Below the pieces are notes generated by a model. That model saw only the letters and a program-made list of their open reading frames with translations, ran no database searches and was not told the origin of the DNA. Of a stretch of DNA of 64,000 nucleotides, positions 1 to 64,000 are shown piece after piece. Every line of letters begins with the position of its first letter. The first letter of the stretch is position 1. Both the position numbers and the translations under genes were made by a program. Source of the stretch: Verrucomicrobiaceae bacterium (GTDB lineage Bacteria; Pseudomonadota; Gammaproteobacteria; Pseudomonadales; CAMLJR01); the NCBI GenBank assembly GCA_028293825.1, contig JAQGNY010000053.1, positions 1 through 64,000 of the forward strand. Direction: 5' to 3'.

Positions 1-21
1 GCTGCTCAGATAGTTAAATAC

Positions 22-807
22 TTAGAGTTGATAGCCGACGTCCTGCGCCCGCCCTTCCCAGCGCACAATGCCCGTGCCGATGTTGTAGCTTTCTTCGCGT
101 GATGCCTTGCCGACGGCGCCGCCCAGCGGATAGGAATAATTGTCGCCCTGATCGCCCTGATGCGCGGCGCCCACGGCAAATTGCAGCGATTGATCGATGC
201 CGAAGGTCTGTGTGCCGCGCGCCGCCAACCGCTGATAATTACGCGAGCCGCTATCGGCGCTGGCTTCGAAGTTGTCGCTTTCGGAGTGGTGATAGGTCGA
301 TAACAGTAACGCGCTGTGTACCGCATCGCTGCCGTAAAGGATCGAACTGGGACCGCGCACCAACTGCAGATTGTCCATCACCGGCAATTGCATTTCAGCG
401 TTGGAGAACACTTCGGAGCCGAACGCAAAGGTATTGATCGGCACGCCATCGACCAGCGTGGCGCGGCCGCGTAAAGAGGTCGAATCGTAACTGCGGACTT
501 GAATCAACATGCCGCCATCGGGCGGCTCCAACAACATGACGCCGGGCAAATGCAAAACGGCATCGGGCAGGGTACGCGCGCCGCGGCGCTCCCAATCTTC
601 GCGTGTAACGACGCTGACGGTCGCGGAGCTGTCGAGTTCGGATTCGGTAAAGGCTGACGCCGCCGTGATTTTCAACTGAGCCAGGTGTTCCGGCGCGAGC
701 TCAAAAAAATCGCCCGCATCACCGCCCCATGCATCGGTGCCCGCGGCCGCGCCCAAGCATCCGCTGACGAGGACGCAACTCATATGCCTGACGGCTTTCC
801 ACTTCAT
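22..807 (-). CDS. TonB-dependent receptor, N-terminal part (plug domain), ends early
   Basis: Outer-membrane receptor fragment of 261 aa. The start MKWKAVRHMSC is followed by a hydrophobic export signal, then a typical plug domain at about residues 50-165, with SVVTREDWERRGARTLPDAV, a VDGVPIN motif and LVRGPSSILYGSDA. The first barrel-like strands follow. Receptors of this family are usually 600-1000 aa, but this frame ends in TAA at 22-24. The same frame continues to the window edge without another stop and reads VFNYLSS, which could be a further beta strand, so a nonsense change in a longer gene is plausible. The substrate cannot be inferred. No strong ribosome site is visible before the ATG. 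The family call is firm; whether the gene is intact is not. Confidence 0.8.
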   Translation of the reverse strand: MKWKAVRHMSCVLVSGCLGAAAGTDAWGGDAGDFFELAPEHLAQLKITAASAFTESELDSSATVSVVTREDWERRGARTLPDAVLHLPGVMLLEPPDGGMLIQVRSYDSTSLRGRATLVDGVPINTFAFGSEVFSNAEMQLPVMDNLQLVRGPSSILYGSDAVHSALLLSTYHHSESDNFEASADSGSRNYQRLAARGTQTFGIDQSLQFAVGAAHQGDQGDNYSYPLGGAVGKASREESYNIGTGIVRWEGRAQDVGYQL

Positions 808-906
808 GATTAATTCGGCCAGATGCAGGATCGCACTGAGTCTAGTTGCACCCTTCGCGAATGGCCAATTCAGGTCAGAAATTCAAGCAATTAGTTATAA
901 CGTGTC

Positions 907-1377
907 TCAGTGGACGCGCGGTTGGCGCGGCGGCGCTTCGGCATTTTCATCGAGCAACAAGTAATCGAGGTGGACGGATTCGGTGGCGAGCTGTCGAATT
1001 GCTTCCATGCTGCTGTTCATGAACAGGCGAAACTGCGCTTCATCGATGCCCGCGCCGGTCAGCCACATGGTGCCGGCCACCAATTGCGGCATGGCGTCGT
1101 CGACGATATCGAGAAACAGTTTGAGTGTCGGGTAGTCGATATTGAGCCGGCCTAAATCGGCGGCCAGCGGAAACAATGCGACCGGGCGCACGACCAATTC
1201 GGTGCTGAACAGAATGCCCCAGGGCTCGATGAATAAACGCGCATCGGCGACGCCTTCGAGTTCCTGCACGCCGGAAATATGCAGACCATTGCATTGATCA
1301 CACAGATAAAAGCTGATGCCCGCACTATTTAGCCAATGTTCAAGCTGCCCTTGATCAGGTGCCGCGCTGTCGCCCAT
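907..1377 (-). CDS. YbjN-domain-like protein
   Basis: Small soluble protein of 156 aa with no signal peptide or membrane segment. The central part (LHISGVQELEGVADARLFIE... then LNIDYPTLKLFLDIVDDAMPQLVAGTMWL) resembles the YbjN / type III chaperone-like fold used by many small proteobacterial proteins of unknown role. A CDQC pair lies near the N-terminus. I chose the ATG at 1377 because GGAG sits 8 nt upstream; a GTG at 1386 is possible but lies too close to that site. It is transcribed leftward toward the receptor gene, about 100 bp away. Function is unknown and the family call rests on fold-like motifs only. Confidence 0.6.
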   Translation of the reverse strand: MGDSAAPDQGQLEHWLNSAGISFYLCDQCNGLHISGVQELEGVADARLFIEPWGILFSTELVVRPVALFPLAADLGRLNIDYPTLKLFLDIVDDAMPQLVAGTMWLTGAGIDEAQFRLFMNSSMEAIRQLATESVHLDYLLLDENAEAPPRQPRVH

Positions 1378-1614
1378 GCCATTCACTCCGAAGCTAAATT
1401 GTGCGCGGTTGTGCGCCGGTCAGCATTCTAACGCACCGCAGTGCAGCGCGCGTTATCGCGCAAAGCGAGCAGGAGCACTCTCGCAAACGGTGATGGCTAC
1501 CACAATCCACAGTTTTTCCCAGTATCCGCGCCAACGTGCCGATACGTGACTGCTATCTTCCAAGACAGACGTGTTTTTGCGTCATCTCTTTTAACAAACC
1601 TGGATGTTGCGAAC

Positions 1615-3489
1615 ATGACCATGCCCTGCCCCAAATCGCTGCTGAGCTTTGCCATAGCCGCCGCGCTGTTATCCGGCTGTGGCGGCGGCGGTGGAGGCGG
1701 TAGCAGCACAGCAAACGGCTCCCAATTGAGCACCAGTGGCAGCTCGAACTCCACCGGCAGCTCCGCCACCGATACCATTCCGGCCGCGCCCACTGCAGTG
1801 GTCGGCTTTGCGCTCAAGCAATTGCAATTCAGCTGGGCGGCGGTGAGCGGCGCCACCTCTTATCGCGTGCTCGAAGATGCCAACGGCAGCGGCAATTACA
1901 GCCCGATCAGCGGCGATATCACCGCTACCGCGTTTAATAAAGACATCGCCGTGCACACGCAAAACTGGGCCGCGGCGCGCTACCAAATTCAAGCCTGCAA
2001 CAACGCGGGTTGCTCGACCTCCGCCGCCGTGGCCGCTAATACTGAAATTTTAAAAACCATCGGCTACTTCAAAGCATCGAATACTAGCGCCGGCGATAGC
2101 TTCGGCTGGACGCTGGCATTGAGCGGCGACGGCAACACACTGGCAGTCGGCGCGCCATTCGAGGACAGCGCGGCGGTCGGCATCAACCAAACCCAGGCCG
2201 ATGAGAACGCCACCGACAGCGGCGCCGTCTATGTATTTGTGAAATCGAGCGGCGGCTGGATACAGCAAGCCTACGTCAAAGCCTCTAACACGCTGACCGC
2301 CGCCAATTTCGGCGAGAGCCTGGCGCTCAGCAACAACGGCAATGTGCTGGTGGTTGGCGCGCCGTTCGAAGACAGCGCAGCCACAACGATTAATGGCAAT
2401 CAAACCGAACACTCGGCCGCCGATGCCGGCGCCGTTTATGTGTTCGCCCGCAGCAATAGCAACTGGACACAGCAGACCTATATCAAGCCGAGTAACACCC
2501 ACGCCAGCAGCTACTTCGGCTGGTCGGTCGGCGTTAGCGACGACGGCAATACCGTCGTCAGCGGCGCACCCGGTGAATCGAACAATGCCACCGGCGTGAA
2601 TCCGAGCGCTGCCGCATACACCGCCGCCAATACCGGCGCGGCGTATGTATTCAATCGCGCCAGCAGCAGCGCGAGCTGGAGCCAAAAGGCCTATCTGAAA
2701 GCATCGAACGCCGAAGCCGACGACAACTTCGGCACCGCCGTCGCACTAAGTGGCAGTGGCTCGACGCTCGCCGTAGGCGCGCCGTATGAAGCGAGCAAAG
2801 TCATCAATGGCGCCGGCGTGCCGAGCGATAACTCGCAAGCGAAAGCCGGTGCTGTTTACGTATTTGTGCTCGACGGCAATTGGACGCAAATGAGCTTCTT
2901 GAAAGCCTCCAACGCCGGTGCGCAGGATAATTTCGGCGCGGCGCTGGCGCTGAACGATGCCGGCGATACGCTGGCGGTCGGCGCGCCGTATGAAGCGAGC
3001 AGCGCCAGCGGCCTGGCGGGCGATCAAACCAACAACGCCGCCAGCGCCGCCGGCGCCGTCTATGTATTCGCGCGCGCTGGCGCCAGCTGGAGTCAGCAGC
3101 AATATGTGAAAGCGTCGAACACCAATAGCAACGACGATTTCGGCAGCGCGGTGGCATTGAGCAGCGATGGCAATGTGCTGGCGGTCGGCGCGATTGGCGA
3201 ATCCAGCAATGCCACCGGCGTCGGCGGTATTGATTCGGACAACTCCAAGGATGGCGCGGGCGCGGCCTATGTCTTCAAACGCAGCGGCGTCGCTTGGCAA
3301 CAAATCAATTATTTGAAACCGACTGCGACGGCGGTCGGCATCGAGTTCGGCACCGCCTTGGGCTTGAGCGCCGATGCCGGCACGCTGGCTGTCAGCGGTG
3401 GCTTTGAAGCCAGTGATGGCACTGGAATTAACAGCGCCACCGCTCCGAATGCGGCCGCAACGGATGCCGGCGCTTTGTGGCTGTTCTAA
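1615..3489 (+). CDS. FG-GAP repeat lipoprotein with N-terminal fibronectin III-like domain
   Basis: Predicted exported lipoprotein of 624 aa. The ATG at 1615 (or 1621) gives a clean lipoprotein signal ending in the lipobox LSGC with Cys at residue 22, followed by a poly-Gly/Ser tether; the open frame extends further upstream but that stretch has no signal character. Residues about 50-140 look like a fibronectin type III domain. The rest is about seven copies of a 65-75 aa unit with the pattern KASNT..DNFG.ALALS.DGNTLAVGAP.E and then GAVYVF...W.QQ.Y, which is the FG-GAP/integrin-alpha-like beta-propeller repeat. Seven blades would close one propeller. It likely sits on the outer membrane and binds a ligand, but the ligand is unknown. 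Confidence 0.82.
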   Translation: MTMPCPKSLLSFAIAAALLSGCGGGGGGGSSTANGSQLSTSGSSNSTGSSATDTIPAAPTAVVGFALKQLQFSWAAVSGATSYRVLEDANGSGNYSPISGDITATAFNKDIAVHTQNWAAARYQIQACNNAGCSTSAAVAANTEILKTIGYFKASNTSAGDSFGWTLALSGDGNTLAVGAPFEDSAAVGINQTQADENATDSGAVYVFVKSSGGWIQQAYVKASNTLTAANFGESLALSNNGNVLVVGAPFEDSAATTINGNQTEHSAADAGAVYVFARSNSNWTQQTYIKPSNTHASSYFGWSVGVSDDGNTVVSGAPGESNNATGVNPSAAAYTAANTGAAYVFNRASSSASWSQKAYLKASNAEADDNFGTAVALSGSGSTLAVGAPYEASKVINGAGVPSDNSQAKAGAVYVFVLDGNWTQMSFLKASNAGAQDNFGAALALNDAGDTLAVGAPYEASSASGLAGDQTNNAASAAGAVYVFARAGASWSQQQYVKASNTNSNDDFGSAVALSSDGNVLAVGAIGESSNATGVGGIDSDNSKDGAGAAYVFKRSGVAWQQINYLKPTATAVGIEFGTALGLSADAGTLAVSGGFEASDGTGINSATAPNAAATDAGALWLF

Positions 3490-3499
3490 CTCGTCAAGC

Positions 3500-3528
3500 C
3501 TGCAGCTTCTAAAGCTTCAAAGCTGCAG
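3500..3528 (+). terminator. Hairpin after the FG-GAP gene
   Basis: Perfect 9-bp stem (CTGCAGCTT at 3500-3508 and AAGCTGCAG at 3520-3528) with an 11-nt loop, 11 bp after the stop codon. There is no clear T-run, so termination is only likely. It is followed by two imperfect copies of a roughly 20-bp unit containing TTATCTTAAA.CTTGCAA (about 3532-3571) that run into the end of the convergent SnoaL-like gene. Confidence 0.45.
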
Positions 3529-3553
3529 CTCTTATCTTAAAGCTTGCAACCTT

Positions 3554-4075
3554 TTATCTTAAATCTTGCAATAAAGGCAGCGCCGCGAAGGACGGATCGG
3601 CGCTGTTCGGTAGACCCGGTGGCAGATCGGCGGTCAGGTGGCGATAAGCCTCATGATTGACCGGTCGCATTTCACAACGATCGACCGCGCTGCTGCGCCG
3701 ACTGAACTTCCATACGCCCCGGCGGCGCTCGTAGTGGTCGAAATAGCGACCGCCCACAACAATTTCCTGCGCGTCCAAACCGGTGGTCCGATGATAGGCC
3801 TCGGCGTAAATCTCGCCCTCGGCGCGATCGCCATCGAGCACGAATAACGTGTTGAAAATGCGATGCGTGGTCAGCTCAAAGCTCTCCATCGCCACCGGCA
3901 TCCACGCCACAAACTCATCGATGGAGCCGACAAAAATATCGCCGCGATCCTCGAACGCATCGTCGTGATACAGCGCCCGCAATGCCGCGAACTGACGGCG
4001 GTCGACCGCGCGGCAGTAACGCATGACCAGATCGTGCAGCTCTGCTTTATCTTGTAACGCTCGCAAATCACTCAT
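3554..4075 (-). CDS. SnoaL-like / NTF2-fold protein
   Basis: Protein of 173 aa with the pattern of the SnoaL-like polyketide cyclase / NTF2 fold: an N-terminal helix (LQDKAELHDLVMRYCRAVD), then ALRALYHDDAFEDRG, a THRIFNTLFVLDGDRAEGEIYAEAYHR strand region and GGRYFDHYERRRGVWKFSRR. The family includes dehydratases, isomerases and small binding proteins acting on ring substrates such as steroids. A GAGGTG ribosome site precedes the ATG. It is the last gene of a leftward cluster with an SDR, a sulfotransferase-like protein, a DUF1214-like protein and a VOC protein, which supports a role in catabolism of a cyclic compound; the substrate is unknown. Confidence 0.75.
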   Translation of the reverse strand: MSDLRALQDKAELHDLVMRYCRAVDRRQFAALRALYHDDAFEDRGDIFVGSIDEFVAWMPVAMESFELTTHRIFNTLFVLDGDRAEGEIYAEAYHRTTGLDAQEIVVGGRYFDHYERRRGVWKFSRRSSAVDRCEMRPVNHEAYRHLTADLPPGLPNSADPSFAALPLLQDLR

Positions 4076-4124
4076 CGCTCACCTCTTTATTAGTATTCGT
4101 TGGGTGAATTATTAAGTTTGAATG

Positions 4125-4149
4125 CCGGCGCAGACGAAAGCTGCGCCGG
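4125..4149 (-). terminator. Strong hairpin between SDR and SnoaL genes
   Basis: Perfect 9-bp stem, CCGGCGCAG (4125-4133) with CTGCGCCGG (4141-4149), loop of 7 nt. It lies in the gap after the SDR stop. The transcript continues into an AT-rich stretch without a strict U-run, so it may be a partial terminator or an mRNA stability element separating expression of the two genes. Confidence 0.45.
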
Positions 4150-4165
4150 TAGGCTTACAACAAGG

Positions 4166-4948
4166 TTAGGAAATGGTGCCGACGCGGCCGCCTTCGGTGA
4201 AGATGGTGCTGCCGGTGGTGTAGCTCGACGCATCGGTGGCGAGCAGAATTGCCGCGCCGACCGCTTCATCGGCTGCGCCGAAGCGTTTGATCGCGTTGCG
4301 CTGCGCCAAACCCAGACCCTTATGGATTTCCGCTTCCTGGCCATCCGGGCTCATCGAGCCGACGCATAGGCAGTTGACGCGCGTGTGTGGTGCCAACGAT
4401 TTCGCTAGCGAGCGCACCACGAACAACAGCGCGGCTTTGCTGACGCCGTAGGCAATCGCCGGCGGCAATGGGGTAAAACCGCCGCAGCTCTGCACGGAAA
4501 TAATGCTGCCCTTGCCGTGTGCTTCCATATCGGCGCTGGTCAGCTCGGCCAGACGCCAGGTTGCCATCACATTCACGTCCATCGCCTCTTTCCAAACGTC
4601 GTCGGTATTGTCCCAAATGCCTTTGCCGTCTTTGCCGTAAACGACGCCAGCGGCGGCATTGTTGAAGACGATATGGATTGGACCGAAGTTGTCGTGCGCA
4701 ACCTTGACCAATTTTTCCAAATCCTCGCGCTTGCCGGCATCGACCGCCACATAGGCAGCGCGTCCGCCATTCTTGGCGTTAATTTCGCCGGCAATACGTT
4801 CGAGCCGATCGGCCGAGCGCGCGGAAATAACCACATTGGCGCCGAGCTCGGCATAGGCCTTGGCCACATGCTCGCCGACACCGGGGCCGACGCCGGTCAA
4901 AATTGCGGTACGGCCATCCAAACGAAAACGATCGAGTACTGAAGTCAC
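4166..4948 (-). CDS. Short-chain dehydrogenase/reductase
   Basis: NAD(P)-dependent SDR oxidoreductase of 260 aa. It has the cofactor motif TGVGPGVG near residue 18 (TGxxxGxG), the NNAA motif, a catalytic Ser in SVQSCGG and the Tyr/Lys pair in YGVSKAAL. The C-terminus with FTEGGRVG matches classical SDRs. I chose the GTG start at 4948 because AAGGAGC lies 6 nt upstream; an in-frame GTG at 4966 would place that ribosome site inside the gene. It is likely a ketone/alcohol oxidoreductase of a ring-compound pathway, given neighbouring SnoaL-like and sulfotransferase-like genes. The exact substrate cannot be told from the sequence. Confidence 0.88.
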   Translation of the reverse strand: MTSVLDRFRLDGRTAILTGVGPGVGEHVAKAYAELGANVVISARSADRLERIAGEINAKNGGRAAYVAVDAGKREDLEKLVKVAHDNFGPIHIVFNNAAAGVVYGKDGKGIWDNTDDVWKEAMDVNVMATWRLAELTSADMEAHGKGSIISVQSCGGFTPLPPAIAYGVSKAALLFVVRSLAKSLAPHTRVNCLCVGSMSPDGQEAEIHKGLGLAQRNAIKRFGAADEAVGAAILLATDASSYTTGSTIFTEGGRVGTIS

Positions 4949-4980
4949 GTTACAGCTCCTTTCCACAGCAGTGAGAGTTA

Positions 4981-4997
4981 GCGGCCGTCGCGGCCGC
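4981..4997 (-). other. GC-rich hairpin between sulfotransferase and SDR genes
   Basis: Inverted repeat GCGGCCG (4981-4987) / CGGCCGC (4991-4997) with a 3-nt loop, in the 59-bp gap between the two genes. It is a second example of a stable hairpin in the gaps of this cluster. No T-run follows. Confidence 0.35.
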
Positions 4998-5007
4998 CGG
5001 TAAAAAG

Positions 5008-6183
5008 TTAAAACAATTCGCCGAAGCGTTGGTAGTAAGTAGGCAAGCGCTCGCGCACTTCGTCGGCATGAATCCCGAATTCCGCCGGCACGTGACTGTG
5101 CAGGCCGAGCCGGCCGGTAGCCGCCTCCACCGCTTCACCGCGCAGACGCTGTTCGAACTCTGGCGTAAATGGCAGGTTGAAATAATCGTGGATGCGGCGC
5201 ACCACGTCGACGCGATCCTTGATGACATCGCGGTGCGAAATATCGATCACGGCGCGATCGATGTTTTTATCGGCGGCGCGGCTGGCGGTGGCGCGCTCAA
5301 GACCGACCGACCAGATGTCGATGATTTCGCGACCGATGGTTTTCGGATCGGCGCCGACACCGGACACCTTGCGAAACTGCAGCACCATACTCGACAGCGA
5401 CGAAAACGCCAGCACCGGATCGCGGTGCGTCCACACCAGACAGGCGTCGGGATAAGTGCCAATCAAACCTTCCAAATCGAGCAAATGTTCCGGCGATTTA
5501 ATCGTCCAGCGCCCTTTCGGACCCTTCCACTGGAATTGCTGCAGCAGCCGTTTGTGCGTTTTGTAGCGGTTGGGAATGCGCGGGCCGCGCAGCCATTCGG
5601 TGTACTCCGGTACCTGCCATTCCGCCCACAGATCGGTGGACGCAAAGTGGTGGGTGAAGCCCAAGTTGCACTCGCCGGCGTGGCTGGCGGTGATGTCCTG
5701 AATCTTGGCCAGATCCGGCGCGCCAGCGAGCAGATGGGCAAAAATCCCGTCGAGCATCGCAATGCGCGAATCGGTAGTGAAAGTCGCTTCTTCCGGTGCC
5801 GGCCACGGCATTGCCCACTCCCAGTTGCGCGGGTAACGCGACGCGGGATCGAGCGCGAGCAAATCGTAAGTAACTGTGGTGCCGGTGCGCGGCAGGCCGA
5901 TGATCACCACCGGGCGCTCGATTTTGATATCGAGCACTTCGGGATGCTTGCGCTCGTCATCGACCAAATGCAGGCGCGCAGTGAGGATGCCGAGAATACG
6001 CATACTGGCGCCGGCGGCGAGCGCGGGCGGCGGATTCAGCCCATTCAGCGAGTCGAGCAGGATGGTTAAACCGGTTTTGAAACTGAGGTCATCGCCCCAA
6101 TCCTGCAGACCGGTGGCGGCCTCTGCGGCGGCCAGCAATAAGGTTTCATCGAGCGGCACGGGTGCCGGGTTCGGATTACTCAT
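5008..6183 (-). CDS. Sulfotransferase family protein
   Basis: Protein of 391 aa with the PAPS-dependent sulfotransferase signature. The 5'-phosphosulfate loop reads VVIIGLPRTGTT around residues 92-103, and a 3'-phosphate-like segment reads VWTHRDPVLAFSSLSSM around residue 245. The length and the conserved HHFAS and IKSPEHLLDLEGL motifs fit the bacterial Sulfotransfer_3 group often found in steroid or aromatic gene clusters. A clear AGGAG site precedes the ATG. No signal peptide is seen, so it should be cytoplasmic. It may transfer sulfate to, or have been co-opted for another reaction on, a hydroxylated ring compound; the acceptor is unknown. Confidence 0.85.
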   Translation of the reverse strand: MSNPNPAPVPLDETLLLAAAEAATGLQDWGDDLSFKTGLTILLDSLNGLNPPPALAAGASMRILGILTARLHLVDDERKHPEVLDIKIERPVVIIGLPRTGTTVTYDLLALDPASRYPRNWEWAMPWPAPEEATFTTDSRIAMLDGIFAHLLAGAPDLAKIQDITASHAGECNLGFTHHFASTDLWAEWQVPEYTEWLRGPRIPNRYKTHKRLLQQFQWKGPKGRWTIKSPEHLLDLEGLIGTYPDACLVWTHRDPVLAFSSLSSMVLQFRKVSGVGADPKTIGREIIDIWSVGLERATASRAADKNIDRAVIDISHRDVIKDRVDVVRRIHDYFNLPFTPEFEQRLRGEAVEAATGRLGLHSHVPAEFGIHADEVRERLPTYYQRFGELF

Positions 6184-6220
6184 ATTCCACTCCTGGTACT
6201 TTCTTTTATGAGACGACTTG

Positions 6221-6239
6221 TTAAGCCGGCGCCGCTTAA
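6221..6239 (-). other. Hairpin between DUF1214-like and sulfotransferase genes
   Basis: Inverted repeat TTAAGC (6221-6226) / GCTTAA (6234-6239) around a GC-rich 7-nt loop, just after the DUF1214-like stop codon. It is the third intergenic hairpin in the cluster. Confidence 0.3.
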
Positions 6240-6251
6240 TGGGATGAGGTT

Positions 6252-7508
6252 TTAGGTAGCGACGTGCTCAGCGTGGCGGGTCGCGTACAGGCCGGCGCGC
6301 ACGGCAATCGCAGCGCGGCGCTCGGCCAGATCAACGCGCGGACAACCGGCCGGCAAGTACTGTTCGAGGTCCGCGACCTTGACCGCGCGGCAATCGCGAA
6401 TCAGGCCGTCGCCGCTGGTGCCGTTTGGTAAGCCCTGCCAGCGCAGCAGAAACCAGCCTTCGTGCAGGCCGACGCTATCGATCCAGTTATGCACGCCCGG
6501 ATCGCGCGTGGCGACCACATAAGTAATGCTGCCGTCGTTGTTAACCGCGCGTTGCGTACGATTCAGGCTGCTCTGCCGATACAGCGGATCGGGTGCGATG
6601 GTCCACGGATCGGTGACTTGAAAACCGGTATAAGCCGCGCCGCCATCGGTGATCGTGATGACCAATGCCTGGTCATCGCTGAGCTGGTAACGACCGCCGG
6701 CCAAAAAGCCCCAGCTCGCCTCGCGACCGATTGGACCGACCACGGCGTTCGGAGTCGGATAACCGAGAAACGTATCCTTGAAACCCGCCCAAAAACGGAT
6801 AAACGTCGGCAGAAATTGCGCTACGCGCGCAATCAATTCGCTTTCAGTGCGCGGCGGCGGCGCGATCGCTCCGGCGGTGCGGCGAATGCTCAACGCAGTC
6901 GGGCTTTGCGACCAGTCGGCCAGACTGTCGCGTGCGTACAGCGTCAAATTGCCCGGTAAAGTCTGAATGTGGTTGGTGCGCCCTTCCGCCGATTCTTTCG
7001 ACACCGTGATGCGAAAATGGCCGTTGGCGTCGGTCACGATCTGCTGCGAGGTCAGCATGAAGCGATGCGGCCCAATGCCGGCGTGATCGTCCAGTTCATC
7101 CTCAAGCTTCAGGCTGAAATTGGCGCTGCGATTGGAATCGAAGCGGCCGAGAATTTCGTATTCGGAATCGCCGTCGATGGGAATGTCGCGGTTGGCGTTG
7201 TCGGGGTTGTCGACCGCCACCGCGGCGCCGGTATAGATATGGCCGAACCAGCGCCGCGGCGTGTTATCCACGTTCCAGATAATTTTGGGCCGCGCGCGAT
7301 CACTGTTGGCTTCGCGCATGGCCAGCGCCAATGTCCATTGATCCAGCGCACGCTCCAAACCGAGCCGGCCTGAGTTGAGTTTAATGGCCGGGTCCGCCAA
7401 CAACTGCTGGCGCCCTACTTCACGCGCGGCGCGCACGGCTGGCGCTTCGATCAAACGCAGCGCCAGCGATTCCACCTCTTTCTGGTCCTGCGTGGCTAAC
7501 GGACTCAT
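6252..7508 (-). CDS. DUF1214-like conserved protein
   Basis: Protein of 418 aa without a signal peptide. The C-terminal half has features seen in DUF1214 proteins: DGGAAYTGFQVTDPWTI, then NNDGSITYVVATRDPGVHNW followed by LHEGWFLLRWQGLP. The N-terminal part is mostly helical and carries RRWFGHIYTGAAVAVDNPD. DUF1214 proteins are common in steroid- and terpenoid-related clusters of proteobacteria and actinobacteria, but no reaction is established. An AGAGGT ribosome site precedes the ATG. It lies 36 bp after the VOC gene and is probably co-transcribed with it. The domain name is a pattern-level assignment and would need a profile search. Confidence 0.65.
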   Translation of the reverse strand: MSPLATQDQKEVESLALRLIEAPAVRAAREVGRQQLLADPAIKLNSGRLGLERALDQWTLALAMREANSDRARPKIIWNVDNTPRRWFGHIYTGAAVAVDNPDNANRDIPIDGDSEYEILGRFDSNRSANFSLKLEDELDDHAGIGPHRFMLTSQQIVTDANGHFRITVSKESAEGRTNHIQTLPGNLTLYARDSLADWSQSPTALSIRRTAGAIAPPPRTESELIARVAQFLPTFIRFWAGFKDTFLGYPTPNAVVGPIGREASWGFLAGGRYQLSDDQALVITITDGGAAYTGFQVTDPWTIAPDPLYRQSSLNRTQRAVNNDGSITYVVATRDPGVHNWIDSVGLHEGWFLLRWQGLPNGTSGDGLIRDCRAVKVADLEQYLPAGCPRVDLAERRAAIAVRAGLYATRHAEHVAT

Positions 7509-7544
7509 CGCCGTACCTCTTTTGGTCTGGATTAAATCGATTGA

Positions 7545-8081
7545 TTACGCGAACGCAGCCGCGAGTGAGCGACGCGGATCGGTATGACCATCCCACTCGA
7601 GATGCGCGCGCTCCATGTTGCCGAATTGACGCGCAATCAACGGCGACATTTCCATCAACTCGACGAAGCCATTGCTATCGCGCTGCGTGTCGAACAGGGT
7701 GCAGCGCTCGCCGCTCGGCAAGGTGCCGTGGCTCGCCACTTCGTAGCCTGCGTCGCTCAGACGCTTGAAGCCTTCGTCGTAATCCACTCGCAGCATGACG
7801 TGGTGAAATCCGGGACCGCGACTGTCGAGCACTTCGCTGAATATCGACGGCACCGCGCGCAGCGGTTTTACCAATTCGATCAACAATCCGCCGCTGAAAC
7901 CGAATGCAACTTGAATTGATACTTCGGCCGGTTTGCCGCGATAAGTTTGATTTTCGGTCAGCTCCATATCGCCGATGAAAAACGGACCGGCGCCGATGAC
8001 GTTGATCCAATAGTTGAGGGCGGCGTCCATGTCGTTGACGACGTGACACACTTCGATGATGGATTGATCTGGTTGCAACAT
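7545..8081 (-). CDS. VOC (glyoxalase/dioxygenase fold) family protein
   Basis: Protein of 178 aa with two beta-alpha-beta-beta-beta modules. Likely metal ligands are His in IIEVCHVVNDMDAALNYW, His in GPGFHHVMLRVDYDEGF and Glu in SNGFVELMEM. The open frame starts earlier, but the ATG at 8081 has GAGG 5 nt upstream and begins at the conserved module, so I use it. It is the first gene of the leftward cluster that ends with the SnoaL-like gene. VOC proteins include extradiol dioxygenases, epimerases and lyases; this one is too short for a two-domain extradiol dioxygenase and its reaction is unknown. Confidence 0.82.
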   Translation of the reverse strand: MLQPDQSIIEVCHVVNDMDAALNYWINVIGAGPFFIGDMELTENQTYRGKPAEVSIQVAFGFSGGLLIELVKPLRAVPSIFSEVLDSRGPGFHHVMLRVDYDEGFKRLSDAGYEVASHGTLPSGERCTLFDTQRDSNGFVELMEMSPLIARQFGNMERAHLEWDGHTDPRRSLAAAFA

Positions 8082-8147
8082 GAGAACCTCGATGCGAGCG
8101 CATGCGACAAAGCCGAACTGTTTAGCTCCTCTCTTCGAAAACCACAG

Positions 8148-8188
8148 CATTTCAAATCGGGGGTGTTAAAAAAACAATATTTGAAATG
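8148..8188. promoter_or_regulatory. 10-bp inverted repeat upstream of the VOC-led cluster
   Basis: CATTTCAAAT (8148-8157) and ATTTGAAATG (8179-8188) are exact reverse complements with centres 31 bp apart, about three helical turns. They lie 67-107 bp upstream of the VOC start on its promoter side. This is the shape of a site for a dimer of dimers or of a long hairpin in the leader. No regulator gene for the cluster is present in the window. Confidence 0.4.
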
Positions 8189-8310
8189 GGTATTTGAAAA
8201 ATCGGAATTGCGGTGCGGCTGTCGCTGTTAGATTTTTATCGGTGCTGAGTTAAGACAACCGCCCCAACATATCACAATTTTTTGGACACGCTGGCGCAAA
8301 TTTGATTACG

Positions 8311-8326
8311 GTTTTGACATCAAAAC
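8311..8326. promoter_or_regulatory. 7-bp dyad next to the alpha-E terminator
   Basis: GTTTTGA (8311-8317), CA, TCAAAAC (8320-8326) is a perfect dyad. It lies 2 bp beyond the terminator hairpin of the alpha-E gene and about 230 bp upstream of the VOC gene. It could be an operator, or its A/T-rich halves could simply serve as the terminator tail. Confidence 0.3.
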
Positions 8327-8327
8327 A

Positions 8328-8345
8328 GCGGCGCCGGGGCGCCGC
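8328..8345 (-). terminator. Terminator of the alpha-E gene
   Basis: GCGGCGCC (8328-8335), GG, GGCGCCGC (8338-8345) forms a perfect 8-bp GC stem. On the leftward transcript it is followed by TGTTTTGATG. It lies 20 bp after the alpha-E stop codon, so it fits an intrinsic terminator of the ATP-grasp / alpha-E block. Confidence 0.6.
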
Positions 8346-8365
8346 ACGGGAGGATTAAAAGAGGG

Positions 8366-9310
8366 TTACGCAGCCGCGACCGCACTGCCAAGACCGCTGA
8401 AATAAGCCAATTGCAATTCGTCGTGAATTTGCGCAAAGCCGATCTGCAATTGATCGACAAACATTTGCAGCTCAGCCTGTTTCAGCTTGTCGATGTGCGC
8501 ATTATCGAGCTGACGTTTTACGCGGTGCACAATGAGCTGTGCCTTTTCATGATTCGGTAAAAAGCCAACAGCGTTGTTCACCGAATTAATACTAAAGCTG
8601 AGCGAACGCGGAAATACATCCGACTGAAATAAGAAGCGCAATACTTCAGTGCGCTGCACGCGCAACTGCATCGCGCGGCGATACATTTGATAACCGGACA
8701 ATGAACGCAGAACGCTCATCCATTGCAGATTTTCGTACGTCGCCACAGTCGCTGTGGTCGAAGGCAATAAATTAGACGAGCGAATATCGACGATGCGACT
8801 GGTCATATCCGCGCGCTCCAAATAACGACCGATACGCAGAAAAATATAACCGGCATCGTGATTCATGGTGCCGGCCAACATGCCAGTCAGCATTTGGCAT
8901 TGCCGAATAACTTCGTCGAGAAACGTAAACCGACCGCGCTTACTCGGCGCTTGTGGCGCCTGTTCCTTCGCATACAGATACAGCGAATTCATCGTCTCCC
9001 ACACTTCGCGCGGAATGACATCGCGAATCGTACGCGCATTTTCGCGTGCGCTGGCAAGACACGACAAAATCGAAACCTGACTGCTCGGTTCGCTGATTAA
9101 AAACTTCAGCACCGCGCGCTCGTCGTAATCATTGCTCGAATACATCGCCTCGGCGCCAGTGATTGCAATCAACTGGCTCCAGATCGGCTTCAGCCCTTTC
9201 GGCAAATCGAGCGTAAGGTTCGCCGTCACGCTAATTAAACGCGCGATGTTTTCTGCGCGCTCAAGATAACGCGCCATCCAATAAATATTTTCCGCCACTC
9301 GCGCCAGCAT
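8366..9310 (-). CDS. Alpha-E domain protein (DUF403)
   Basis: Protein of 314 aa that starts with the family hallmark MLARVAENIYWMARYLERAENIAR and is all-helical afterwards, with a second AGYIFLRIGRYLERADMTSRI motif. This is the alpha-E domain, which travels with circularly permuted ATP-grasp proteins and transglutaminases. The upstream in-frame extension was dropped because GGAG lies 7 nt before the ATG at 9310. The domain has no known enzyme activity; comparative genomics places it in predicted peptide ligation or modification systems. It follows a stand-alone ATP-grasp gene, with an AT-rich gap of 176 bp. Confidence 0.88.
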   Translation of the reverse strand: MLARVAENIYWMARYLERAENIARLISVTANLTLDLPKGLKPIWSQLIAITGAEAMYSSNDYDERAVLKFLISEPSSQVSILSCLASARENARTIRDVIPREVWETMNSLYLYAKEQAPQAPSKRGRFTFLDEVIRQCQMLTGMLAGTMNHDAGYIFLRIGRYLERADMTSRIVDIRSSNLLPSTTATVATYENLQWMSVLRSLSGYQMYRRAMQLRVQRTEVLRFLFQSDVFPRSLSFSINSVNNAVGFLPNHEKAQLIVHRVKRQLDNAHIDKLKQAELQMFVDQLQIGFAQIHDELQLAYFSGLGSAVAAA

Positions 9311-9486
9311 GTTAATTCTCCAGAACAATCATTGCGCAAATACGCTTCGCCGATGTGTTAATTCTTTCACTTCCGCATTTCAAAACTATTTTTTTAACTA
9401 TTAAATTATTGACTTAATTTTTACGTTTTAATTTTTCTCTGAAAACGCACGCCCTAACTTTCTCTTAAAAGCGAGCGCCGTTAACT

Positions 9487-10938
9487 TCACGCACCTTCGT
9501 CGATGATCCAGGTATCTTTGGAGCCACCGCCCTGCGATGAGTTCACCACCAGCGAACCGCGCCGCAATGCCACGCGCGTTAAACCGCCTGTCGTCACATG
9601 AATTTGATCGCTCGATAAAATAAACGGTCGCATGTCGACGTGACGCGGTTCCAGCTTGCCTTCGATCAGCGTCGGCACAGTCGATAAATTCAACGTCGGC
9701 TGTGCAATGTAATTGCGCGGATCATCTTTAATAAGCTGAGTAAATTTTTCACGCTCGGCCTTGGTGCTGTGCGGACCGATCAACATACCGTAGCCACCAG
9801 ATTCGTTGGCGGGTTTGACGACCAATTCTTCGAGGTGCTCGAGCACGTACTTGCACTCATCTTCTTTCATGCACAAATAGGTCGGCACATTCGGCACAAT
9901 AATTTCTTCGCCGAGGTAATACTTGATCATGTCGGGCACAAATGCGTACACAACCTTATCGTCGGCAACGCCTGCACCCGGCGCGTTAGCCAAAGAAACA
10001 TTTCCTTTCGTCCACGCGCGCATTAATCCCGGCACACCGAGCGTGGAATCCTTGTTGAAAACTTCAGGATCGAGAAATAAATCATCGACGCGGCGATAGA
10101 TAACATCGACGCGCTTCAAACCCTGAATTGTTTTCATGTAAACACAATCGTCATCAGGTACAACAAGGTCGCGACCTTCGACTAATTCGCAACCCATTTG
10201 CTGTGCCAAATAACAATGTTCGAAATACGCCGAGTTATAAATACCGGGCGTTAAAACGGCGACCTGCGGATAATCCGCCGGACGCGGCGATAATGCCGCG
10301 AGCGTATCGAATAATTGCGACGGATAATCGTCGACCGGAAGAATCGAATAATCGCCGAATAAATCCGCGAACACGCGCTTGATAACCTGACGATTTTCCA
10401 ACAGATACGAAACACCGGACGGTACGCGCAGGTTGTCTTCTAACACATAAACTTGGCCGTCGCTGTGGCGCACCAAATCCGATCCGCAGATATGCGCCCA
10501 CACACCAAACTTTGGATTCATGCCGACACATTGCTTGCGAAAATTTTTCGATTTTTTCAGCAGATCGCCGGGAAACACTTTGTCTTTCACGATTTTTTGA
10601 TCGTGATAGATATCGTCGATAAACATATTCAACGCGCGCACGCGTTGTTTCAAACCGGCATCGATACGATCCCATTCACGCTTCGACATCACACGCGGAA
10701 TAATATCGAACGGCCACTGCCGATCAATCGAGCCACCACTTTCATTGTAAACAGTGAAGGTGATGCCCATTTCTTTAATGGTTAAATCGGCGCTCGCCTG
10801 CAATTGCTCAAGCTCGCTGCCTTCCAGCGTTTCCAAATGCTTCGCTAACGCTTTTGCTACCGATCGCGGTTTGTTGCGTTGGTCGATCATTTCGTCGAAC
10901 AAACCGGCCGCTTCGTATTCTTTCCAGTTAATGCCCAT
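9487..10938 (-). CDS. Circularly permuted ATP-grasp type 2 protein
   Basis: Protein of 483 aa matching the circularly permuted ATP-grasp family (DUF404/DUF407 regions). Visible family segments include KRVFADLFGDYSILPVDDYP, VAVLTPGIYNSAYFEHCYLA, YRRVDDLFLDPEVFNKDSTLGVPGL and the ATP-binding VVKPANESGGYGMLIGP, ending in SSQGGGSKDTWIIDEGA. Such enzymes are predicted to join a carboxylate to an amine using ATP, probably on a peptide. With the downstream alpha-E gene it forms a split version of the 837-aa fusion encoded at 12256-14769. Substrate unknown. The ATG is preceded by an AAGAGAG stretch. Confidence 0.9.
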   Translation of the reverse strand: MGINWKEYEAAGLFDEMIDQRNKPRSVAKALAKHLETLEGSELEQLQASADLTIKEMGITFTVYNESGGSIDRQWPFDIIPRVMSKREWDRIDAGLKQRVRALNMFIDDIYHDQKIVKDKVFPGDLLKKSKNFRKQCVGMNPKFGVWAHICGSDLVRHSDGQVYVLEDNLRVPSGVSYLLENRQVIKRVFADLFGDYSILPVDDYPSQLFDTLAALSPRPADYPQVAVLTPGIYNSAYFEHCYLAQQMGCELVEGRDLVVPDDDCVYMKTIQGLKRVDVIYRRVDDLFLDPEVFNKDSTLGVPGLMRAWTKGNVSLANAPGAGVADDKVVYAFVPDMIKYYLGEEIIVPNVPTYLCMKEDECKYVLEHLEELVVKPANESGGYGMLIGPHSTKAEREKFTQLIKDDPRNYIAQPTLNLSTVPTLIEGKLEPRHVDMRPFILSSDQIHVTTGGLTRVALRRGSLVVNSSQGGGSKDTWIIDEGA

Positions 10939-11142
10939 GCATGCTCTCTTATTTGGAAGCGGTTACCGTTGGTGTGGAACGAAAATCATCTGCTGACAAT
11001 TTCGTTTTTGGCATTTAATTTCGCCATTTGCATTTCGTGCTTTCAATGCCGTATTTCAATTTCGCTGTTAATTTCAAGAAAAACTTATCTGAAAACTGAC
11101 TACGAAAAATTCTGCTTGCACTTCTTTTCGATTTTTTGGCAG

Positions 11143-12243
11143 CTAACTTTCGATATCGTCAGCCGCCGACATTAAATCGCTTTGTGTTTGTTGCTGTGAC
11201 ATTTCTTGCGCAATATCCTGCCCCATGTTTTGCAGGAACTCTTGCTCGATGTGTTGCCTTTGCTGCTGTGTTTGGTGTTGCGCGTTTTGCGAAATCGACG
11301 CGCTGATATCGTTTACCGTAACGCCGACGCGCAAATGATGCAGACCGCCACCGAAACAAACGCCTTTAACCGGCGGTGTGTCGTCGTAATCGCGACCCAT
11401 CGCCAACACGATATGTTCGTCACCGACAACTTTATCGTTGGTCGGATCGAGGTGTATCCACCCGTGTTCGTTAGCCCATACCGCGAACCATGCGTGTGAT
11501 GCATCGGCGCCGACATTTTTCTTTTCACCTTCGCGCGCGTATGTCAGTAGATAACCACTGACGTAAGCCACCGCTAAACCGAGGCCGCGCAATGCCGCAA
11601 TCGCAAGATGCGCAAAATCCTGACAAACGCCGGCGCGGTTTTCCCACACTTGTTCGAGTGGCGTGTCGACTTGGGTCGATCCTGGCACGTACTGAAAATC
11701 GATGTGCAATTGATGGTTGAACGCTAATAACGCTTCGCCTAAGGCGCGACCCGGTGTGAAAATCGCACGCGCATATTCGGTGTAATTGGTGTGCAGCGGC
11801 GCCATCACCGTCGAATAAATAAATTCCCACGGTGGCGGTTCACCAATAGCGGCGCCGATGCCTTTCGGCCGCTGACTTTCCCACGGCATCGTCAAAGCGG
11901 CGACATCCGGCGCTGGGCCGCTTTCGACAATCGCGTAACTTTGCACGCGCAGTTCGCTGTGCGCTTTATGCATTTCGAAATAGTGTTGCGTGTTGCCGAA
12001 TGCATCGACGCTTTCATGTTGAAAACGCGGTTTCGGCAATACGTTTAAACGATGTTCGAGCAGGCGCTGACCTTTTGTGCTGAGTGGCGTCAACCACGCC
12101 AAGCTATAGCCGAGCGCGACCGAGCTTTGGTAGTGATAACTGGTCTCGTGTTTTACTTCGAGACGTTTAAATGATGGCGCCGTATTTATCGTCACAGCTG
12201 TTGCCCCGCGCGTATCCATCGACGCAAAAATTTGCGTTGCCAC
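11143..12243 (-). CDS. Transglutaminase-like cysteine protease family protein
   Basis: Protein of 366 aa. The N-terminal bacterial transglutaminase-like region (VKHETSYHYQSSVALGYSLAWLTP) is followed by a transglutaminase core with a plausible triad: Cys207 in RAGVCQDFAHLA, His250 in DASHAWFAVW and Asp266 in WIHLDPTND. The end is unusual: about 55 residues very rich in Gln (HQTQQQRQHIEQEF...QEMSQQQTQSD). The frame opens with GTG at 12243, 12 bp after the preceding gene; an ATG at 12219 is also possible. It probably cleaves or cross-links the same peptide substrate as the neighbouring ATP-grasp proteins. It is co-directional with the 837-aa fusion gene. Confidence 0.88.
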   Translation of the reverse strand: MATQIFASMDTRGATAVTINTAPSFKRLEVKHETSYHYQSSVALGYSLAWLTPLSTKGQRLLEHRLNVLPKPRFQHESVDAFGNTQHYFEMHKAHSELRVQSYAIVESGPAPDVAALTMPWESQRPKGIGAAIGEPPPWEFIYSTVMAPLHTNYTEYARAIFTPGRALGEALLAFNHQLHIDFQYVPGSTQVDTPLEQVWENRAGVCQDFAHLAIAALRGLGLAVAYVSGYLLTYAREGEKKNVGADASHAWFAVWANEHGWIHLDPTNDKVVGDEHIVLAMGRDYDDTPPVKGVCFGGGLHHLRVGVTVNDISASISQNAQHQTQQQRQHIEQEFLQNMGQDIAQEMSQQQTQSDLMSAADDIES

Positions 12244-12255
12244 TCAAGTTGCCAC

Positions 12256-14769
12256 TCAACGTGCAAATTGGGTGAATGGCTGCGTGTGTCGAAAATAGTG
12301 ATTATCAAGATCGGTTCCCAGTTGCCGCAAACGTCCGCTCAACTCACTTAAAAAACGCGCCAGCAATGTGCGAGAAGTATCCGCTTGCGACCATTCGCGC
12401 GCGTCGGCCAAACGCAATGGCGTCACCACCGACAACACGATTTTTTCCTGTTCGGTTAAGCCGAACTGCGGGCTCGCATTTAAATAGTGCAAAAGTGATT
12501 CCAATTCTTCGAGCTGATGCAGCAGTGAGCGCGGGTTGGTGACTTCGAGCAACAAATGCTGCCACACCGTTAAAAAATTCAGCTCGATACCGTAGCGGCG
12601 ACGATGGCTGACAATGCAGCCGTGTGCGTCGAGTAACGTTTCCAACGTCAGCGCGGAATCCTCGCCGACCACTAACTGTCGGCACAGATGGCTGATGCCG
12701 AGCAACATGTTCTGCACCCGTTCGAGGCGGCGACCGAGATGCAGCCACAAACCGCCCTGCGTTAATGCCAGCGACTCCTGCGTGGCGCCCCAGAACGCCA
12801 GCATCGCATTCAGCAATGGCTGCACCATTTGATCGACGGCGACGATTTCGCGATTGCGCTCGGCGTAAGTCAGCAGTTCTTCCAGCTCTTCGATCACGCG
12901 CCAATTGTCGGCCGGCCACAGATCGCGCACGGTGTAGATGCCCTCCAGTCCGCGGTGCAGGTTGTAGGCAAGACTGCCGACATTGTTGCTGAGCAGGGCG
13001 CGGCGCAGCGTTTCCGGTGCCGGCGGCACATCGCCGATCAGCGTGCTCGACACATAAAGCTGCAGCAGCGGCACACATTGGCGCAGCACTTGGGCGTCGC
13101 TGTCGAAGCCGTAGTCGAGCCACGTGTCATAGCGTTTTTGGTAGGCAGTCACCAAGCGCAGCAGCGATTCGCTGCGTTCGAGGTAACTGGCCGCCCAAAA
13201 CAGATGTTCGGCAGCGCGGCTCGTTAGCGCGGCAGTCGCCAGGCGACGCTGGCCGGATGGATGCAAGCGCAGCACATCGCGCATCGAACCCGAGCTGCGC
13301 AGCAGCCAGGTGTCCTTACTCCAACCGCCGCTCTGACCCGAGATCACCGACACTTCGGCGGAGCCGGCGACGCGACTCAAGCCGCCCGGCATCACATCGT
13401 AATGCTCGCCGTCGCCAGCCAGAAACGAGCGCAATACCAGTTGGCGCGGCGCCAGTCCGCCCTCGGCTAACGTAGGCACCGACGAAAAACTCAGATGCTG
13501 CTGACCGACATACGCCCACGGCGTGGCCTTGATAGCATCGGTCAGGTTTTGCAGTTCCTTGCGAGATAAAGTCTCGCCAAAGATCACCTTGCCCGGCTGA
13601 TCGACTCGTTTAATCAACAGCTTGTCGAGCTCAGCCAGCACGTACTTGCGCTCTTTGTCGTGCCCGCACCACCACGTTGCCACATTCGGCAGCAGCAACT
13701 CTTCGCCCAGCCAAGCGCGCGCCAATGCGGGTAGAAACGGTAGCAGCGCTGGGCATTCGAGCACGCCGGAGCCGAGCGAGTTGGCCATGCCGACGCGCCC
13801 GAGCTGCTGCGCTTGCAGGAGGCCCGGCACGCCGAGCATGGAATCGCTGCGAAAGCTGAGTGGATCACAAAAGCTGGAATCGACGCGGCGGATCAACACA
13901 TCAACCCGGCGCAGATCGTCGACGGTGCGCAGATAAACATTGCCATGGCGCACAGTTAAATCATCGCCCTGCACCAGCGTAATGCCGAGCTGCGCGGCCA
14001 AATAGGCGTGCTCGAAATACACTTCATTACCGATACCCGAAGACAGCAGCGCAATCGTTGGCTCTCGCTGTTGGTCGGGCGCTAACGCGGATACGTGACG
14101 CTTTAAATGGTGGAAAAATTGCGCGTACGGCGCGATGGAGTAAGCACTAACACTCTGCCCGAGCACGCGTTTAGTAACGGCGCGCGCTTCCAGAACGTAG
14201 CCAGCGCCGGATGGGCCTTGGCTGCGATCGCTAAGAACCCACCACGCGCCATCGGGCCCGCGCGCCAAATCGACCGCATACAAAACCAGCGGCGTCGACG
14301 GCTGCTTGTTGTTCTTTGGCGTCATGGCCGGCCGCAAAAACTCCGGATGCCGCAACACTACTTCGTGCGGAATCAAGCCTTCGCGCAGCGCTTTTTGCGG
14401 ACCGTATAAATCCTGCAACAGCAGACTGAACAGGCGCGCGCGCTGCTGTAAACCGGCTTCGAGTTTCGGCCATTCCTGTTCCGATAACAGCATCGGCACC
14501 GGGTCGAGTTGCCAGGTGCGATGCTTGCCGGCGGGATCTTCGTAGACGTTGTAGTAAACGCCCTGCTCTTTCAGCCGGCGCTGCGTTTCGCGCTTCAGCG
14601 TATCCAGCGTCTGCGGCGTCGAACTGTCTAGAAAGTCGCCGAGCGGACGCCAGTGCTCGCGCGCCTTGCCCTGCGCATCGACCATTTCGTCGTAAGCGAA
14701 GTCCAGCGGCTGATATTCACTCAACGTGTCAGCGCGGTTTGCCACTGTTTGATCCAGTGTTTTTGTCAT
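12256..14769 (-). CDS. ATP-grasp / alpha-E fusion protein
   Basis: Protein of 837 aa that fuses the two functions found separately at 9487-10938 and 8366-9310. The first about 480 residues are a circularly permuted ATP-grasp module (YSIAPYAQFFHHLKRHVSALAP, LLSSGIGNEVYFEHAYLAAQ, RRVDSSFCDPLSFRSDSMLG, SGQSGGWSKDTWLL). From about residue 515 comes an alpha-E module with SRAAEHLFWAASYLERSESLLRL and WLHLGRRLERVQNMLLG. In the ATP-binding segment, LIKRVDQPGKVIFGETL replaces the glycine-rich VVKPANESGGYGM of the paralogue, so its ATP-binding site looks divergent and may be weak. It lies between the two transglutaminase genes, likely as one operon. Confidence 0.88.
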   Translation of the reverse strand: MTKTLDQTVANRADTLSEYQPLDFAYDEMVDAQGKAREHWRPLGDFLDSSTPQTLDTLKRETQRRLKEQGVYYNVYEDPAGKHRTWQLDPVPMLLSEQEWPKLEAGLQQRARLFSLLLQDLYGPQKALREGLIPHEVVLRHPEFLRPAMTPKNNKQPSTPLVLYAVDLARGPDGAWWVLSDRSQGPSGAGYVLEARAVTKRVLGQSVSAYSIAPYAQFFHHLKRHVSALAPDQQREPTIALLSSGIGNEVYFEHAYLAAQLGITLVQGDDLTVRHGNVYLRTVDDLRRVDVLIRRVDSSFCDPLSFRSDSMLGVPGLLQAQQLGRVGMANSLGSGVLECPALLPFLPALARAWLGEELLLPNVATWWCGHDKERKYVLAELDKLLIKRVDQPGKVIFGETLSRKELQNLTDAIKATPWAYVGQQHLSFSSVPTLAEGGLAPRQLVLRSFLAGDGEHYDVMPGGLSRVAGSAEVSVISGQSGGWSKDTWLLRSSGSMRDVLRLHPSGQRRLATAALTSRAAEHLFWAASYLERSESLLRLVTAYQKRYDTWLDYGFDSDAQVLRQCVPLLQLYVSSTLIGDVPPAPETLRRALLSNNVGSLAYNLHRGLEGIYTVRDLWPADNWRVIEELEELLTYAERNREIVAVDQMVQPLLNAMLAFWGATQESLALTQGGLWLHLGRRLERVQNMLLGISHLCRQLVVGEDSALTLETLLDAHGCIVSHRRRYGIELNFLTVWQHLLLEVTNPRSLLHQLEELESLLHYLNASPQFGLTEQEKIVLSVVTPLRLADAREWSQADTSRTLLARFLSELSGRLRQLGTDLDNHYFRHTQPFTQFAR

Positions 14770-14856
14770 GGCGCCACTACCAAAGTCATCGCACGACTGA
14801 GCCGTCTCTAGCCGACCCAGTCACCGCACTGTCCGTAAAAAAGCGTTAACCGCGCC

Positions 14857-17800
14857 TCAGCTATCGAAGCGCAGATCGAGCATGTAAGGGTAGCTCTCAT
14901 TCGATTTAGCGGGCGGCGGGCTCACCATGGCGCCCGGTGTATGACGGTAGAAGCGGCCATCGCTGGGAACATTCGGCAAACTCGACAGAAAGCGCGGCTC
15001 CATATCCACCGATGGCGCCCGCAATTGACCGTGCGCATGACCGAGCGCTTCGAAGCGATTGACGCGACGCGCCTCCGCCTCAAGTGCATTGACTGGGAAA
15101 TGCTCGTAACTGCGACCACCCGGATGTACTACGTGATAGGTGCAACCACCCAGCGCACGGCCGCTCCAGGTATCGAAGAAGTCGAACACCAGCGGCGAAT
15201 GCACCGGAATCATTGGATGCAATGCGGACCACGGCTGCCATGCGCGGAAACGCACGCCGGCGACGAAGGTGCCCTCCTCTTCGGTCGGCACCAGCGGCAC
15301 GCGTTTGCCGTTGCAGGTCAACACGTAACGATCGCCCGGGGTACCGAAGCGAACCTTGACCTGCAGACGCTCCACCGACGAATCGACATAACGCGCCGTA
15401 CCGCCGCCGGTCGCCTCTTCGCCCAAAACGTGCCAGGGCTCGAGCGCATGACGAACTTCCAATTCCATGTCATCGAGCTGAATCAGCCCTATTCTGGGGC
15501 AACGGAATTCTTTGAATGCGTCAAACCAGTGCGACTTAAACGCCAGGCCGTTATTTTTGAGATGGTCGAGCACATCCTCGAAGTCGTTGTTTAAAAAATG
15601 CGGCAGCATAAAGCGATCGTGCAGCTGATGACCCCAATTGACGAGCTTGTGCGTGTACGGCTTTTCCCAGAACAACGCGACGCAGGCGCGCAGCAATAAC
15701 ATCTGCACCAGACTCATGCGTGGATGCGGCGGCATCTCAAACGAGCGGAATTCCAGAATGCCGAGTCGGCCGGTCGCTGAATCCGGCGAGTACAGCTTGT
15801 CGATACAGAACTCGCTGCGATGGGTATTGCCGGTCAGATCGGTCAGTAAATGCCGCAGCGCACGGTCGATCAGCCACGGGCGGTTGGAGTCGCCACTCGG
15901 CAATTGCGAGAACGCGATTTCCAGCTCATAGAGTTTTTCAACCCGGCCTTCGTCGACACGCGGCGCCTGGCTGGTTGGGCCGATAAACATACCGCTGAAC
16001 AAGTACGACAAGCTCGGATGATGCTGCCAGAACGTCAGCAGACTGCGCAGTAAATCGGGCCGGCGCAGCAGCGGACTATCGGCCGGCGTTACACCGCCCA
16101 ATGTCACATGGTTGCCGCCGCCGGTTCCGCTGTGGCGACCGTCGAGCATGAACTTCTCGGTAGCGAGGCGGCTTTCGCGGGCATGCGCGTACAGCGTTTC
16201 CGTCAGATGAGTCAGCTCTTTCCAGGTCGAGGTCGGCTGCACATTGACTTCGATTACACCCGGATCGGGTGTCACTGCCAGTTTGTTCAGGCGCACATCG
16301 AACGGCGGTTGATAGCCTTCTATATAAACGACCAGACGCAATTCGTTGGCGGCATCGGCGATGGCGTCGATCAAGCCGGCGAATTGTTCGAGCGTCGCCA
16401 GCGGCGGCAGGAATACGTAAAGCTTGCCGTCGCGCACCTCGGTACACAGCGCAGTGTGGATCGCCATGTCCGGCAACGCTTCAGTACCGGCAAATTTTTG
16501 CGGCTCTAACTCCTGCGGCACCGGCGCGAACGGATCGCCCGGTATCGGCGTCATCACATCAGCTTTGGCTTGCTGCGACAGACTCGCCAGCGGCAAACGC
16601 AGGCCGAGCGGCGAATTGCCCGGCACCAGATACATCGCGTTCTGACGGAAACGCCACAAACAGGTTTGCCAGGTACCGGCGACAGCGTTGAAGCCAAGCG
16701 GCAGGCAGTAGCCAGTCGCCTTGTTCAGACCGCGCTCTAAAATCTGGGCGAGTGTGCGTTGCGCGAGCGCTTCGTGATCGAGCGTCGCCTCTTCGTTAAG
16801 CGGCAGATTGTGCTGTTGCCACAGCGAATAAAACGCATCTTCGTAACAGGGATTGATGGCGGTTGCGGGCAGCTCCATTTGCGCGCAAAGCATACGCAGT
16901 AACGCGCGCGCCGCTTCCGGTGGCACCGGCTTGGCGTTGGGTTTCGGATACGCGCCGCGCCATAAAGGTTGGCCGTCTTTGCGCCAGTACAAACTATTTT
17001 GCCAGCGCGGCAGCGGCTCGCCGGGGTACCACTTACCCTGGCCGACATGCAGCAGACCGCCGGGCGCGAATTCCGCCTGCAATTTTTCGGTCAGATTCAT
17101 CGCCAGCTCGCGCTTGTGCGGGCCGTCGGCTTCGGTGTTCCACTGCGGCGATTGCATATCGTCGATCGACACGAAAGTCGGCTCGCCGCCCATGGTCAGG
17201 CGCACATCGTTTTTGACCAGAATGCTGTCGATGTGGTCGCCGAGCGTATTGATCTCGGTCCACTCCTGATCGGTAAACGGCTTAGTCACACGCGGGTCTT
17301 CTTTGATCCGCGTCACTTCATTGCTGTATTCGAATTCGACTTCGCATTCTTCCAGCGCGCCGGTCAACGGCGCGGCATCGACCGGATGCGGCGTGCACGA
17401 CAGCGGAATATGGCCTTCGGCAGCAAACAAACCCGACGTCGGATCGAGTCCAACCCAGCCCGCGCCGGGGATGTAAATTTCGGTCCAGGCATGCAAGTCG
17501 GTGAAGTCGGCTTCAGGACCGCTGGGACCGTCGAGCGATTTCTGATCCGAGGTCAATTGCACTAAATAGCCGGATACAAACCGCGCCGCCAAACCCAAAT
17601 GCCGCAGCAACTGCACTTGCAGCCAGGCCGAGTCGCGACAGGAACCGCTGCCGAGCTCTAGCGTTTCCTCCGGCGTTTGCACGCCGGGCTCGAAGCGAAT
17701 GGTATAGCTGACATCGCTGCAAACGCGCTGGTTGATTTCCACCATGAAATCGATGATGCGGATTTCTTTACGCGGCACCGACTCGACATAAGCCGCGAAC

Positions 17801-18177
17801 AGTTCGCCGTATTCCTGCTTTTCCAAAAACGGCGCGAGTTGTTTCTTCAGCGCATCGTTGTATTCGAACGGAAAATTCTCGGCATAGGACTCGACGAAAA
17901 AATCGAACGGGTTGTACGCGGTTAAATCCGCGACCAGATCGACGTCGATAATCAGCTCCGACGTTTTTTCCGGAAATACCAAGCGCGCCATGTAATTGGA
18001 AAAGGGGTCTTGGATCCAATTGAGGAAGTGATCAGCGGGCGTGATGTTCAGGCTGTAGCTGACTATCGGTGTACGACAGTGCGGCGCCGGACGCAGACGC
18101 ACCACCTGAGGGCCGAGTGCGATACGCCGGTCGTAACGATACTTAGTGGTATGGCGAAGACCAACCAGAATGCTCAT
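14857..18177 (-). CDS. Large transglutaminase-like protein with DUF2126 domain
   Basis: Protein of 1106 aa. The N-terminal third is a transglutaminase-like protease with triad Cys180 (GSGSCRDSAW), His229 (TDLHAWTEI) and Asp245 (VGLDPTSG). From about residue 300 it carries the DUF2126 region, recognisable by LTMGGEPTFVSIDDMQSPQWN, KWYPGEPLPRWQ, SGTGGGNHVTLGG and LLRRPDLLRSLLTFWQHHPS. Both length and architecture match the family. It is the first gene of the leftward block, followed by the ATP-grasp/alpha-E fusion and a second transglutaminase. This set is predicted to build or process a peptide or peptide tag, with no demonstrated substrate. No signal peptide is visible. Confidence 0.92.
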   Translation of the reverse strand: MSILVGLRHTTKYRYDRRIALGPQVVRLRPAPHCRTPIVSYSLNITPADHFLNWIQDPFSNYMARLVFPEKTSELIIDVDLVADLTAYNPFDFFVESYAENFPFEYNDALKKQLAPFLEKQEYGELFAAYVESVPRKEIRIIDFMVEINQRVCSDVSYTIRFEPGVQTPEETLELGSGSCRDSAWLQVQLLRHLGLAARFVSGYLVQLTSDQKSLDGPSGPEADFTDLHAWTEIYIPGAGWVGLDPTSGLFAAEGHIPLSCTPHPVDAAPLTGALEECEVEFEYSNEVTRIKEDPRVTKPFTDQEWTEINTLGDHIDSILVKNDVRLTMGGEPTFVSIDDMQSPQWNTEADGPHKRELAMNLTEKLQAEFAPGGLLHVGQGKWYPGEPLPRWQNSLYWRKDGQPLWRGAYPKPNAKPVPPEAARALLRMLCAQMELPATAINPCYEDAFYSLWQQHNLPLNEEATLDHEALAQRTLAQILERGLNKATGYCLPLGFNAVAGTWQTCLWRFRQNAMYLVPGNSPLGLRLPLASLSQQAKADVMTPIPGDPFAPVPQELEPQKFAGTEALPDMAIHTALCTEVRDGKLYVFLPPLATLEQFAGLIDAIADAANELRLVVYIEGYQPPFDVRLNKLAVTPDPGVIEVNVQPTSTWKELTHLTETLYAHARESRLATEKFMLDGRHSGTGGGNHVTLGGVTPADSPLLRRPDLLRSLLTFWQHHPSLSYLFSGMFIGPTSQAPRVDEGRVEKLYELEIAFSQLPSGDSNRPWLIDRALRHLLTDLTGNTHRSEFCIDKLYSPDSATGRLGILEFRSFEMPPHPRMSLVQMLLLRACVALFWEKPYTHKLVNWGHQLHDRFMLPHFLNNDFEDVLDHLKNNGLAFKSHWFDAFKEFRCPRIGLIQLDDMELEVRHALEPWHVLGEEATGGGTARYVDSSVERLQVKVRFGTPGDRYVLTCNGKRVPLVPTEEEGTFVAGVRFRAWQPWSALHPMIPVHSPLVFDFFDTWSGRALGGCTYHVVHPGGRSYEHFPVNALEAEARRVNRFEALGHAHGQLRAPSVDMEPRFLSSLPNVPSDGRFYRHTPGAMVSPPPAKSNESYPYMLDLRFDS

Positions 18178-18654
18178 GCCTGCTCCTTATTCGGATGACG
18201 TCGCGATCGCGTTGGCGCTAATGCTGCGGTGCGGCAATTCAACGGTGCTTGTTGGTGATGCGCTTTGTTAAGCGTGCTTGTTGAACGGTTCTCGTCGAAT
18301 AGCTCTTGTTGAATAAGAAAAGCGCCATTGTTCAAAGGTGTTATTGCAATGCAGATTGTATGCCTAGCCCCAGAAGTGCAAATAAATCTTTATCTGGCCG
18401 CATGACGCGACACTTTTAATCACGGCGGCTAATCACAGTGCCGCTCGATCATTGCATTGTTGAGGGCGGCAGTTTGATCGTCCAGCAATCGTTAAAAAAA
18501 TCGCCGCGCAAATAACCGATCGCACGCGGAAGTCATTGCCGACTCGACAAATTTTTACACCCGCGAAGTCATGCCGCCCAAAACCGAAACGTTGCTTCTC
18601 GACAATGACCGATTCGACTAGCATGGCAGCGCCCCGCTAAAGGAGAAAGCTGGT
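18178..18654. other. Divergent intergenic region, no gene seen
   Basis: This 477-bp gap separates the leftward transglutaminase block from the rightward membrane protein gene. It should hold promoters for both. I see several short repeats of CTTGTTGAA-like words around 18247-18310 but no convincing promoter pair, RNA gene or coding frame. A 63-codon leftward frame here has no ribosome site and no domain. Confidence 0.4.
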
Positions 18655-20367
18655 ATGGCTTACGAATATCGATCCGGCAGTCAAACGCTGGAATTACCCA
18701 ACCCTTACGCGGTTGAAAATAAACTGCGTTTTGCTATTGGCGCCATCGTCGCAGGGATTGCTATCGCGCTGCTATTTTCGGTGCGCGCACGCTTAAGTGG
18801 CGGCTGGAGCGGCGCCACGTTACTGCCGTTAATTTGCGCACTGCTATTGCTTGTCTATGCCGTCAGTACCATCGCCACAGCGATGCTGCAGCTTCGCTTT
18901 TTCTTTGGACGTGATCGGCCCGGCAATTTAATTCCGACCGACAGCAATTACAGCGCGCCGAACACCACACAAATCGGCGCCTATTTACGCGAAATTGTTC
19001 AGCGCGGCGCGCTGCACTTTCCCGAACCCAAAGGCGCACTCAATGGGCTGCTCTACTATCTGCAGCCGAATTTAATTTTTGCGCCGGCGCCGCTGCAGAA
19101 TTTAGTACAAGCCCAATTTCGCACCGCGCTCGCCACCGCTGCAATTTTTGTGTCGTTTCTAGTGAGCTGGCTGTTACTCGGTCAAGCCGATTACGCGCAA
19201 TGGCTTGGAGCGATGTATTTCGTACTCACGGTTGTCACCGTGTTTAAACCATTGCGCGACACCGGCAGTGCCAACGCGTCGTATGCCGTACCGATTGTCC
19301 TTACGCTGGCGGCAGTGCTCGGCCCCGTTGTAATTACCTTGATTGCGCCACCGATCAGCGTACTGCGCGATATCACTTTATTTGGCGCGACGCTGACGAT
19401 GCTGGCGCTCACCGGACTAGCCACACTGATATTTTTCTTCGCACTGCGCGCTCAGCTCAATCGCGTAACGCCGGCCAGCAGCTCGATGCATCAAATGCCG
19501 CTCAGCATGAATTGCCAACCGAGTCAGTTGCTGGACGAATTATCTCGGCGACTGCAAGAACAATGGCGCGAACAAATCCCCAATCGAAATTACGCGCTGC
19601 TACGCCCGGAAATAAATATGTCGACCGAATCGTCGGGAACCTTCAGCGGCGAATTACTCGAAGAAACTCAACCGATCCCGGAGCAAGTCGAACCGCATCG
19701 CTCCTTTCGCGATTGCTTTAACGACCCGCGCCGAAAATTGATTTTGATTCTGCAATTGCTCGGCAGTGCTCTATTAATTGCGGCGGCAATTTGCGCCGGT
19801 TTGGCGGTGTGGCTGCACACGCCGAGCGAAATGCTGCACGCTCCGGCCGGCACCATAAACACATTACTATTTGCCGCCGTGTTCTTTTTCGTCGGCGTGC
19901 ATTCGTTTCGCGGTGCGCATTGGTTATTTGGACGCTTTGATTTTGAGTCGCGTCTGTATTGGTTCGAACTCAAAGGCAACTATCAAATCGCTTCGCTCGA
20001 CTACGGCAATGTGTTGTCGGATCGTCTGAAAACTCGCAAAAATTTAATTAATGTCGAAACCGCCACGCTGCGCGTTTGGATTGTCGATTTGCATTCCACC
20101 GCCTACGACAGCTTGACCAGCGCAAAAAATAAATGGGGACGCTACGCCACCGCGATGATCGGCCGCAAGCAAGACGCCACTACACTCGCTGAATCACTCG
20201 CCCAATTCGCGCAGGAACAAAGCATTGTCGTTGCGCCAACCTCAGCGCAAGATGCACAAAAGGCAGCTGCAATGGCGGCACTGGGAACTTCGACTAATCC
20301 AAATAATATTTCACCGGAAATGGCAGCGGGATTAATCGGCACCAACGGCAACATCGAAAATCCCTGA
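18655..20367 (+). CDS. Multi-spanning membrane protein of unknown function
   Basis: Protein of 570 aa, not recognised. It has a short cytoplasmic-like start, two membrane segments within residues about 25-85, a group of four or more between about 155 and 270, and two more near 365-425. The middle loop (about 280-355) and the C-terminal 140 residues are soluble. The tail contains ESLAQFAQEQSIVVAPTSAQ. AAGGAG lies 9 nt before the ATG, so the start is secure. It stands alone, facing away from the transglutaminase block, and may or may not work with it. No catalytic motif is visible. Confidence 0.8.
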   Translation: MAYEYRSGSQTLELPNPYAVENKLRFAIGAIVAGIAIALLFSVRARLSGGWSGATLLPLICALLLLVYAVSTIATAMLQLRFFFGRDRPGNLIPTDSNYSAPNTTQIGAYLREIVQRGALHFPEPKGALNGLLYYLQPNLIFAPAPLQNLVQAQFRTALATAAIFVSFLVSWLLLGQADYAQWLGAMYFVLTVVTVFKPLRDTGSANASYAVPIVLTLAAVLGPVVITLIAPPISVLRDITLFGATLTMLALTGLATLIFFFALRAQLNRVTPASSSMHQMPLSMNCQPSQLLDELSRRLQEQWREQIPNRNYALLRPEINMSTESSGTFSGELLEETQPIPEQVEPHRSFRDCFNDPRRKLILILQLLGSALLIAAAICAGLAVWLHTPSEMLHAPAGTINTLLFAAVFFFVGVHSFRGAHWLFGRFDFESRLYWFELKGNYQIASLDYGNVLSDRLKTRKNLINVETATLRVWIVDLHSTAYDSLTSAKNKWGRYATAMIGRKQDATTLAESLAQFAQEQSIVVAPTSAQDAQKAAAMAALGTSTNPNNISPEMAAGLIGTNGNIENP

Positions 20368-20511
20368 TTGGTTAGCATCGTTTTTAGCTGGAGGCATAAC
20401 ACTGAACACATATCCATAGCCTCCTCAGGTTTAAATTTAAAGTCGCGGAAACTTATCGTAATTATTTAATTGTCAGGGGAACGTTGCAATTAAGATAAAA
20501 TACGCATCGAT

Positions 20512-21216
20512 TCAGTGCGCGCAGCAAGCATCGAGCTTTTCTCGGGCTTCTTTTTCTTGCGATGTGTTCCAACCAGTTATACGAAACTCCTCCTTTCCAT
20601 CGTTAAATACGATCAACGTCGGTAGTCCGGCGATATGGTAATAATTTACGATCTCCATATCCATTTTCGCCCATGGCTGCCATGTTATACGCGCGAATTT
20701 AACTGCGCCAAAATAGCTGGGCACCAAATTCTCAACGGGGACGTTAGACAAAACACAATAACCGCATCCATGATCGTAACTCGAAAATTGAACAGCCAAT
20801 CGGCCTTTCGATGATTCAATGGCGTGTTTAACACTTTCACTAGCTAAGGTGATAATACCCGCTCGTTCGGCATTGACTTGATTGGCATGATAAAAAGCTA
20901 ATTTTTGCTGCTCTATTTTCTCCATCGGAATCCATTCATTGTCGACATGAATAGCCATGCAGGGGCCTTGATTAGGCTTTAAGTAACTTGTGCATTTAGC
21001 AATGGCATCATCGATAGCATCTTGTGCGTCAGCCTTTTCTACCGACCATGCCCAAGCGCCCTGCGCGGATTGTGCAAACGCTTTGTGATTCGATGCGGCG
21101 CTATAATTTGCACGAAAACTTGAGAGAGCATCTTTTAGTTTGATTTGCTCCTCTCCTGCACTGCAGATAGAGGCAGCAGCGAGAAAATAGATAAAGGTAA
21201 TAAGCTTTTTTTTCAT
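20512..21216 (-). CDS. Exported thioredoxin-fold protein with CGYC motif
   Basis: Protein of 234 aa with a Sec signal (MKKKLITFIYFLAAASICSA). Residues about 40-95 have the pattern AFAQSAQGAWAWSVEKADAQ then AIAKCTSYLKPNQGPCMAIH, which resembles DUF4189-like small periplasmic domains with a Cys pair. The C-terminal 110 residues are a thioredoxin fold with active site C151-G-Y-C154 and cis-proline in HIAGLPTLIVFNDG. It should act in the periplasm as a disulfide oxidoreductase or reductase. AAGGA lies upstream of the ATG. It faces the membrane-protein gene convergently. The combination of the two domains is unusual; the substrate is unknown. Confidence 0.75.
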   Translation of the reverse strand: MKKKLITFIYFLAAASICSAGEEQIKLKDALSSFRANYSAASNHKAFAQSAQGAWAWSVEKADAQDAIDDAIAKCTSYLKPNQGPCMAIHVDNEWIPMEKIEQQKLAFYHANQVNAERAGIITLASESVKHAIESSKGRLAVQFSSYDHGCGYCVLSNVPVENLVPSYFGAVKFARITWQPWAKMDMEIVNYYHIAGLPTLIVFNDGKEEFRITGWNTSQEKEAREKLDACCAH

Positions 21217-21274
21217 AACGACAGTCCTTGTTTGATTAAATTTTTGTAGGTAGCCATCTAGGTGCAGTGATGGA

Positions 21275-21418
21275 TTAATCGTAACCTGCCTTTATTGTTT
21301 GCCTTTTGGTTCTGTTCGGCATTAAGGGAAATCCCGCAATCGCGCCAAATGGCAGTGCAACTGAAATCCCCATAAATGCACCCCACATCAAAGTGTTAAA
21401 AAGTCTCCAAACATTCAT
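21275..21418 (-). CDS. Possible small membrane protein
   Basis: A 47-aa frame starting MNVWRLFNTLMWGAFMGIS, with one strong membrane segment and a basic tail ending NRTKRQTIKAGYD. A GGA-containing stretch lies about 7 nt upstream of the ATG at 21418; the open frame itself extends to 21472. It lies between the thioredoxin-like and lipoprotein genes in the same direction. No family is recognised and codon evidence is thin, so this may not be a real gene. Confidence 0.3.
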   Translation of the reverse strand: MNVWRLFNTLMWGAFMGISVALPFGAIAGFPLMPNRTKRQTIKAGYD

Positions 21419-21853
21419 CGACGATCCAAGGAAGCCATACAAAAAATAAACTGAACAGGAAGAAGATAACACTTCCTAATACTGCTCCGATCAACAAAAA
21501 ATTCGCGAGACATAAAGAGTTTTTTTCTTAAAAACTTTGTTAAGGGCATTCCCGCCAATGCACAGGATAAATAACTTATAGGCAAGCAAACCCCAGTGTC
21601 AGCACCGTGAGAGAGCTAATTGACAAATATTGAATGGATAACATGTAAATTGCTGAAGACGCAGGGGCTAAATAAAACGCCAACTTCAATCTGTCAATTT
21701 TCATTAAATATTCTTAGTCTTCGCAGCGTTTATGATCTCATTGATGGGCTCAGCCCAAACTCGATTAATAAAATCTGTTGTTGGATTTTAGAACACCGCA
21801 ACAAACCAAAAACATCCGCTTACAATGTGTGTTCTCTAATTTTTCATTACATT
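21419..21853. other. AT-rich gap without a convincing gene
   Basis: This stretch of about 430 bp upstream of the small membrane frame has low GC compared with the flanks. A rightward frame from 21620 to 21991 overlaps the lipoprotein gene in antisense and lacks a domain or ribosome site. I see no RNA gene or repeat here. Confidence 0.4.
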
Positions 21854-22324
21854 TTATTCACAATTTTTCATAGGAAAAGCGCCCTGACCAGATGGCACAT
21901 ATTCAATATGCCATCTCTGCGTCAATTCCCCAACAACCCTATCTGCAAATTTGCGTGCTTCCAACGACCTCGATCCTTCAAAAAAACCTAAAGTTACCTG
22001 ATACGAAGGCAGGCCCAAATTACTTGCCGTCACCCACATTCCATCGTTGCCTTCAGCGCCGATATTGATTGCTCTGTCGGTGGGCCCAGCCACCTTAAGA
22101 GCAACCAGATCTTTTTGAGTGGCCCTACTATTATCTATAAAATTCATGCGCTCCAATTGAGCGATTGATTTCATCGTATCAATAAAAAGTTCAAGATTTT
22201 GTTCGTCTTTAAAGCATACTTGGACCATAAGGAATGGACGCTTGGCCGGGGCGCATCCATTGATCATACAAAGCAAAAAAAATAGAACGGCGGAGACGGC
22301 AAGATACATTCTTACGTTCATCAT
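21854..22324 (-). CDS. Hypothetical lipoprotein
   Basis: Protein of 156 aa with a lipoprotein signal: a hydrophobic helix then INGC with Cys at residue 24. The mature part (about 130 aa) has mixed alpha/beta character with MVQVCFKDEQNLELFIDTMKS near the start and two Cys residues in total after the lipid anchor. No family is recognised. It lies in the island of small genes downstream of the Rhs gene, so it could be an additional immunity or accessory factor, which is inference from position only. There is no strong ribosome site before the ATG pair at 22319-22324. Confidence 0.6.
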   Translation of the reverse strand: MMNVRMYLAVSAVLFFLLCMINGCAPAKRPFLMVQVCFKDEQNLELFIDTMKSIAQLERMNFIDNSRATQKDLVALKVAGPTDRAINIGAEGNDGMWVTASNLGLPSYQVTLGFFEGSRSLEARKFADRVVGELTQRWHIEYVPSGQGAFPMKNCE

Positions 22325-22440
22325 AGTGGTGGCACCAGAGGCAACCCGCTACACATCTGCATAATTAAAGCGCCAACGGATCCAAGGAGCAAAAGGCAGC
22401 CATATCATTGCGGCCACTGATGACTGAGCTATTATTATTT

Positions 22441-22830
22441 TTACTCTTCAGAATTAAGCGGATCATCGCCTTGCCGCCATATCAGCCAAAATACAAATGC
22501 AGAACAGCCGCCCTCTAGACCGAGAAAAAAAATCTCGCGAAAGCTAGCGAGACTAGGTAATCGGAGGAAAATTGCTATTGCCGAGCCGATGGAAAATCCG
22601 ACCATTGGTCCAGACCACCATTTCACAAGATTATGTCGCAGAAAAAAAAAGAAGAGGGGTGCACCCAAAAAAACTGTTATCAGAACCGAAATTAAATAAA
22701 AAATTAAAGCGAAAACTAATATTGTCATAAAATCAAACTGCCCAGTTTCCGGAGTCAGTATAGCGCCAATTAATAGAGGAATAATCGGGGCCGTTAGAAT
22801 CGCGAGTAAATTTGCTTTTTTTTGCTTCAT
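22441..22830 (-). CDS. Small membrane protein, candidate Rhs immunity protein
   Basis: Protein of 129 aa with about four membrane segments (residues roughly 8-25, 33-62, 75-95, 104-120) and an acidic tail. Its start is 6 bp after the stop codon of the Rhs gene and in the same direction. In polymorphic toxin loci the gene right after an Rhs C-terminal toxin normally encodes the cognate immunity protein, and membrane immunity proteins go with toxins acting on or across the inner membrane. No domain is recognised, so the role rests on position. Confidence 0.6.
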   Translation of the reverse strand: MKQKKANLLAILTAPIIPLLIGAILTPETGQFDFMTILVFALIFYLISVLITVFLGAPLFFFFLRHNLVKWWSGPMVGFSIGSAIAIFLRLPSLASFREIFFLGLEGGCSAFVFWLIWRQGDDPLNSEE

Positions 22831-22836
22831 AAATAA

Positions 22837-24687
22837 TTACCTATTCCCGCAGCCGCAGCCGGCCTTTTCAATGATACCGCTCATCTGATGACCCCATAGC
22901 CCCTCATCAGCAGCCCATTGAACTGGCGGACCAAGTACAAGTGGTGACTGTATGTAATTTGTACCCTCTCCCACTGTATGAGCCACACCATCAGTTACAT
23001 ATCTAGCAACATAGCCCGGCCCAAAAAGACTACCTGGTCCTGTCATGTTTACAACTACTGGCATACCAGTATTAATATCTTTGGTTAAATAAGAAGTTAC
23101 GGGATTGTTAAATGGGAAAAAAGAAACAACCGCGTTATTTGCAGTTCCACCTGATGTTGCTGGACTGGAATTACCCGGTGTTGGACTATTGATTAACCCC
23201 TTCATCACATCTTCGGCGCGTGCACAGCCTATTGAGCGAGTAACATCGTAAATATGATAAAAAAGCGAATCGAGTGTATCGGGAAACCCTGTGGGTGTAG
23301 GCAAACTAAACGTAGGGCCACCAGGGTAACTGCACGTAGTCATTCCGCCGGATGAAGTACATGAGAGCCCCAGCGTATCAAAATTACTTATTGAATTATT
23401 AAGGGCATAAGAAAAGCTATTAATGCCACCACCCAGGCCAATCGGATCACTTTGGGTATACCTTCCGAGCTTCGGATCGTAATACCGGAATACGTTGTAA
23501 TACAGCCCACTCTCTTCATCAGCGTATTGGCCAGGGAAGCGGAGCTGGATGTTTGTGTGTTTGCCATCCTTGTCGGGATCGCTGTCAGCGAGCGCTTCAC
23601 CAAACGCATCACTCTGCCAGCGCCATACAACTTTCTGTTGTTCGTTGGTCGCGATACGCGGCGTTAATAGATGATCCGTATGCAGGTAGGTGATGGTGGT
23701 TTGTGTTTGTTGTTGATGCACCGGCTTTTTAATCTGCGCTATGGGTGCGCCACCCAGCCAGATGTAGTGTGTGGTTTGTGTTGTGCTGCCTGCACTCAGC
23801 AAGCGTGTGTCGGGCGCATACGTAAATTGTGTGATTTGTGTTTTTGTTTGGAGCTTTGTTTGTGTTTGAGTTGCGTTGACTAGCGTCTTGCGATCACGCA
23901 GGCCGTTGGCGTTGTAGTGGTACTGCGCAGTCAACTGACCATCTTTGTAGAAATTGATCGGCCGGTCGTTGCTGTTGTAGTCAAAGCGCCGCACGGTTTT
24001 ACTTTTTGCTTCGGCCCCAGCTCCAGTCTCTGTTTCTTCAATTAAATTGCCGCGTCCATCCAGCGTGATTTTCACATCGCCGCGCTGCGTCAGGCGGTTG
24101 CCCGCTGTGTACATGAGCTGGGTCGCGTTGCCGTTCTCTTTGGCTTCGGTGCGATTGCCCACCGGGTCGTAAGCGAATTCCGTGTTTTGGTCGTTACGTT
24201 TTTCAGCCGTGAGTCGGTGCAGCACGTCGTAATCAAATTGTTGCGTTCGTTTTGTTTGATCGCTGCCAGCGCGTTCGATTTTTTTAATATTGTTGTAGCG
24301 GTCATAGCCGTAACTTTGTGCCCATATCGCTGGGTTGGCGCCATTGCGCAATTCGATGCGCTGAGTACGTCCATCCAGATCGTTGCTGACTTTCTGCGTC
24401 AAGCCGTTGCCATAGGTCCATTGCTGCGGGCCACCGAACGGGGCGTAGATGATATTTTTCAGCAGCGGCTTTTCCGCTTTTGCCGGATCGTTACTGTCGG
24501 TGTAGGTGACATCGCTGATGCGCTCGTTGTCGTAGTGGTAATGCACCACGCTGCCGTCGGGGTAGGTGAGTTGGTCGAGGCGGTTGCCAGCCAGATAACG
24601 GTATTTGAGTATGGTGATGTGGGTGTATTGCTTGCCCTCTTTATCAACACTTCTTTCTTGCGTCCGGCGCCCCAGGTTGTCGTACTG
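22837..24687 (-). pseudogene. Rhs/YD-repeat protein, C-terminal part after an in-frame stop
   Basis: Continuation of the Rhs gene in the same frame after TAA at 24688-24690. Directly after the stop the frame reads QYDNLGRRTQERS, a normal YD repeat, so the two parts were one protein of about 1478 residues. This part carries further YD repeats, the Rhs core end (QYADEESGLYYNVFRYYDPKLGRY then TQSDPIGLGGGINSFSYALN) and, after about position 23365, a unique C-terminal domain of about 175 aa ending in GCGCGNR. That tail is the expected toxin region; I do not recognise its activity. If translated separately the first internal start would be near 24549, giving 570 aa. A candidate immunity gene follows 6 bp later. 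Confidence 0.75.
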
Positions 24688-27273
24688 TTAGTCGATGATC
24701 TGGTCTTGAGTTTCTATTCGCGTCAGTTGCTGAATGCCGTTGCCGTGCTCGGCATCGGTTTGGTCGTAGGTGTAATGAATGTCGTCCGCCTCGCCCGGTG
24801 CGTCGATTGCGGTCAGTCGATTCAGTGCGTCGTAATGCAGTTGCGTTTGGTTGTGTTGGATCGGATTGCCCAGCGCATCGTAGCGATAGCTGTCGTCACC
24901 GCGCGCGGGATTGATTTCTTGCAGAACTTCACCGAAGCCGTTGCGAACATAGTGCGTGGCGTTTTTGTTCGCGTCGACAACGGTTTCGATCTGGCCGCTG
25001 TGGCTGTAATCCACTTGCGTGGAATAGCCGGCGGCATCGATCAATTCGGTCAGACGATGCAGCGTGTCGTATTTGGCCTGGGTGGTGCGTGGGGTTTCGT
25101 TAGCGACGTTCACTACCGGGGTGGCCGTCGTGCTGTCGGCGCCTTCGTGCACGGCGGTCAGGTCGCCCGCTTCGTTGTAGGCCAGTTCAGTCAGTTGATT
25201 GCTGTTGCCGAGCCAGCTTAAGAGTCTTCCCCATTCATCCTGGCGACGTTGTTGTTTGAGCGTGAGATTGCCGCTGGCATCGCTGAAGGTGCGATTCAAC
25301 CAGTCGCCGTTGAGTTTGCTGGGGTCGAGGGTTTGCGTTTCGCCGCGGCCGTTTTTGATCGCGGTTAATTGCCGTGCGGCGTTGTACGTAAAATAAAATT
25401 CGCTGCCGTTGGCCAAGTGCAGCTGCGAGACCAGGCCATTGGCTAAATAATCGATGCGGGTTTCTTCGCGCTCGGTGTTGTCGCCGCGTGCGATGGCGGT
25501 GATGCGGTGTTGGTCATCGTAGTGCAGTGTGATGCTCTGCCCGTTCGGCAGCGTGAGGTGTTGCGGTAAATAGGCGGCGGTGTAATCGGTGAAGGCGGTG
25601 ATTTGCTGCAGGGCATTGGCCGTTGTTGTCAGCCGCCCCAGCGCGTCGTAGCTCAGTTGTGTGGTATGGCCGAGTGGATCGCTAATGCTGAGCTGGGCCA
25701 GGTTGCGTTGCGCGGCATCGTGGTAGCGATAGGTGTAAGTCCATTGCCGTGTAAGCGGTGCCGCATCGGCATCGGCGGATGCCAACAAATCCTGCGCGGT
25801 TTCTGTTTGCACATGGCCCTGCGCATCGTAGGCGTAACTGTTTTTAAGAACTGGTTGCCAGTGGCCCTCGCGATAGCGGTAGTTTGTCGCCGTCATGACC
25901 AGTGGCAGTTGCGGGTGCCAGGTGCGTTCGATTTTTACGCTGCCTTCGGCCGGTGTCCAGCTGTTATCGGTCGCGATATGCACGCCATCGTATTCGGTTT
26001 CAACCAAACCGCGCGCACTGCGCTGTAGGATGCGGCCTTGTTGGTCGTCGTCGGCCGCCAGTTCCAGGAAGCCGTGTTTATTGAAGTGATTGCGCTGCCG
26101 TAGTTGGGGGCAGCTGTTGCCGGCTTTGCCATTGATCGCCACCACACGGCGACGGCCATCGCCCATCGGTTCTAGCGTGTACGTCGCGGCGTGGCCGACG
26201 GCATTGGTGATGACGACGGTGGTTTCATTTTTGTATTCAATGCTGATCTTTTCCACACCATCGCCGTGCTGGCTCATGATAGCGCGGCCAATCGCATCGT
26301 AAGCCCAACTCGCATAGCGGGCACCGGTGGCATCGTCTAAACCGGTCAGGGCGTTGGGGAAACGGCCATCGTCGTAGTGATAGCGGGTGGTGGGTTGATC
26401 GCGCCAGTGGATTACGCTGGCGAGAAGCCCGGAGGGCCGGCGATAAACGGCCGTGAGCCGATTGGCGTCATCGTACCCAAAGCGTAATTGTTCATGGCTG
26501 GGCAGCGTGACTGCGCTGAGGTGCTTACCGCTGTAATTAAATTGAAGTTGACGGCCGCGATCATCAGTCACGGAAACTATTTGTTTGTCAGTACCGTAGT
26601 TCAGCGTCTGCGTATGACCGGACGGCAATCGAATGTCTTGCAGGTCGCCCGTCGCATCGTAAGTTTCGATGGCGCCGCGCCCGGTGCTGTAGCGCCAACC
26701 GCCGGCGATTTTTTCCAGTCGATCGACGACTCCGGGCGGTGCGATATACGTCGCTTCTTTTTGGAAAACAAAATGGGCGCCGTCGGGGCGAAAGGCCGTT
26801 ACCAGGCCCGACTTTTTGTCCTCGCGGACCCGCCGCAGCCAATTGTGGCGCCAGCCTTGCCCCATGCCGATATCGTTCTTACCCTGAAACGCGTTGTAGC
26901 TGCGAACGAATTCCAGCCCGTCCGGTAATACATCGCCAAAATCGCGCTCGATCTGAAATTTGTTGCCGGTGCCCACATCAATGGGATTACCCGCATTGGA
27001 TAAAGTTGAACTGTTACTGCCATCCATCGGACAGCTACTGGGATCGGTACTGCCATTGCCGCCGCCAGTCGCCGGGTTATTCCAGGTGCACCCGTTGGTT
27101 AATGCAAAATTGTCCTTCGCCTGTTGATTGGCGAAACAAACGTTCGCCGAACAACTCGGAGTTGGCTCTGAAGAGGGGAAGCCCCGCGACGGCGTTGTCG
27201 ATGGGAATTGTTGCGCCCATCCTACTGACACCAGTGCCGTATTCAACAAAACAATAAATATCCAGCGGCTCAC
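24688..27273 (-). CDS. Rhs/YD-repeat protein, N-terminal part
   Basis: Protein of 861 aa. A GTG start with GGGAG 8 nt upstream gives a Sec signal (MSRWIFIVLLNTALVSVGWA), so this Rhs is exported through Sec rather than carrying a PAAR/T6SS front. Residues about 90-200 contain the DUF6531-like entry (NPIDVGTGNKFQIERDFGD, FVRSYNAFQG). Then come many YD repeats such as YRYDALGNPIQHNQTQLHYD. The frame ends at TAA 24688-24690 within a repeat (RIETQDQIID, stop), while the same frame continues with typical repeat sequence. As it stands the gene yields only an open cage without its toxin tail, so it is probably inactive or needs readthrough. Confidence 0.82.
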   Translation of the reverse strand: MSRWIFIVLLNTALVSVGWAQQFPSTTPSRGFPSSEPTPSCSANVCFANQQAKDNFALTNGCTWNNPATGGGNGSTDPSSCPMDGSNSSTLSNAGNPIDVGTGNKFQIERDFGDVLPDGLEFVRSYNAFQGKNDIGMGQGWRHNWLRRVREDKKSGLVTAFRPDGAHFVFQKEATYIAPPGVVDRLEKIAGGWRYSTGRGAIETYDATGDLQDIRLPSGHTQTLNYGTDKQIVSVTDDRGRQLQFNYSGKHLSAVTLPSHEQLRFGYDDANRLTAVYRRPSGLLASVIHWRDQPTTRYHYDDGRFPNALTGLDDATGARYASWAYDAIGRAIMSQHGDGVEKISIEYKNETTVVITNAVGHAATYTLEPMGDGRRRVVAINGKAGNSCPQLRQRNHFNKHGFLELAADDDQQGRILQRSARGLVETEYDGVHIATDNSWTPAEGSVKIERTWHPQLPLVMTATNYRYREGHWQPVLKNSYAYDAQGHVQTETAQDLLASADADAAPLTRQWTYTYRYHDAAQRNLAQLSISDPLGHTTQLSYDALGRLTTTANALQQITAFTDYTAAYLPQHLTLPNGQSITLHYDDQHRITAIARGDNTEREETRIDYLANGLVSQLHLANGSEFYFTYNAARQLTAIKNGRGETQTLDPSKLNGDWLNRTFSDASGNLTLKQQRRQDEWGRLLSWLGNSNQLTELAYNEAGDLTAVHEGADSTTATPVVNVANETPRTTQAKYDTLHRLTELIDAAGYSTQVDYSHSGQIETVVDANKNATHYVRNGFGEVLQEINPARGDDSYRYDALGNPIQHNQTQLHYDALNRLTAIDAPGEADDIHYTYDQTDAEHGNGIQQLTRIETQDQIID

Positions 27274-27315
27274 AAAATCACTCCCTGATTAATTTTTTCA
27301 ACGCATGCAATGCAA

Positions 27316-27900
27316 CTACTGGTTGTAAACACCCATTGACTGCTCCAAGCCGTCAATTTGCGTATTCGGTAAACCCAACTGAACTTTTATAGCACCCGAT
27401 TTTTCTTTATAAATAATCATCGGTGTCGCTGGTGAACTGCTCATTAAGCTCCAAAGGACTCTGGATTTATCAAGCGCCAATGACTCCTCCGCTGTTGGGG
27501 TCACACCTGCAATGGAGCCCTCATACGTGGCGTAATTGAAACTCTGATAGTTCTTGATGATCGCTTCGTATTTTCCTGAGCGCAAAAATGCGGCTGCCTT
27601 TCCTTCACTACTGGGCCGTATATACGCCACGGGAATCCACATAGCTTGGCGCAAATCCACACCGGGAAGACGTAGTCCGCTTTTATTTAACTTCGCGCTA
27701 TAAGGACAGTTGGGATCAAAGAAAATATATGTGGCCGTTGATGACCCTGACACACCTGAAGAAATTCCTTGCAACTCCTTCAACTGCAGCCATTGCGCTT
27801 CCGATGCATTTTCAGCCCATGTAAAGCCCGCTACCAACAGCAATAGGGCCGTTAAAAATATGAAGTGCCCACTCGATTTAATCGTCACTTTTTCATCCAT
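27316..27900 (-). CDS. DsbG/DsbC-like thioredoxin-fold protein with CPYS site
   Basis: Protein of 194 aa. The ATG at 27900 with GGAGA 7 nt upstream gives a Sec signal (residues 1-29); the longer open frame has no such feature and overlaps the TadE-like gene. The mature part looks like the catalytic domain of DsbG/DsbC: TATYIFFDPNCPYSAKL, where the family has a CPYC-type site, and a cis-proline in SSSPATPMIIY. Here Cys65 is kept and the second Cys is Ser68. A CxxS site can form mixed disulfides or isomerise but cannot oxidise by itself. It is the last gene of the Tad locus, so it may act on Cys-containing pilus proteins such as the preceding TadE-like protein. The role is inferred. Confidence 0.68.
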   Translation of the reverse strand: MDEKVTIKSSGHFIFLTALLLLVAGFTWAENASEAQWLQLKELQGISSGVSGSSTATYIFFDPNCPYSAKLNKSGLRLPGVDLRQAMWIPVAYIRPSSEGKAAAFLRSGKYEAIIKNYQSFNYATYEGSIAGVTPTAEESLALDKSRVLWSLMSSSPATPMIIYKEKSGAIKVQLGLPNTQIDGLEQSMGVYNQ

Positions 27901-27961
27901 ATATATTTCTCCATCGCACGAATGTGCGAAGAGATAATGTGCGACACCTCGAAAATATTTC

Positions 27962-28792
27962 TCAATTGCTGCATACCGTTCCTGGTGGCGCAGTTGAAGG
28001 TGGCTCTCCATTATTGTTGCCGTTCGTATTGTTTCCATCTGTACTGCTGCCATTACTATTTTCCGGGTCTCCAATGGTAGTACCGCCGTTGTCCGCCGTG
28101 TTCCCGCCCGTATTATTGCCTCCACCCGCATTTGCACCAGTGCCGTTATTGCCCGAAGTAGCCACCACACCGCCCGCACCTAAATTACTGCAGCGCGCAT
28201 CCTCACACCGCACCGCCGATTGCATTCGGACGAGGCTGCCTGCGCTCAGCGGGATGTAATAAATCGGATAGCCGAATGCAATGTTATGAGCAATAGTTTT
28301 GGCTTGGCACGAGCGTGTCTCCGTACTGGTGCCCAATAAATTCAGCGTTTGGTAAATCGCAATATTCACCACCGGCACTTGCAGCGGAAAACACCAATGT
28401 GCGCGGACCTTTAATAAATTCGCATCTTGAATATTGACGGTACTGGCGTTATTGCCCGTGCCTACTGTCGATGTGTTAGTAGGGCGCACACTTAAATTGT
28501 CATTTGGGATTTGTTTCACGCGAGCACTGGCTTCACGCATTGAACCGCCGTTAGGGCAGGACCCCGTGCACGCTTGCAGTACGTATTGATCTTTGGCGAA
28601 TTGGTTGAACATCGCTCGGCTCGGCGAGACGATTTCGATATCGGCACCGCCGGCCGCCAACGGTAGTCCGAAGTTTTCTATATAGGTTGTGCCGGGAATG
28701 GGATCAGCACCCGCTCTTAAAGCGTAGGTTCCGATATTGGGGTTAGCCCTGATATCCAGCGGTGCCATTGCTGCAGCCAACATTTTTTTCAT
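27962..28792 (-). CDS. TadE-like protein, C-terminal part after an in-frame stop
   Basis: A 276-aa frame starting MKKMLAAAMAPLDIRANPNI. It is the extracellular part of a TadE-like pilus protein. It has several Cys residues (ACTGSCPNG, AHWCFPL, RSCQAK, RCEDARC) and ends in a long Asn/Gly/Thr-rich tail. It lacks its own membrane anchor or signal. The anchor is encoded in the same frame just upstream at 28817-28978 but is separated by TAG at 28817-28819. Eight codons (INNAFKAP) lie between that stop and this Met. It is either the remains of a broken gene or depends on readthrough or restart. Confidence 0.6.
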   Translation of the reverse strand: MKKMLAAAMAPLDIRANPNIGTYALRAGADPIPGTTYIENFGLPLAAGGADIEIVSPSRAMFNQFAKDQYVLQACTGSCPNGGSMREASARVKQIPNDNLSVRPTNTSTVGTGNNASTVNIQDANLLKVRAHWCFPLQVPVVNIAIYQTLNLLGTSTETRSCQAKTIAHNIAFGYPIYYIPLSAGSLVRMQSAVRCEDARCSNLGAGGVVATSGNNGTGANAGGGNNTGGNTADNGGTTIGDPENSNGSSTDGNNTNGNNNGEPPSTAPPGTVCSN

Positions 28793-28816
28793 CGGCGCTT
28801 TAAAGGCATTGTTGAT

Positions 28817-28978
28817 CTAGCCTTCGCGCGCAGCCATAAACGTGGCATGCTCTAGCGTCACTCTGCCGCGATAGAGTAAACCCAGCTGAATTACGGCCAT
28901 CGTGATCAGAATAAGCACAGGCCACAGCACTACATGCTCCAGCAGGGCTTGGCCGGAACTCCTTTTCCCAATTATCAC
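28817..28978 (-). pseudogene. TadE-like protein, N-terminal anchor ending at TAG
   Basis: GTG at 28978 with a GAGG-like site upstream begins a 53-aa frame with KRSSGQALLEHVVLWPVLIL, a class III prepilin-like motif (G, then Glu at +5) followed by one membrane helix, and LEHATFMAAREG before TAG at 28817-28819. TadE proteins normally continue through this point without interruption (AAR.GA.NN), and the frame after the stop reads INNAFKAPMKKMLAAAMAPL, which is just that continuation. The full product would be about 338 residues. Confidence 0.65.
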
Positions 28979-29016
28979 GGTCGTCCCTCTGTTATTTTAC
29001 GTAAGCGCTGTCTCGA

Positions 29017-30003
29017 TTATTGGTTTGCCGCCAACTCCAAATCGACACGCCGACTCTGGATGCGCCCGCCGCCCGCTGCAGCAGCTTCAATCCCCCGTGG
29101 CTCTGGTACCAAGCAATTCGGCGATATTTCTTTTATGTCGTGTAGATAATCGATCACAGCTTCGACGCGTGCTTTAGCGAGCTGTTGATTCGACGTTTCA
29201 CCGCCGATGGCATCGGTGTAGCCGACCACGTGTATTGGGCACTGATCGCGATGGGATTCCACAAATTGTTTGGCACGTATTAATTGATCGGTGCGATCCG
29301 CCAGCGCTGATTGGCCGAAGTCAAAATAAATGCTGGTTTTTGTCGTGTCGCCGTTGCGAATAGGGGGGGTGTCCGGAGTTATTCCGCGGCTATTTGCATC
29401 ACTAATTAGCGGTGATTTCGGCACGGTAATAACATCAACCAGCGCGCGCGGCTGACCAGCCAGGTCATTGACATACAGCACAAAATAATACGACGTGTCA
29501 GCTAAATCATCTTTAGTCGCGACCACGTAGTGTTGAAAGCGGCTGTCGCCACCCAATTTATTATTCAGAAATAGTCGCCAACCTGCCGCACCACCGCAGA
29601 CATCGCCACTGCATTGGTAGACGATGCGATAGTGCTGATACTTTAACGCGGCCATTGTATTTTCGTAAATCTGGATGGCGCTTTTTTGTTTTGGATAATC
29701 GTACAGGCGGCGATCTATCGAGCCGATTAGCTCCCGCTTTTCAGCAGGTTTGAAACCTTCACTCCTCGCGTCCTCGATATATTCCATCTTGCCAACAACT
29801 AATTCATATTTAGCGTAATCCTTATGCGCTGAAAATATGAGGCCGGCACTTTGGTTGGTTTGCAGCAATTGATATGATGAATTTTCCGCTGCGGCAACGC
29901 CAAAAAACAGGAGTACCGCTAATAAAGGTATTGCGCATTTAGAGAAATCTAAAAAATTTTGTGCAACCGGCTTCAACTTTTCATTCCTTGAATGCATTTT
30001 CAT
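29017..30003 (-). CDS. DUF4892-OmpA family outer membrane protein
   Basis: Protein of 328 aa. ATG at 30003 has AGGA 5 nt upstream. A signal-like helix (CAIPLLAVLLFFGVAAAEN) is followed by a DUF4892-like domain (HKDYAKYELVVGKMEYIED, YRIVYQCSGDVCGGAAGWR) to about residue 200, then an OmpA C-terminal peptidoglycan-binding domain (SIYFDFGQSALADRTDQL, HVVGYTDAIGGETSNQQLAKARVEAV). It probably ties the outer membrane to peptidoglycan within the Tad apparatus. It lies between TadD and the TadE-like gene. A gene with the same domain order stands at 42210-43190 at the other end of the locus. Confidence 0.82.
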   Translation of the reverse strand: MKMHSRNEKLKPVAQNFLDFSKCAIPLLAVLLFFGVAAAENSSYQLLQTNQSAGLIFSAHKDYAKYELVVGKMEYIEDARSEGFKPAEKRELIGSIDRRLYDYPKQKSAIQIYENTMAALKYQHYRIVYQCSGDVCGGAAGWRLFLNNKLGGDSRFQHYVVATKDDLADTSYYFVLYVNDLAGQPRALVDVITVPKSPLISDANSRGITPDTPPIRNGDTTKTSIYFDFGQSALADRTDQLIRAKQFVESHRDQCPIHVVGYTDAIGGETSNQQLAKARVEAVIDYLHDIKEISPNCLVPEPRGIEAAAAGGGRIQSRRVDLELAANQ

Positions 30004-30035
30004 TGTCCTGTTTTTTTTATCGCCAATCATTAAAA

Positions 30036-30473
30036 TTATTTTTCAGCCACAACGTTCTGCACAATGCGATCGCGTAATAAAAGCATATTTTTCTGATCGG
30101 CACTTCCCTGTTGCACATGTTGCGCACCCTCATCCAGAACAGCAACAGCCTTTTTAATATTGGCGAGTGCCAGGTTATTCCAAATTTTGGCATCCTCTGG
30201 GTTTAGTTGTGCCGCCTGTTTATACATATTTTCTGCCGCATCGTATTGCCCGGTGCGCACGTAAATATTGCCCAACTTAAACCAACCTTCGGCATAGTCG
30301 GGATGCATATTTACCAATTGTCGATACCGCGTTTCAGCCTCACTCAATTCACCATTTTTGTACGCCAGCGCTGCGGCGGAATAATTGGACATCTCTTTCT
30401 CCGCTCGCCGCGAATCTGTTGCTGAACACCCCGTGACAATTACCAACAAACCTAGGACAAAATATTGCTTCAT
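30036..30473 (-). CDS. tadD: TPR lipoprotein of the Tad locus
   Basis: Protein of 145 aa with a lipoprotein signal (VIVTGC) and tetratricopeptide repeats (AALAYKNGELSEAETRYRQL, DYAEGWFKLGNIYVRTGQYD, DAKIWNNLALANIKKAVAVL). TadD proteins are TPR proteins needed for Tad pilus assembly or secretin placement. This one is short: about two and a half repeats. It lies between the DUF192 gene and the DUF4892-OmpA gene, all in one direction with small gaps. Confidence 0.8.
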   Translation of the reverse strand: MKQYFVLGLLVIVTGCSATDSRRAEKEMSNYSAAALAYKNGELSEAETRYRQLVNMHPDYAEGWFKLGNIYVRTGQYDAAENMYKQAAQLNPEDAKIWNNLALANIKKAVAVLDEGAQHVQQGSADQKNMLLLRDRIVQNVVAEK

Positions 30474-30543
30474 TTTTTCACTCTTTTGGTTCTACTTTTT
30501 TGCGTAACTAACGGCTCTGACATAAATTAACTTCACGACACGA

Positions 30544-30885
30544 CTATTGATTTACGGATGCCTTATTTAACCAATCTAACTTGACACCCACTTCCAAGCC
30601 CAGTCGTTGCGCCTCTCCCGCTCGTAATTCCAATACCGATTTCGCTGCAGAAAACCGGTGCATGCGAAACCTCCCAACATGCGTATGAACGGCGACGATC
30701 ATGTACTCGCTGCTCAAGAACACCAGATCAATCGCATAGCGCATGCCGATAGTGTGAATGGCATTGCATGGTCTCAGGTGCAGCGCCTCTCCCTTTTCTA
30801 GCGGCCGTCTAAATAGCAATCCGAAGGCCCTTAATAAAAAGGTATCTGCATTAATCACTTTAAATGAGGATATTGCCGATTCCAT
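30544..30885 (-). CDS. DUF192 family protein
   Basis: Protein of 113 aa with DUF192 features: ADTFLLRAFGLLFRRPLEKGEALHL, CNAIHTIGMRYAIDLVFLS and KSVLELRAGEAQRLGLEVG. The family has a small beta-barrel fold and unknown function; members are often exported, though no signal is seen here. It starts 16 bp after tadC and is probably co-transcribed with the Tad genes, where DUF192 members are sometimes found. Confidence 0.82.
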   Translation of the reverse strand: MESAISSFKVINADTFLLRAFGLLFRRPLEKGEALHLRPCNAIHTIGMRYAIDLVFLSSEYMIVAVHTHVGRFRMHRFSAAKSVLELRAGEAQRLGLEVGVKLDWLNKASVNQ

Positions 30886-30900
30886 TCGCTGCTCCGATCG

Positions 30901-31764
30901 CTAAATTTCGTACATGAATTTCATAGCAATCGGAAATCCAATGATGAGAAATGTCATCGGAAATATAAAAGCGACCAATGGAAAAATCAGCTTAACCGGC
31001 GCTTCCATCGCCAACTTTTCAGCACGCTGAAAACGTTCGACACGGCGTTGATCAGCCTGAATTCGCAAAGTATCACCAATGCTCGAGCCGGTCTTTTCCG
31101 ACTGTGCGACGGCGCTCACAAAAGTGGTAAGTTCTTTAATTTCGAGTCTTTCCGCCATCGCACGCAGCGCTTCAAGGCGCGACATTCCCGCTTTCATGTC
31201 GCGAGTAACCCGCTGTAATTCCCAGTTCAAAATACCTTTCGGTCCTTTTTCGACGGCTTGAGTTATCGCCCCCGAAAGGTTCATTCCGGCCTGCACGGTC
31301 ATCGTAAAAAAATCGAGGTAAACCGGCAGCATTTTTAATATGTCTTTCTCGCGCTTTTTACGTTTATCGCGCAGCGTGATACTCGGCAAAAAGAAACCGA
31401 CTGCGAACGCAAGTAGCACAAAATAAATATCGAAGCCGATCGTCATCGACAGACCCCATGTGCATAGCGCGCCGAACAATGTAGCAGCTGCGCATTGCAG
31501 ACCGAAAAACTGCTCGGGAGACATCAAATAATCCACTCCCGCACGCATTAGCAGCGTGCTGTTTTTCTCTAGACGTTCAACCGAAATAAAACGAGTTAGA
31601 TAGTGGCTAAAAAAAAGCACAATCGGCCACAGAATTTTTAAAGATTTTGGTAGAGGGTCCTTGAAGCGACGATTATCTTCAGGCACCTCTTCTTTAACGC
31701 CTTTAGCGCCCCAAAAAAAAGTAAAATTTGAAGCGGCGAATAAAGTTGCAATCAGAAAACTCAT
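30901..31764 (-). CDS. tadC: Tad pilus inner membrane platform protein TadC
   Basis: Protein of 287 aa of the GspF/T2SF family: an N-terminal membrane helix, two helices near residues 90-125, a cytoplasmic platform domain with LPVYLDFFTMTVQAGMNLSG and EKTGSSIGDTLRIQADQRR, and a C-terminal membrane hairpin. TadC pairs with TadB to form the inner-membrane base that the TadA ATPase drives. It follows tadB after 14 bp. Confidence 0.9.
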   Translation of the reverse strand: MSFLIATLFAASNFTFFWGAKGVKEEVPEDNRRFKDPLPKSLKILWPIVLFFSHYLTRFISVERLEKNSTLLMRAGVDYLMSPEQFFGLQCAAATLFGALCTWGLSMTIGFDIYFVLLAFAVGFFLPSITLRDKRKKREKDILKMLPVYLDFFTMTVQAGMNLSGAITQAVEKGPKGILNWELQRVTRDMKAGMSRLEALRAMAERLEIKELTTFVSAVAQSEKTGSSIGDTLRIQADQRRVERFQRAEKLAMEAPVKLIFPLVAFIFPMTFLIIGFPIAMKFMYEI

Positions 31765-31778
31765 CGCTAGCTATTTCC

Positions 31779-32627
31779 TTATACATCGATCGTGACGATT
31801 TTTTTGATAAACCGATAGCCGATATACTCGCCAACAATGACGACAGCGCACACGCCCCAGCCCGTATAGTCCGTAAATAGATGCGCCATCGCAGCAGGCT
31901 CGATGTGATAAAGCAAATAGCCTACAAATATTGGTAGACACGACATGACGACACCTTGCATTTTTCCTTGTGCCGTCAAACTTTTTATTTTTCCCTCCAT
32001 TTCTAAACGACGCCGAATAGTATCCGCCAACCGCGAAAGTACGTCGGCCAAGCTGCCGCCCACTTCGCGAGAAATTTTCATTCCCGCTACTACGAGCTGC
32101 AATTCGGCTACAGGCATACGCGCATATAAATTATCGAGCGCTTCTTCAAAAGCGACACCCATGCGCAACTCGCGTAGAAACAGCCCGAACTCTTGAGCTA
32201 TAGGACCAGCAGCCTCCTCCACCATAGTCTCCAACGCCATCGTCAAATTCGAGCCCGCTTTCATCATGTTAGAGATGCCTAACAACGCATCCGGCAAATC
32301 GATTAGAAATCTTGCCTGTCGACGCCTACGCAAAAAATTCACGGTGAACTTGGGTAATAAGGCCGTGCCGCACGAAATAACTGCCGCCAAAATAAGCTTT
32401 CCGCTAAACATCCATGTAAGGAAAAATGAGAAGGCCCACATACCGGCCATCATGTGGATCACGCGCTTTTCTTCAATGAAGATAAACATATCGGTCAGTG
32501 AGGACGCCGTTATCGTGCTCGTTCGCTCCCCATATTCTTTAAATAACGCGCTGGTTGCGGGCAGCGTGTAATGCACGAAGACGAAAGCTGTTAAAGCCAC
32601 GCAGGTGACAACTATGAATTGCATCAT
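31779..32627 (-). CDS. tadB: Tad pilus inner membrane platform protein TadB
   Basis: Protein of 282 aa of the same T2SF family as TadC. It has an N-terminal helix, two helices near residues 55-90, the platform domain with LLGISNMMKAGSNLTMALET and GMKISREVGGSLADVLSRLA, and C-terminal membrane helices. Its start overlaps the stop of the TadA gene by 4 bp (ATGA), which suggests translational coupling. Together with TadC it forms the membrane base of the Flp pilus machine. Confidence 0.9.
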   Translation of the reverse strand: MMQFIVVTCVALTAFVFVHYTLPATSALFKEYGERTSTITASSLTDMFIFIEEKRVIHMMAGMWAFSFFLTWMFSGKLILAAVISCGTALLPKFTVNFLRRRRQARFLIDLPDALLGISNMMKAGSNLTMALETMVEEAAGPIAQEFGLFLRELRMGVAFEEALDNLYARMPVAELQLVVAGMKISREVGGSLADVLSRLADTIRRRLEMEGKIKSLTAQGKMQGVVMSCLPIFVGYLLYHIEPAAMAHLFTDYTGWGVCAVVIVGEYIGYRFIKKIVTIDV

Positions 32628-34363
32628 TCGAGCTCGCGCCCCGCATGAAATATCGAAATATCGACATCAATGCCGCGGCTGATCAATCCTTCATAAAACT
32701 CAGGAATCAATCCCGTCGCTATAAAACTCCCCATCACTTTGCCGTGTTCATCGAATCCGGTTTGTTGAAATTTAAATATCTCGGCTAATTGCACTGTTCC
32801 CGTTTCTATCCCGGTTAGCTCGCTGATACTAGTTACACGTCGGCTGCCGCAGGCAAAACGGGTCTGCTGCACTATGACATTAACGGCTGAAGCAATCTGT
32901 TCGCGAATGGCGGAAATCGGAAGATCCATTCCCGACATCAACACCAGCACTTCTAGTCGCGCTATACAATCTCGCGGTGAGTTGGCATGTACGGTAGTCA
33001 GTGAACCATCGTGGCCAGTATTCATTGCTTGCAACATGTCGAGGGCTTCGCCGCCACGACACTCGCCAACCACAATGCGATCCGGACGCATCCGTAAACA
33101 GTTTTTGACGAGATCACGAATCGAAACGATACCTTTACCTTCCTGATTACCTGGACGTGCCTCCAGAGAAACTAAATTAGGTTGATATAGTTTCAATTCC
33201 GCCGCATCTTCGACTGTTACGATCCGCTCGCTGTCCGGTATAAAACCCGACAAGACATTCAGCAAAGTGGTTTTACCAGACCCGGTACCACCAGAAATCA
33301 CAACATTGCGCTTTTGCATGACCACCATTTGCAGAAAGCTGACCATGGCTTGATTGAGCGAGCCGAATTTAATCAGATGATCAGCAGTTAGACGTTCTTG
33401 CATAAATTTACGGATGGTAATGCACGGCCCTTTGAGTGCGAGCGGCGGTATGACCGCGTTTACCCGCGATCCATCTCGCAACCGAGCGTCAACCATTGGC
33501 GAGCTTTCATCGATTCGTCGCCCAAGCGGTGCCACAATGCGCTCAATGGCGCGCAGCACCGATTGATCATTGGTAAATGTAATTTCCGATTGCTGAATAC
33601 GCCCATTCGATTCAAAAAATATTTGATCTGCGGAATTAACCATAATTTCACTAACATCTTCGCGCGCTAGTAGTGCCTCCAGCGGACCAAGCCCAACTGC
33701 TTCGGCCAAAACATCCGCAGCTATTTGCAGCTTATTCAGCTTGGCCGCAAAGTCTTCTACGATAGACATGATTTCTGTAATCGCTTGCGCGGTGAATTCG
33801 CGCAGCTCGTAATCACTCATACTGCTGACATTCACACGGCGCAAATCGATCAAATCGAACAATTGGCGGTGAATGTTGGATCGCCAGCGATTCTCCAAAT
33901 CTTTTTGTGAGTTTTTTGCATCGGCAATGTCGGATATTTTTTTAGCTGCCAAAACTTCCATGGAAACAGACTTGGATTCCGCCGTCTGCGTTACCACAGT
34001 TTTTTCTAATCCTGCTGCGCCAAGCAATCTTGCCTCTCTTGCCGCAACCTCACTAAAACCGGGCGTTGCATCAAGTGTATGAACCGAAAGTTGGTAGTCG
34101 CCAATCTGTACGATATCCGCTGCACAAACAGGTCCGTACCGGCTTACTTTATTACCGTTGACTAATACCGGCCCGCCGTCTTCTAGTTCTGTAATATGTA
34201 TTCCGTCTTGCCTGCGTACAAACTCTGCGTGGCGCCGCGAAACTTTCCAGCCATGCAATGTAATGTTGTTTTCGCGCCCCTTGCCAATGCTGCAACGTTC
34301 TTCGTTACAGCGCAGCTTCGATACATGCATGCCTTTCAGCGTTTTTACAGAAACCTCAAACAT
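32624..34363 (-). CDS. tadA: FHA domain fused to TadA/CpaF secretion ATPase
   Basis: Protein of 579 aa. Residues about 1-95 form an FHA phosphothreonine-binding domain (CSIGKGRENNITL, SRRHAEFVR, a GGPVLVNG strand). After a linker, the type II/IV secretion ATPase occupies residues about 200-540: Walker A GGTGSGKTT at 358-366, an Asp box (VTVEDAAEL), Walker B-like RIVVGECRGGEALDML and the His box SLTTVHANSPRDCIARLEVL. It powers Flp pilus extension. Typical TadA proteins of about 420-480 aa do not carry an FHA domain. No separate TadZ gene, the usual polar localiser, is present in this locus, so the FHA domain may take over a targeting or regulatory role. Confidence 0.92.
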   Translation of the reverse strand: MFEVSVKTLKGMHVSKLRCNEERCSIGKGRENNITLHGWKVSRRHAEFVRRQDGIHITELEDGGPVLVNGNKVSRYGPVCAADIVQIGDYQLSVHTLDATPGFSEVAAREARLLGAAGLEKTVVTQTAESKSVSMEVLAAKKISDIADAKNSQKDLENRWRSNIHRQLFDLIDLRRVNVSSMSDYELREFTAQAITEIMSIVEDFAAKLNKLQIAADVLAEAVGLGPLEALLAREDVSEIMVNSADQIFFESNGRIQQSEITFTNDQSVLRAIERIVAPLGRRIDESSPMVDARLRDGSRVNAVIPPLALKGPCITIRKFMQERLTADHLIKFGSLNQAMVSFLQMVVMQKRNVVISGGTGSGKTTLLNVLSGFIPDSERIVTVEDAAELKLYQPNLVSLEARPGNQEGKGIVSIRDLVKNCLRMRPDRIVVGECRGGEALDMLQAMNTGHDGSLTTVHANSPRDCIARLEVLVLMSGMDLPISAIREQIASAVNVIVQQTRFACGSRRVTSISELTGIETGTVQLAEIFKFQQTGFDEHGKVMGSFIATGLIPEFYEGLISRGIDVDISIFHAGRELE

Positions 34364-34367
34364 GGCT

Positions 34368-35684
34368 TTATTCCATCAACACCGAATTTATATTTTTTTC
34401 CTTAAACCCCTGAACCATTTCGTCACCTAACGAACGCAACGGCTGATCATGCTGATCACCAGGCGCAACAATATGCGGCGTGAGTAAGATAACCAGTTCG
34501 GTTTGCTGATCGGATTTTCCCGTTGATCGGAACAATCCGCCCACCAATGGAAGATCACCAAGAAATGGAATTTTGCTGACCTGTTTAGAGTCCTGCGAAG
34601 ATGCCAAGCCGGAAATCACGATAGTGTCGTTATCATTGACGTTAACTACTGAATCCACTTTCCGCGACAGCAGACCCGGCACGCCATTAATGGCGACAGA
34701 AAAATCGAGACTGCTGACCTCCGCTAAAATGGCCGTACTGATGCGATTTTTCTCGTCAACCAACGGCTTCACGTTGAGCTTGATGCCGTAATCTTTAAAT
34801 GTAATTGCGGGATGCCCCAGTTCATCAATGATCTGAATGGGGAAAGAGCCACCGGAAAGAAAGTGAGCCTCCTCGCCACTTTTAGCTACCAGTTTTGGCA
34901 TCGCCAATAAACGAGCCTCTCCGGTCTGCGCCATCAAATCGATCTGTGACCCTAAGCTGCTAGTAATACCGGCATAGCCGTAAAAATGACTATCTCCACT
35001 AGGCGGTAATGCACCACCCGAATGCACAGAAAGAGCGGCAGGAATTCTGGACTCCTGCGAACTCACGATCGAATACAGCGGATTAGCAGCCATTGCAGTA
35101 CTGACACCAACTACTGGCCCTCCGGCACTGGCATCCCACTTCAAGCCCAATTGGCTAGATGCCTTTTTACTTACCTCGACAATACGTACATCGATTCGTA
35201 GTAGTGGCAGATATCCAAATACTTCCTCTCTGGTCATATTGATGACGTTCTGGCTGGACTGTGCGATACGATTGATTAACTCGTTATCCGCTTTACTCAC
35301 TATTCCTTCGACTAAAATGCGACCGTTGATATCGGTAACCTTAATGCCGGGCACGCTCTTTAGCATTTCGCGCACTTCACGCGAGCGTATTGATGTGCCT
35401 GATTCCCGCACCTGAAAATGCAGCATGGACATACGATCGCCCTTGCGCCAAACCTGTATCGCGGTGGTTCCAGCTTTTTGCGCAATCAACAATAATTGTC
35501 CGTCATCCAAAACTTTGTAGTTGACGATACCGGGATCACCGACAGCGACCCTTTCGATATCGGTAGCTTGAATCGTCCGCACATCGCCCGCTTCCAATGT
35601 GTAAAAAGAATCTCCTAAACCAAGCTCCGCGTGGGCATTCGCTATACACAAGCCAAACAAGAAAATTAACTTAAACAGTTTCAT
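34368..35684 (-). CDS. rcpA: Tad pilus secretin RcpA/CpaC
   Basis: Protein of 438 aa from the ATG at 35684, which gives a clean Sec signal (MKLFKLIFLFGLCIANAHA). The open frame begins earlier at 35720, overlapping cpaB by 4 bp, and that start cannot be excluded. It has the pilus secretin N-terminal domain (YTLEAGDVRTIQATDIERVAV), a BON-like domain (SVPGIKVTDINGRILVEGIV) and the secretin domain (LRIDVRIVEVSKKASSQLGL to LVILLTPHIVAP). It forms the outer membrane channel for the Flp pilus. It lies between cpaB and tadA. Confidence 0.92.
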   Translation of the reverse strand: MKLFKLIFLFGLCIANAHAELGLGDSFYTLEAGDVRTIQATDIERVAVGDPGIVNYKVLDDGQLLLIAQKAGTTAIQVWRKGDRMSMLHFQVRESGTSIRSREVREMLKSVPGIKVTDINGRILVEGIVSKADNELINRIAQSSQNVINMTREEVFGYLPLLRIDVRIVEVSKKASSQLGLKWDASAGGPVVGVSTAMAANPLYSIVSSQESRIPAALSVHSGGALPPSGDSHFYGYAGITSSLGSQIDLMAQTGEARLLAMPKLVAKSGEEAHFLSGGSFPIQIIDELGHPAITFKDYGIKLNVKPLVDEKNRISTAILAEVSSLDFSVAINGVPGLLSRKVDSVVNVNDNDTIVISGLASSQDSKQVSKIPFLGDLPLVGGLFRSTGKSDQQTELVILLTPHIVAPGDQHDQPLRSLGDEMVQGFKEKNINSVLME

Positions 35685-35716
35685 CGTGACATTCCGTAAA
35701 TAATTTAGAGCAATGA

Positions 35717-36679
35717 TCATTTCTTTTCGCCGTCTGCTAATTTTTTGTTACCGTCTTCAGCGTGCGAATCAACATATTTTTGATAGAGCTGGATGCCTCC
35801 CTTTTCATCGGCGACAGAGCGCTCTGTACCGAGTACTCCTGTCAGAACACCGTTAAGTTCACCGTTTTTGGCATTGCCTCCACTAAACGCCTCGATACTG
35901 TCGATGGCTACGCCGGAGCGGATGCGAGTTTTTCCTTCATCCGAAGGATTGCGCAAAAGAAACAACAAATTTGCTTTGCCAGAATCAACAAACTTAAGAG
36001 CAGTTAAAAAAATACCGACTTCTCGCGTTTCAATTGCCAAAGTTATTGTCTGGTAATCATTTGGCGCGGAAGCAATGCCATTATCTGCGCCGCCGATATA
36101 TGCCGTTCTGTCTGCTATCGTCCTTGCACCGGCGGCGAGTACCTGGACCCGCTGTTTGACGATACCGAAATTGGATGTGCCCGAGCCGACCGCAGAAGCC
36201 TCATCAGCCTCCTTCTCGGTAAGTACGACATCGACGTAATCACCCGGTCGCAGCAAATGGGAATTGGAATTTTTTTCGTCGATCGCAAATGTTAGTGCGC
36301 GCTGCCCAGGTTTTAATAAAGTTGAAAATGAATCATCTGTATTCGCACCGATTAGAAGATGTCTCAACACAGGTGTTCCTTTCGCCATGGGTTGTTTGAG
36401 AGTTAAGCCCTCCATCGCATCAAATTCGTTTGGCGAGACAGCGCCGGTCGGCACCATATCCTTCGGCATGGACCGGCTTGCGACCACGTCGCCGCGTAAT
36501 ACATCACCAGCCAATAAATCAACTGTGGGAACAACAACCGCTACTTTTTCAGTGCTACCTGCAAGCGCCGCCCGTATTTCGGATTCTTTATGTGATAGGT
36601 AAAAATTCGCGGCTACTGCTGCGACTAGCGCCAATAACACCGACGCGACAATCAGACCCCAATTTCCAATATTTTTCAT
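35717..36679 (-). CDS. cpaB: Flp pilus assembly protein CpaB/RcpC
   Basis: Protein of 320 aa. ATG at 36679 has AGGGA 5 nt upstream; a TTG at 36694 is less likely. An N-terminal membrane anchor (NWGLIVASVLLALVAAVAAN) is followed by an SAF-type domain (VDLLAGDVLRGDVVASRSMP, PGQRALTFAIDEKNSNSHLLRPGDYVDVVL). CpaB is a periplasmic partner of the secretin. It directly follows the second Flp-type pilin gene and overlaps the secretin frame. Confidence 0.9.
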   Translation of the reverse strand: MKNIGNWGLIVASVLLALVAAVAANFYLSHKESEIRAALAGSTEKVAVVVPTVDLLAGDVLRGDVVASRSMPKDMVPTGAVSPNEFDAMEGLTLKQPMAKGTPVLRHLLIGANTDDSFSTLLKPGQRALTFAIDEKNSNSHLLRPGDYVDVVLTEKEADEASAVGSGTSNFGIVKQRVQVLAAGARTIADRTAYIGGADNGIASAPNDYQTITLAIETREVGIFLTALKFVDSGKANLLFLLRNPSDEGKTRIRSGVAIDSIEAFSGGNAKNGELNGVLTGVLGTERSVADEKGGIQLYQKYVDSHAEDGNKKLADGEKK

Positions 36680-36719
36680 AACGTCCCTGGCCAATTACTG
36701 TTGTCATGCCCCGTTGCCA

Positions 36720-36896
36720 CTAGAGTGGCATTGACATTCCCCATAGATATGCGTGGTGATTTTCTTTGATGGCATCCATCAACAATTGCGTTGCATTTTT
36801 CCCACCACCATTAGGTACTGGAATCAATAGCGCGATTGCCATTGCGGCGGCGACTACTAGATACTCAACCATGGTTACGCCTTGTTGCTTTTTCAT
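36720..36896 (-). CDS. flp: Flp-type prepilin (second copy)
   Basis: Protein of 58 aa. ATG at 36896 has GGAGG 7 nt upstream. A short basic leader (MKKQQG) is followed by VTMVEYLVVAAAMAIALLIP: cleavage after Gly6 would put Glu-Tyr at positions +5 and +6, the Flp/class III signal. The mature pilin is about 52 aa and ends in YLWGMSMPL. It lies directly upstream of cpaB, the classical place for flp. A longer Flp-like gene starts the locus at 41846. Processing would need a prepilin peptidase, which is not in this window. Confidence 0.82.
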   Translation of the reverse strand: MKKQQGVTMVEYLVVAAAMAIALLIPVPNGGGKNATQLLMDAIKENHHAYLWGMSMPL

Positions 36897-36898
36897 AC

Positions 36899-37642
36899 TC
36901 AATCCTCCACGTATTGAATCGAGCCCACTACCTGCGTTTTTGCGTTTTTTGAAACAAAAGTAAAACTCGTTTCAAGCGGGCCTTTTTGCAGTAGTAAAAC
37001 TTCAGAATCAGACGAGGTATTGCTGTGACCACCAATCTCTGTCCAGCCACGGCTCTCATAAAAATGCTTGTAATAACTACGGTTTGATGATGACGAGTTA
37101 CCATTTTCCAAAATTACGGTGAGCGCACTTTTCCCCGCATCGTGATTGTTCAATTCTTGCAACACTTTCGATCCCGGCATTTTGGGATATTCGGGCGCCC
37201 GAGCCACCATTGCCTTATCAACCAACGTCCCTTTGATCTGAGCCATAGAAACCATGCCATCGCTGGCCAGAGGATTTTTTGCACCAACCTGAACGGCAAT
37301 CATAAAATCGCCTTCAGGGCGGCTAATGATTTTCCATTCTTCGGTTGAGTTTTCGATATACGGCGGCGCGCCTTCCTGTGGCGGTTTGGTCCACTTCGCT
37401 CGATAAAATGCTAAGAATTGTTCGGGCTTTTTATCCGCATGAAATTGCCAGATGCGAGTGGGCATACGGTTGATGTCGATCTGATCCGAAACAATTACCA
37501 CGTTGGTGCCGTCGGGAACAATTAACTGGGGCCAGTCGCTGGCAGTCACGTTTCCGGCAGTAGACCCAAGCGCGACAGCGAGCCAGAACATGGCATGTAC
37601 GCGTCGAGCGGCGAGGAGGAGTATTTCGCAAATAATGTACAT
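36899..37642 (-). CDS. Hypothetical exported protein of the Tad locus
   Basis: Protein of about 247 aa (possible shorter start at the Met of MFWLAVALGSTAG). A hydrophobic export signal is followed by a soluble domain with PDGTNVVIVSDQIDINRMPT, HADKKPEQFLAFYRAKW and a second related half (SYYKHFYESRGWTEIGGHS...LLLQKGPLETSFTF). The two halves each pair a FY segment with W, which suggests a tandem of the same small fold. I do not recognise the family. Its stop overlaps the leader of the Flp gene, so the two are probably coupled. A periplasmic accessory role in pilus assembly is inferred from position. Confidence 0.68.
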   Translation of the reverse strand: MYIICEILLLAARRVHAMFWLAVALGSTAGNVTASDWPQLIVPDGTNVVIVSDQIDINRMPTRIWQFHADKKPEQFLAFYRAKWTKPPQEGAPPYIENSTEEWKIISRPEGDFMIAVQVGAKNPLASDGMVSMAQIKGTLVDKAMVARAPEYPKMPGSKVLQELNNHDAGKSALTVILENGNSSSSNRSYYKHFYESRGWTEIGGHSNTSSDSEVLLLQKGPLETSFTFVSKNAKTQVVGSIQYVED

Positions 37643-37706
37643 TGAAGCAATCCCTGCTATAAATTCCTGAAAATAAAATCGATAAAGCTCTAGACACCGT
37701 GAGACA

Positions 37707-38534
37707 TCAGCAATTTGTAGCCAAACCGTTCACACGTTGGCAGGCCATTTTCTCTGTATCCACATGCCCGAGATCGAGTTGATTAAATTCCGGAAATAAG
37801 AATCCAATGACCGACTGGATAATATTCAAGCCGGGAATATTATCGAGATAACTCGTTAAAACCGTCCGCTTCACAGCTCGCGCCTCACCTTCAGTACCGT
37901 CAGCATTCCAAGCGCCGCCCAGCAACGCATTTTTCGATTGGCTGGTAAATGCTGCGGGCAGCACGCCGAGATTTCTAATCTGCGGGATAACCTCTAAATC
38001 CGCCGATACTGTGCTGGTGGCTATACCTTCTGACTGCAATTGCAACAGACTTCCAGCGCCATTCAGCAACTGTGCGATTGCGTTACTTTCGCTGCTTCGC
38101 GCATACGCCACACCTGCGCGCGATTGCTGACCACCAGTAGGGCGAAAAATTGGCAACCTATTCCCTTGCTGGTAATCCGCCGTATACAAAAATGGATCCA
38201 GTTGATCGTTGCTCATATTTACTGCCTGATGATCACTGGCGGTATCAACTCGATTACGCACCGGGGCATAAACACGTTTGGTAATTTCGCGCGCTACATC
38301 TGTATCACTCTTCGTGATATACGTATTGCCTGACCGATACCACACCGTCCGCTCCCATGCCGCGTACCGCGCCGCCTGATGCATGTGCTGTCTGCTGCTT
38401 TCCTCGCGCGCCAACCATGTCATTCCTAGCAACACTGGCACGATGAAAAATGCCGCAACCACACCGAACTCCGCCATGCCTTGTCCATGCTGGGATGATC
38501 GCGTTGCCATCATTTTCTTTTTTTCACTACGCAT
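37707..38534 (-). CDS. TadE-like pseudopilin/anchor protein
   Basis: Protein of 275 aa. The N-terminus HGQGMAEFGVVAAFFIVPVLL has a class III prepilin-like site (Gly, then Glu-Phe at +5/+6) and one membrane helix. The long extracellular part has AARYAAWERTVWYR just after the helix, as TadE/TadF proteins do, and two late Cys residues (MACQRVNGLATNC). TadE-like proteins are processed by the prepilin peptidase and act as minor pilins or anchors. It lies 16 bp after the TadG gene. Confidence 0.8.
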   Translation of the reverse strand: MRSEKKKMMATRSSQHGQGMAEFGVVAAFFIVPVLLGMTWLAREESSRQHMHQAARYAAWERTVWYRSGNTYITKSDTDVAREITKRVYAPVRNRVDTASDHQAVNMSNDQLDPFLYTADYQQGNRLPIFRPTGGQQSRAGVAYARSSESNAIAQLLNGAGSLLQLQSEGIATSTVSADLEVIPQIRNLGVLPAAFTSQSKNALLGGAWNADGTEGEARAVKRTVLTSYLDNIPGLNIIQSVIGFLFPEFNQLDLGHVDTEKMACQRVNGLATNC

Positions 38535-38550
38535 GATTTTGCGTCCCCGC

Positions 38551-39975
38551 TCATTGAATATTAGCCAACGCGACAGCGGCTAAACGCTCCGTAGCTGTCA
38601 CCTTGGTCAGTCGCGGCTGCCAAAACGGGTTATATATATTGCCGTATTCGCGGCCGCCTTGCGGACGCGCCCACAGATCGTCGGGGCGAGAGAAATAAGC
38701 TTCTGCCTTTGCCATCGCGTGCAAGCGATTGTTCGCCATACCACCCGGCTGCTCCAAATCCACACTGGTGCCCGCCTGCGCAGAACCAATATCGCGTGCG
38801 GTGCGCACACCATCGTTACCGCCCTGCGGTTTGGTTAAAAGAATAACGGCTGCAGGCATCGTATCCAGCAGACCCTTCTGGGTGATATCGGAGAATGTTC
38901 TGAGACCACTAAACGAGCCGACTTTACTGGCATTTTGAAATTGGTTAGCACCAATCCGTGAGGTGTTGGGATTTATCTGCCACGTGCTGCCAAAGTTTTG
39001 GCCACGAAAATTGACGTATCGAATGGTGTCTCCAGCTTGTCCAGCACCCCATCCTAAAGGCAATATCTCTCGCCAACTCCTCCATCCGCACCCAGAAAAG
39101 CTACAGTGCCATGTACGCTGATGGGTAGCCAGTGTGTCCATAGCAGCCCAGGTGTAGTAGGGAGCGTTGCTGTTACTGCCAATAAGCTCCGTGCCACCCG
39201 CTCTCTCAAGTTTGAACTGAAGCGGCGGAATAGCAGGACTTTTAAATAATGTGTAAGTGCGATTGGATGTAAAACCATCACGCGAACGCAATGTGACATC
39301 CCTGAATTCATCCAGGCGTACTTTATCTTCACGCCAATTGCTCCCGCTGCGATTTTTAACACTATCTGGGCTGTAGCGAGAAATAGCGTTGCTGTAGGTC
39401 GTCACCAATTGGGCAAGCAAAGTAGAGCTGGTGATCAATCCTGTGGAAACACCCGGATCATTGGCGCGCACTACTTGTTGCATGGTAAGTGGGATTTCAA
39501 CAACTACTGTGTTGTGCATAATAAATTGTGCTCGTGATAGCACGTAATCGAGGTAGGAATCTTCTCCGGTGACAAAAATTCCACCTGCATACTCAACAGC
39601 GTTTTTAACGATATTCGAATAATTTGCGACGACATTAATGATTGCCCCCCAATAGGGAACCAAAGAGGTGTACCTACGAAGGTTACCTATTACGTTGTCG
39701 AGAAAGCGCATCCAAGACACAAGAGAGACAGCCTGAGCAACAGCCACCTGATTGGCGATCATCGAGCGATTCATATACGCCTGAAAATTCAAATCGCGTG
39801 ACTGCAACATGGCAACGCTGTGTGCTGCAGCATCCGTTGTGTTTTGCAATCGTGTTTTTTCATTCGCAATATGACCTGTGTTGTAAACAAACAACACCAT
39901 CACGGCCATTACCGCCGCCATGGCAGCCATATACACCACCACAGCACCGTGTTGACGATTTCGCATCCCTTTCAT
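38551..39975 (-). CDS. tadG: TadG-like pilus-associated protein
   Basis: Protein of 474 aa. ATG at 39975 has AGGA 9 nt upstream; a TTG at 39984 is possible. It has a short basic leader, one membrane helix (AVVVYMAAMAAVMAVMVLFV) and then the TadG hallmark GHIANEKTRLQNTTDAAAHSVAML. No Glu follows the helix start, so it is not a prepilin. The remainder is a large periplasmic/extracellular part. TadG proteins anchor the Tad complex to the envelope or cell surface. A short degraded copy of its AHSVAMLQSRDLNF region lies upstream at 40793-40837. Confidence 0.82.
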   Translation of the reverse strand: MKGMRNRQHGAVVVYMAAMAAVMAVMVLFVYNTGHIANEKTRLQNTTDAAAHSVAMLQSRDLNFQAYMNRSMIANQVAVAQAVSLVSWMRFLDNVIGNLRRYTSLVPYWGAIINVVANYSNIVKNAVEYAGGIFVTGEDSYLDYVLSRAQFIMHNTVVVEIPLTMQQVVRANDPGVSTGLITSSTLLAQLVTTYSNAISRYSPDSVKNRSGSNWREDKVRLDEFRDVTLRSRDGFTSNRTYTLFKSPAIPPLQFKLERAGGTELIGSNSNAPYYTWAAMDTLATHQRTWHCSFSGCGWRSWREILPLGWGAGQAGDTIRYVNFRGQNFGSTWQINPNTSRIGANQFQNASKVGSFSGLRTFSDITQKGLLDTMPAAVILLTKPQGGNDGVRTARDIGSAQAGTSVDLEQPGGMANNRLHAMAKAEAYFSRPDDLWARPQGGREYGNIYNPFWQPRLTKVTATERLAAVALANIQ

Positions 39976-40009
39976 TACACTCAATCCTGTTCATTGAAAG
40001 CTATCCAAC

Positions 40010-40702
40010 TTATTCCGTACCTGGCACGTATTCCTCTTTCCCCCCTATACAGACGGCCGCCAAACCTATTTGCTCTGTGTTCACCCAGTATCTAGTGTCC
40101 CCTGAGGGCTCCAAGCCTAGATGAAAAGTCTCCCCGCCACCCGCACCAATGTATTGCGCGGCATATAATCGATCCTCTACTTTCGATAATGGCAGCACAG
40201 CAACTTTTCTCAGCCATTGATCGGATACACGTCTCATGTATAACCTCGTCTTTTCTGCCTGCCGCACGCAATCCATACGTCCAGATTGACGCCCCCACCC
40301 ACCGACCGCATTTAAATGTTCCTCATATAAGGCACGCAACATTTTGTGGTTTGTCATTGCCGCCTGCAAATGAGCTTTCGTCAACTGGAACCCGGGGCTA
40401 TTTGTGTCCTGCTCAATTTTTTTAGAAAGCTTATAAAACTCTGGATTTAACAGTTCATATTTTTGCGTATTCCAATCACCAATTTTTTTAAACGCTTCGC
40501 TCTGCGCCGGTGTCGGAAAGTTTTTTAACGCTCCATTCTTCTCTGACGCCTGAATTTTCTTTAATGCTGCATCTAAAACATCCAGTTCTTTCTGGGTTGG
40601 AGGTTTTGGTTGCGCCTGCGCGACAACCACAAAAAATGGAAAGCAAAAAATAACGAATACATAAATCGCAATTTTCCTGGGGAATTTGTACTGAATATTC
40701 AT
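40010..40702 (-). CDS. Hypothetical exported protein of the Tad locus
   Basis: Protein of 230 aa with a Sec signal (PRKIAIYVFVIFCFPFFVVVAQAQ) and a soluble, charge-rich helical domain (QKELDVLDAALKKIQASEKN, LTKAHLQAAMTNHKMLRALYEEHLN), then GGGETFHLGLEPSGDTRYWV near the end. No family is recognised. It starts the tadG-TadE run and is separated from the next upstream gene by a gap holding the tadG remnant. A role in pilus biogenesis is only inferred from position. Confidence 0.65.
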   Translation of the reverse strand: MNIQYKFPRKIAIYVFVIFCFPFFVVVAQAQPKPPTQKELDVLDAALKKIQASEKNGALKNFPTPAQSEAFKKIGDWNTQKYELLNPEFYKLSKKIEQDTNSPGFQLTKAHLQAAMTNHKMLRALYEEHLNAVGGWGRQSGRMDCVRQAEKTRLYMRRVSDQWLRKVAVLPLSKVEDRLYAAQYIGAGGGETFHLGLEPSGDTRYWVNTEQIGLAAVCIGGKEEYVPGTE

Positions 40703-40792
40703 ACCGAATTTTCAAACATAAATAATTTATCCATCTATCTTCAAATTTAAAATTTGGCTTGATCTTGATCATCGAGCAATTAATATATTCGT

Positions 40793-40837
40793 TAAATTAA
40801 AATCACGCGGCTGCAACATCGCAACGCTGTACGCCGC
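40793..40837 (-). pseudogene. tadG remnant (15 codons)
   Basis: Read on the minus strand this stretch gives AAYSVAMLQPRDFNL, against AAHSVAMLQSRDLNF encoded in the intact tadG at 39784-39828. I count 36 of 45 bases and 11 of 15 residues the same, in the same frame. Similarity fades on both sides and the surrounding gap has no open frame. It is best explained as the last trace of a second tadG-like gene lost by deletion. Confidence 0.6.
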
Positions 40838-40940
40838 CTCGCTGAAAAATTTTTACGCCCCAGGATTAATGCTCAATATTTCCTGCATTCTCGACCCCCA
40901 TAAGCGGTATAACATCTTTCCAGAACTTTTCTATTTCCGC

Positions 40941-41498
40941 TCAATGCGTATAAACAAAATAATAATTTTGGTCATGGGGGTTGATGCCCGGCTGACCAAG
41001 TGACGGATTCACAATCCGCCCTGCAACAGAGTCCAGCATTTGGTAGTAATACATCGCAACAAACCACTGAGCGTATTTTCTTGGTGGAAAGTCGGGCGGC
41101 AATCCAGAACGGAATTGCGGATCTCTGAAAATTTTTTCACACCCTTTTATCACTGGCGGCTTTATTTCAGCATCTGCCAGCTTTCCGAAAGCTTCCATCA
41201 AAACTAAATTTTTGTCGGATTTAGCTGCTTGCAGCGTCGCGCGACGATATGCTTCCCAGGTAAAGCTATCAAAATGAACATTCAGCTCGATCTCTTTCGC
41301 ATCCTCGTCGGTTGGCAGCAAAATGATGGAACGACGATCAATTTCCTTTTGTACTTCTGCTCCAGTTTTCCCTTCAAAAGCTTGGTCTTCGGTTTGATTA
41401 TCCGGCTCATCAGCAAAAGAGCCGGGAGCTATCGCAATCGCCCCCCACAAAAAGAGACCTATCAAAACTTTTCGAATACTGTTTTTTCGCAACTGCAT
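40941..41498 (-). CDS. Hypothetical exported protein of the Tad locus
   Basis: Protein of 185 aa from the Met of MQLRKNSIRKVLIGLFLWG, which gives a Sec signal; the open frame reaches 41561 without one. The mature part has many charged residues near the start (DEPDNQTEDQAFEG) and Tyr-rich WFVAMYYYQMLDSVAGR near the end. No family is recognised. It lies between the first Flp-type pilin and the tadG region, in the same direction. Function unknown; a pilus accessory role is inferred from position. Confidence 0.6.
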   Translation of the reverse strand: MQLRKNSIRKVLIGLFLWGAIAIAPGSFADEPDNQTEDQAFEGKTGAEVQKEIDRRSIILLPTDEDAKEIELNVHFDSFTWEAYRRATLQAAKSDKNLVLMEAFGKLADAEIKPPVIKGCEKIFRDPQFRSGLPPDFPPRKYAQWFVAMYYYQMLDSVAGRIVNPSLGQPGINPHDQNYYFVYTH

Positions 41499-41573
41499 GG
41501 CAATAGATTTCTCTAATATGCAATCAACAGATGAAAATATCGCCCCGGCAAGCCGAGGCAATATTCAGACAAA

Positions 41574-41846
41574 TTATTGATTGCCGGTGTTGTAGGCACC
41601 CATGCCTTTGTCTTGATGAGCATCTGTAGCCGCGCTGGTAGAACTTGATTTGGATTGCGTCAGAGCGGTGTTCGTCTGCCCCGCCACTTCCTGCCCTAAG
41701 CTGGCCAACTGCGACCGAATCGTCTGACCGAAGAGCTTGTAGGTACTGATCCCGGCAACAGCAACCAATGCCACGATGATGATGTATTCCGTCATACCCT
41801 GGCCAAGCTGACGAATTTTTCCTTGCTTGCGAATAGATGATTTCAT
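41574..41846 (-). CDS. flp: Flp-type prepilin (first copy)
   Basis: Protein of 90 aa. ATG at 41846 has AAGGGA upstream; the open frame extends further but the class III leader fixes this start. The leader MKSSIRKQGKIRQLG is followed by QGMTEYIIIVALVAVAG, with Glu-Tyr at +5/+6 after the Gly cleavage site, then a polar Ser/Thr-rich tail (QSKSSSTSAATDAHQDKG). This is likely the major or an alternative Flp pilin. It is the first gene of the leftward Tad locus and faces the DUF4892-OmpA gene. Confidence 0.82.
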   Translation of the reverse strand: MKSSIRKQGKIRQLGQGMTEYIIIVALVAVAGISTYKLFGQTIRSQLASLGQEVAGQTNTALTQSKSSSTSAATDAHQDKGMGAYNTGNQ

Positions 41847-42209
41847 TGGTGATCCCTTTCCTAGTGAGAGATATGCACGAACAAACAGGCGCAGCAAATC
41901 CACAAGACAGGAAGGGAAAATTGAAGGGGATTCCAAAAAAAAGAAATCATCCGTGATTCAAATCCATATGACTTGTAGACCTGCTCTCCGTGCTCGATCA
42001 TGCAGCGACTAGCTTACCATCAGCCAATAGTCAAACAATGACAGCCATCACATTTTCCGTTTTTTCGCAGACGAAACATTTCCCGTGCTTCATTTATTAA
42101 TCGTGCAAGACAGTCTGCACTTTATATCGCAACAGAGATTGAAAAACTTTATTGATCGGCATAAATTTGTCGCGCTTACTAATAGCACGGATCAAAAAGG
42201 GAATTTTCA
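41847..42209. other. Divergent control region of the Tad locus and ompA-like gene
   Basis: This 363-bp gap separates the leftward flp-led locus from the rightward DUF4892-OmpA gene. It should carry the main Tad promoter on the minus strand, but I could not find a convincing sigma-70 or sigma-54 pair for it. A rightward promoter is listed separately. No RNA gene or coding frame is seen. Confidence 0.45.
42139..42167 (+). promoter_or_regulatory. Sigma-70-type promoter for the DUF4892-OmpA gene
   Basis: TTGAAA (42139-42144) and TAAATT (42162-42167) are spaced by 17 bp. Transcription would start near 42174, giving a leader of about 36 nt that contains AAGGGA just before the ATG at 42210. This is a visual match to the consensus and has not been scored. 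Confidence 0.4.
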
Positions 42210-43190
42210 ATGAAGCTCTTACGAAATTTTTTATTTTTTTCTCCTTTATTTTATGCGCTGACCTGCTCTGCGGCCGGCAACACAGACGTAAGTGGGAGCA
42301 AGGATCATCCACTTTTAAGCCGCTATCCCGATACCCACATCATTGAATATCGATTCAGTGAATATGATGAGCTTGAGGTAAGAACTGCAAAATCGTTTAA
42401 TGACCACGGTTTCAAGCACCCATCGAAAAAGCTGGAAGGAAAACTCACCACTATTGAATACCAATCCAACACAAATGCACCCTTTACTCAGGTACTAAGA
42501 AACTTCGGAGAAGGGCTCAAGAAAGCTGGATTTAAAGAATTATTTTCTTGTGACGGCCAAGACACCTGCGGTCCGCTATTTGTCACTCACGCCATGCTTG
42601 AAACTCCTATTCACAGTAACTTTCGAGACTACCCAACCTCGACGGATAGCACTAACGGTAGCCGCTATGGCTATTGGAGCGGCTCATTAACTCGCAGCAC
42701 CGGTGATGTTGCTGTGACTGTTTTAATTGGCGAGGATGGCAAATATCGCGAAAAAGTTGACATCATTGTTGATATCGTCGAATCAAAGCCGATGGAAAAT
42801 AATCTTGTGGTGGTCAATCCACAGTTTCTATCAGACTCCATTGTGCGTGATGGAAAAGCAGTACTTAACGGCATACTCTTCGATACGGATAAAGCCACTA
42901 TAAAAACTGAATCGTCTGCTGCGTTGAAGGCTATCGCGGATTATATGGAGCAGAATAAAACCTCCAAAGTTTTTATTGTTGGTCATACCGATACAACGGG
43001 GGACTTCCAACACAACACCGGCCTTTCGCAGCAGCGAGCTCAAGCCGTTGTCGATACGTTATCAAGCACTTATAAAATCGATAAAAGTCGATTGCGCGCA
43101 GCGGGAGTTGGACCGGTATCTCCAGCAGCAAGTAACTCGACTGAGGAAGGTAAAGCTAAGAATCGGCGGGTTGAAATGGTGTTAGATTAA
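42210..43190 (+). CDS. DUF4892-OmpA family outer membrane protein
   Basis: Protein of 326 aa with a Sec signal (residues 1-22), a DUF4892 domain (HIIEYRFSEYDELEVRTAKS, KLEGKLTTIEYQ, VLRNFGEGLKKAGFKELFSC then DTCGPLF) and an OmpA domain (LFDTDKATIKTESSAALKAI, VFIVGHTDTTGDFQHNTGLS, KAKNRRVEMVLD). It should bind peptidoglycan from the outer membrane. It diverges from the Tad locus and shares its domain order with the protein at 29017-30003, so the pair bracket the pilus genes. Confidence 0.88.
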   Translation: MKLLRNFLFFSPLFYALTCSAAGNTDVSGSKDHPLLSRYPDTHIIEYRFSEYDELEVRTAKSFNDHGFKHPSKKLEGKLTTIEYQSNTNAPFTQVLRNFGEGLKKAGFKELFSCDGQDTCGPLFVTHAMLETPIHSNFRDYPTSTDSTNGSRYGYWSGSLTRSTGDVAVTVLIGEDGKYREKVDIIVDIVESKPMENNLVVVNPQFLSDSIVRDGKAVLNGILFDTDKATIKTESSAALKAIADYMEQNKTSKVFIVGHTDTTGDFQHNTGLSQQRAQAVVDTLSSTYKIDKSRLRAAGVGPVSPAASNSTEEGKAKNRRVEMVLD

Positions 43191-43499
43191 TCTCGGCGCT
43201 CTGACTAAACAGGATTTGCGGGTATCTTAAATACCGATATTCAAAAACTCTGCTTAAAATTGCGCTGCTTTAATTTTTTTAGTAGAGCCGCGCAAACTAC
43301 CCACCTACCCAGTCACGGTCACAAAAATGCGCGGTTTAGTTAAATAAAGATTTTTTCTCCAAGCTGACGCTCCTCGGCATCGCTTTCCAGCGTCGAAACA
43401 CAATCAGCATAATTCGATTAGTTGCAAACACCACTGCGTTTGCTAATAAACAGCGGCGGGTGACCGTCACTATTTAGCTCAAAAAAACTCTCTGCTCGG
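43191..43499. other. Convergent gap, no gene seen
   Basis: Between the ompA-like gene and the convergent hydrolase gene. It contains a short GGTAT/ATACC dyad near 43220 and a T-run at about 43274-43280 that may end transcripts, but no strong terminator stem. The leftward frame here is a shadow that runs into the hydrolase gene. Confidence 0.4.
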
Positions 43500-44456
43500 C
43501 TAACCAAAATACATATCCATCGCAGCAAAAACCTTCGCGAGAATTTCCGGCGATTCATTGACGAGTTGGTGATACGCATCTTGCAGCGGCAGGTATTTCG
43601 CTTTTGGAAATTTTTTGCGGATAAACGGAATGTTGTAGCGCCAGTCAACGGTGGTATCGCGCTGACCTTGCAGAATTAGAACGGCTTTATCGCTCGGATT
43701 AAAATGATCGAAGCGACTTTCCCAGCGCAGCATCGCATCGACCCAGCGTACCGATATGTAACGTGTTTGCAATGGATCGGCGTGTTCAAGAAAATTCAGA
43801 AAATCTTTATTATTGGAATTCACCGCAAAACGACGCGGCACGCGTTCCAAGAATTTTTGCCCAACCCAATAAGCGAGTTTGATAAAACGCCACTCAGCCG
43901 CGCGCACTAATGGCGCCAGCAAAACAATTTTGTCGAAACCTGGTGCCAATTCTTGTAATTGATAATCCATCAAAATACCGGCGCCGGTACTTTGTCCAAT
44001 CGCGTGCCAGGGTGCCGGCGCGACGTCCTGAAATAATTTCAGACAGTCTTTCATTACGGCGACGTAATCGGAAAATGCCGGAATGCTGTTGCGCTCGCCG
44101 GTCGATAAACCATGTCCCGGCAAATCGTAAATGACCACGTTCAAATTGCGCTGTAGGCAATATTGAATAACATGCCCGTATAAACCAGCGTGATCGAAAT
44201 AGCCGTGAAAAATAAAACAGGTGCCGGCGGGTTTTATTTCGGCGTTGGCAGCGCGTGCGTAATAGTGCACGACGATATCGTATTTGCCGCTATTGAAATG
44301 ACCGAAATAATGCTCGACACCATCGATGCTATTTTCGAAATCGATGTGGTAGTAGCGAAAATAATCGCGCTCCGCATCGCCGGGCTGAAACGGCTCGGCT
44401 ACCGAAAACGCGCGTATTTGTTGATGTAGACGTTCCGAATCGAACTGAATAGCCAT
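43500..44456 (-). CDS. Alpha/beta hydrolase, monoacylglycerol lipase / lysophospholipase-like
   Basis: Protein of 318 aa with the alpha/beta hydrolase order: oxyanion region FIFHGYFDHAGLYG, DLPGHGLSTGERNSIPAF, nucleophile Ser in IGQSTGAG, Asp in ILQGQRDTTVDW and His in LQDAYHQLVNES. The G-H-G-x-S-x-G segment and overall pattern fit lysophospholipase/monoglyceride lipase-type enzymes (Hydrolase_4 group). No signal peptide. It sits 39 bp after fba in the same direction. The lipid substrate is not known. Confidence 0.85.
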   Translation of the reverse strand: MAIQFDSERLHQQIRAFSVAEPFQPGDAERDYFRYYHIDFENSIDGVEHYFGHFNSGKYDIVVHYYARAANAEIKPAGTCFIFHGYFDHAGLYGHVIQYCLQRNLNVVIYDLPGHGLSTGERNSIPAFSDYVAVMKDCLKLFQDVAPAPWHAIGQSTGAGILMDYQLQELAPGFDKIVLLAPLVRAAEWRFIKLAYWVGQKFLERVPRRFAVNSNNKDFLNFLEHADPLQTRYISVRWVDAMLRWESRFDHFNPSDKAVLILQGQRDTTVDWRYNIPFIRKKFPKAKYLPLQDAYHQLVNESPEILAKVFAAMDMYFG

Positions 44457-44495
44457 CGTGGCAGCGGAGCAATTTCGCTCCGCCTAATCCTCGCG

Positions 44496-45560
44496 TTATT
44501 TGAACTTGGGATCGAGTAAACCTTTTTCGTATTGACTCGACATCGTTTCAAGGCTGATCACTTTAATTTTATCGGCGTTGCCGGCGGTACCGAACGCTTC
44601 GTACCGCTCGACGCAAATTGCCTTCATCGCGGTGATTGTTTCTTTCAGGTATTTACGCGGATCGAATTCGCCTGGATCTTTCGCCATGAAGCGACGAATC
44701 GCGCCGGTCGAAGCCAAACGCAAATCGGTGTCGATATTAATTTTGCGCACCCCGTATTTAATGCCTTCGACAATTTGCTCGACCGGCACGCCGTACGTCT
44801 CTTTAATTTTGCCGCCGAATTCATTGATGATCGCCAGCCAATCCTGCGGCACCGAACTCGAGCCGTGCATAACCAAATGCGTATTAGGAATGCGGCGATG
44901 AATTTCTTTGATGCGTTCGATGGCGAGAATATCGCCGGTCGGCGGACGCGAAAATTTATACGCGCCGTGACTGGTGCCGCACGCAATCGCGAGCGCATCG
45001 ACATGCGTCGCTTCGACAAATTGCGCCGCTTCTTCTGGATCGGTGAGCATTTGATCGTGCGACAGAATACCTTCGGCGCCGACGCCATCTTCTTCACCGG
45101 CCATGCCGCTTTCGAGCGAACCGAGACAACCTAATTCGCCTTCAACCGAAACACCGCACGCGTGCGCCAACGCGACAACTTCGCGTGTGACTTGCACGTT
45201 GTATTCATACGACGCCGGTGTTTTACCGTCTTCGCGCAGCGAGCCATCCATCATTACCGAACTGAAACCGGATTGAATCGAGCGCTGACAAATTGCCGGC
45301 GTAACACCGTGGTCTTGGTGCATACACACCGGCACATCAGGGAATTCTTCAATCGCGGCGAGAATCATATGACGTAGAAAATTCGAGCCCGCGTATTTGC
45401 GTGCACCGGCGCTCGCCTGCATGATCACTGGGCTGCGCGTTGCCGCTGCCGCTTCCATAATCGCGCGCGTCTGTTCCAGATTGTTGACGTTAAAAGCAGG
45501 TACTCCGTAACCGTGCTCGGCGGCGTGGTCGAGTAACTGACGCATACTGATCAATGCCAT
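44496..45560 (-). CDS. fba: Class II fructose-bisphosphate aldolase
   Basis: Protein of 354 aa. It cleaves fructose 1,6-bisphosphate to dihydroxyacetone phosphate and glyceraldehyde 3-phosphate in glycolysis or runs the reverse reaction in gluconeogenesis. It starts [20 protein letters not shown] and has the zinc-site region [27 protein letters not shown] and [14 protein letters not shown]. Length and motifs match the Calvin-cycle (CbbA) subtype. GAGGG precedes the ATG. It follows pgk, as in Pseudomonas-type loci. Confidence 0.96.
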
Positions 45561-45637
45561 GATCGCTAACCCTCAATAAATTTCGTAATGATTCAAATCA
45601 AATAAATAGTTAATGCTGATTATCGAAGCCGCAATTT

Positions 45638-45661
45638 AATTCCCCCTTTCATTAAAGGAGG
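45638..45661. repeat. Short REP-like palindromic element (family A)
   Basis: ATTCCCCCTTTCATTAAAGGAGG in the pgk-fba gap folds into a stem (CCTTT/AAAGG plus flanking C/G pairs). It matches the core of the larger element at 54315-54399, so it seems to be a dispersed repeat of this genome. It could also attenuate pgk transcripts before fba. Confidence 0.45.
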
Positions 45662-45671
45662 CTACGGTTAA

Positions 45672-46835
45672 TTAGCCCCGCGCGCGCTCTTCGAGAATCG
45701 CAACTGCTGGTAAAACCTTACCTTCGACATATTCGAGAAACGCGCCACCGCCAGTGGAGATATAGGATACGCGCTCGGCAATATTGTATTTATCCACCGC
45801 AGCCAAGGTGTCGCCGCCGCCAGCAATTGAAAACGCATCGCTGTCGGCAATGGCGTTGGCCAATACTTTGGTGCCGTTGCCGAATTGATCGAATTCGAAT
45901 ACGCCGACCGGGCCGTTCCAAATAATCGTTTTTGTGCTCTTCAATAATTCGGCGAGATTCGCCGCGCTTTTGGGGCCGATATCGAAAATCATATCGTCGG
46001 CTTCGACATCTTTAACATCTTTAATCGTTGCAATTGCGCTCTCGCTAAATTCTTTGCCGACGACGACATCAACCGGCAATGGAATATGCGTCTTCGCCAT
46101 CAGCGCTTTTGCGGCGGGAATTAAATCGTGCTCGCACAGCGATTTTCCAACCGGAAAACCGGCTGCGGCGAGAAATGTATTGGCGATGCCACCGCCGACA
46201 ATTAATTGATCGACTTTGTCGGCAAGATTTTCCAGCACGGTTAATTTGGTCGACACTTTCGAGCCGCCGACGATGGCCGCGAACGGATGCGCCGGATGCT
46301 TCAATGCTTTTTCCAAACTATCGAGCTCGGCCGACAACAACAATCCGGCGCACGCCACCGGTGCGAATTTGGCCACGCCATGCGTCGATGCTTCCGCGCG
46401 GTGCGCGGTGCCGAATGCGTCCATCACAAAAATATCGCAGAGCGCGGCGTATTTTTTGGAGAGCTCGTCGTTGTCTTTTTTCTCGCCTTTGTTGAAGCGC
46501 ACGTTTTCGAGCAGCACCAATTCGCCGGCACCGACGTTAACGCCCTGCTCCCAGTCTTTAATCAACGGCACGTTGCGACCCAATAATTCGCCGAGATGCG
46601 CAGCGACTGGCGCCAGCGAAAACTCGTCTTCGTATTGACCTTCGGTGGGACGACCCAGATGCGAAATCACGATCACTTTGGCGCCGGCTTTCAACGCCAA
46701 TTCCAATGTCGGCAACGCGGCGCGAATGCGCGCATCCGAGGTTACTTTTCCGTCTTTCACTGGCACGTTGAGGTCTTCGCGAATCAGCACGCGCTTACCG
46801 TTAAGATCGAGATCGTTGAGTTTCAACACTGCCAT
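45672..46835 (-). CDS. pgk: Phosphoglycerate kinase
   Basis: Protein of 387 aa. It transfers phosphate between 1,3-bisphosphoglycerate and ADP. Motifs: [20 protein letters not shown] near the start, [37 protein letters not shown], and the nucleotide-binding [18 protein letters not shown] with [12 protein letters not shown] near the end. Full length. GAGGA precedes the ATG. It lies between a VOC gene and fba in a leftward run of central carbon genes. Confidence 0.97.
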
Positions 46836-46925
46836 GGTAAATCCTCGTTAATTCAGTAAACCGTCGTGCCGACGGCATCCTCTTTTGTGCACAAACTTTT
46901 CTGTAACGCGATCACACGCCGTTAA

Positions 46926-47285
46926 TTAATTCGCGGCGCTGTGCGCGAGAATATTGACGAGCTTGCCAAATGGATCGCGCACGTAAAAACGGCGCACGCC
47001 CCACGGCTCATCGACAGGGCCGTACTCGATCGGAATGTTCGCTGTGCGCATACGTTTGAGCGCGGCGTCGAGGTCATCCACTTCAATCGAAAGATCGGGT
47101 ACCGGCGTGCCGGAACCGCCTTCGGAGGCAACGCTGATTTGCACGCTCATCGGCACATCCGAACCGTATGTTGCGATCCAGCCGTGATCCATCAATACCG
47201 TCAGGCCGAGCACATCACGATAGAAGCGCTGCGCCGCTGCCACATCATCGGTCGCGATATTCGCGACGATACGTTTGACCTGCAT
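46926..47285 (-). CDS. Small VOC (glyoxalase-like) protein
   Basis: Protein of 119 aa, a single glyoxalase/bleomycin-resistance fold (QVKRIVANIATDDVAAAQRF, GLTVLMDHGWIATYGSD, EVDDLDAALKRMRTANIPIE, WGVRRFYVRDPFGKLVNILAH). The ATG at 47285 has GGAGGT just upstream. It sits between epd and pgk, which are adjacent in many relatives. It may detoxify a reactive carbonyl or bind a small ligand; no substrate can be named. Confidence 0.85.
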   Translation of the reverse strand: MQVKRIVANIATDDVAAAQRFYRDVLGLTVLMDHGWIATYGSDVPMSVQISVASEGGSGTPVPDLSIEVDDLDAALKRMRTANIPIEYGPVDEPWGVRRFYVRDPFGKLVNILAHSAAN

Positions 47286-47309
47286 GTTCACCTCCGTTTG
47301 ATCGGCCGC

Positions 47310-48317
47310 TTAAGACGCTTGCAACCAATGCGCCACCACATCGAGCATGCGATTGGCGTAGCCCCATTCGTTGTCGAACCACACCAGCACGTTCACCAAA
47401 TCGCCGACCACCCGCGTCTGGCTGGCATCGACGATGCCGGAACGCGGATCGTGATTGAAATCGCTCGATGCCAACGGCTCTTCGGTGTAGCCGAGAATCG
47501 CACCGAATTCGCCATTTGCGGCGGCGGCCAGTGCACGATTTACCGATTCCACCGTTACCGTTTTGCGACAGCGCGCAGCGAGCTGCATCGCCGACACATT
47601 GATGGTCGGCACCCGCAACGCGTGCGCGGCGAAGCGGCCCGACAGCTCCGGCAGAACGCGGCCGATACCGACAGCGAGACCGGTATCGATCGGAATGATC
47701 GACTGCCCGGCCGCGCGGGTTTTGCGCAAATCGGTGTGGTGGTACGCATCGAGCACCGGCTGGTCGTTCATCGCCGAATGAATCGTGGTGATGATGCCGT
47801 GCTCGATACCGAATGCATTATCGAGCACGCGGATGACCGGCACGATGCAGTTGGTGGTGCACGACGCGGCCGATACGATTTTTTCGTCGCCGCGCAGAAT
47901 CGTTTGATTGACGCCGTAAACCACGGCGGGCAAATCGGCGACGCCCGGCTGCGACAATAAAACCTGCGCCGCGCCCGCCTGAAGATGCTGTTGTAATTGA
48001 ACTTCAGTGGCGTATTCGCCGCTGCATTCCAGCACGACATCGACACCGAATTCGCGCCACGGTAAATCCGCTAGACCGGTGCTGTGGCTGACCGCGATCA
48101 GATCGTCGTTGATGCGCAGCTGATTGTTTTCAATCGTCACGCTGCCGGGAAAACGGCCGTGCGTGGTGTCGTACTTGGTGAGATGCGCGATCGTGTTCAG
48201 ATCGGCCGGCTCGTTGATCGCGACAATTTGCATGTGCTGGCGATGCGCGCTTTCGTACAGCGCGCGCAGTGCACAACGGCCGATGCGGCCGTATCCGTTG
48301 ATCGCCAGCTTTAGCAT
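47310..48317 (-). CDS. epd: Erythrose-4-phosphate dehydrogenase (GapA-like)
   Basis: Protein of 335 aa. The ATG at 48317 has AGGA upstream; the longer open frame overlaps tkt and is not real. The NAD fold starts [13 protein letters not shown]. The catalytic Cys153 is in SAASCTTNC and His180 in [11 protein letters not shown]. Features that favour Epd over GapA are [20 protein letters not shown], and [20 protein letters not shown]. Epd oxidises erythrose 4-phosphate to 4-phosphoerythronate, feeding pyridoxal phosphate synthesis. The gene lies between tkt and pgk, the usual place of epd. Confidence 0.88.
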
Positions 48318-48333
48318 CGCAAATCCTGGGGCA

Positions 48334-50334
48334 TCAGTTATCCAACAGCTCGTTAACGGCATCGACGACCGCTTCGGTGGTGAACCCGAAATGCTCGAAT
48401 AACTGCGGTGCCGGTGCCGATTCGCCGAAGGTTTCCATGCCGATAATGCCGCCCTCAAGACCGACGTACTTGTACCAAAAATCCTTGTGAGCCGCTTCGA
48501 TGGCAACGCGCGCGAACACATCGCTTGGCAGCACGCTTTCACGATAGGCCGCATCCTGCTGATCGAACAGCGAGGTGCACGGCATCGACACAACGCGCAC
48601 TTGGCGGCCATTTTTCGCCAACTGCTCAGCCGCGCTTACCGCCAGTGCTACTTCGGAGCCGGTCGCGATCAGAATGGCTTCGGGATGGCCGACGCTATCG
48701 CGCAGCACATAAGCACCGCGCTCGACATTGGCCAACTGCGCGCCATCGCGTGGCTGATGCGGCAAATTCTGCCGCGTGAAAATCAATGCGCTGGGGCCGT
48801 CGAATCGTTCGATGGCGTGTTTCCAGGCGACCGCCGATTCGGCGACATCGCACGGGCGCCAGGTGTGCAGGTTCGGCGTGGTGCGCAGGCTGGCGAGTTG
48901 TTCGATCGGTTGGTGCGTGGGACCGTCTTCGCCCAGCCCGATCGAATCGTGCGTGTAGACGAAAATGCTCGGCTGTTTCATCAGCGATGCCATCCGCACC
49001 GCATTGCGCGCGTATTCCATGAACACCAGGAAGGTCGCGCCGTAAGCCTTGAAGCCGCCGTGCAACGTAATGCCGTTCATGATCGCGGACATGCCGAATT
49101 CGCGCACGCCGTAATGCAGGTAATTGCCGGAGGCATCCTCGCCGGTGATGCTCTTGCAGCCTTTCCAGATGGTGTTGTTGGAGCCGGCCAGATCGGCGGA
49201 GCCACCGAGTAATTCCGGCAGCAGCGGGCCGAAGAAATTGAGGCAGGTTTCGCTGGCTTTGCGCGTCGCCATCGTCTTGCTGTCGGTTTGACATTGCTGA
49301 ATAAACGCAGCGGTCTTGGCGGCGAAATCGGCCGGCAATGCGTGGCTGTTGCGGCGCTCGAATTCGGCAGCCAGCTCCGGATAAGCGGCGCGGTAGGCGG
49401 CGAAACGCTCGTTCCATGCGGCTTCGAGCTGCTCGCCGCGGGCGCGGCCATTCCACGCGGCGTAGATATCCTGCGGAATTTCAAACGGCGCGTAGTTCCA
49501 ATTCAATACTTTGCGCGCGGCCGCGATTTCGGCATCGCCGAGCGGCGAGCCATGCGATTCTTCTTTGCCTTGCTTGTTCGGAGCACCTTTGCCGATCACA
49601 GTTTTGCAACAGATCAGACTCGGCCGGTTGGTTTCAGCGCGGGCCTGCTCGACCGCCGCTTTGATCGCCGCCGCGTCGTGGCCATCGACATTCGCGATCA
49701 CATGCCAGCCATACGCTTCGAAGCGTTTCGGGGTGTTGTCGGTAAACCATCCCTCGACTTCGCCGTCGATCGAAATGCCGTTGTCGTCATAGAAACCGAT
49801 CAATTTGCCGAGCTTGAGCGTGCCGGCCAGCGAGCACGCTTCGTGCGAAATCCCTTCCATCAGGCAGCCGTCGCCCATGAAGGTATAGGTGTAGTGATCG
49901 ACGATGGCGTGATCGGCGCGATTGAATTGCGCAGCCAGAATTTTCTCCGCCAGCGCCATGCCGACCGCATTGGCCAAGCCCTGGCCGAGCGGCCCGGTGG
50001 TGGTTTCGATGCCGGGCGTGTAGCCGTATTCCGGGTGGCCGGGCGTGCGCGAGTGCAACTGGCGGAATAGCTCGATGTCTTCGATACCGAGGTCATAGCC
50101 GGTGAGGTGCAGCAGCGAATAAATCAGCATCGAGCCGTGGCCGTTCGACAGCACGAAGCGGTCGCGATTCGGCCACTTCGGATTGGCCGGATTGTGCTGC
50201 AGAAAATCGCGCCACAGCACTTCGGCGATGTCCGCCATGCCCATCGGCGCGCCGGGGTGGCCGGAGTTGGCTTTCTGCACCGCATCCATACTGAGGGCGC
50301 GAATGGCGTTGGCAAGTTCGGGACGGGAGGGCAT
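48334..50334 (-). CDS. tkt: Transketolase
   Basis: Protein of 666 aa, full length. It moves two-carbon units between sugar phosphates with thiamine diphosphate. Motifs: [38 protein letters not shown], the ThDP-binding [18 protein letters not shown] to DDNGISIDG, the pyrimidine-domain [19 protein letters not shown] and [24 protein letters not shown] lies 8 nt before the ATG. It is the first gene of the leftward tkt-epd-VOC-pgk-fba run and diverges from sahR. Confidence 0.97.
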
Positions 50335-50483
50335 CGACAGCTCCGGCTATTAATGAAGGGCGGCAAGGGCGAACAGAACAGGGCGCGTATTTTCCTCGAT
50401 CCCACCGGGGCTGGCAAACGAATAGCGCGGCAATTCGACACAAGCCGGCATTCGGCCCGATGTGCGCTCGGTCAAACGGCTGC

Positions 50484-50515
50484 AAACCTATATCAAAGAA
50501 ATTTGATATAGGTTT
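50484..50515. promoter_or_regulatory. Perfect 14-bp palindrome, candidate SahR operator
   Basis: AAACCTATATCAAA (50484-50497) and TTTGATATAGGTTT (50502-50515) are exact reverse complements separated by GAAA. The site lies between divergent tkt and the ArsR-type regulator gene and covers the regulator's -35 box. SahR regulators bind palindromes near SAM-cycle genes; that this is its site is inferred from position and symmetry. Confidence 0.6.
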
Positions 50516-50531
50516 AATGCTCTGCTAGGCT
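50503..50531 (+). promoter_or_regulatory. Promoter of the sahR-metK-ahcY-metF run
   Basis: TTGATA (50503-50508) and TAGGCT (50526-50531) with 17-bp spacing. The expected start point near 50538 is almost at the ATG at 50540, and no ribosome site precedes that ATG, so the message may be leaderless. The -35 box lies inside the right arm of the palindrome, consistent with repression by the encoded regulator. Confidence 0.5.
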
Positions 50532-50539
50532 TTCGCACC

Positions 50540-51538
50540 ATGTCGACCCAAACCGCCCGCCCGCTCACCCCCGCCGTTGCTGCTCTCGACAGCAGCGCGC
50601 TGGCTGCTTATTGCAAGGCCGGTGGCGATCCGTTGCGGTTGGAAATCCTGCGTCTGCTCAGCCGCGACTCGTACGGCGTGCTCGAACTCAGCCGCATTCT
50701 CGATATGCCGCAATCCGGCATGAGCCACCATCTGAAAATTCTGGCGAAGGCCGGGCTGGTGGCCACGCGGCGCGAAGGCAACTCCATTTTCTACCGGCGC
50801 GCCCCGCTGGCCGACAGCCCCGAACTGGAAATTCTGCAGCGCGCGCTGTTCGCCAGCGTCGACCAGTTGGCCCTGGATGACGAAATCGACGCGCGTATCG
50901 CCGCGGTGCAGGCCGAGCGCACGCGCTATTCGCAACAATTTTTCGCCGAGAACGCTGGCCGCTTCCGCCAGCAGCAGGAGCTGATCGCCGCCTTTGACGT
51001 GTATGGCCCGCAAGCGGCGGAGATGCTTGGCCAATGTTTTCCAAGCGGCGGCGAGCTGGCGCTGGAAGTCGGCCCGGGCGAAGGCGCCTTTCTGGCCGAG
51101 CTGGCACCGCGCTTTCGACGGGTGCTTGCGCTCGACAATGCGCCGGCGATGCTCAAGCAGGCGCAAAGCTTCGCGCGTAAGCAGGCGCTTACCAACATCG
51201 AATTTATCGAGGGCGATACCGGCGCGCCGGCGCTGCGCGAGCGGGCCGTCGACTGCGCCATCCTCAATATGGTGCTGCACCACGTGCCCTCACCCGCGCA
51301 CTTGTTTGAAGACTTGGCGCGAGTGCTGCGCCCGGCCGGTTCGCTGCTCGTCACCGAACTGTGCCGCCACGATCAGCAGTGGGCCGAGCAGGCTTGCGGC
51401 GATGTCTGGCTCGGCTTCGAACCCGACGATTTAACCCAGTGGGCGCAGGCCGCTGGATTCAGCGCAGGTCGCAGCGTGTATCTCGCCCAGCGCAATGGTT
51501 TTCGCGTGCAGATTCGCCAATTCGTTCGCACCGGTTAA
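50540..51538 (+). CDS. sahR: ArsR-family regulator with SAM-binding methyltransferase-like domain (SahR type)
   Basis: Protein of 332 aa. Residues about 18-90 are an ArsR winged helix ([40 protein letters not shown]). From about 150 onward there is a class I methyltransferase fold with motif [13 protein letters not shown] at 173-184 and [20 protein letters not shown]. This architecture matches SahR, which senses S-adenosylhomocysteine and controls SAM-cycle genes in proteobacteria. Its place directly before metK, ahcY and metF supports that role. A palindrome overlaps its promoter, so it is probably autoregulated. The ATG is close to the predicted transcription start. Confidence 0.82.
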
Positions 51539-51556
51539 TCGACACGTATACAAAAA

Positions 51557-51624
51557 TGTAGGGGCGCCGCTTGCTGCGCCCTATTGCATCACTACAACGA
51601 GGCGCGGCAAGCAGCGCCGTTACA
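51557..51624. repeat. REP/MITE-like inverted repeat before metK
   Basis: Arms 51557-51580 and 51601-51624 (24 nt each, about 20 matching) surround a 20-nt centre. The outer ends are TGTA/TACA and the arms are GC-rich (GGGGCGCCGC... / ...GCAGCGCC). It lies in the sahR-metK gap. It resembles a small non-autonomous repeat; it could also act as a partial terminator in the metK leader. No other full copy was noticed in the window. Confidence 0.5.
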
Positions 51625-51650
51625 GCTTTTGTTTTTTAGAGGGAACACCC

Positions 51651-52871
51651 ATGTCCGACTATTCCGTATTTACCTCCGAATCCGTTTCGGAAGGCCACCC
51701 CGATAAAATCGCCGATCAGATTTCCGACGCCGTCCTCGATCGGCTGATCGCCGAAGACAAATACGCGCGTGTCGCCTGCGAAACGCTGGTGAAAACCGGT
51801 GTGGCGATTGTCGCCGGTGAGATCACCACGTCGGCGTGGGCCGATCTGGAAGAGATCGTGCGCAAAGTGATTTGCGATATCGGTTATACCTCGTCCGACG
51901 TCGGCTTCGACGGCGCCACCTGCGGTGTGCTGAATATCATCGGCAAGCAATCGGTCGATATTGCGCAGGGCGTCGATCGCAAGCGTCCGGAAGATCAGGG
52001 CGCCGGCGACCAGGGTTTGATGTTCGGATACGCCAGCAACGAAACCGACGTACTGATGCCGGCGCCAATTTGCTACGCGCACCGTCTGGTTGAGCGTCAG
52101 GCTGAAGCACGCAAATCCGGCCTGCTGCCGTGGCTGCGTCCGGACGCGAAATCGCAAGTCACCTGCCGTTATGAAAACGGCAAAGTGGTCGCGATCGATG
52201 CCATCGTGCTGTCGACCCAACACAACCCCGATGTGAAATACAGCGATCTGCGTGAAGGCGTTCTGGAACTCGTCGTTAAACACGTGTTGCCGCCAGAACT
52301 GCTGCACAAAGACACGCAATTCCATATCAATCCGACCGGCAATTTCGTCATCGGCGGCCCGGTTGGCGATTGCGGTCTGACCGGCCGCAAGATCATCGTC
52401 GACTCCTACGGCGGCATGGCCCGTCATGGCGGCGGTGCATTCTCCGGCAAGGATCCGTCAAAAGTGGATCGCAGCGCAGCGTATGCCGGTCGTTACGTAG
52501 CGAAAAATATCGTCGCTGCCGGCCTGGCCGAGCGTGTTGAAATTCAAGTGTCGTATGCGATTGGCGTTGCCGAGCCGACATCGATTTCGATCAACACCTT
52601 CGGCACCAACAAAATTCCGGACGCGAAAATTATTCAATTGGTGCGCGAGCATTTCGATCTGCGCCCGTATGCGATTCAGCAAATGCTCGATCTGCTGCAC
52701 CCGATGTATCAGCAGACCGCCGCGTACGGTCACTTCGGTCGCATCCCGAAAGAATCGACCTACACCTGGGAAGCCAACGAAAACGGCAAGCGCGTGACCA
52801 AGTCGGAAACGTTCACCAGCTTCCCGTGGGAAAAAACCGACAAAGCCGCAGCGCTGAAAGCGTCGCTGTAA
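51651..52871 (+). CDS. metK: S-adenosylmethionine synthetase
   Basis: Protein of 406 aa. It makes SAM from methionine and ATP. The ATG at 51651 with GAGGG upstream gives the family start ([20 protein letters not shown]); the open frame extends upstream without meaning. Other motifs: [53 protein letters not shown] and [20 protein letters not shown]. Full length. It is followed by ahcY after 52 bp, giving a SAM cycle operon with sahR upstream. Confidence 0.97.
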
Positions 52872-52923
52872 TTTTTTGGTCGTCCCAAGGGGCGGCTGCA
52901 CGTACCAAATTTTGGAGAAAATG

Positions 52924-54309
52924 ATGAACGCATCTGTTAGCAATTTTACCGATTACAAAGTCGCCGATATTTCGCTGGCCGACTATGGCCGCAAAGAAAT
53001 TGAAATTGCCGAAACCGAAATGCCGGCACTGATGGCGCTGCGCGAAAAATACCGCACGCAACAGCCGCTGAAGAACGCAAAAATTCTCGGCTGTATTCAC
53101 ATGACGATTCAAACCGCCGTGTTGATCGAAACGCTGACCGAACTCGGCGCCGAAGTGCGCTGGTCTTCGTGCAATATTTTCTCGACGCAGGATCACGCGG
53201 CCGCTGCGATTGCCGCGCGCGGTATTCCGGTATTTGCGTGGAAAGGCGAAACTGAAACCGAATACGAATGGTGTCTGGAACAAACCATTCTGAAAGACGG
53301 CACGCCGTGGGACGCCAACATGATTCTCGACGACGGCGGCGATCTCACATTGCTACTGCACGAAAAATTCGCGTCGATGCTCGACAACATTCACGGCGTC
53401 ACCGAAGAGACCACCACCGGCGTACATCGTCTGTTGGAAATGCTCGCGGCAGGCACATTGAAAGTACCGGCGATCAACGTTAACGACGCTGTTACCAAAT
53501 CGAAAAACGATAACAAATACGGCTGCCGTCACAGCTTGAACGATGCGATCAAACGCGGCACAGACCATCTGTTAGCCGGCAAGAAAGCACTCGTGATTGG
53601 CTACGGCGATGTCGGCAAAGGTTCTGCGCAATCGCTGCGCCAGGAAGGCATGATCGTTAAAGTTTCCGAAATCGATCCGATCTGCGCAATGCAGGCGTGC
53701 ATGGATGGTTTCGAAGTGGTATCGCCATTCAACAACGGCATCAACGACGACACCGAAGCCAGCATCAATAAATTATTGCTCGGCACCACCGATCTGGTCG
53801 TTACCACCACCGGCAATATCAACGTCTGCAACGCGAATATGTTGAAAGCATTAAAAGCCGGCGCCGTGGTTTGCAACATCGGCCACTTCGACAATGAAAT
53901 CGATACCGCTTTCATGCGCAAGAATTGGGAATGGGAAGAAGTTAAACCGCAGGTGCACAAGGTTTATCGCAATCGCGCTGCCAAAGATTATTTGATCCTG
54001 TTGTCGGAAGGCCGCCTGGTTAACCTCGGCAATGCCACGGGTCACCCGTCGCGCATCATGGACGGTTCATTCGCGAACCAGGTACTCGCACAGATTTATT
54101 TGTACGAGCGCCGCTTCGCCAATTTGGAAACCGAGTTGAAACCGGCTGCCATCACTGTTGAAGTGCTGCCGAAAAAGCTCGACGAGGAAGTGGCTGCACA
54201 TATGGTTGGTGGTTTTGGTGGCGTGATCACCAAACTTACCGATGCGCAGGCGAAATACATCGGCGTGAAAAACGAAGGTCCGTTTAAGCCTGATAGCTAC
54301 AAATATTAA
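52924..54309 (+). CDS. ahcY: Adenosylhomocysteinase
   Basis: Protein of 461 aa. It hydrolyses S-adenosylhomocysteine to homocysteine and adenosine. Two ATGs (52921, 52924) follow GGAG; the second has the better spacing. Motifs: [63 protein letters not shown]-binding [18 protein letters not shown] and the conserved end PFKPDSYKY. The segment around residues 145-180 ([14 protein letters not shown] to [12 protein letters not shown]) is full length. It lies between metK and metF and its substrate is the ligand of SahR. Confidence 0.97.
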
Positions 54310-54314
54310 CTGCC

Positions 54315-54399
54315 AAATCCCTCCTTTTAAAAAGGGGGTTGGGGAGGATTTCTCGTCGCATTAAATCCTCCTCATTCCCCCTTTAATAAAGAGGGAGGT
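54315..54399. repeat. REP-like inverted repeat (family A) after ahcY
   Basis: Two 37-nt arms (54315-54351 and 54363-54399) are imperfect reverse complements around an 11-nt centre. Both arms begin AAATCC-CTCC, and each contains a run such as CCCCCTTTAATAAAG that is itself hairpin-forming. The core also occurs at 45638-45661. It may end or stabilise the ahcY message before metF, or be a dispersed repeat. Confidence 0.55.
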
Positions 54400-54430
54400 A
54401 AAAACCAGCGCTAGCCGATAAGTGAATGCC

Positions 54431-55261
54431 ATGACCAAACGTTTCAGTTTCGAATTTTTTGCACCGCGCACGCCGCAAGGCCGTGAAAATTTAATCGTTA
54501 CGCGCCAAACGCTTAACGCATTGAATCCCGATTTTTTTTCGGTAACGTATGGCGCCGGCGGTTCGACCCGCGACAACACGCGCGATGTTGTCATTTCGAT
54601 TCGTGAAGCCGGTATTGATGTGGCACCGCATCTTTCTTTCGGTAGCGATGATCAACAAACCATTTTGCAATTGCTTAACGATTACAAAGCCGCCGGCATC
54701 AACCGTATTGTGGCGCTACGCGGCGATGTGCCATCGGGGATGGGCGCACAGCGTTTAATTTATGCAAAAGAATTGGTTGCATTTATTCGCGACAATTTCG
54801 ACGATCATTTTCATATCGAAGTGGCGGCGTATCCGGAAATTCATCCCGATGCGAAAAGTTACGGCGAAGATATTAATTTCCTCAAACAAAAACTGGATGC
54901 GGGCGCGGACAGCGCCATCACCCAATATTTTTATAATGCCGACGCGTATTTTTATTTTGTCGAAGAGTGCGAGCGCAACGGCATCAGCAAACCGATTTAT
55001 CCCGGTATCATGCCGATCGTCAATTACACCAACCTCGCGCGCTTCTCGCGCAATTGCGGCGCTGAAATTCCGCGCTGGGTCAGCAAACAGCTGGAACAAT
55101 ACGGCGACGATTTAATTAGCGTCGCGCAATTCGGTATCGAATTCGTCACCCAACTGAGCGAAAAATTACTCGCTGGCGGCGCACCCGGTTTGCATTTTTA
55201 CACCATGAATCAAGTCGAGCCGACCCGCACGATTTGGAACAATCTGAAACTGTCTGATTAA
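54431..55261 (+). CDS. metF: Methylenetetrahydrofolate reductase
   Basis: Protein of 276 aa. It reduces 5,10-methylene-THF to 5-methyl-THF with FAD, supplying methyl groups for methionine. Motifs: FSFEFFAPRTPQGRENL, DFFSVTYGAGGSTRDNT, NRIVALRGDVP, AAYPEIHPDAKSY, GADSAITQYFYNADAYF and GAPGLHFYTMNQ. Full length. The ATG at 54431 is chosen over a GTG at 54422 because it starts the conserved MTKRFSFEFF; no clear ribosome site precedes either. It is the last gene of the SAM cycle run, separated from ahcY by the repeat. Confidence 0.95.
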   Translation: MTKRFSFEFFAPRTPQGRENLIVTRQTLNALNPDFFSVTYGAGGSTRDNTRDVVISIREAGIDVAPHLSFGSDDQQTILQLLNDYKAAGINRIVALRGDVPSGMGAQRLIYAKELVAFIRDNFDDHFHIEVAAYPEIHPDAKSYGEDINFLKQKLDAGADSAITQYFYNADAYFYFVEECERNGISKPIYPGIMPIVNYTNLARFSRNCGAEIPRWVSKQLEQYGDDLISVAQFGIEFVTQLSEKLLAGGAPGLHFYTMNQVEPTRTIWNNLKLSD

Positions 55262-55298
55262 ATAATTAGTCGCCTTCAGGAATTTTTAAAACTCACCG

Positions 55299-56030
55299 AT
55301 GCGCATTCCTCGAATTTATACCGAGCAAACGTTGGCGCTGCACGCGACCATTGCATTGGAAGCCGATGCGGCGCATCACCTGTCGCGCGTCTTGCGCATG
55401 CCACTCGATGCGCAATTAATTTTATTCAATGGCGACGGCTGCGATTATTCCGCACGGATCAGCAGCATCGATAAAAAAAATGTCAGCGTCACCGTCGATC
55501 ATATCGAAACGGCGGAGCGCGAATCATCGCTTTCAATTCACCTTGGCATCGCCGTGTCGAAAGGCGAACGCATGGATTGGGTGATTCAAAAAGCTACCGA
55601 GTTGGGCGTGACCCGAATTACGCCGTTAATCAGCGAGCGCGTTGAAGTGCGTCTGCACGGCGAACGCGAAGAGAAAAAAGTTTCGCACTGGCGGGCAATT
55701 GCCGTCGCGGCCTGCGAGCAATGCATGCGCAACCGCCTTCCCGTCATTGACAATGCGCAACCGTTATCGAGTTGGCTTGGCGCTGTTGAAGCCGACATCA
55801 AATTTGTATTGCATCATCGCAGCAGCACCGCGTTGGCCGATGCTGCGTTAAAACCGGCGCGCGTCGCGTTATTGATTGGGCCGGAAGGTGGTCTTAGCGA
55901 CAGCGAAATTGCGCAGGCGGAAAAACAAGATTTTCAAAGTTTACGTTTAGGGCCGCGCGTATTACGCACGGAAACGGCACCGCTCGCCGCGCTCAGTATC
56001 TTGCAATTTGTATGGGGCGATTTGCGCTGA
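55299..56030 (+). CDS. rsmE: 16S rRNA (uracil-1498-N3)-methyltransferase
   Basis: Protein of 243 aa of the SPOUT class. N-terminal PUA-like part (RIPRIYTEQTLALHA, HHLSRVLRMPLDAQLILFNG), then SIHLGIAVSKGERMDWVIQKATELGV and the knot region VALLIGPEGGLSDSEIAQAE and LRLGPRVLRTETAPLAALSI. It methylates U1498 of 16S rRNA using SAM. It lies 37 bp after metF, so it may share the message of the SAM genes. Confidence 0.95.
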   Translation: MRIPRIYTEQTLALHATIALEADAAHHLSRVLRMPLDAQLILFNGDGCDYSARISSIDKKNVSVTVDHIETAERESSLSIHLGIAVSKGERMDWVIQKATELGVTRITPLISERVEVRLHGEREEKKVSHWRAIAVAACEQCMRNRLPVIDNAQPLSSWLGAVEADIKFVLHHRSSTALADAALKPARVALLIGPEGGLSDSEIAQAEKQDFQSLRLGPRVLRTETAPLAALSILQFVWGDLR

Positions 56031-56107
56031 TATGGGTGCGACGAATTACTTCAAGATAAGCGTTCGAGATCGAGAACCGGCAAGTACAAATGCGGTTCTG
56101 ATTTAGT

Positions 56108-56156
56108 CTGATCGATTGCAATCAGTTTTAATTTTTTCTTTTGTTATTTTTATTTT
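56108..56156 (+). terminator. Terminator after rsmE
   Basis: A short stem CTGAT (56108-56112) / ATCAG (56121-56125) is followed by a long T-rich stretch (TTTTAATTTTTTCTTTTG...). It lies 77 bp after the rsmE stop codon and fits an intrinsic terminator for the rightward run. Confidence 0.5.
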
Positions 56157-56164
56157 CAGGAGTC

Positions 56165-56187
56165 GGCGCCGTTGATTCTGCGGCGCC
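56165..56187. other. GC-rich hairpin after chpC
   Basis: GGCGCCG (56165-56171) / CGGCGCC (56181-56187) with a 9-nt loop, 28 bp after the chpC stop on the minus strand. The leftward transcript beyond it is A-rich rather than U-rich, so intrinsic termination is uncertain. Confidence 0.35.
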
Positions 56188-56215
56188 ATCCGTTCATGTC
56201 ATTCGAATTTTTTGT

Positions 56216-56689
56216 TTAAATTAATTGTTTGGCTTCATGTTGAATGAACGCTACATTCGGAATACTCGCGCGTTCGCCGTTAACTAGCACGCGTGCTATT
56301 TCAGCCGGCCCTGGCGCGTTTTCAGCATCTTCTGCAATTTCTTCCGGCAACAACCGCATCAGTCGCGGCAAGCCTTCGGTGACGATGCCGCAAAACGGCA
56401 GGCGCGGATCACCGATCACGCTGTTCAAAATTGCGATGCGTCGATTGCCGCCCTGTGCCGCAAACGGTTCATCGTTAATCGCTTCGAACGAAATTAGCGG
56501 CACGCGTGTATTGCGCCAAATAAAACAACCGAGAAACCAATTCGGTACATCTTCCTCAGTGAACGGCGGAATGTACGGAATAATTTCGGCGACATTAACA
56601 TTGGGCAGCACCAGGTGCTTGCCGCTGACGGGAATAAGCAACGTGGCGATCTGCGTCACTGTCGGTTGCGTCTGCAACATATTAATCAC
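56216..56689 (-). CDS. chpC: CheW-like adaptor of the Chp system
   Basis: Protein of 157 aa from a GTG start at 56689, which has GAGGA 4 nt upstream; a TTG at 56716 and an ATG at 56680 are other options. The body is a CheW domain (QIATLLIPVSGKHLVLPNVN, LGCFIWRNTRVPLISFEAIN, RRIAILNSVIGDPRLPFCGI, SIPNVAFIQHEAKQLI). In the type IV pilus chemosensory system ChpC links receptors to the ChpA kinase. It follows chpB after 219 bp. Confidence 0.85.
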   Translation of the reverse strand: MINMLQTQPTVTQIATLLIPVSGKHLVLPNVNVAEIIPYIPPFTEEDVPNWFLGCFIWRNTRVPLISFEAINDEPFAAQGGNRRIAILNSVIGDPRLPFCGIVTEGLPRLMRLLPEEIAEDAENAPGPAEIARVLVNGERASIPNVAFIQHEAKQLI

Positions 56690-56908
56690 TGCGTCCTCGC
56701 TTTCTTCTAGATTCAATGCACTGGGTTTGTAAATTCAATTACAGGGCAAATCAAGGTACTGAAAATGTAGATGTACTGAGAAAATCAAAGTCGATATTTA
56801 TTTTCAAAAAACTATTTCAGGACAAACCAAAAAAAGCATTCGTTAGATTTTGTCCGGTGTGCATCTTCGATTTAAAATTTTCGCAAAATATTTTCAAAAG
56901 TTCTCAGT
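56690..56908. other. AT-rich spacer between chpB and chpC
   Basis: A 219-bp stretch much more AT-rich than the flanking genes. It holds a GGACAAA (56820-56826) / TTTGTCC (56849-56855) inverted repeat and could contain a separate promoter for chpC. No frame is supported. Confidence 0.35.
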
Positions 56909-57886
56909 TCACAACGCCAACTGCACCGCTGCTACCTGTGCGTTAAGACTGTAGCGGTTGCTTAATGCCAGCGCTAATTCGCGCGGCGTGCCCTGTCGCG
57001 TTACCGCGCCGGTCGCTAGTGCCGCGTTCGGCATATCGGGGCTGACGCAACTCGATGGCGTCTGCACCCAAATGTCGCCGCCGCAGGACTGCATCACGCG
57101 GCAACCGAAGGCGCCGTCGTCGCACAAACCGCTGAAGATAATTACGCCGCAGCGCTGCGGATACAGCCGTGCGACATCGCCAACAACCTGGTCGATGGCG
57201 GGCTGATAGTGGCCTTCCCACGGCTTGCACGTTTCCAGCACACGATGAAACGGCAAAAAACGCACCTGTTGATCGGCTGGCATCACCAACACCGTGCCTT
57301 TGCCGAGGTGCTGCTCGCCGCGACACAAACTCGGCGGGTAGTGGCGATGGCGCTCCAAGGCATCGATCAGCACGCGGTCGAAACCGATGTCGATGTGCTG
57401 CGCATACACAAACGCAATCGGCAGGCCCGGCGTTAACGCGCTGATAAATTCGTTGATCGCCTGCGGCCCGCCGGTGGAGGCCGCTAAGACCCACACCGCT
57501 TCCGGCAGCGCCGAGTCGGCCAGCGGCTCGGATGCCACCGACGCCACCAGCTCTTCGAGTTTTTCCAACATGCGGCGGCGCCAATCGCCGAAAGCACTCG
57601 GCAGCGCCGGTGGCTGTTCGTCGCTGATCAGAAACGGCGCATCGCTATGGCTGACGATTTGTTCGAGCAGATCGTCCACATCCGGGTCGCTGGCGTCGAG
57701 CAGCCAAGCATCCGGCCGACCTTCGCTCTGCGCCAAACATTCCTGCAACTGCTGGCGATTGACGCAGCGCGCGCCGTAACCCGATTCGAGCAACAAGTTT
57801 TTCAGCATATGCCGGCTTAAATCGGCGCTGGCGATAATGCCTATCTGCGGGCTGAGCTTGCCTTGGCTCCAGCCGGCGCGACTCAT
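56909..57886 (-). CDS. chpB: CheB-type protein-glutamate methylesterase of the Chp system
   Basis: Protein of 325 aa. The N-terminal 100 residues resemble a degenerate receiver (IGIIASADLSRHMLKNLLLE, WLLDASD with Asp64) that seems to lack the full acidic pocket and the conserved Lys. The C-terminal methylesterase domain has a plausible triad: Ser137 in AASTGGPQAINEF, His164 in VYAQHIDIGF and Asp257 in FSGLCDDGAFG. It removes methyl groups from the Chp chemoreceptor. Its ATG overlaps the chpA stop by 4 bp (ATGA), so translation is coupled. Confidence 0.88.
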   Translation of the reverse strand: MSRAGWSQGKLSPQIGIIASADLSRHMLKNLLLESGYGARCVNRQQLQECLAQSEGRPDAWLLDASDPDVDDLLEQIVSHSDAPFLISDEQPPALPSAFGDWRRRMLEKLEELVASVASEPLADSALPEAVWVLAASTGGPQAINEFISALTPGLPIAFVYAQHIDIGFDRVLIDALERHRHYPPSLCRGEQHLGKGTVLVMPADQQVRFLPFHRVLETCKPWEGHYQPAIDQVVGDVARLYPQRCGVIIFSGLCDDGAFGCRVMQSCGGDIWVQTPSSCVSPDMPNAALATGAVTRQGTPRELALALSNRYSLNAQVAAVQLAL

Positions 57887-60800
57887 AACTGCGCCATGGA
57901 GCCGGTCAATTCATAAATCGTGTCGAGCAGCGCCATTTCCTGATACGGCTTGCCGAGATAACGGTTCACGCCGAGCGAGAACGCGCGCTCGCGGTGTTTT
58001 TCCCCGGTACGCGACGTGATCATAATGATCGGCATGTTCTGCAGACGGCTGGTGTGACGCACGCGGCTGGCGACTTCGAAGCCGTCCATGCGCGGCATTT
58101 CGATATCGAGCAACATCACGTCCGGCACCTGCTCGGACTCCTGCAGCAGGTTGATCGCGTCGACGCCGTCTTTGGCCAGCATCACTTCCATGCCTTGGCG
58201 TTCGAGGAAGCGCGAGGTCACTTTGCGCACCGTCACCGAATCGTCGACCACCATAACGAGCAGCGGACGCGAGCGCTCCGGCGACGATTCTTCCTGGCCG
58301 AGCAACAGATCGCGGTGCAGATGCAGCGCGTCGGCGCGGATCATCGCCAGCAGATCGAGAATCACCACCACCGAGCCATCGCCGAGTACGGTTGCGCCGG
58401 ACAGACCCTGTACCAGACCGAATTGCGGGCCGAGCGTTTTAACGACGATTTCGCGCGAGCCCATCAGGCCGTCGACCTGCACCGCCACCGAGTGATCGGA
58501 GCCGCGCACCAGCAGCACCGGCAACGGCATGGTCAGGCCCTCGAGATTCGGTTTGTCGCCAGTGCGCAGCAACGCGCCCATGTAGCGCATCAGATACGGC
58601 TGACCGGCGTACTCGAACAGCGGCGCGTCGGGCTGGTAGTAAGCCTCCAGCTCGAACGGGCTGACGCGGACGATACCTTCAATCGAGTTGAGCGGAATCG
58701 CGTACATATCGCCGGCAACACTGACCATCAGCGCGCGGTTGACCGACACCGTGAACGGCAGTCGCACCGTGAATTGCGTGCCCTGGCCCCAGGCGCTGTC
58801 GATATCGAGCGTGCCGCCGAGCTGTTTGATTTCGCTGTAAACGACGTCCATGCCGACGCCGCGGCCGGAAATCTGAGTTACTTGTTTGGCCGTGCTGAAG
58901 CCGGGTTGCAGAATGAACTGCATGACTTCGTGATCGCTGAGGCTGGCATTGGCCGCCATCATTTCGCGATCGATTGCTTTCGCGCGCACCGCTTCCAGAT
59001 CGATACCGTGACCGTCGTCGGACAGCGTCAACACGATTTCGCTGCCTTCGCGACTCAGACTCAGCACGATGGTGCCCTGCGGCGGCTTGCCCGCGTCGAG
59101 CCGTGTACTAACTGCTTCGATGCCGTGGTCTATGGCGTTGCGCAGCATGTGTTCGAGCGGCGCGACCACGCGTTCGAGCACGGTGCGGTCCAATTCGCCC
59201 TCGGCGTTGTCGACGAAGAAATCGACCTGCTTATCTAGCTCGCCGGCAACCTGCCGCACGATCCGGCGCAGACGCGGCACCATCCGTGCGAACGGCACCA
59301 TGCGCGAGCGCATCAGCCCTTCCTGCAATTCGGAGTTGATGCGCGATTGCTGCACCAACAACGTTTCCATATCGCGCGCTTTTTCCGACAGCGTGCTTTT
59401 GATGTCGACTAAGTCCGATGCGGATTCGAGCAGCGAACGCGACAATTGCTGCAACAGCGAGTAGCGGTCGAATTCGAGCGGATCGAACCCTTCCATGCCT
59501 TCGCTTTCGACCTGCTCCTGACGGAACAGCATCTGCGCTTCGGTTTCGAGATCGAGGCGGCGTACCTGCTCGTGCAAGCGGTCGACCGTGATCTGCATTT
59601 CATCGAGCGAGAACACGAACTCGTTGACCTGCTCTTCTGAACGGGAGCGCGCGATACTGGTTTCGCCAGCGAGGTTGACCAGTTGTTCGATCAACTGCGC
59701 CGAGATTTTCACCACTTCCTGTGGACCGCGCCGCAGCTGATGGGCGATACCGCCGAGCTCCGGCAGATCCTCGATTTCGCGCGGAATCAACGCTTGGAAA
59801 GTACCCGATTTTGGCTCGGCTTGCGGCCGTGCAAACGGCAGCACGCGCGCTTCGTCGAAGTCCGCTTCGTCGGCGCTGTCCCCTTCCGGCAACAACTCGG
59901 CCAGCATCGAGCTGACCGCATTGTGCTGCGAATTGTGCTCGGCCTCATCGCGGGCGATAAATTCGGCGGGAGCATCCAATTCTGGCTCAGGCGCCGGTGC
60001 CGACAACAGATCGTCGGCATCGCGGCCATCGAGTTTGACCGCATCGACCAGCCGCACCAGCTGATCCTGGTAGCTGTGAACTTCTTGCAGCAACGGATCG
60101 TCGATGTCGCGGCCCTGCTGCTGCGCGTTGATCAATAACGTTTCAAAGTTGTGGCTGAGATTGCCGAGATTTTTCAAACCGGCCAGCCGCGCGCCCCCTT
60201 TCAAGGTGTGCAGGAATCGCTGCAAGTCGTCGAGATACGCTGGATTGGCGCGATCATCGCTCCAGCCGTGCACCGCCTGGTCGATGGCTTCGAGCAGATC
60301 AACCGCCTCCTCCAGGAAAATTTCCAGAATTTCGGTATCGATTTCCTCGTCTTCAGCTGCTTGCGCATCGAAGGCCGATAACGGCTCGGGCGCCCATGGA
60401 GCCGGCTGAAACACGGGCAGCTCGAAGGCAGGCTGCTCAAACGTGGGAGCCGCGTGTTCGGGACCAGCGATAATCAGTTCGGGTTCGCCCGCTGCCGATT
60501 CTTCGATTTGAATTTCGTAGACTGGCGCATCGCGCCACGCTTCGCCCGGCGCCCCGGCATCTTCGGCAGCGATATCGAGCGGTTCTATTTCATCCAGTGT
60601 GTCCGCCTCTGCGGTCACACCGGTTTCCGCCTCGCCCTGTGCCGTGAACGGCACTTCTGCGGCAATTTCGGCAAAGCCGGGCTCGAACACAATTTCCGGT
60701 TCTTCGTTGGCGAGGTCCGCTTCCGGTTCGCTAATCGCGCCGTCCACAAAGGCGGTATCGAGCGCAGCGAGATCATCCAACTCGATGACGATGTCATCGC

Positions 60801-63800
60801 TATCGCTGCCGACCAATTCAAGGAGCTCCGCAGCGGCCGAATCGGTATCGGTATCGGCGGCAAGCAGCGCCTCGGTCTCGACAGATGTTTCTTCGATTCC
60901 GGCCAACACGGTCGGTGGCTCAACTGCTGGCGGAGCATCGAGTTCATTGGCACCGGCGTCAGCTTGCGCCGCCACGTCAGTGTCGCTGGTGTCTGAATTC
61001 AGCGCGGCGTGAGCGGCGGTGTCCTCGGCCTCAACGTCGGTGATAACGGCGGTCGGATCGACCAGCCAATCGGCGGGAATCATCTCGAATTCGAGCAACG
61101 ACGGCACATGCGTGTGTGCTTGCTCTTCGAGCTGCGAGTCAAGCCACGCTTCGACCGGTTCGCCGGCCTCAAGCTCAGCGCCGACATCGACAATGTCATC
61201 GAGCATCGGCACGTCGAGCGCGACCGGCGCGGGATAAAACTCAAAGTCTTGCAACGCCGCGACCAATTGCGCCGGACTGTCCGGCAATTGATTTGCCGCC
61301 AGGCGATCGAGCATGTCGATCAGCGTGTCGGCGGCTTCACTGGCGAGCGCGAAGAAGCGCTCGTCGAGCGGCGCGGCCTCAGCACCCTGGCGCAATAGCG
61401 CCTGCAGCGCCTGGGACAAATCGACCACCGGCGCTAGATTGAGCAACTCGGCGCTGTCCGCGACTTGGCTGATCGTCGCCGCCAGCGTGTGCTGACGCTC
61501 GTCGTCGAGACGGTGTTCTTGCCACAAAATTAAATCGTCGCTGACCGCGGAGATCAGCTCGATGGAATCGCCCAGGAAATGGTTAAACGCCACCGGCGAA
61601 ATGCTGTCTTCGGGGCTGTTCAGCGGCTCTTCGATATGGTCGAGTTTGGTGTGATACAGCGCGTTGACCCAGTCGACGAAATCGTCCGTGCCGGGCACCG
61701 GCTGATGCGGATCGGTCGCCACTTGCGCGAGGCCCGCGCGGAACAGATCCACGCCTTCGGTCAGCACCGCCATGATGTCGGCGTCGGCTTTCATCTGCGC
61801 GGTGCGCAGCTCTTTGATCAAGTGCTCGACCGGGCTGACCAGATTGGCCACCGCCTGCACGTCGGCCATGTGCGCACTGCCTTTCAACGTGTGCAGCGCG
61901 CGCTGCAAATCGTCGGAAAGCTCGGCGGGGCCGGCCAGTTGCTCGGCGCGCTGGATAAAATCTTCCACTGTTTGCAGATGCGTCAGCGCTTCGGCCGCGA
62001 AGATATCGAGCAAAGTGGTGTCGCGATCGTCTACGTCTTCAGCCAGATCATCTCTCGCCAGCTCTTTTAGTGCTAATTCTTCGAATGCCGGCGCTTCAGC
62101 AAGTAATTCATTTGTTTCGAACGTATCCGCAATCGGCTCATCTGTACTTAAATCTTCCGCGCTAAATTCGCGGGCTACACTCTGTTCTGCGCCGTCTGCT
62201 TCGATTTCATCGGCTTCACTATTGCCTGACGGCTCGACCAGATCGGCCAGCAGTGGCGGCTCGAAAACGGCTGCGGGCGACGGCGCGAATTCGCTGTCGG
62301 GCGCCCAATCGATCTGCGGTGCACTTGTCTGCAGTGCATCCGTCTGCGATGTAGTGGTCTGCGCCGCGAACGGCGTTTGTTCGCGGGATAGCACAAACGC
62401 GCGGTCGCTAACTTCCTGCGCGGCAACGGTGTCGCAGGGCAGACGCAAACGGAACGCTTCGACCATCGCCGGCACCAACGCGGCGGCATCGATGACAACC
62501 GCGATGCGCGCGTTATCCACGCGCAACGTGCCGTCCATGACGCGGTTCAACATATTTTCGACTGACCAAGCCAGCTCGCCGATGTCGATGGCGCCGACCA
62601 TGCGGCCACTGCCTTTCAGCGTGTGGAATGCACGGCGAATCACCGACAGTATTTCGATATCGTCCGGCGCGGCGCTCCAAAGCGGGAGCTGCAGTGCGAT
62701 GGTGTCGAGCACTTCGCCCGCTTCTTCGATAAAAATTTCGATGATTTCGGCGTCAGCCACATCATCGTCGGCGCTGAGGTCACCGTTACTAACGTGGTCG
62801 GCACTGAAGTTGTCAGCACTAGAGTTAGAGAACGATTCGGCCATCGCGGCGAATGCGATTTCGGCCGCTTCTGCCGCCGGCTCCGGCCCTTGATCCTGAA
62901 CTTGGCCGTGCAACTCGTCATCGTGCAGCGGCGAGTTGTCGTCGATGAGCTCTTCCGCCGCGCGTTCCGGGCGCTGAAACGGCAGCACTTGCGCGCTACT
63001 GGCGAAGCTGTCGGTGCTCACTATCAACGCGCTTTCCGACGCCAGCGCCAGCACGGCGATACTTTGCTCGGCGACCGACAGAATGCTTTCGCACTCGGCC
63101 TCTGCGTCTTCGCTTAATCGTTCGAGGTAGTAATCGACCGACGCGATCGCATCGGCGAGTGTGTCGAGCAATTGCCATGCGGGAATTTTGCGCTGCTCGA
63201 TCAACTCGTAGCGGACGAAGGTTTCGCACGCTGCCAGTACATCGGCGGCGCGATGCAGGCCGGCGACGGCGAAACTGCCGCGCACCCCCGACAATAATTC
63301 CGGGACTTCTTCCAAACAGGAGTGCCGCCATTGCGTGGCGACAAATTCGATGATGGCCTCTTTCGCTTGTTCGAGACTGTTGCGCGACTCACGCATCACC
63401 GCGTCGAATGCCTTGTCGAGTTGCTCTTGCGCCTCTTCGCTGTCGTTAAACAGCGGACGAGGAGCGCTCGGACGCTGCGCCAGCTCGAGCCCATCGGCCA
63501 GTTGGCGCAACATCGGCACGATGCGATCGATATCGACAGCGCCAAACTGCAGTTGCTGTGCGAGTTCGCGCAGATTGCCCTGTGCGGCACTCATACCCAA
63601 CAGCGCCGTGGTGTCCTGCGCACGTTTGACGGCTGCGAGCAATAAAGTCGGTGCGTTGCCCTGCGCCAGATCATGGGCGAGTGCAATTAACTGCTGCGCT
63701 AGTGCGGCTTTAATCGACTGCGCGACTTCATCGTCGGCAAACTCGGCAGCGGCGGGCAGTGATTGGGTCAGGTTGTAGGCTTCTTTGATTTCGCTGATAT

Positions 63801-64000
63801 AGCGCGAATTGGCGCTGCTGGCGGCCACGTAATACAACAGGTTTTTGATCAACCCGCGCGGCGGTTCGAGTTCCAGCGCTGCGGCGCCTTGCTCGGCCAA
63901 CAATTTGAGTTGGCTATCGACTTGGCGCAGCAGCGTTTTGACGGCGGCATTGGGTTGAATCGAGCGATTCAGCAGGCCTTCCAGCAGTGCGATGCAGATT
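57883..64000 (-). CDS. chpA: ChpA-type hybrid chemotaxis kinase, 5' end outside the window
   Basis: At least 2039 residues; the frame is still open at the right edge, so the start lies beyond 64000. Counting from 63903, phosphotransfer domains with HTLKG occur near residues 425, 669 and 1230, with other Hpt-like bundles lacking the His (for example near 800). Long acidic Ala/Glu-rich linkers lie between. Then come the dimerisation region, the ATPase (LEHMLRNAIDHG near 1583, SDDGHGIDLEAV, GRGVGMDVV), a CheW-like domain and a C-terminal receiver (MVVDDSVTVRK near 1882, DVMLLDIEMPRMDGFE, ITSRTGEKH, LGKPY). In Pseudomonas aeruginosa ChpA controls twitching motility and cAMP. The other partners (pilG-pilJ) would be expected to the right. 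Confidence 0.93.
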   Translation of the reverse strand, partial: ICIALLEGLLNRSIQPNAAVKTLLRQVDSQLKLLAEQGAAALELEPPRGLIKNLLYYVAASSANSRYISEIKEAYNLTQSLPAAAEFADDEVAQSIKAALAQQLIALAHDLAQGNAPTLLLAAVKRAQDTTALLGMSAAQGNLRELAQQLQFGAVDIDRIVPMLRQLADGLELAQRPSAPRPLFNDSEEAQEQLDKAFDAVMRESRNSLEQAKEAIIEFVATQWRHSCLEEVPELLSGVRGSFAVAGLHRAADVLAACETFVRYELIEQRKIPAWQLLDTLADAIASVDYYLERLSEDAEAECESILSVAEQSIAVLALASESALIVSTDSFASSAQVLPFQRPERAAEELIDDNSPLHDDELHGQVQDQGPEPAAEAAEIAFAAMAESFSNSSADNFSADHVSNGDLSADDDVADAEIIEIFIEEAGEVLDTIALQLPLWSAAPDDIEILSVIRRAFHTLKGSGRMVGAIDIGELAWSVENMLNRVMDGTLRVDNARIAVVIDAAALVPAMVEAFRLRLPCDTVAAQEVSDRAFVLSREQTPFAAQTTTSQTDALQTSAPQIDWAPDSEFAPSPAAVFEPPLLADLVEPSGNSEADEIEADGAEQSVAREFSAEDLSTDEPIADTFETNELLAEAPAFEELALKELARDDLAEDVDDRDTTLLDIFAAEALTHLQTVEDFIQRAEQLAGPAELSDDLQRALHTLKGSAHMADVQAVANLVSPVEHLIKELRTAQMKADADIMAVLTEGVDLFRAGLAQVATDPHQPVPGTDDFVDWVNALYHTKLDHIEEPLNSPEDSISPVAFNHFLGDSIELISAVSDDLILWQEHRLDDERQHTLAATISQVADSAELLNLAPVVDLSQALQALLRQGAEAAPLDERFFALASEAADTLIDMLDRLAANQLPDSPAQLVAALQDFEFYPAPVALDVPMLDDIVDVGAELEAGEPVEAWLDSQLEEQAHTHVPSLLEFEMIPADWLVDPTAVITDVEAEDTAAHAALNSDTSDTDVAAQADAGANELDAPPAVEPPTVLAGIEETSVETEALLAADTDTDSAAAELLELVGSDSDDIVIELDDLAALDTAFVDGAISEPEADLANEEPEIVFEPGFAEIAAEVPFTAQGEAETGVTAEADTLDEIEPLDIAAEDAGAPGEAWRDAPVYEIQIEESAAGEPELIIAGPEHAAPTFEQPAFELPVFQPAPWAPEPLSAFDAQAAEDEEIDTEILEIFLEEAVDLLEAIDQAVHGWSDDRANPAYLDDLQRFLHTLKGGARLAGLKNLGNLSHNFETLLINAQQQGRDIDDPLLQEVHSYQDQLVRLVDAVKLDGRDADDLLSAPAPEPELDAPAEFIARDEAEHNSQHNAVSSMLAELLPEGDSADEADFDEARVLPFARPQAEPKSGTFQALIPREIEDLPELGGIAHQLRRGPQEVVKISAQLIEQLVNLAGETSIARSRSEEQVNEFVFSLDEMQITVDRLHEQVRRLDLETEAQMLFRQEQVESEGMEGFDPLEFDRYSLLQQLSRSLLESASDLVDIKSTLSEKARDMETLLVQQSRINSELQEGLMRSRMVPFARMVPRLRRIVRQVAGELDKQVDFFVDNAEGELDRTVLERVVAPLEHMLRNAIDHGIEAVSTRLDAGKPPQGTIVLSLSREGSEIVLTLSDDGHGIDLEAVRAKAIDREMMAANASLSDHEVMQFILQPGFSTAKQVTQISGRGVGMDVVYSEIKQLGGTLDIDSAWGQGTQFTVRLPFTVSVNRALMVSVAGDMYAIPLNSIEGIVRVSPFELEAYYQPDAPLFEYAGQPYLMRYMGALLRTGDKPNLEGLTMPLPVLLVRGSDHSVAVQVDGLMGSREIVVKTLGPQFGLVQGLSGATVLGDGSVVVILDLLAMIRADALHLHRDLLLGQEESSPERSRPLLVMVVDDSVTVRKVTSRFLERQGMEVMLAKDGVDAINLLQESEQVPDVMLLDIEMPRMDGFEVASRVRHTSRLQNMPIIMITSRTGEKHRERAFSLGVNRYLGKPYQEMALLDTIYELTGSMAQL

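Follow-up and report, generated by a model that had tools for sequence, protein, structure and literature searches.

The locus analysed here raises the question of whether a short stretch of spacer resembling tadG is the last trace of a second TadG protein. It lies in the window, a 64,000-nucleotide stretch of DNA in which an earlier note had read fifteen codons on the minus strand as the remains of an older tadG duplicate, one that diverged under selection before its deletion, so that the locus would once have had two TadG-like proteins as it still has two Flp pilins. The explanation that we hold with high confidence is that positions 40767-40837 are a non-functional fragment of tadG, the product of a copying event in this lineage or a near sister that took in at least the N-terminal region of the gene. 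The following features of the locus were considered:

38551-39984, minus strand: intact tadG (PF13400, Tad, E 1.2e-8), the source of the fragment or its sister; matching segment 39757-39828
40010-40702, minus strand: 230-aa ORF between the fragment and tadG; no relatives found in the searches described below; signal-peptide-like start by eye
40767-40837, minus strand: broken tadG fragment spanning codons 53-76; one base deleted; equal to the intact gene at 57 of 71 aligned bases
40793-40837, minus strand: in-frame stretch of 15 codons inside the fragment, the one described in the earlier note; 36 of 45 bases equal to tadG
40866-40885, minus strand: candidate extra 20-base collinear tadG remnant, marginal
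40941-41561, minus strand: 206-aa ORF between flp1 and the fragment; nearly without relatives; signal-peptide-like start by eye
41574-41936, minus strand: flp1, Flp-like pilin gene; weak Pfam match (E 0.03); in other genomes, related genes directly precede tadG

The tadG-like stretch and its ends

The minus-strand sequence of 40793-40837, AAYSVAMLQPRDFNL, was aligned with positions 39784-39828 of tadG, and the agreement at 36 of 45 bases reported earlier was confirmed, as were the third-position changes, which account for 7 of the 9 mismatches. Its ungapped score of 24.5 exceeded the maximum of 16.0 obtained when the 238-base gap was dinucleotide-shuffled 2000 times; the best score against the rest of the window was likewise 24.5 and was reached in none of 100 shuffles. 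The match proved to be longer than first described and extends to 40767. With one base deleted, 40767-40837 aligned with 39757-39828 at a score of 68, compared with a maximum of 31 in 2000 shuffles, and the same match had an E-value of 4e-10 in a self-comparison of 14 kb. The part added past the 1-base deletion agrees at 19 of 21 bases and beat all 5000 shuffles. Chance similarity was thus effectively ruled out, since no shuffle reached the observed score in either of the two 2000-shuffle tests, the E-value is very low and the match goes on collinearly past the stretch that was originally chosen.

A search with 39700-40940 of the genome that contains the window (96% complete) found nothing better elsewhere than E 0.10, and the intact tadG is the sole place with a PF13400 match. 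The intact neighbour is a member of the PF13400 TadG-like proteins, the family from which the fragment derives; unlike its neighbour, the fragment has no PF13400 profile match itself, covers residues 53-76, mostly outside the Tad match of intact TadG (residues 13-59), and has a broken frame.

The reading frame of the fragment comprises 27 codons from stop to stop and is broken by the 1-base deletion. The 24-residue window that it covers ranks 11th of 453 for conservation in an alignment of TadG with 24 relatives, and Arg73, present in all 24 of them, is replaced by Cys. Third positions hold 9 of its 14 mismatches. Upstream of the fragment, the 20-base collinear piece had a score reached by 57 of 2000 mononucleotide shuffles; downstream of it, no tadG similarity was found (1767 of 2000 mononucleotide shuffles reached the score). 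Inspection by eye of the flanks in all three minus-strand frames found neither NEKTRLQNT (upstream) nor ANQVA to SW (downstream), both conserved stretches of TadG. Because these motifs are absent from the two flanks, the ends of the fragment were taken as breakpoints, and on sequence grounds both look like it. With the fragment masked, a search of 39985-41573 revealed no other trace of tadG (best score 25, compared with a mean of 24.5 and a maximum of 34 in 200 shuffles).

Short gene fragments in spacers are ordinary. The 71-base piece has the significant similarity to an existing gene that characterizes a pseudogene fragment, together with disabling changes, namely the 1-base deletion, the 27-codon frame from stop to stop and the absence of the conserved flanks. 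Like the prokaryotic pseudogene fragments treated in a published survey (Genome Biol 2004, 5:R64; PMC522871), it combines homology of a spacer to a known protein with a frameshift. The pipeline described there required more than one disablement, whereas the tadG fragment has one clear disablement, the frameshift, in only 24 codons. As sources, the same survey lists native duplicates that became disabled, single-copy genes that decayed and horizontal transfers that failed (PMC522871). We infer that the tadG fragment is without function and most likely dead.

The flp1-tadG junction in relatives

The arrangement of tadG in related genomes was examined in three samples, each of which counted the genome of the window itself. 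Matches to tadG were obtained in 16 of 95 relatives at E 0.001, in 37 of 390 genomes of the order at E 1e-8 and in 30 of 321 genomes of the class at E 1e-8; the first two samples overlap. The detailed comparison comprised 24 loci: one from Marinobacter salicampi (L023) and 23 from 22 genomes of the order, which represent 22 of the 36 relatives with a tadG match in the order sample. The other 14 were left out, as were G037 and G061, the two weakest in the sample of 95. Both flp1 and tadG were recognised in 22 of the 24 loci, and L061 and L066, with no flp1 at E 0.01, were dropped.

None of these 22 loci had a tadG-like gene between flp1 and tadG, and the second tadG that the earlier note suggested looking for in relatives was not seen in the sample. 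In 20 of the 22, the flp1 stop and the beginning of the tadG match are 15-451 bases apart. Junctions longer than 250 bases were scanned for sense ORFs of at least 56 aa, shorter ones being unable to hold tadG. Two of the six scanned junctions each hold one such ORF, of 159 aa in L023 and of 154 aa in L057; the remaining four hold none. By eye, the junction ORFs of L023 (7309-8000) and L057 (7114-7694) are alike, and the two ORFs of the window do not match them. Accessory genes may thus have a slot at the junction between flp1 and tadG.

A profile of the TadG N-terminus had exactly one match in each of 53 related loci, 29 of which are stretches of at most ~4.4 kb, and one in the window, where it misses the fragment, so that it speaks for whole TadG N-termini only and not for fragments. 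Similar fragments were sought by comparing relatives' junctions with their own tadG, using 200 mononucleotide shuffles each; with the 5 junctions under 60 bases left out of the 22, the remaining 17 held no convincing tadG fragment. The lowest shuffle counts belonged to L032 (score 33, 2 of 200) and L058 (score 25, 7 of 200), compared with a score of 68 for the window.

The parallel drawn earlier between two TadG and two Flp proteins did not hold. In ten of the 22 loci (L023, L027, L028, L031, L032, L057, L058, L059, L062, and L063), recognisable flp1 and flp2 accompany a single tadG, so a double Flp is no sign of a double tadG, and a link of the fragment with the two Flp pilins was rejected. 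In the other 12 loci flp2 was not recognised, which says little for so short a protein.

Among 17 chosen genomes, PF13400 matches were found in 15, and an adjacent pair solely in G202. The pair (locus L117, G202:C32:62000-81900; genes 7203-9017 and 9068-10933) belongs to a second cluster of that genome, downstream of cpaB-, cpaC-, and tadA-like genes. Another genome, G057, has a second PF13400 place ~10 kb from tadG, outside the junction. The sole congener searched (G001, same genus, 89% complete) yielded no tadG and no close tadA match, and its genome thus seems to lack the Tad cluster; no close relative carrying the locus was found among the genomes searched. In L061 (G304:C1:612000-628000), a shortened tadG (7504-8391, 295 aa) is preceded by a weak flp1-like piece (7186-7275, E 0.07) and no other Tad genes were recognised in 16 kb, perhaps as the relic of a lost Tad cluster.

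Ancestry of the fragment and selection on it

The fragment agrees with the tadG of its own genome at 57 of 71 bases in a fixed alignment, with the best of 24 relatives' tadG genes at 45 of 71, and the own tadG agrees with its best relative at 47 of 72. The fragment is far closer to its own tadG than to those of the 24 relatives, which argues for copying in this lineage or a near sister; at least a partial duplication of tadG thus took place there. With only 71 bases, origin and history both rest on few characters, and the copy may have started as a short partial copy, as a full copy that was later deleted or as a recombination scar. At one position the fragment keeps the Tyr of 22 of the 24 relatives and the intact tadG has His, so the change from Tyr to His most likely occurred on the branch of the intact gene.

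The mismatches were further assessed for signs of selection. When intact tadG genes that are 75-90% identical are compared in pairs, third positions hold 99 of 126 mismatches. If only the intact gene had been constrained, the expected share would be ~46%, a value assumed for a constrained gene changing at ~70% of its third positions; under this model, the probability of 7 or more third-position mismatches among 9 in the 45-mer is 0.056, and that of 9 or more among 14 in the fragment is 0.13. Two freely changing copies, with one third of mismatches at third positions, are disfavoured (P 0.008 for the 45-mer and 0.017 for the fragment), whereas constraint on both copies (70%) fits the third-position counts as well. 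These counts do not discriminate between constraint on both copies and constraint on the intact gene alone, so the codon argument is weak and past selection on the lost copy is no more than possible. Of the claim that the duplicate diverged under selection, the compatibility with constraint on both copies stands, but a copy never under constraint also fits over the 71 columns (9 of 14, P 0.13, with the assumed share of 46%).

These results bear on the proposal that a complete, working second tadG diverged under selection and was later deleted down to the fragment, which we regard as conceivable yet unlikely. It would account for the Tyr shared with 22 of 24 relatives and for the 7 of 9 third-position mismatches in the 45-mer, whose counts constraint on both copies would explain. 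Tandem TadG-like genes can also exist, as the adjacent PF13400 pair of G202 illustrates at another locus, although its members are only 31% identical and belong to a different cluster. The junctions of the relatives, with no tadG-like gene in any of 22 and a single TadG N-terminus in all 53 profiled loci, argue against the proposal, as do the absence of further tadG traces in 39985-41573 and the fit of a copy free from the start. What stands of the "older tadG duplicate" is the descent of the fragment from tadG and its broken state; that a second TadG once worked here is possible, but lacks support.

Flanking ORFs and the origin of the junction

The 230-aa and 206-aa ORFs sit where most of the examined relatives have flp1 beside tadG, and the fragment therefore most likely marks the rearrangement that placed them there. 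For the 230-aa ORF, searches of 390 order and 175 class genomes found one genome each, in both cases that of the window, and searches of plasmids and viral contigs found no relatives. The 206-aa ORF was found in two of the 390 order genomes (one match weak) and in one of the 175 class genomes (that of the window). The weak match, in G177 (E 5e-4, one internal stop), was dropped because no Tad gene was recognised within 19 kb of it. Neither ORF was present in the 24 compared loci at E 0.01. Pfam gave one sub-cut-off match for the 230-aa ORF (E 0.04) and NCBIfam none; the 206-aa ORF was named by neither. The G+C content decreases to 0.35-0.36 in 40500-40799 and 40650-40949, intervals that take in the fragment together with the beginning of the 230-aa ORF; so low a value would suit a spacer or foreign DNA.

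Another explanation, to which we give a tentative and minor share of belief, is that the 230-aa ORF and the present tadG were acquired from a sister lineage through recombination at the conserved N-terminal part of tadG, with the fragment left upstream as the stump of an older resident gene. The position of the fragment in the best-conserved part of TadG is consistent with such an exchange, and so are the unrelated ORFs that L023, L057 and the window, 3 of 23 loci, have in the flp1-tadG junction, the ~20% divergence, which fits either a sister species or an old duplicate, and the decrease in G+C content around the fragment and the beginning of the 230-aa ORF. However, the searches revealed no donor carrying the 230-aa ORF (the genome of the window stands alone among 390 order and 175 class genomes), and the G+C content has no sharp break at tadG. 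A broader version, in which lineage-specific, secreted-looking accessory genes are swapped at the junction through recombination at the highly conserved N-terminal part of tadG, with the fragment as the scar of one such swap, appears rather doubtful.

A functional copy, either as a plus-strand RNA antisense to tadG mRNA or as a minus-strand leader peptide upstream of the 230-aa ORF, is very improbable: a promoter-like match on the plus strand (40698-40726) is directed into the fragment, but promoter-like sites in 39700-42300 are no commoner than in shuffles (4 compared with 4.3 expected), Rfam has no matches in 39500-42300 and no terminator-like sites lie between 40837 and 41594.

The preferred explanation, a non-functional fragment left by copying, contains the full second tadG and the recombination scar as narrower versions, so the odds given to them overlap with its own. 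On this view, a copy of at least the N-terminal region of tadG arose in this lineage or a near sister, and ~71 bases of it (codons 53-76) remained upstream of the 230-aa ORF and decayed by substitution and a frameshift. The fragment probably dates from the rearrangement by which the two flanking ORFs came to lie between flp1 and tadG. The fragment is an ordinary gene remnant that carries little weight alone; it most likely marks a rearrangement between flp1 and tadG and gives no indication of a pilus machinery that once employed two TadG proteins. A search for literature joining the Tad pilus, TadG and Flp with evolution and gene loss found none. Beyond flp1, an OmpA-family gene (42210-43190) is divergent from the Tad genes of the window, and a relative of this gene lies near flp1 in L032 and in L057.
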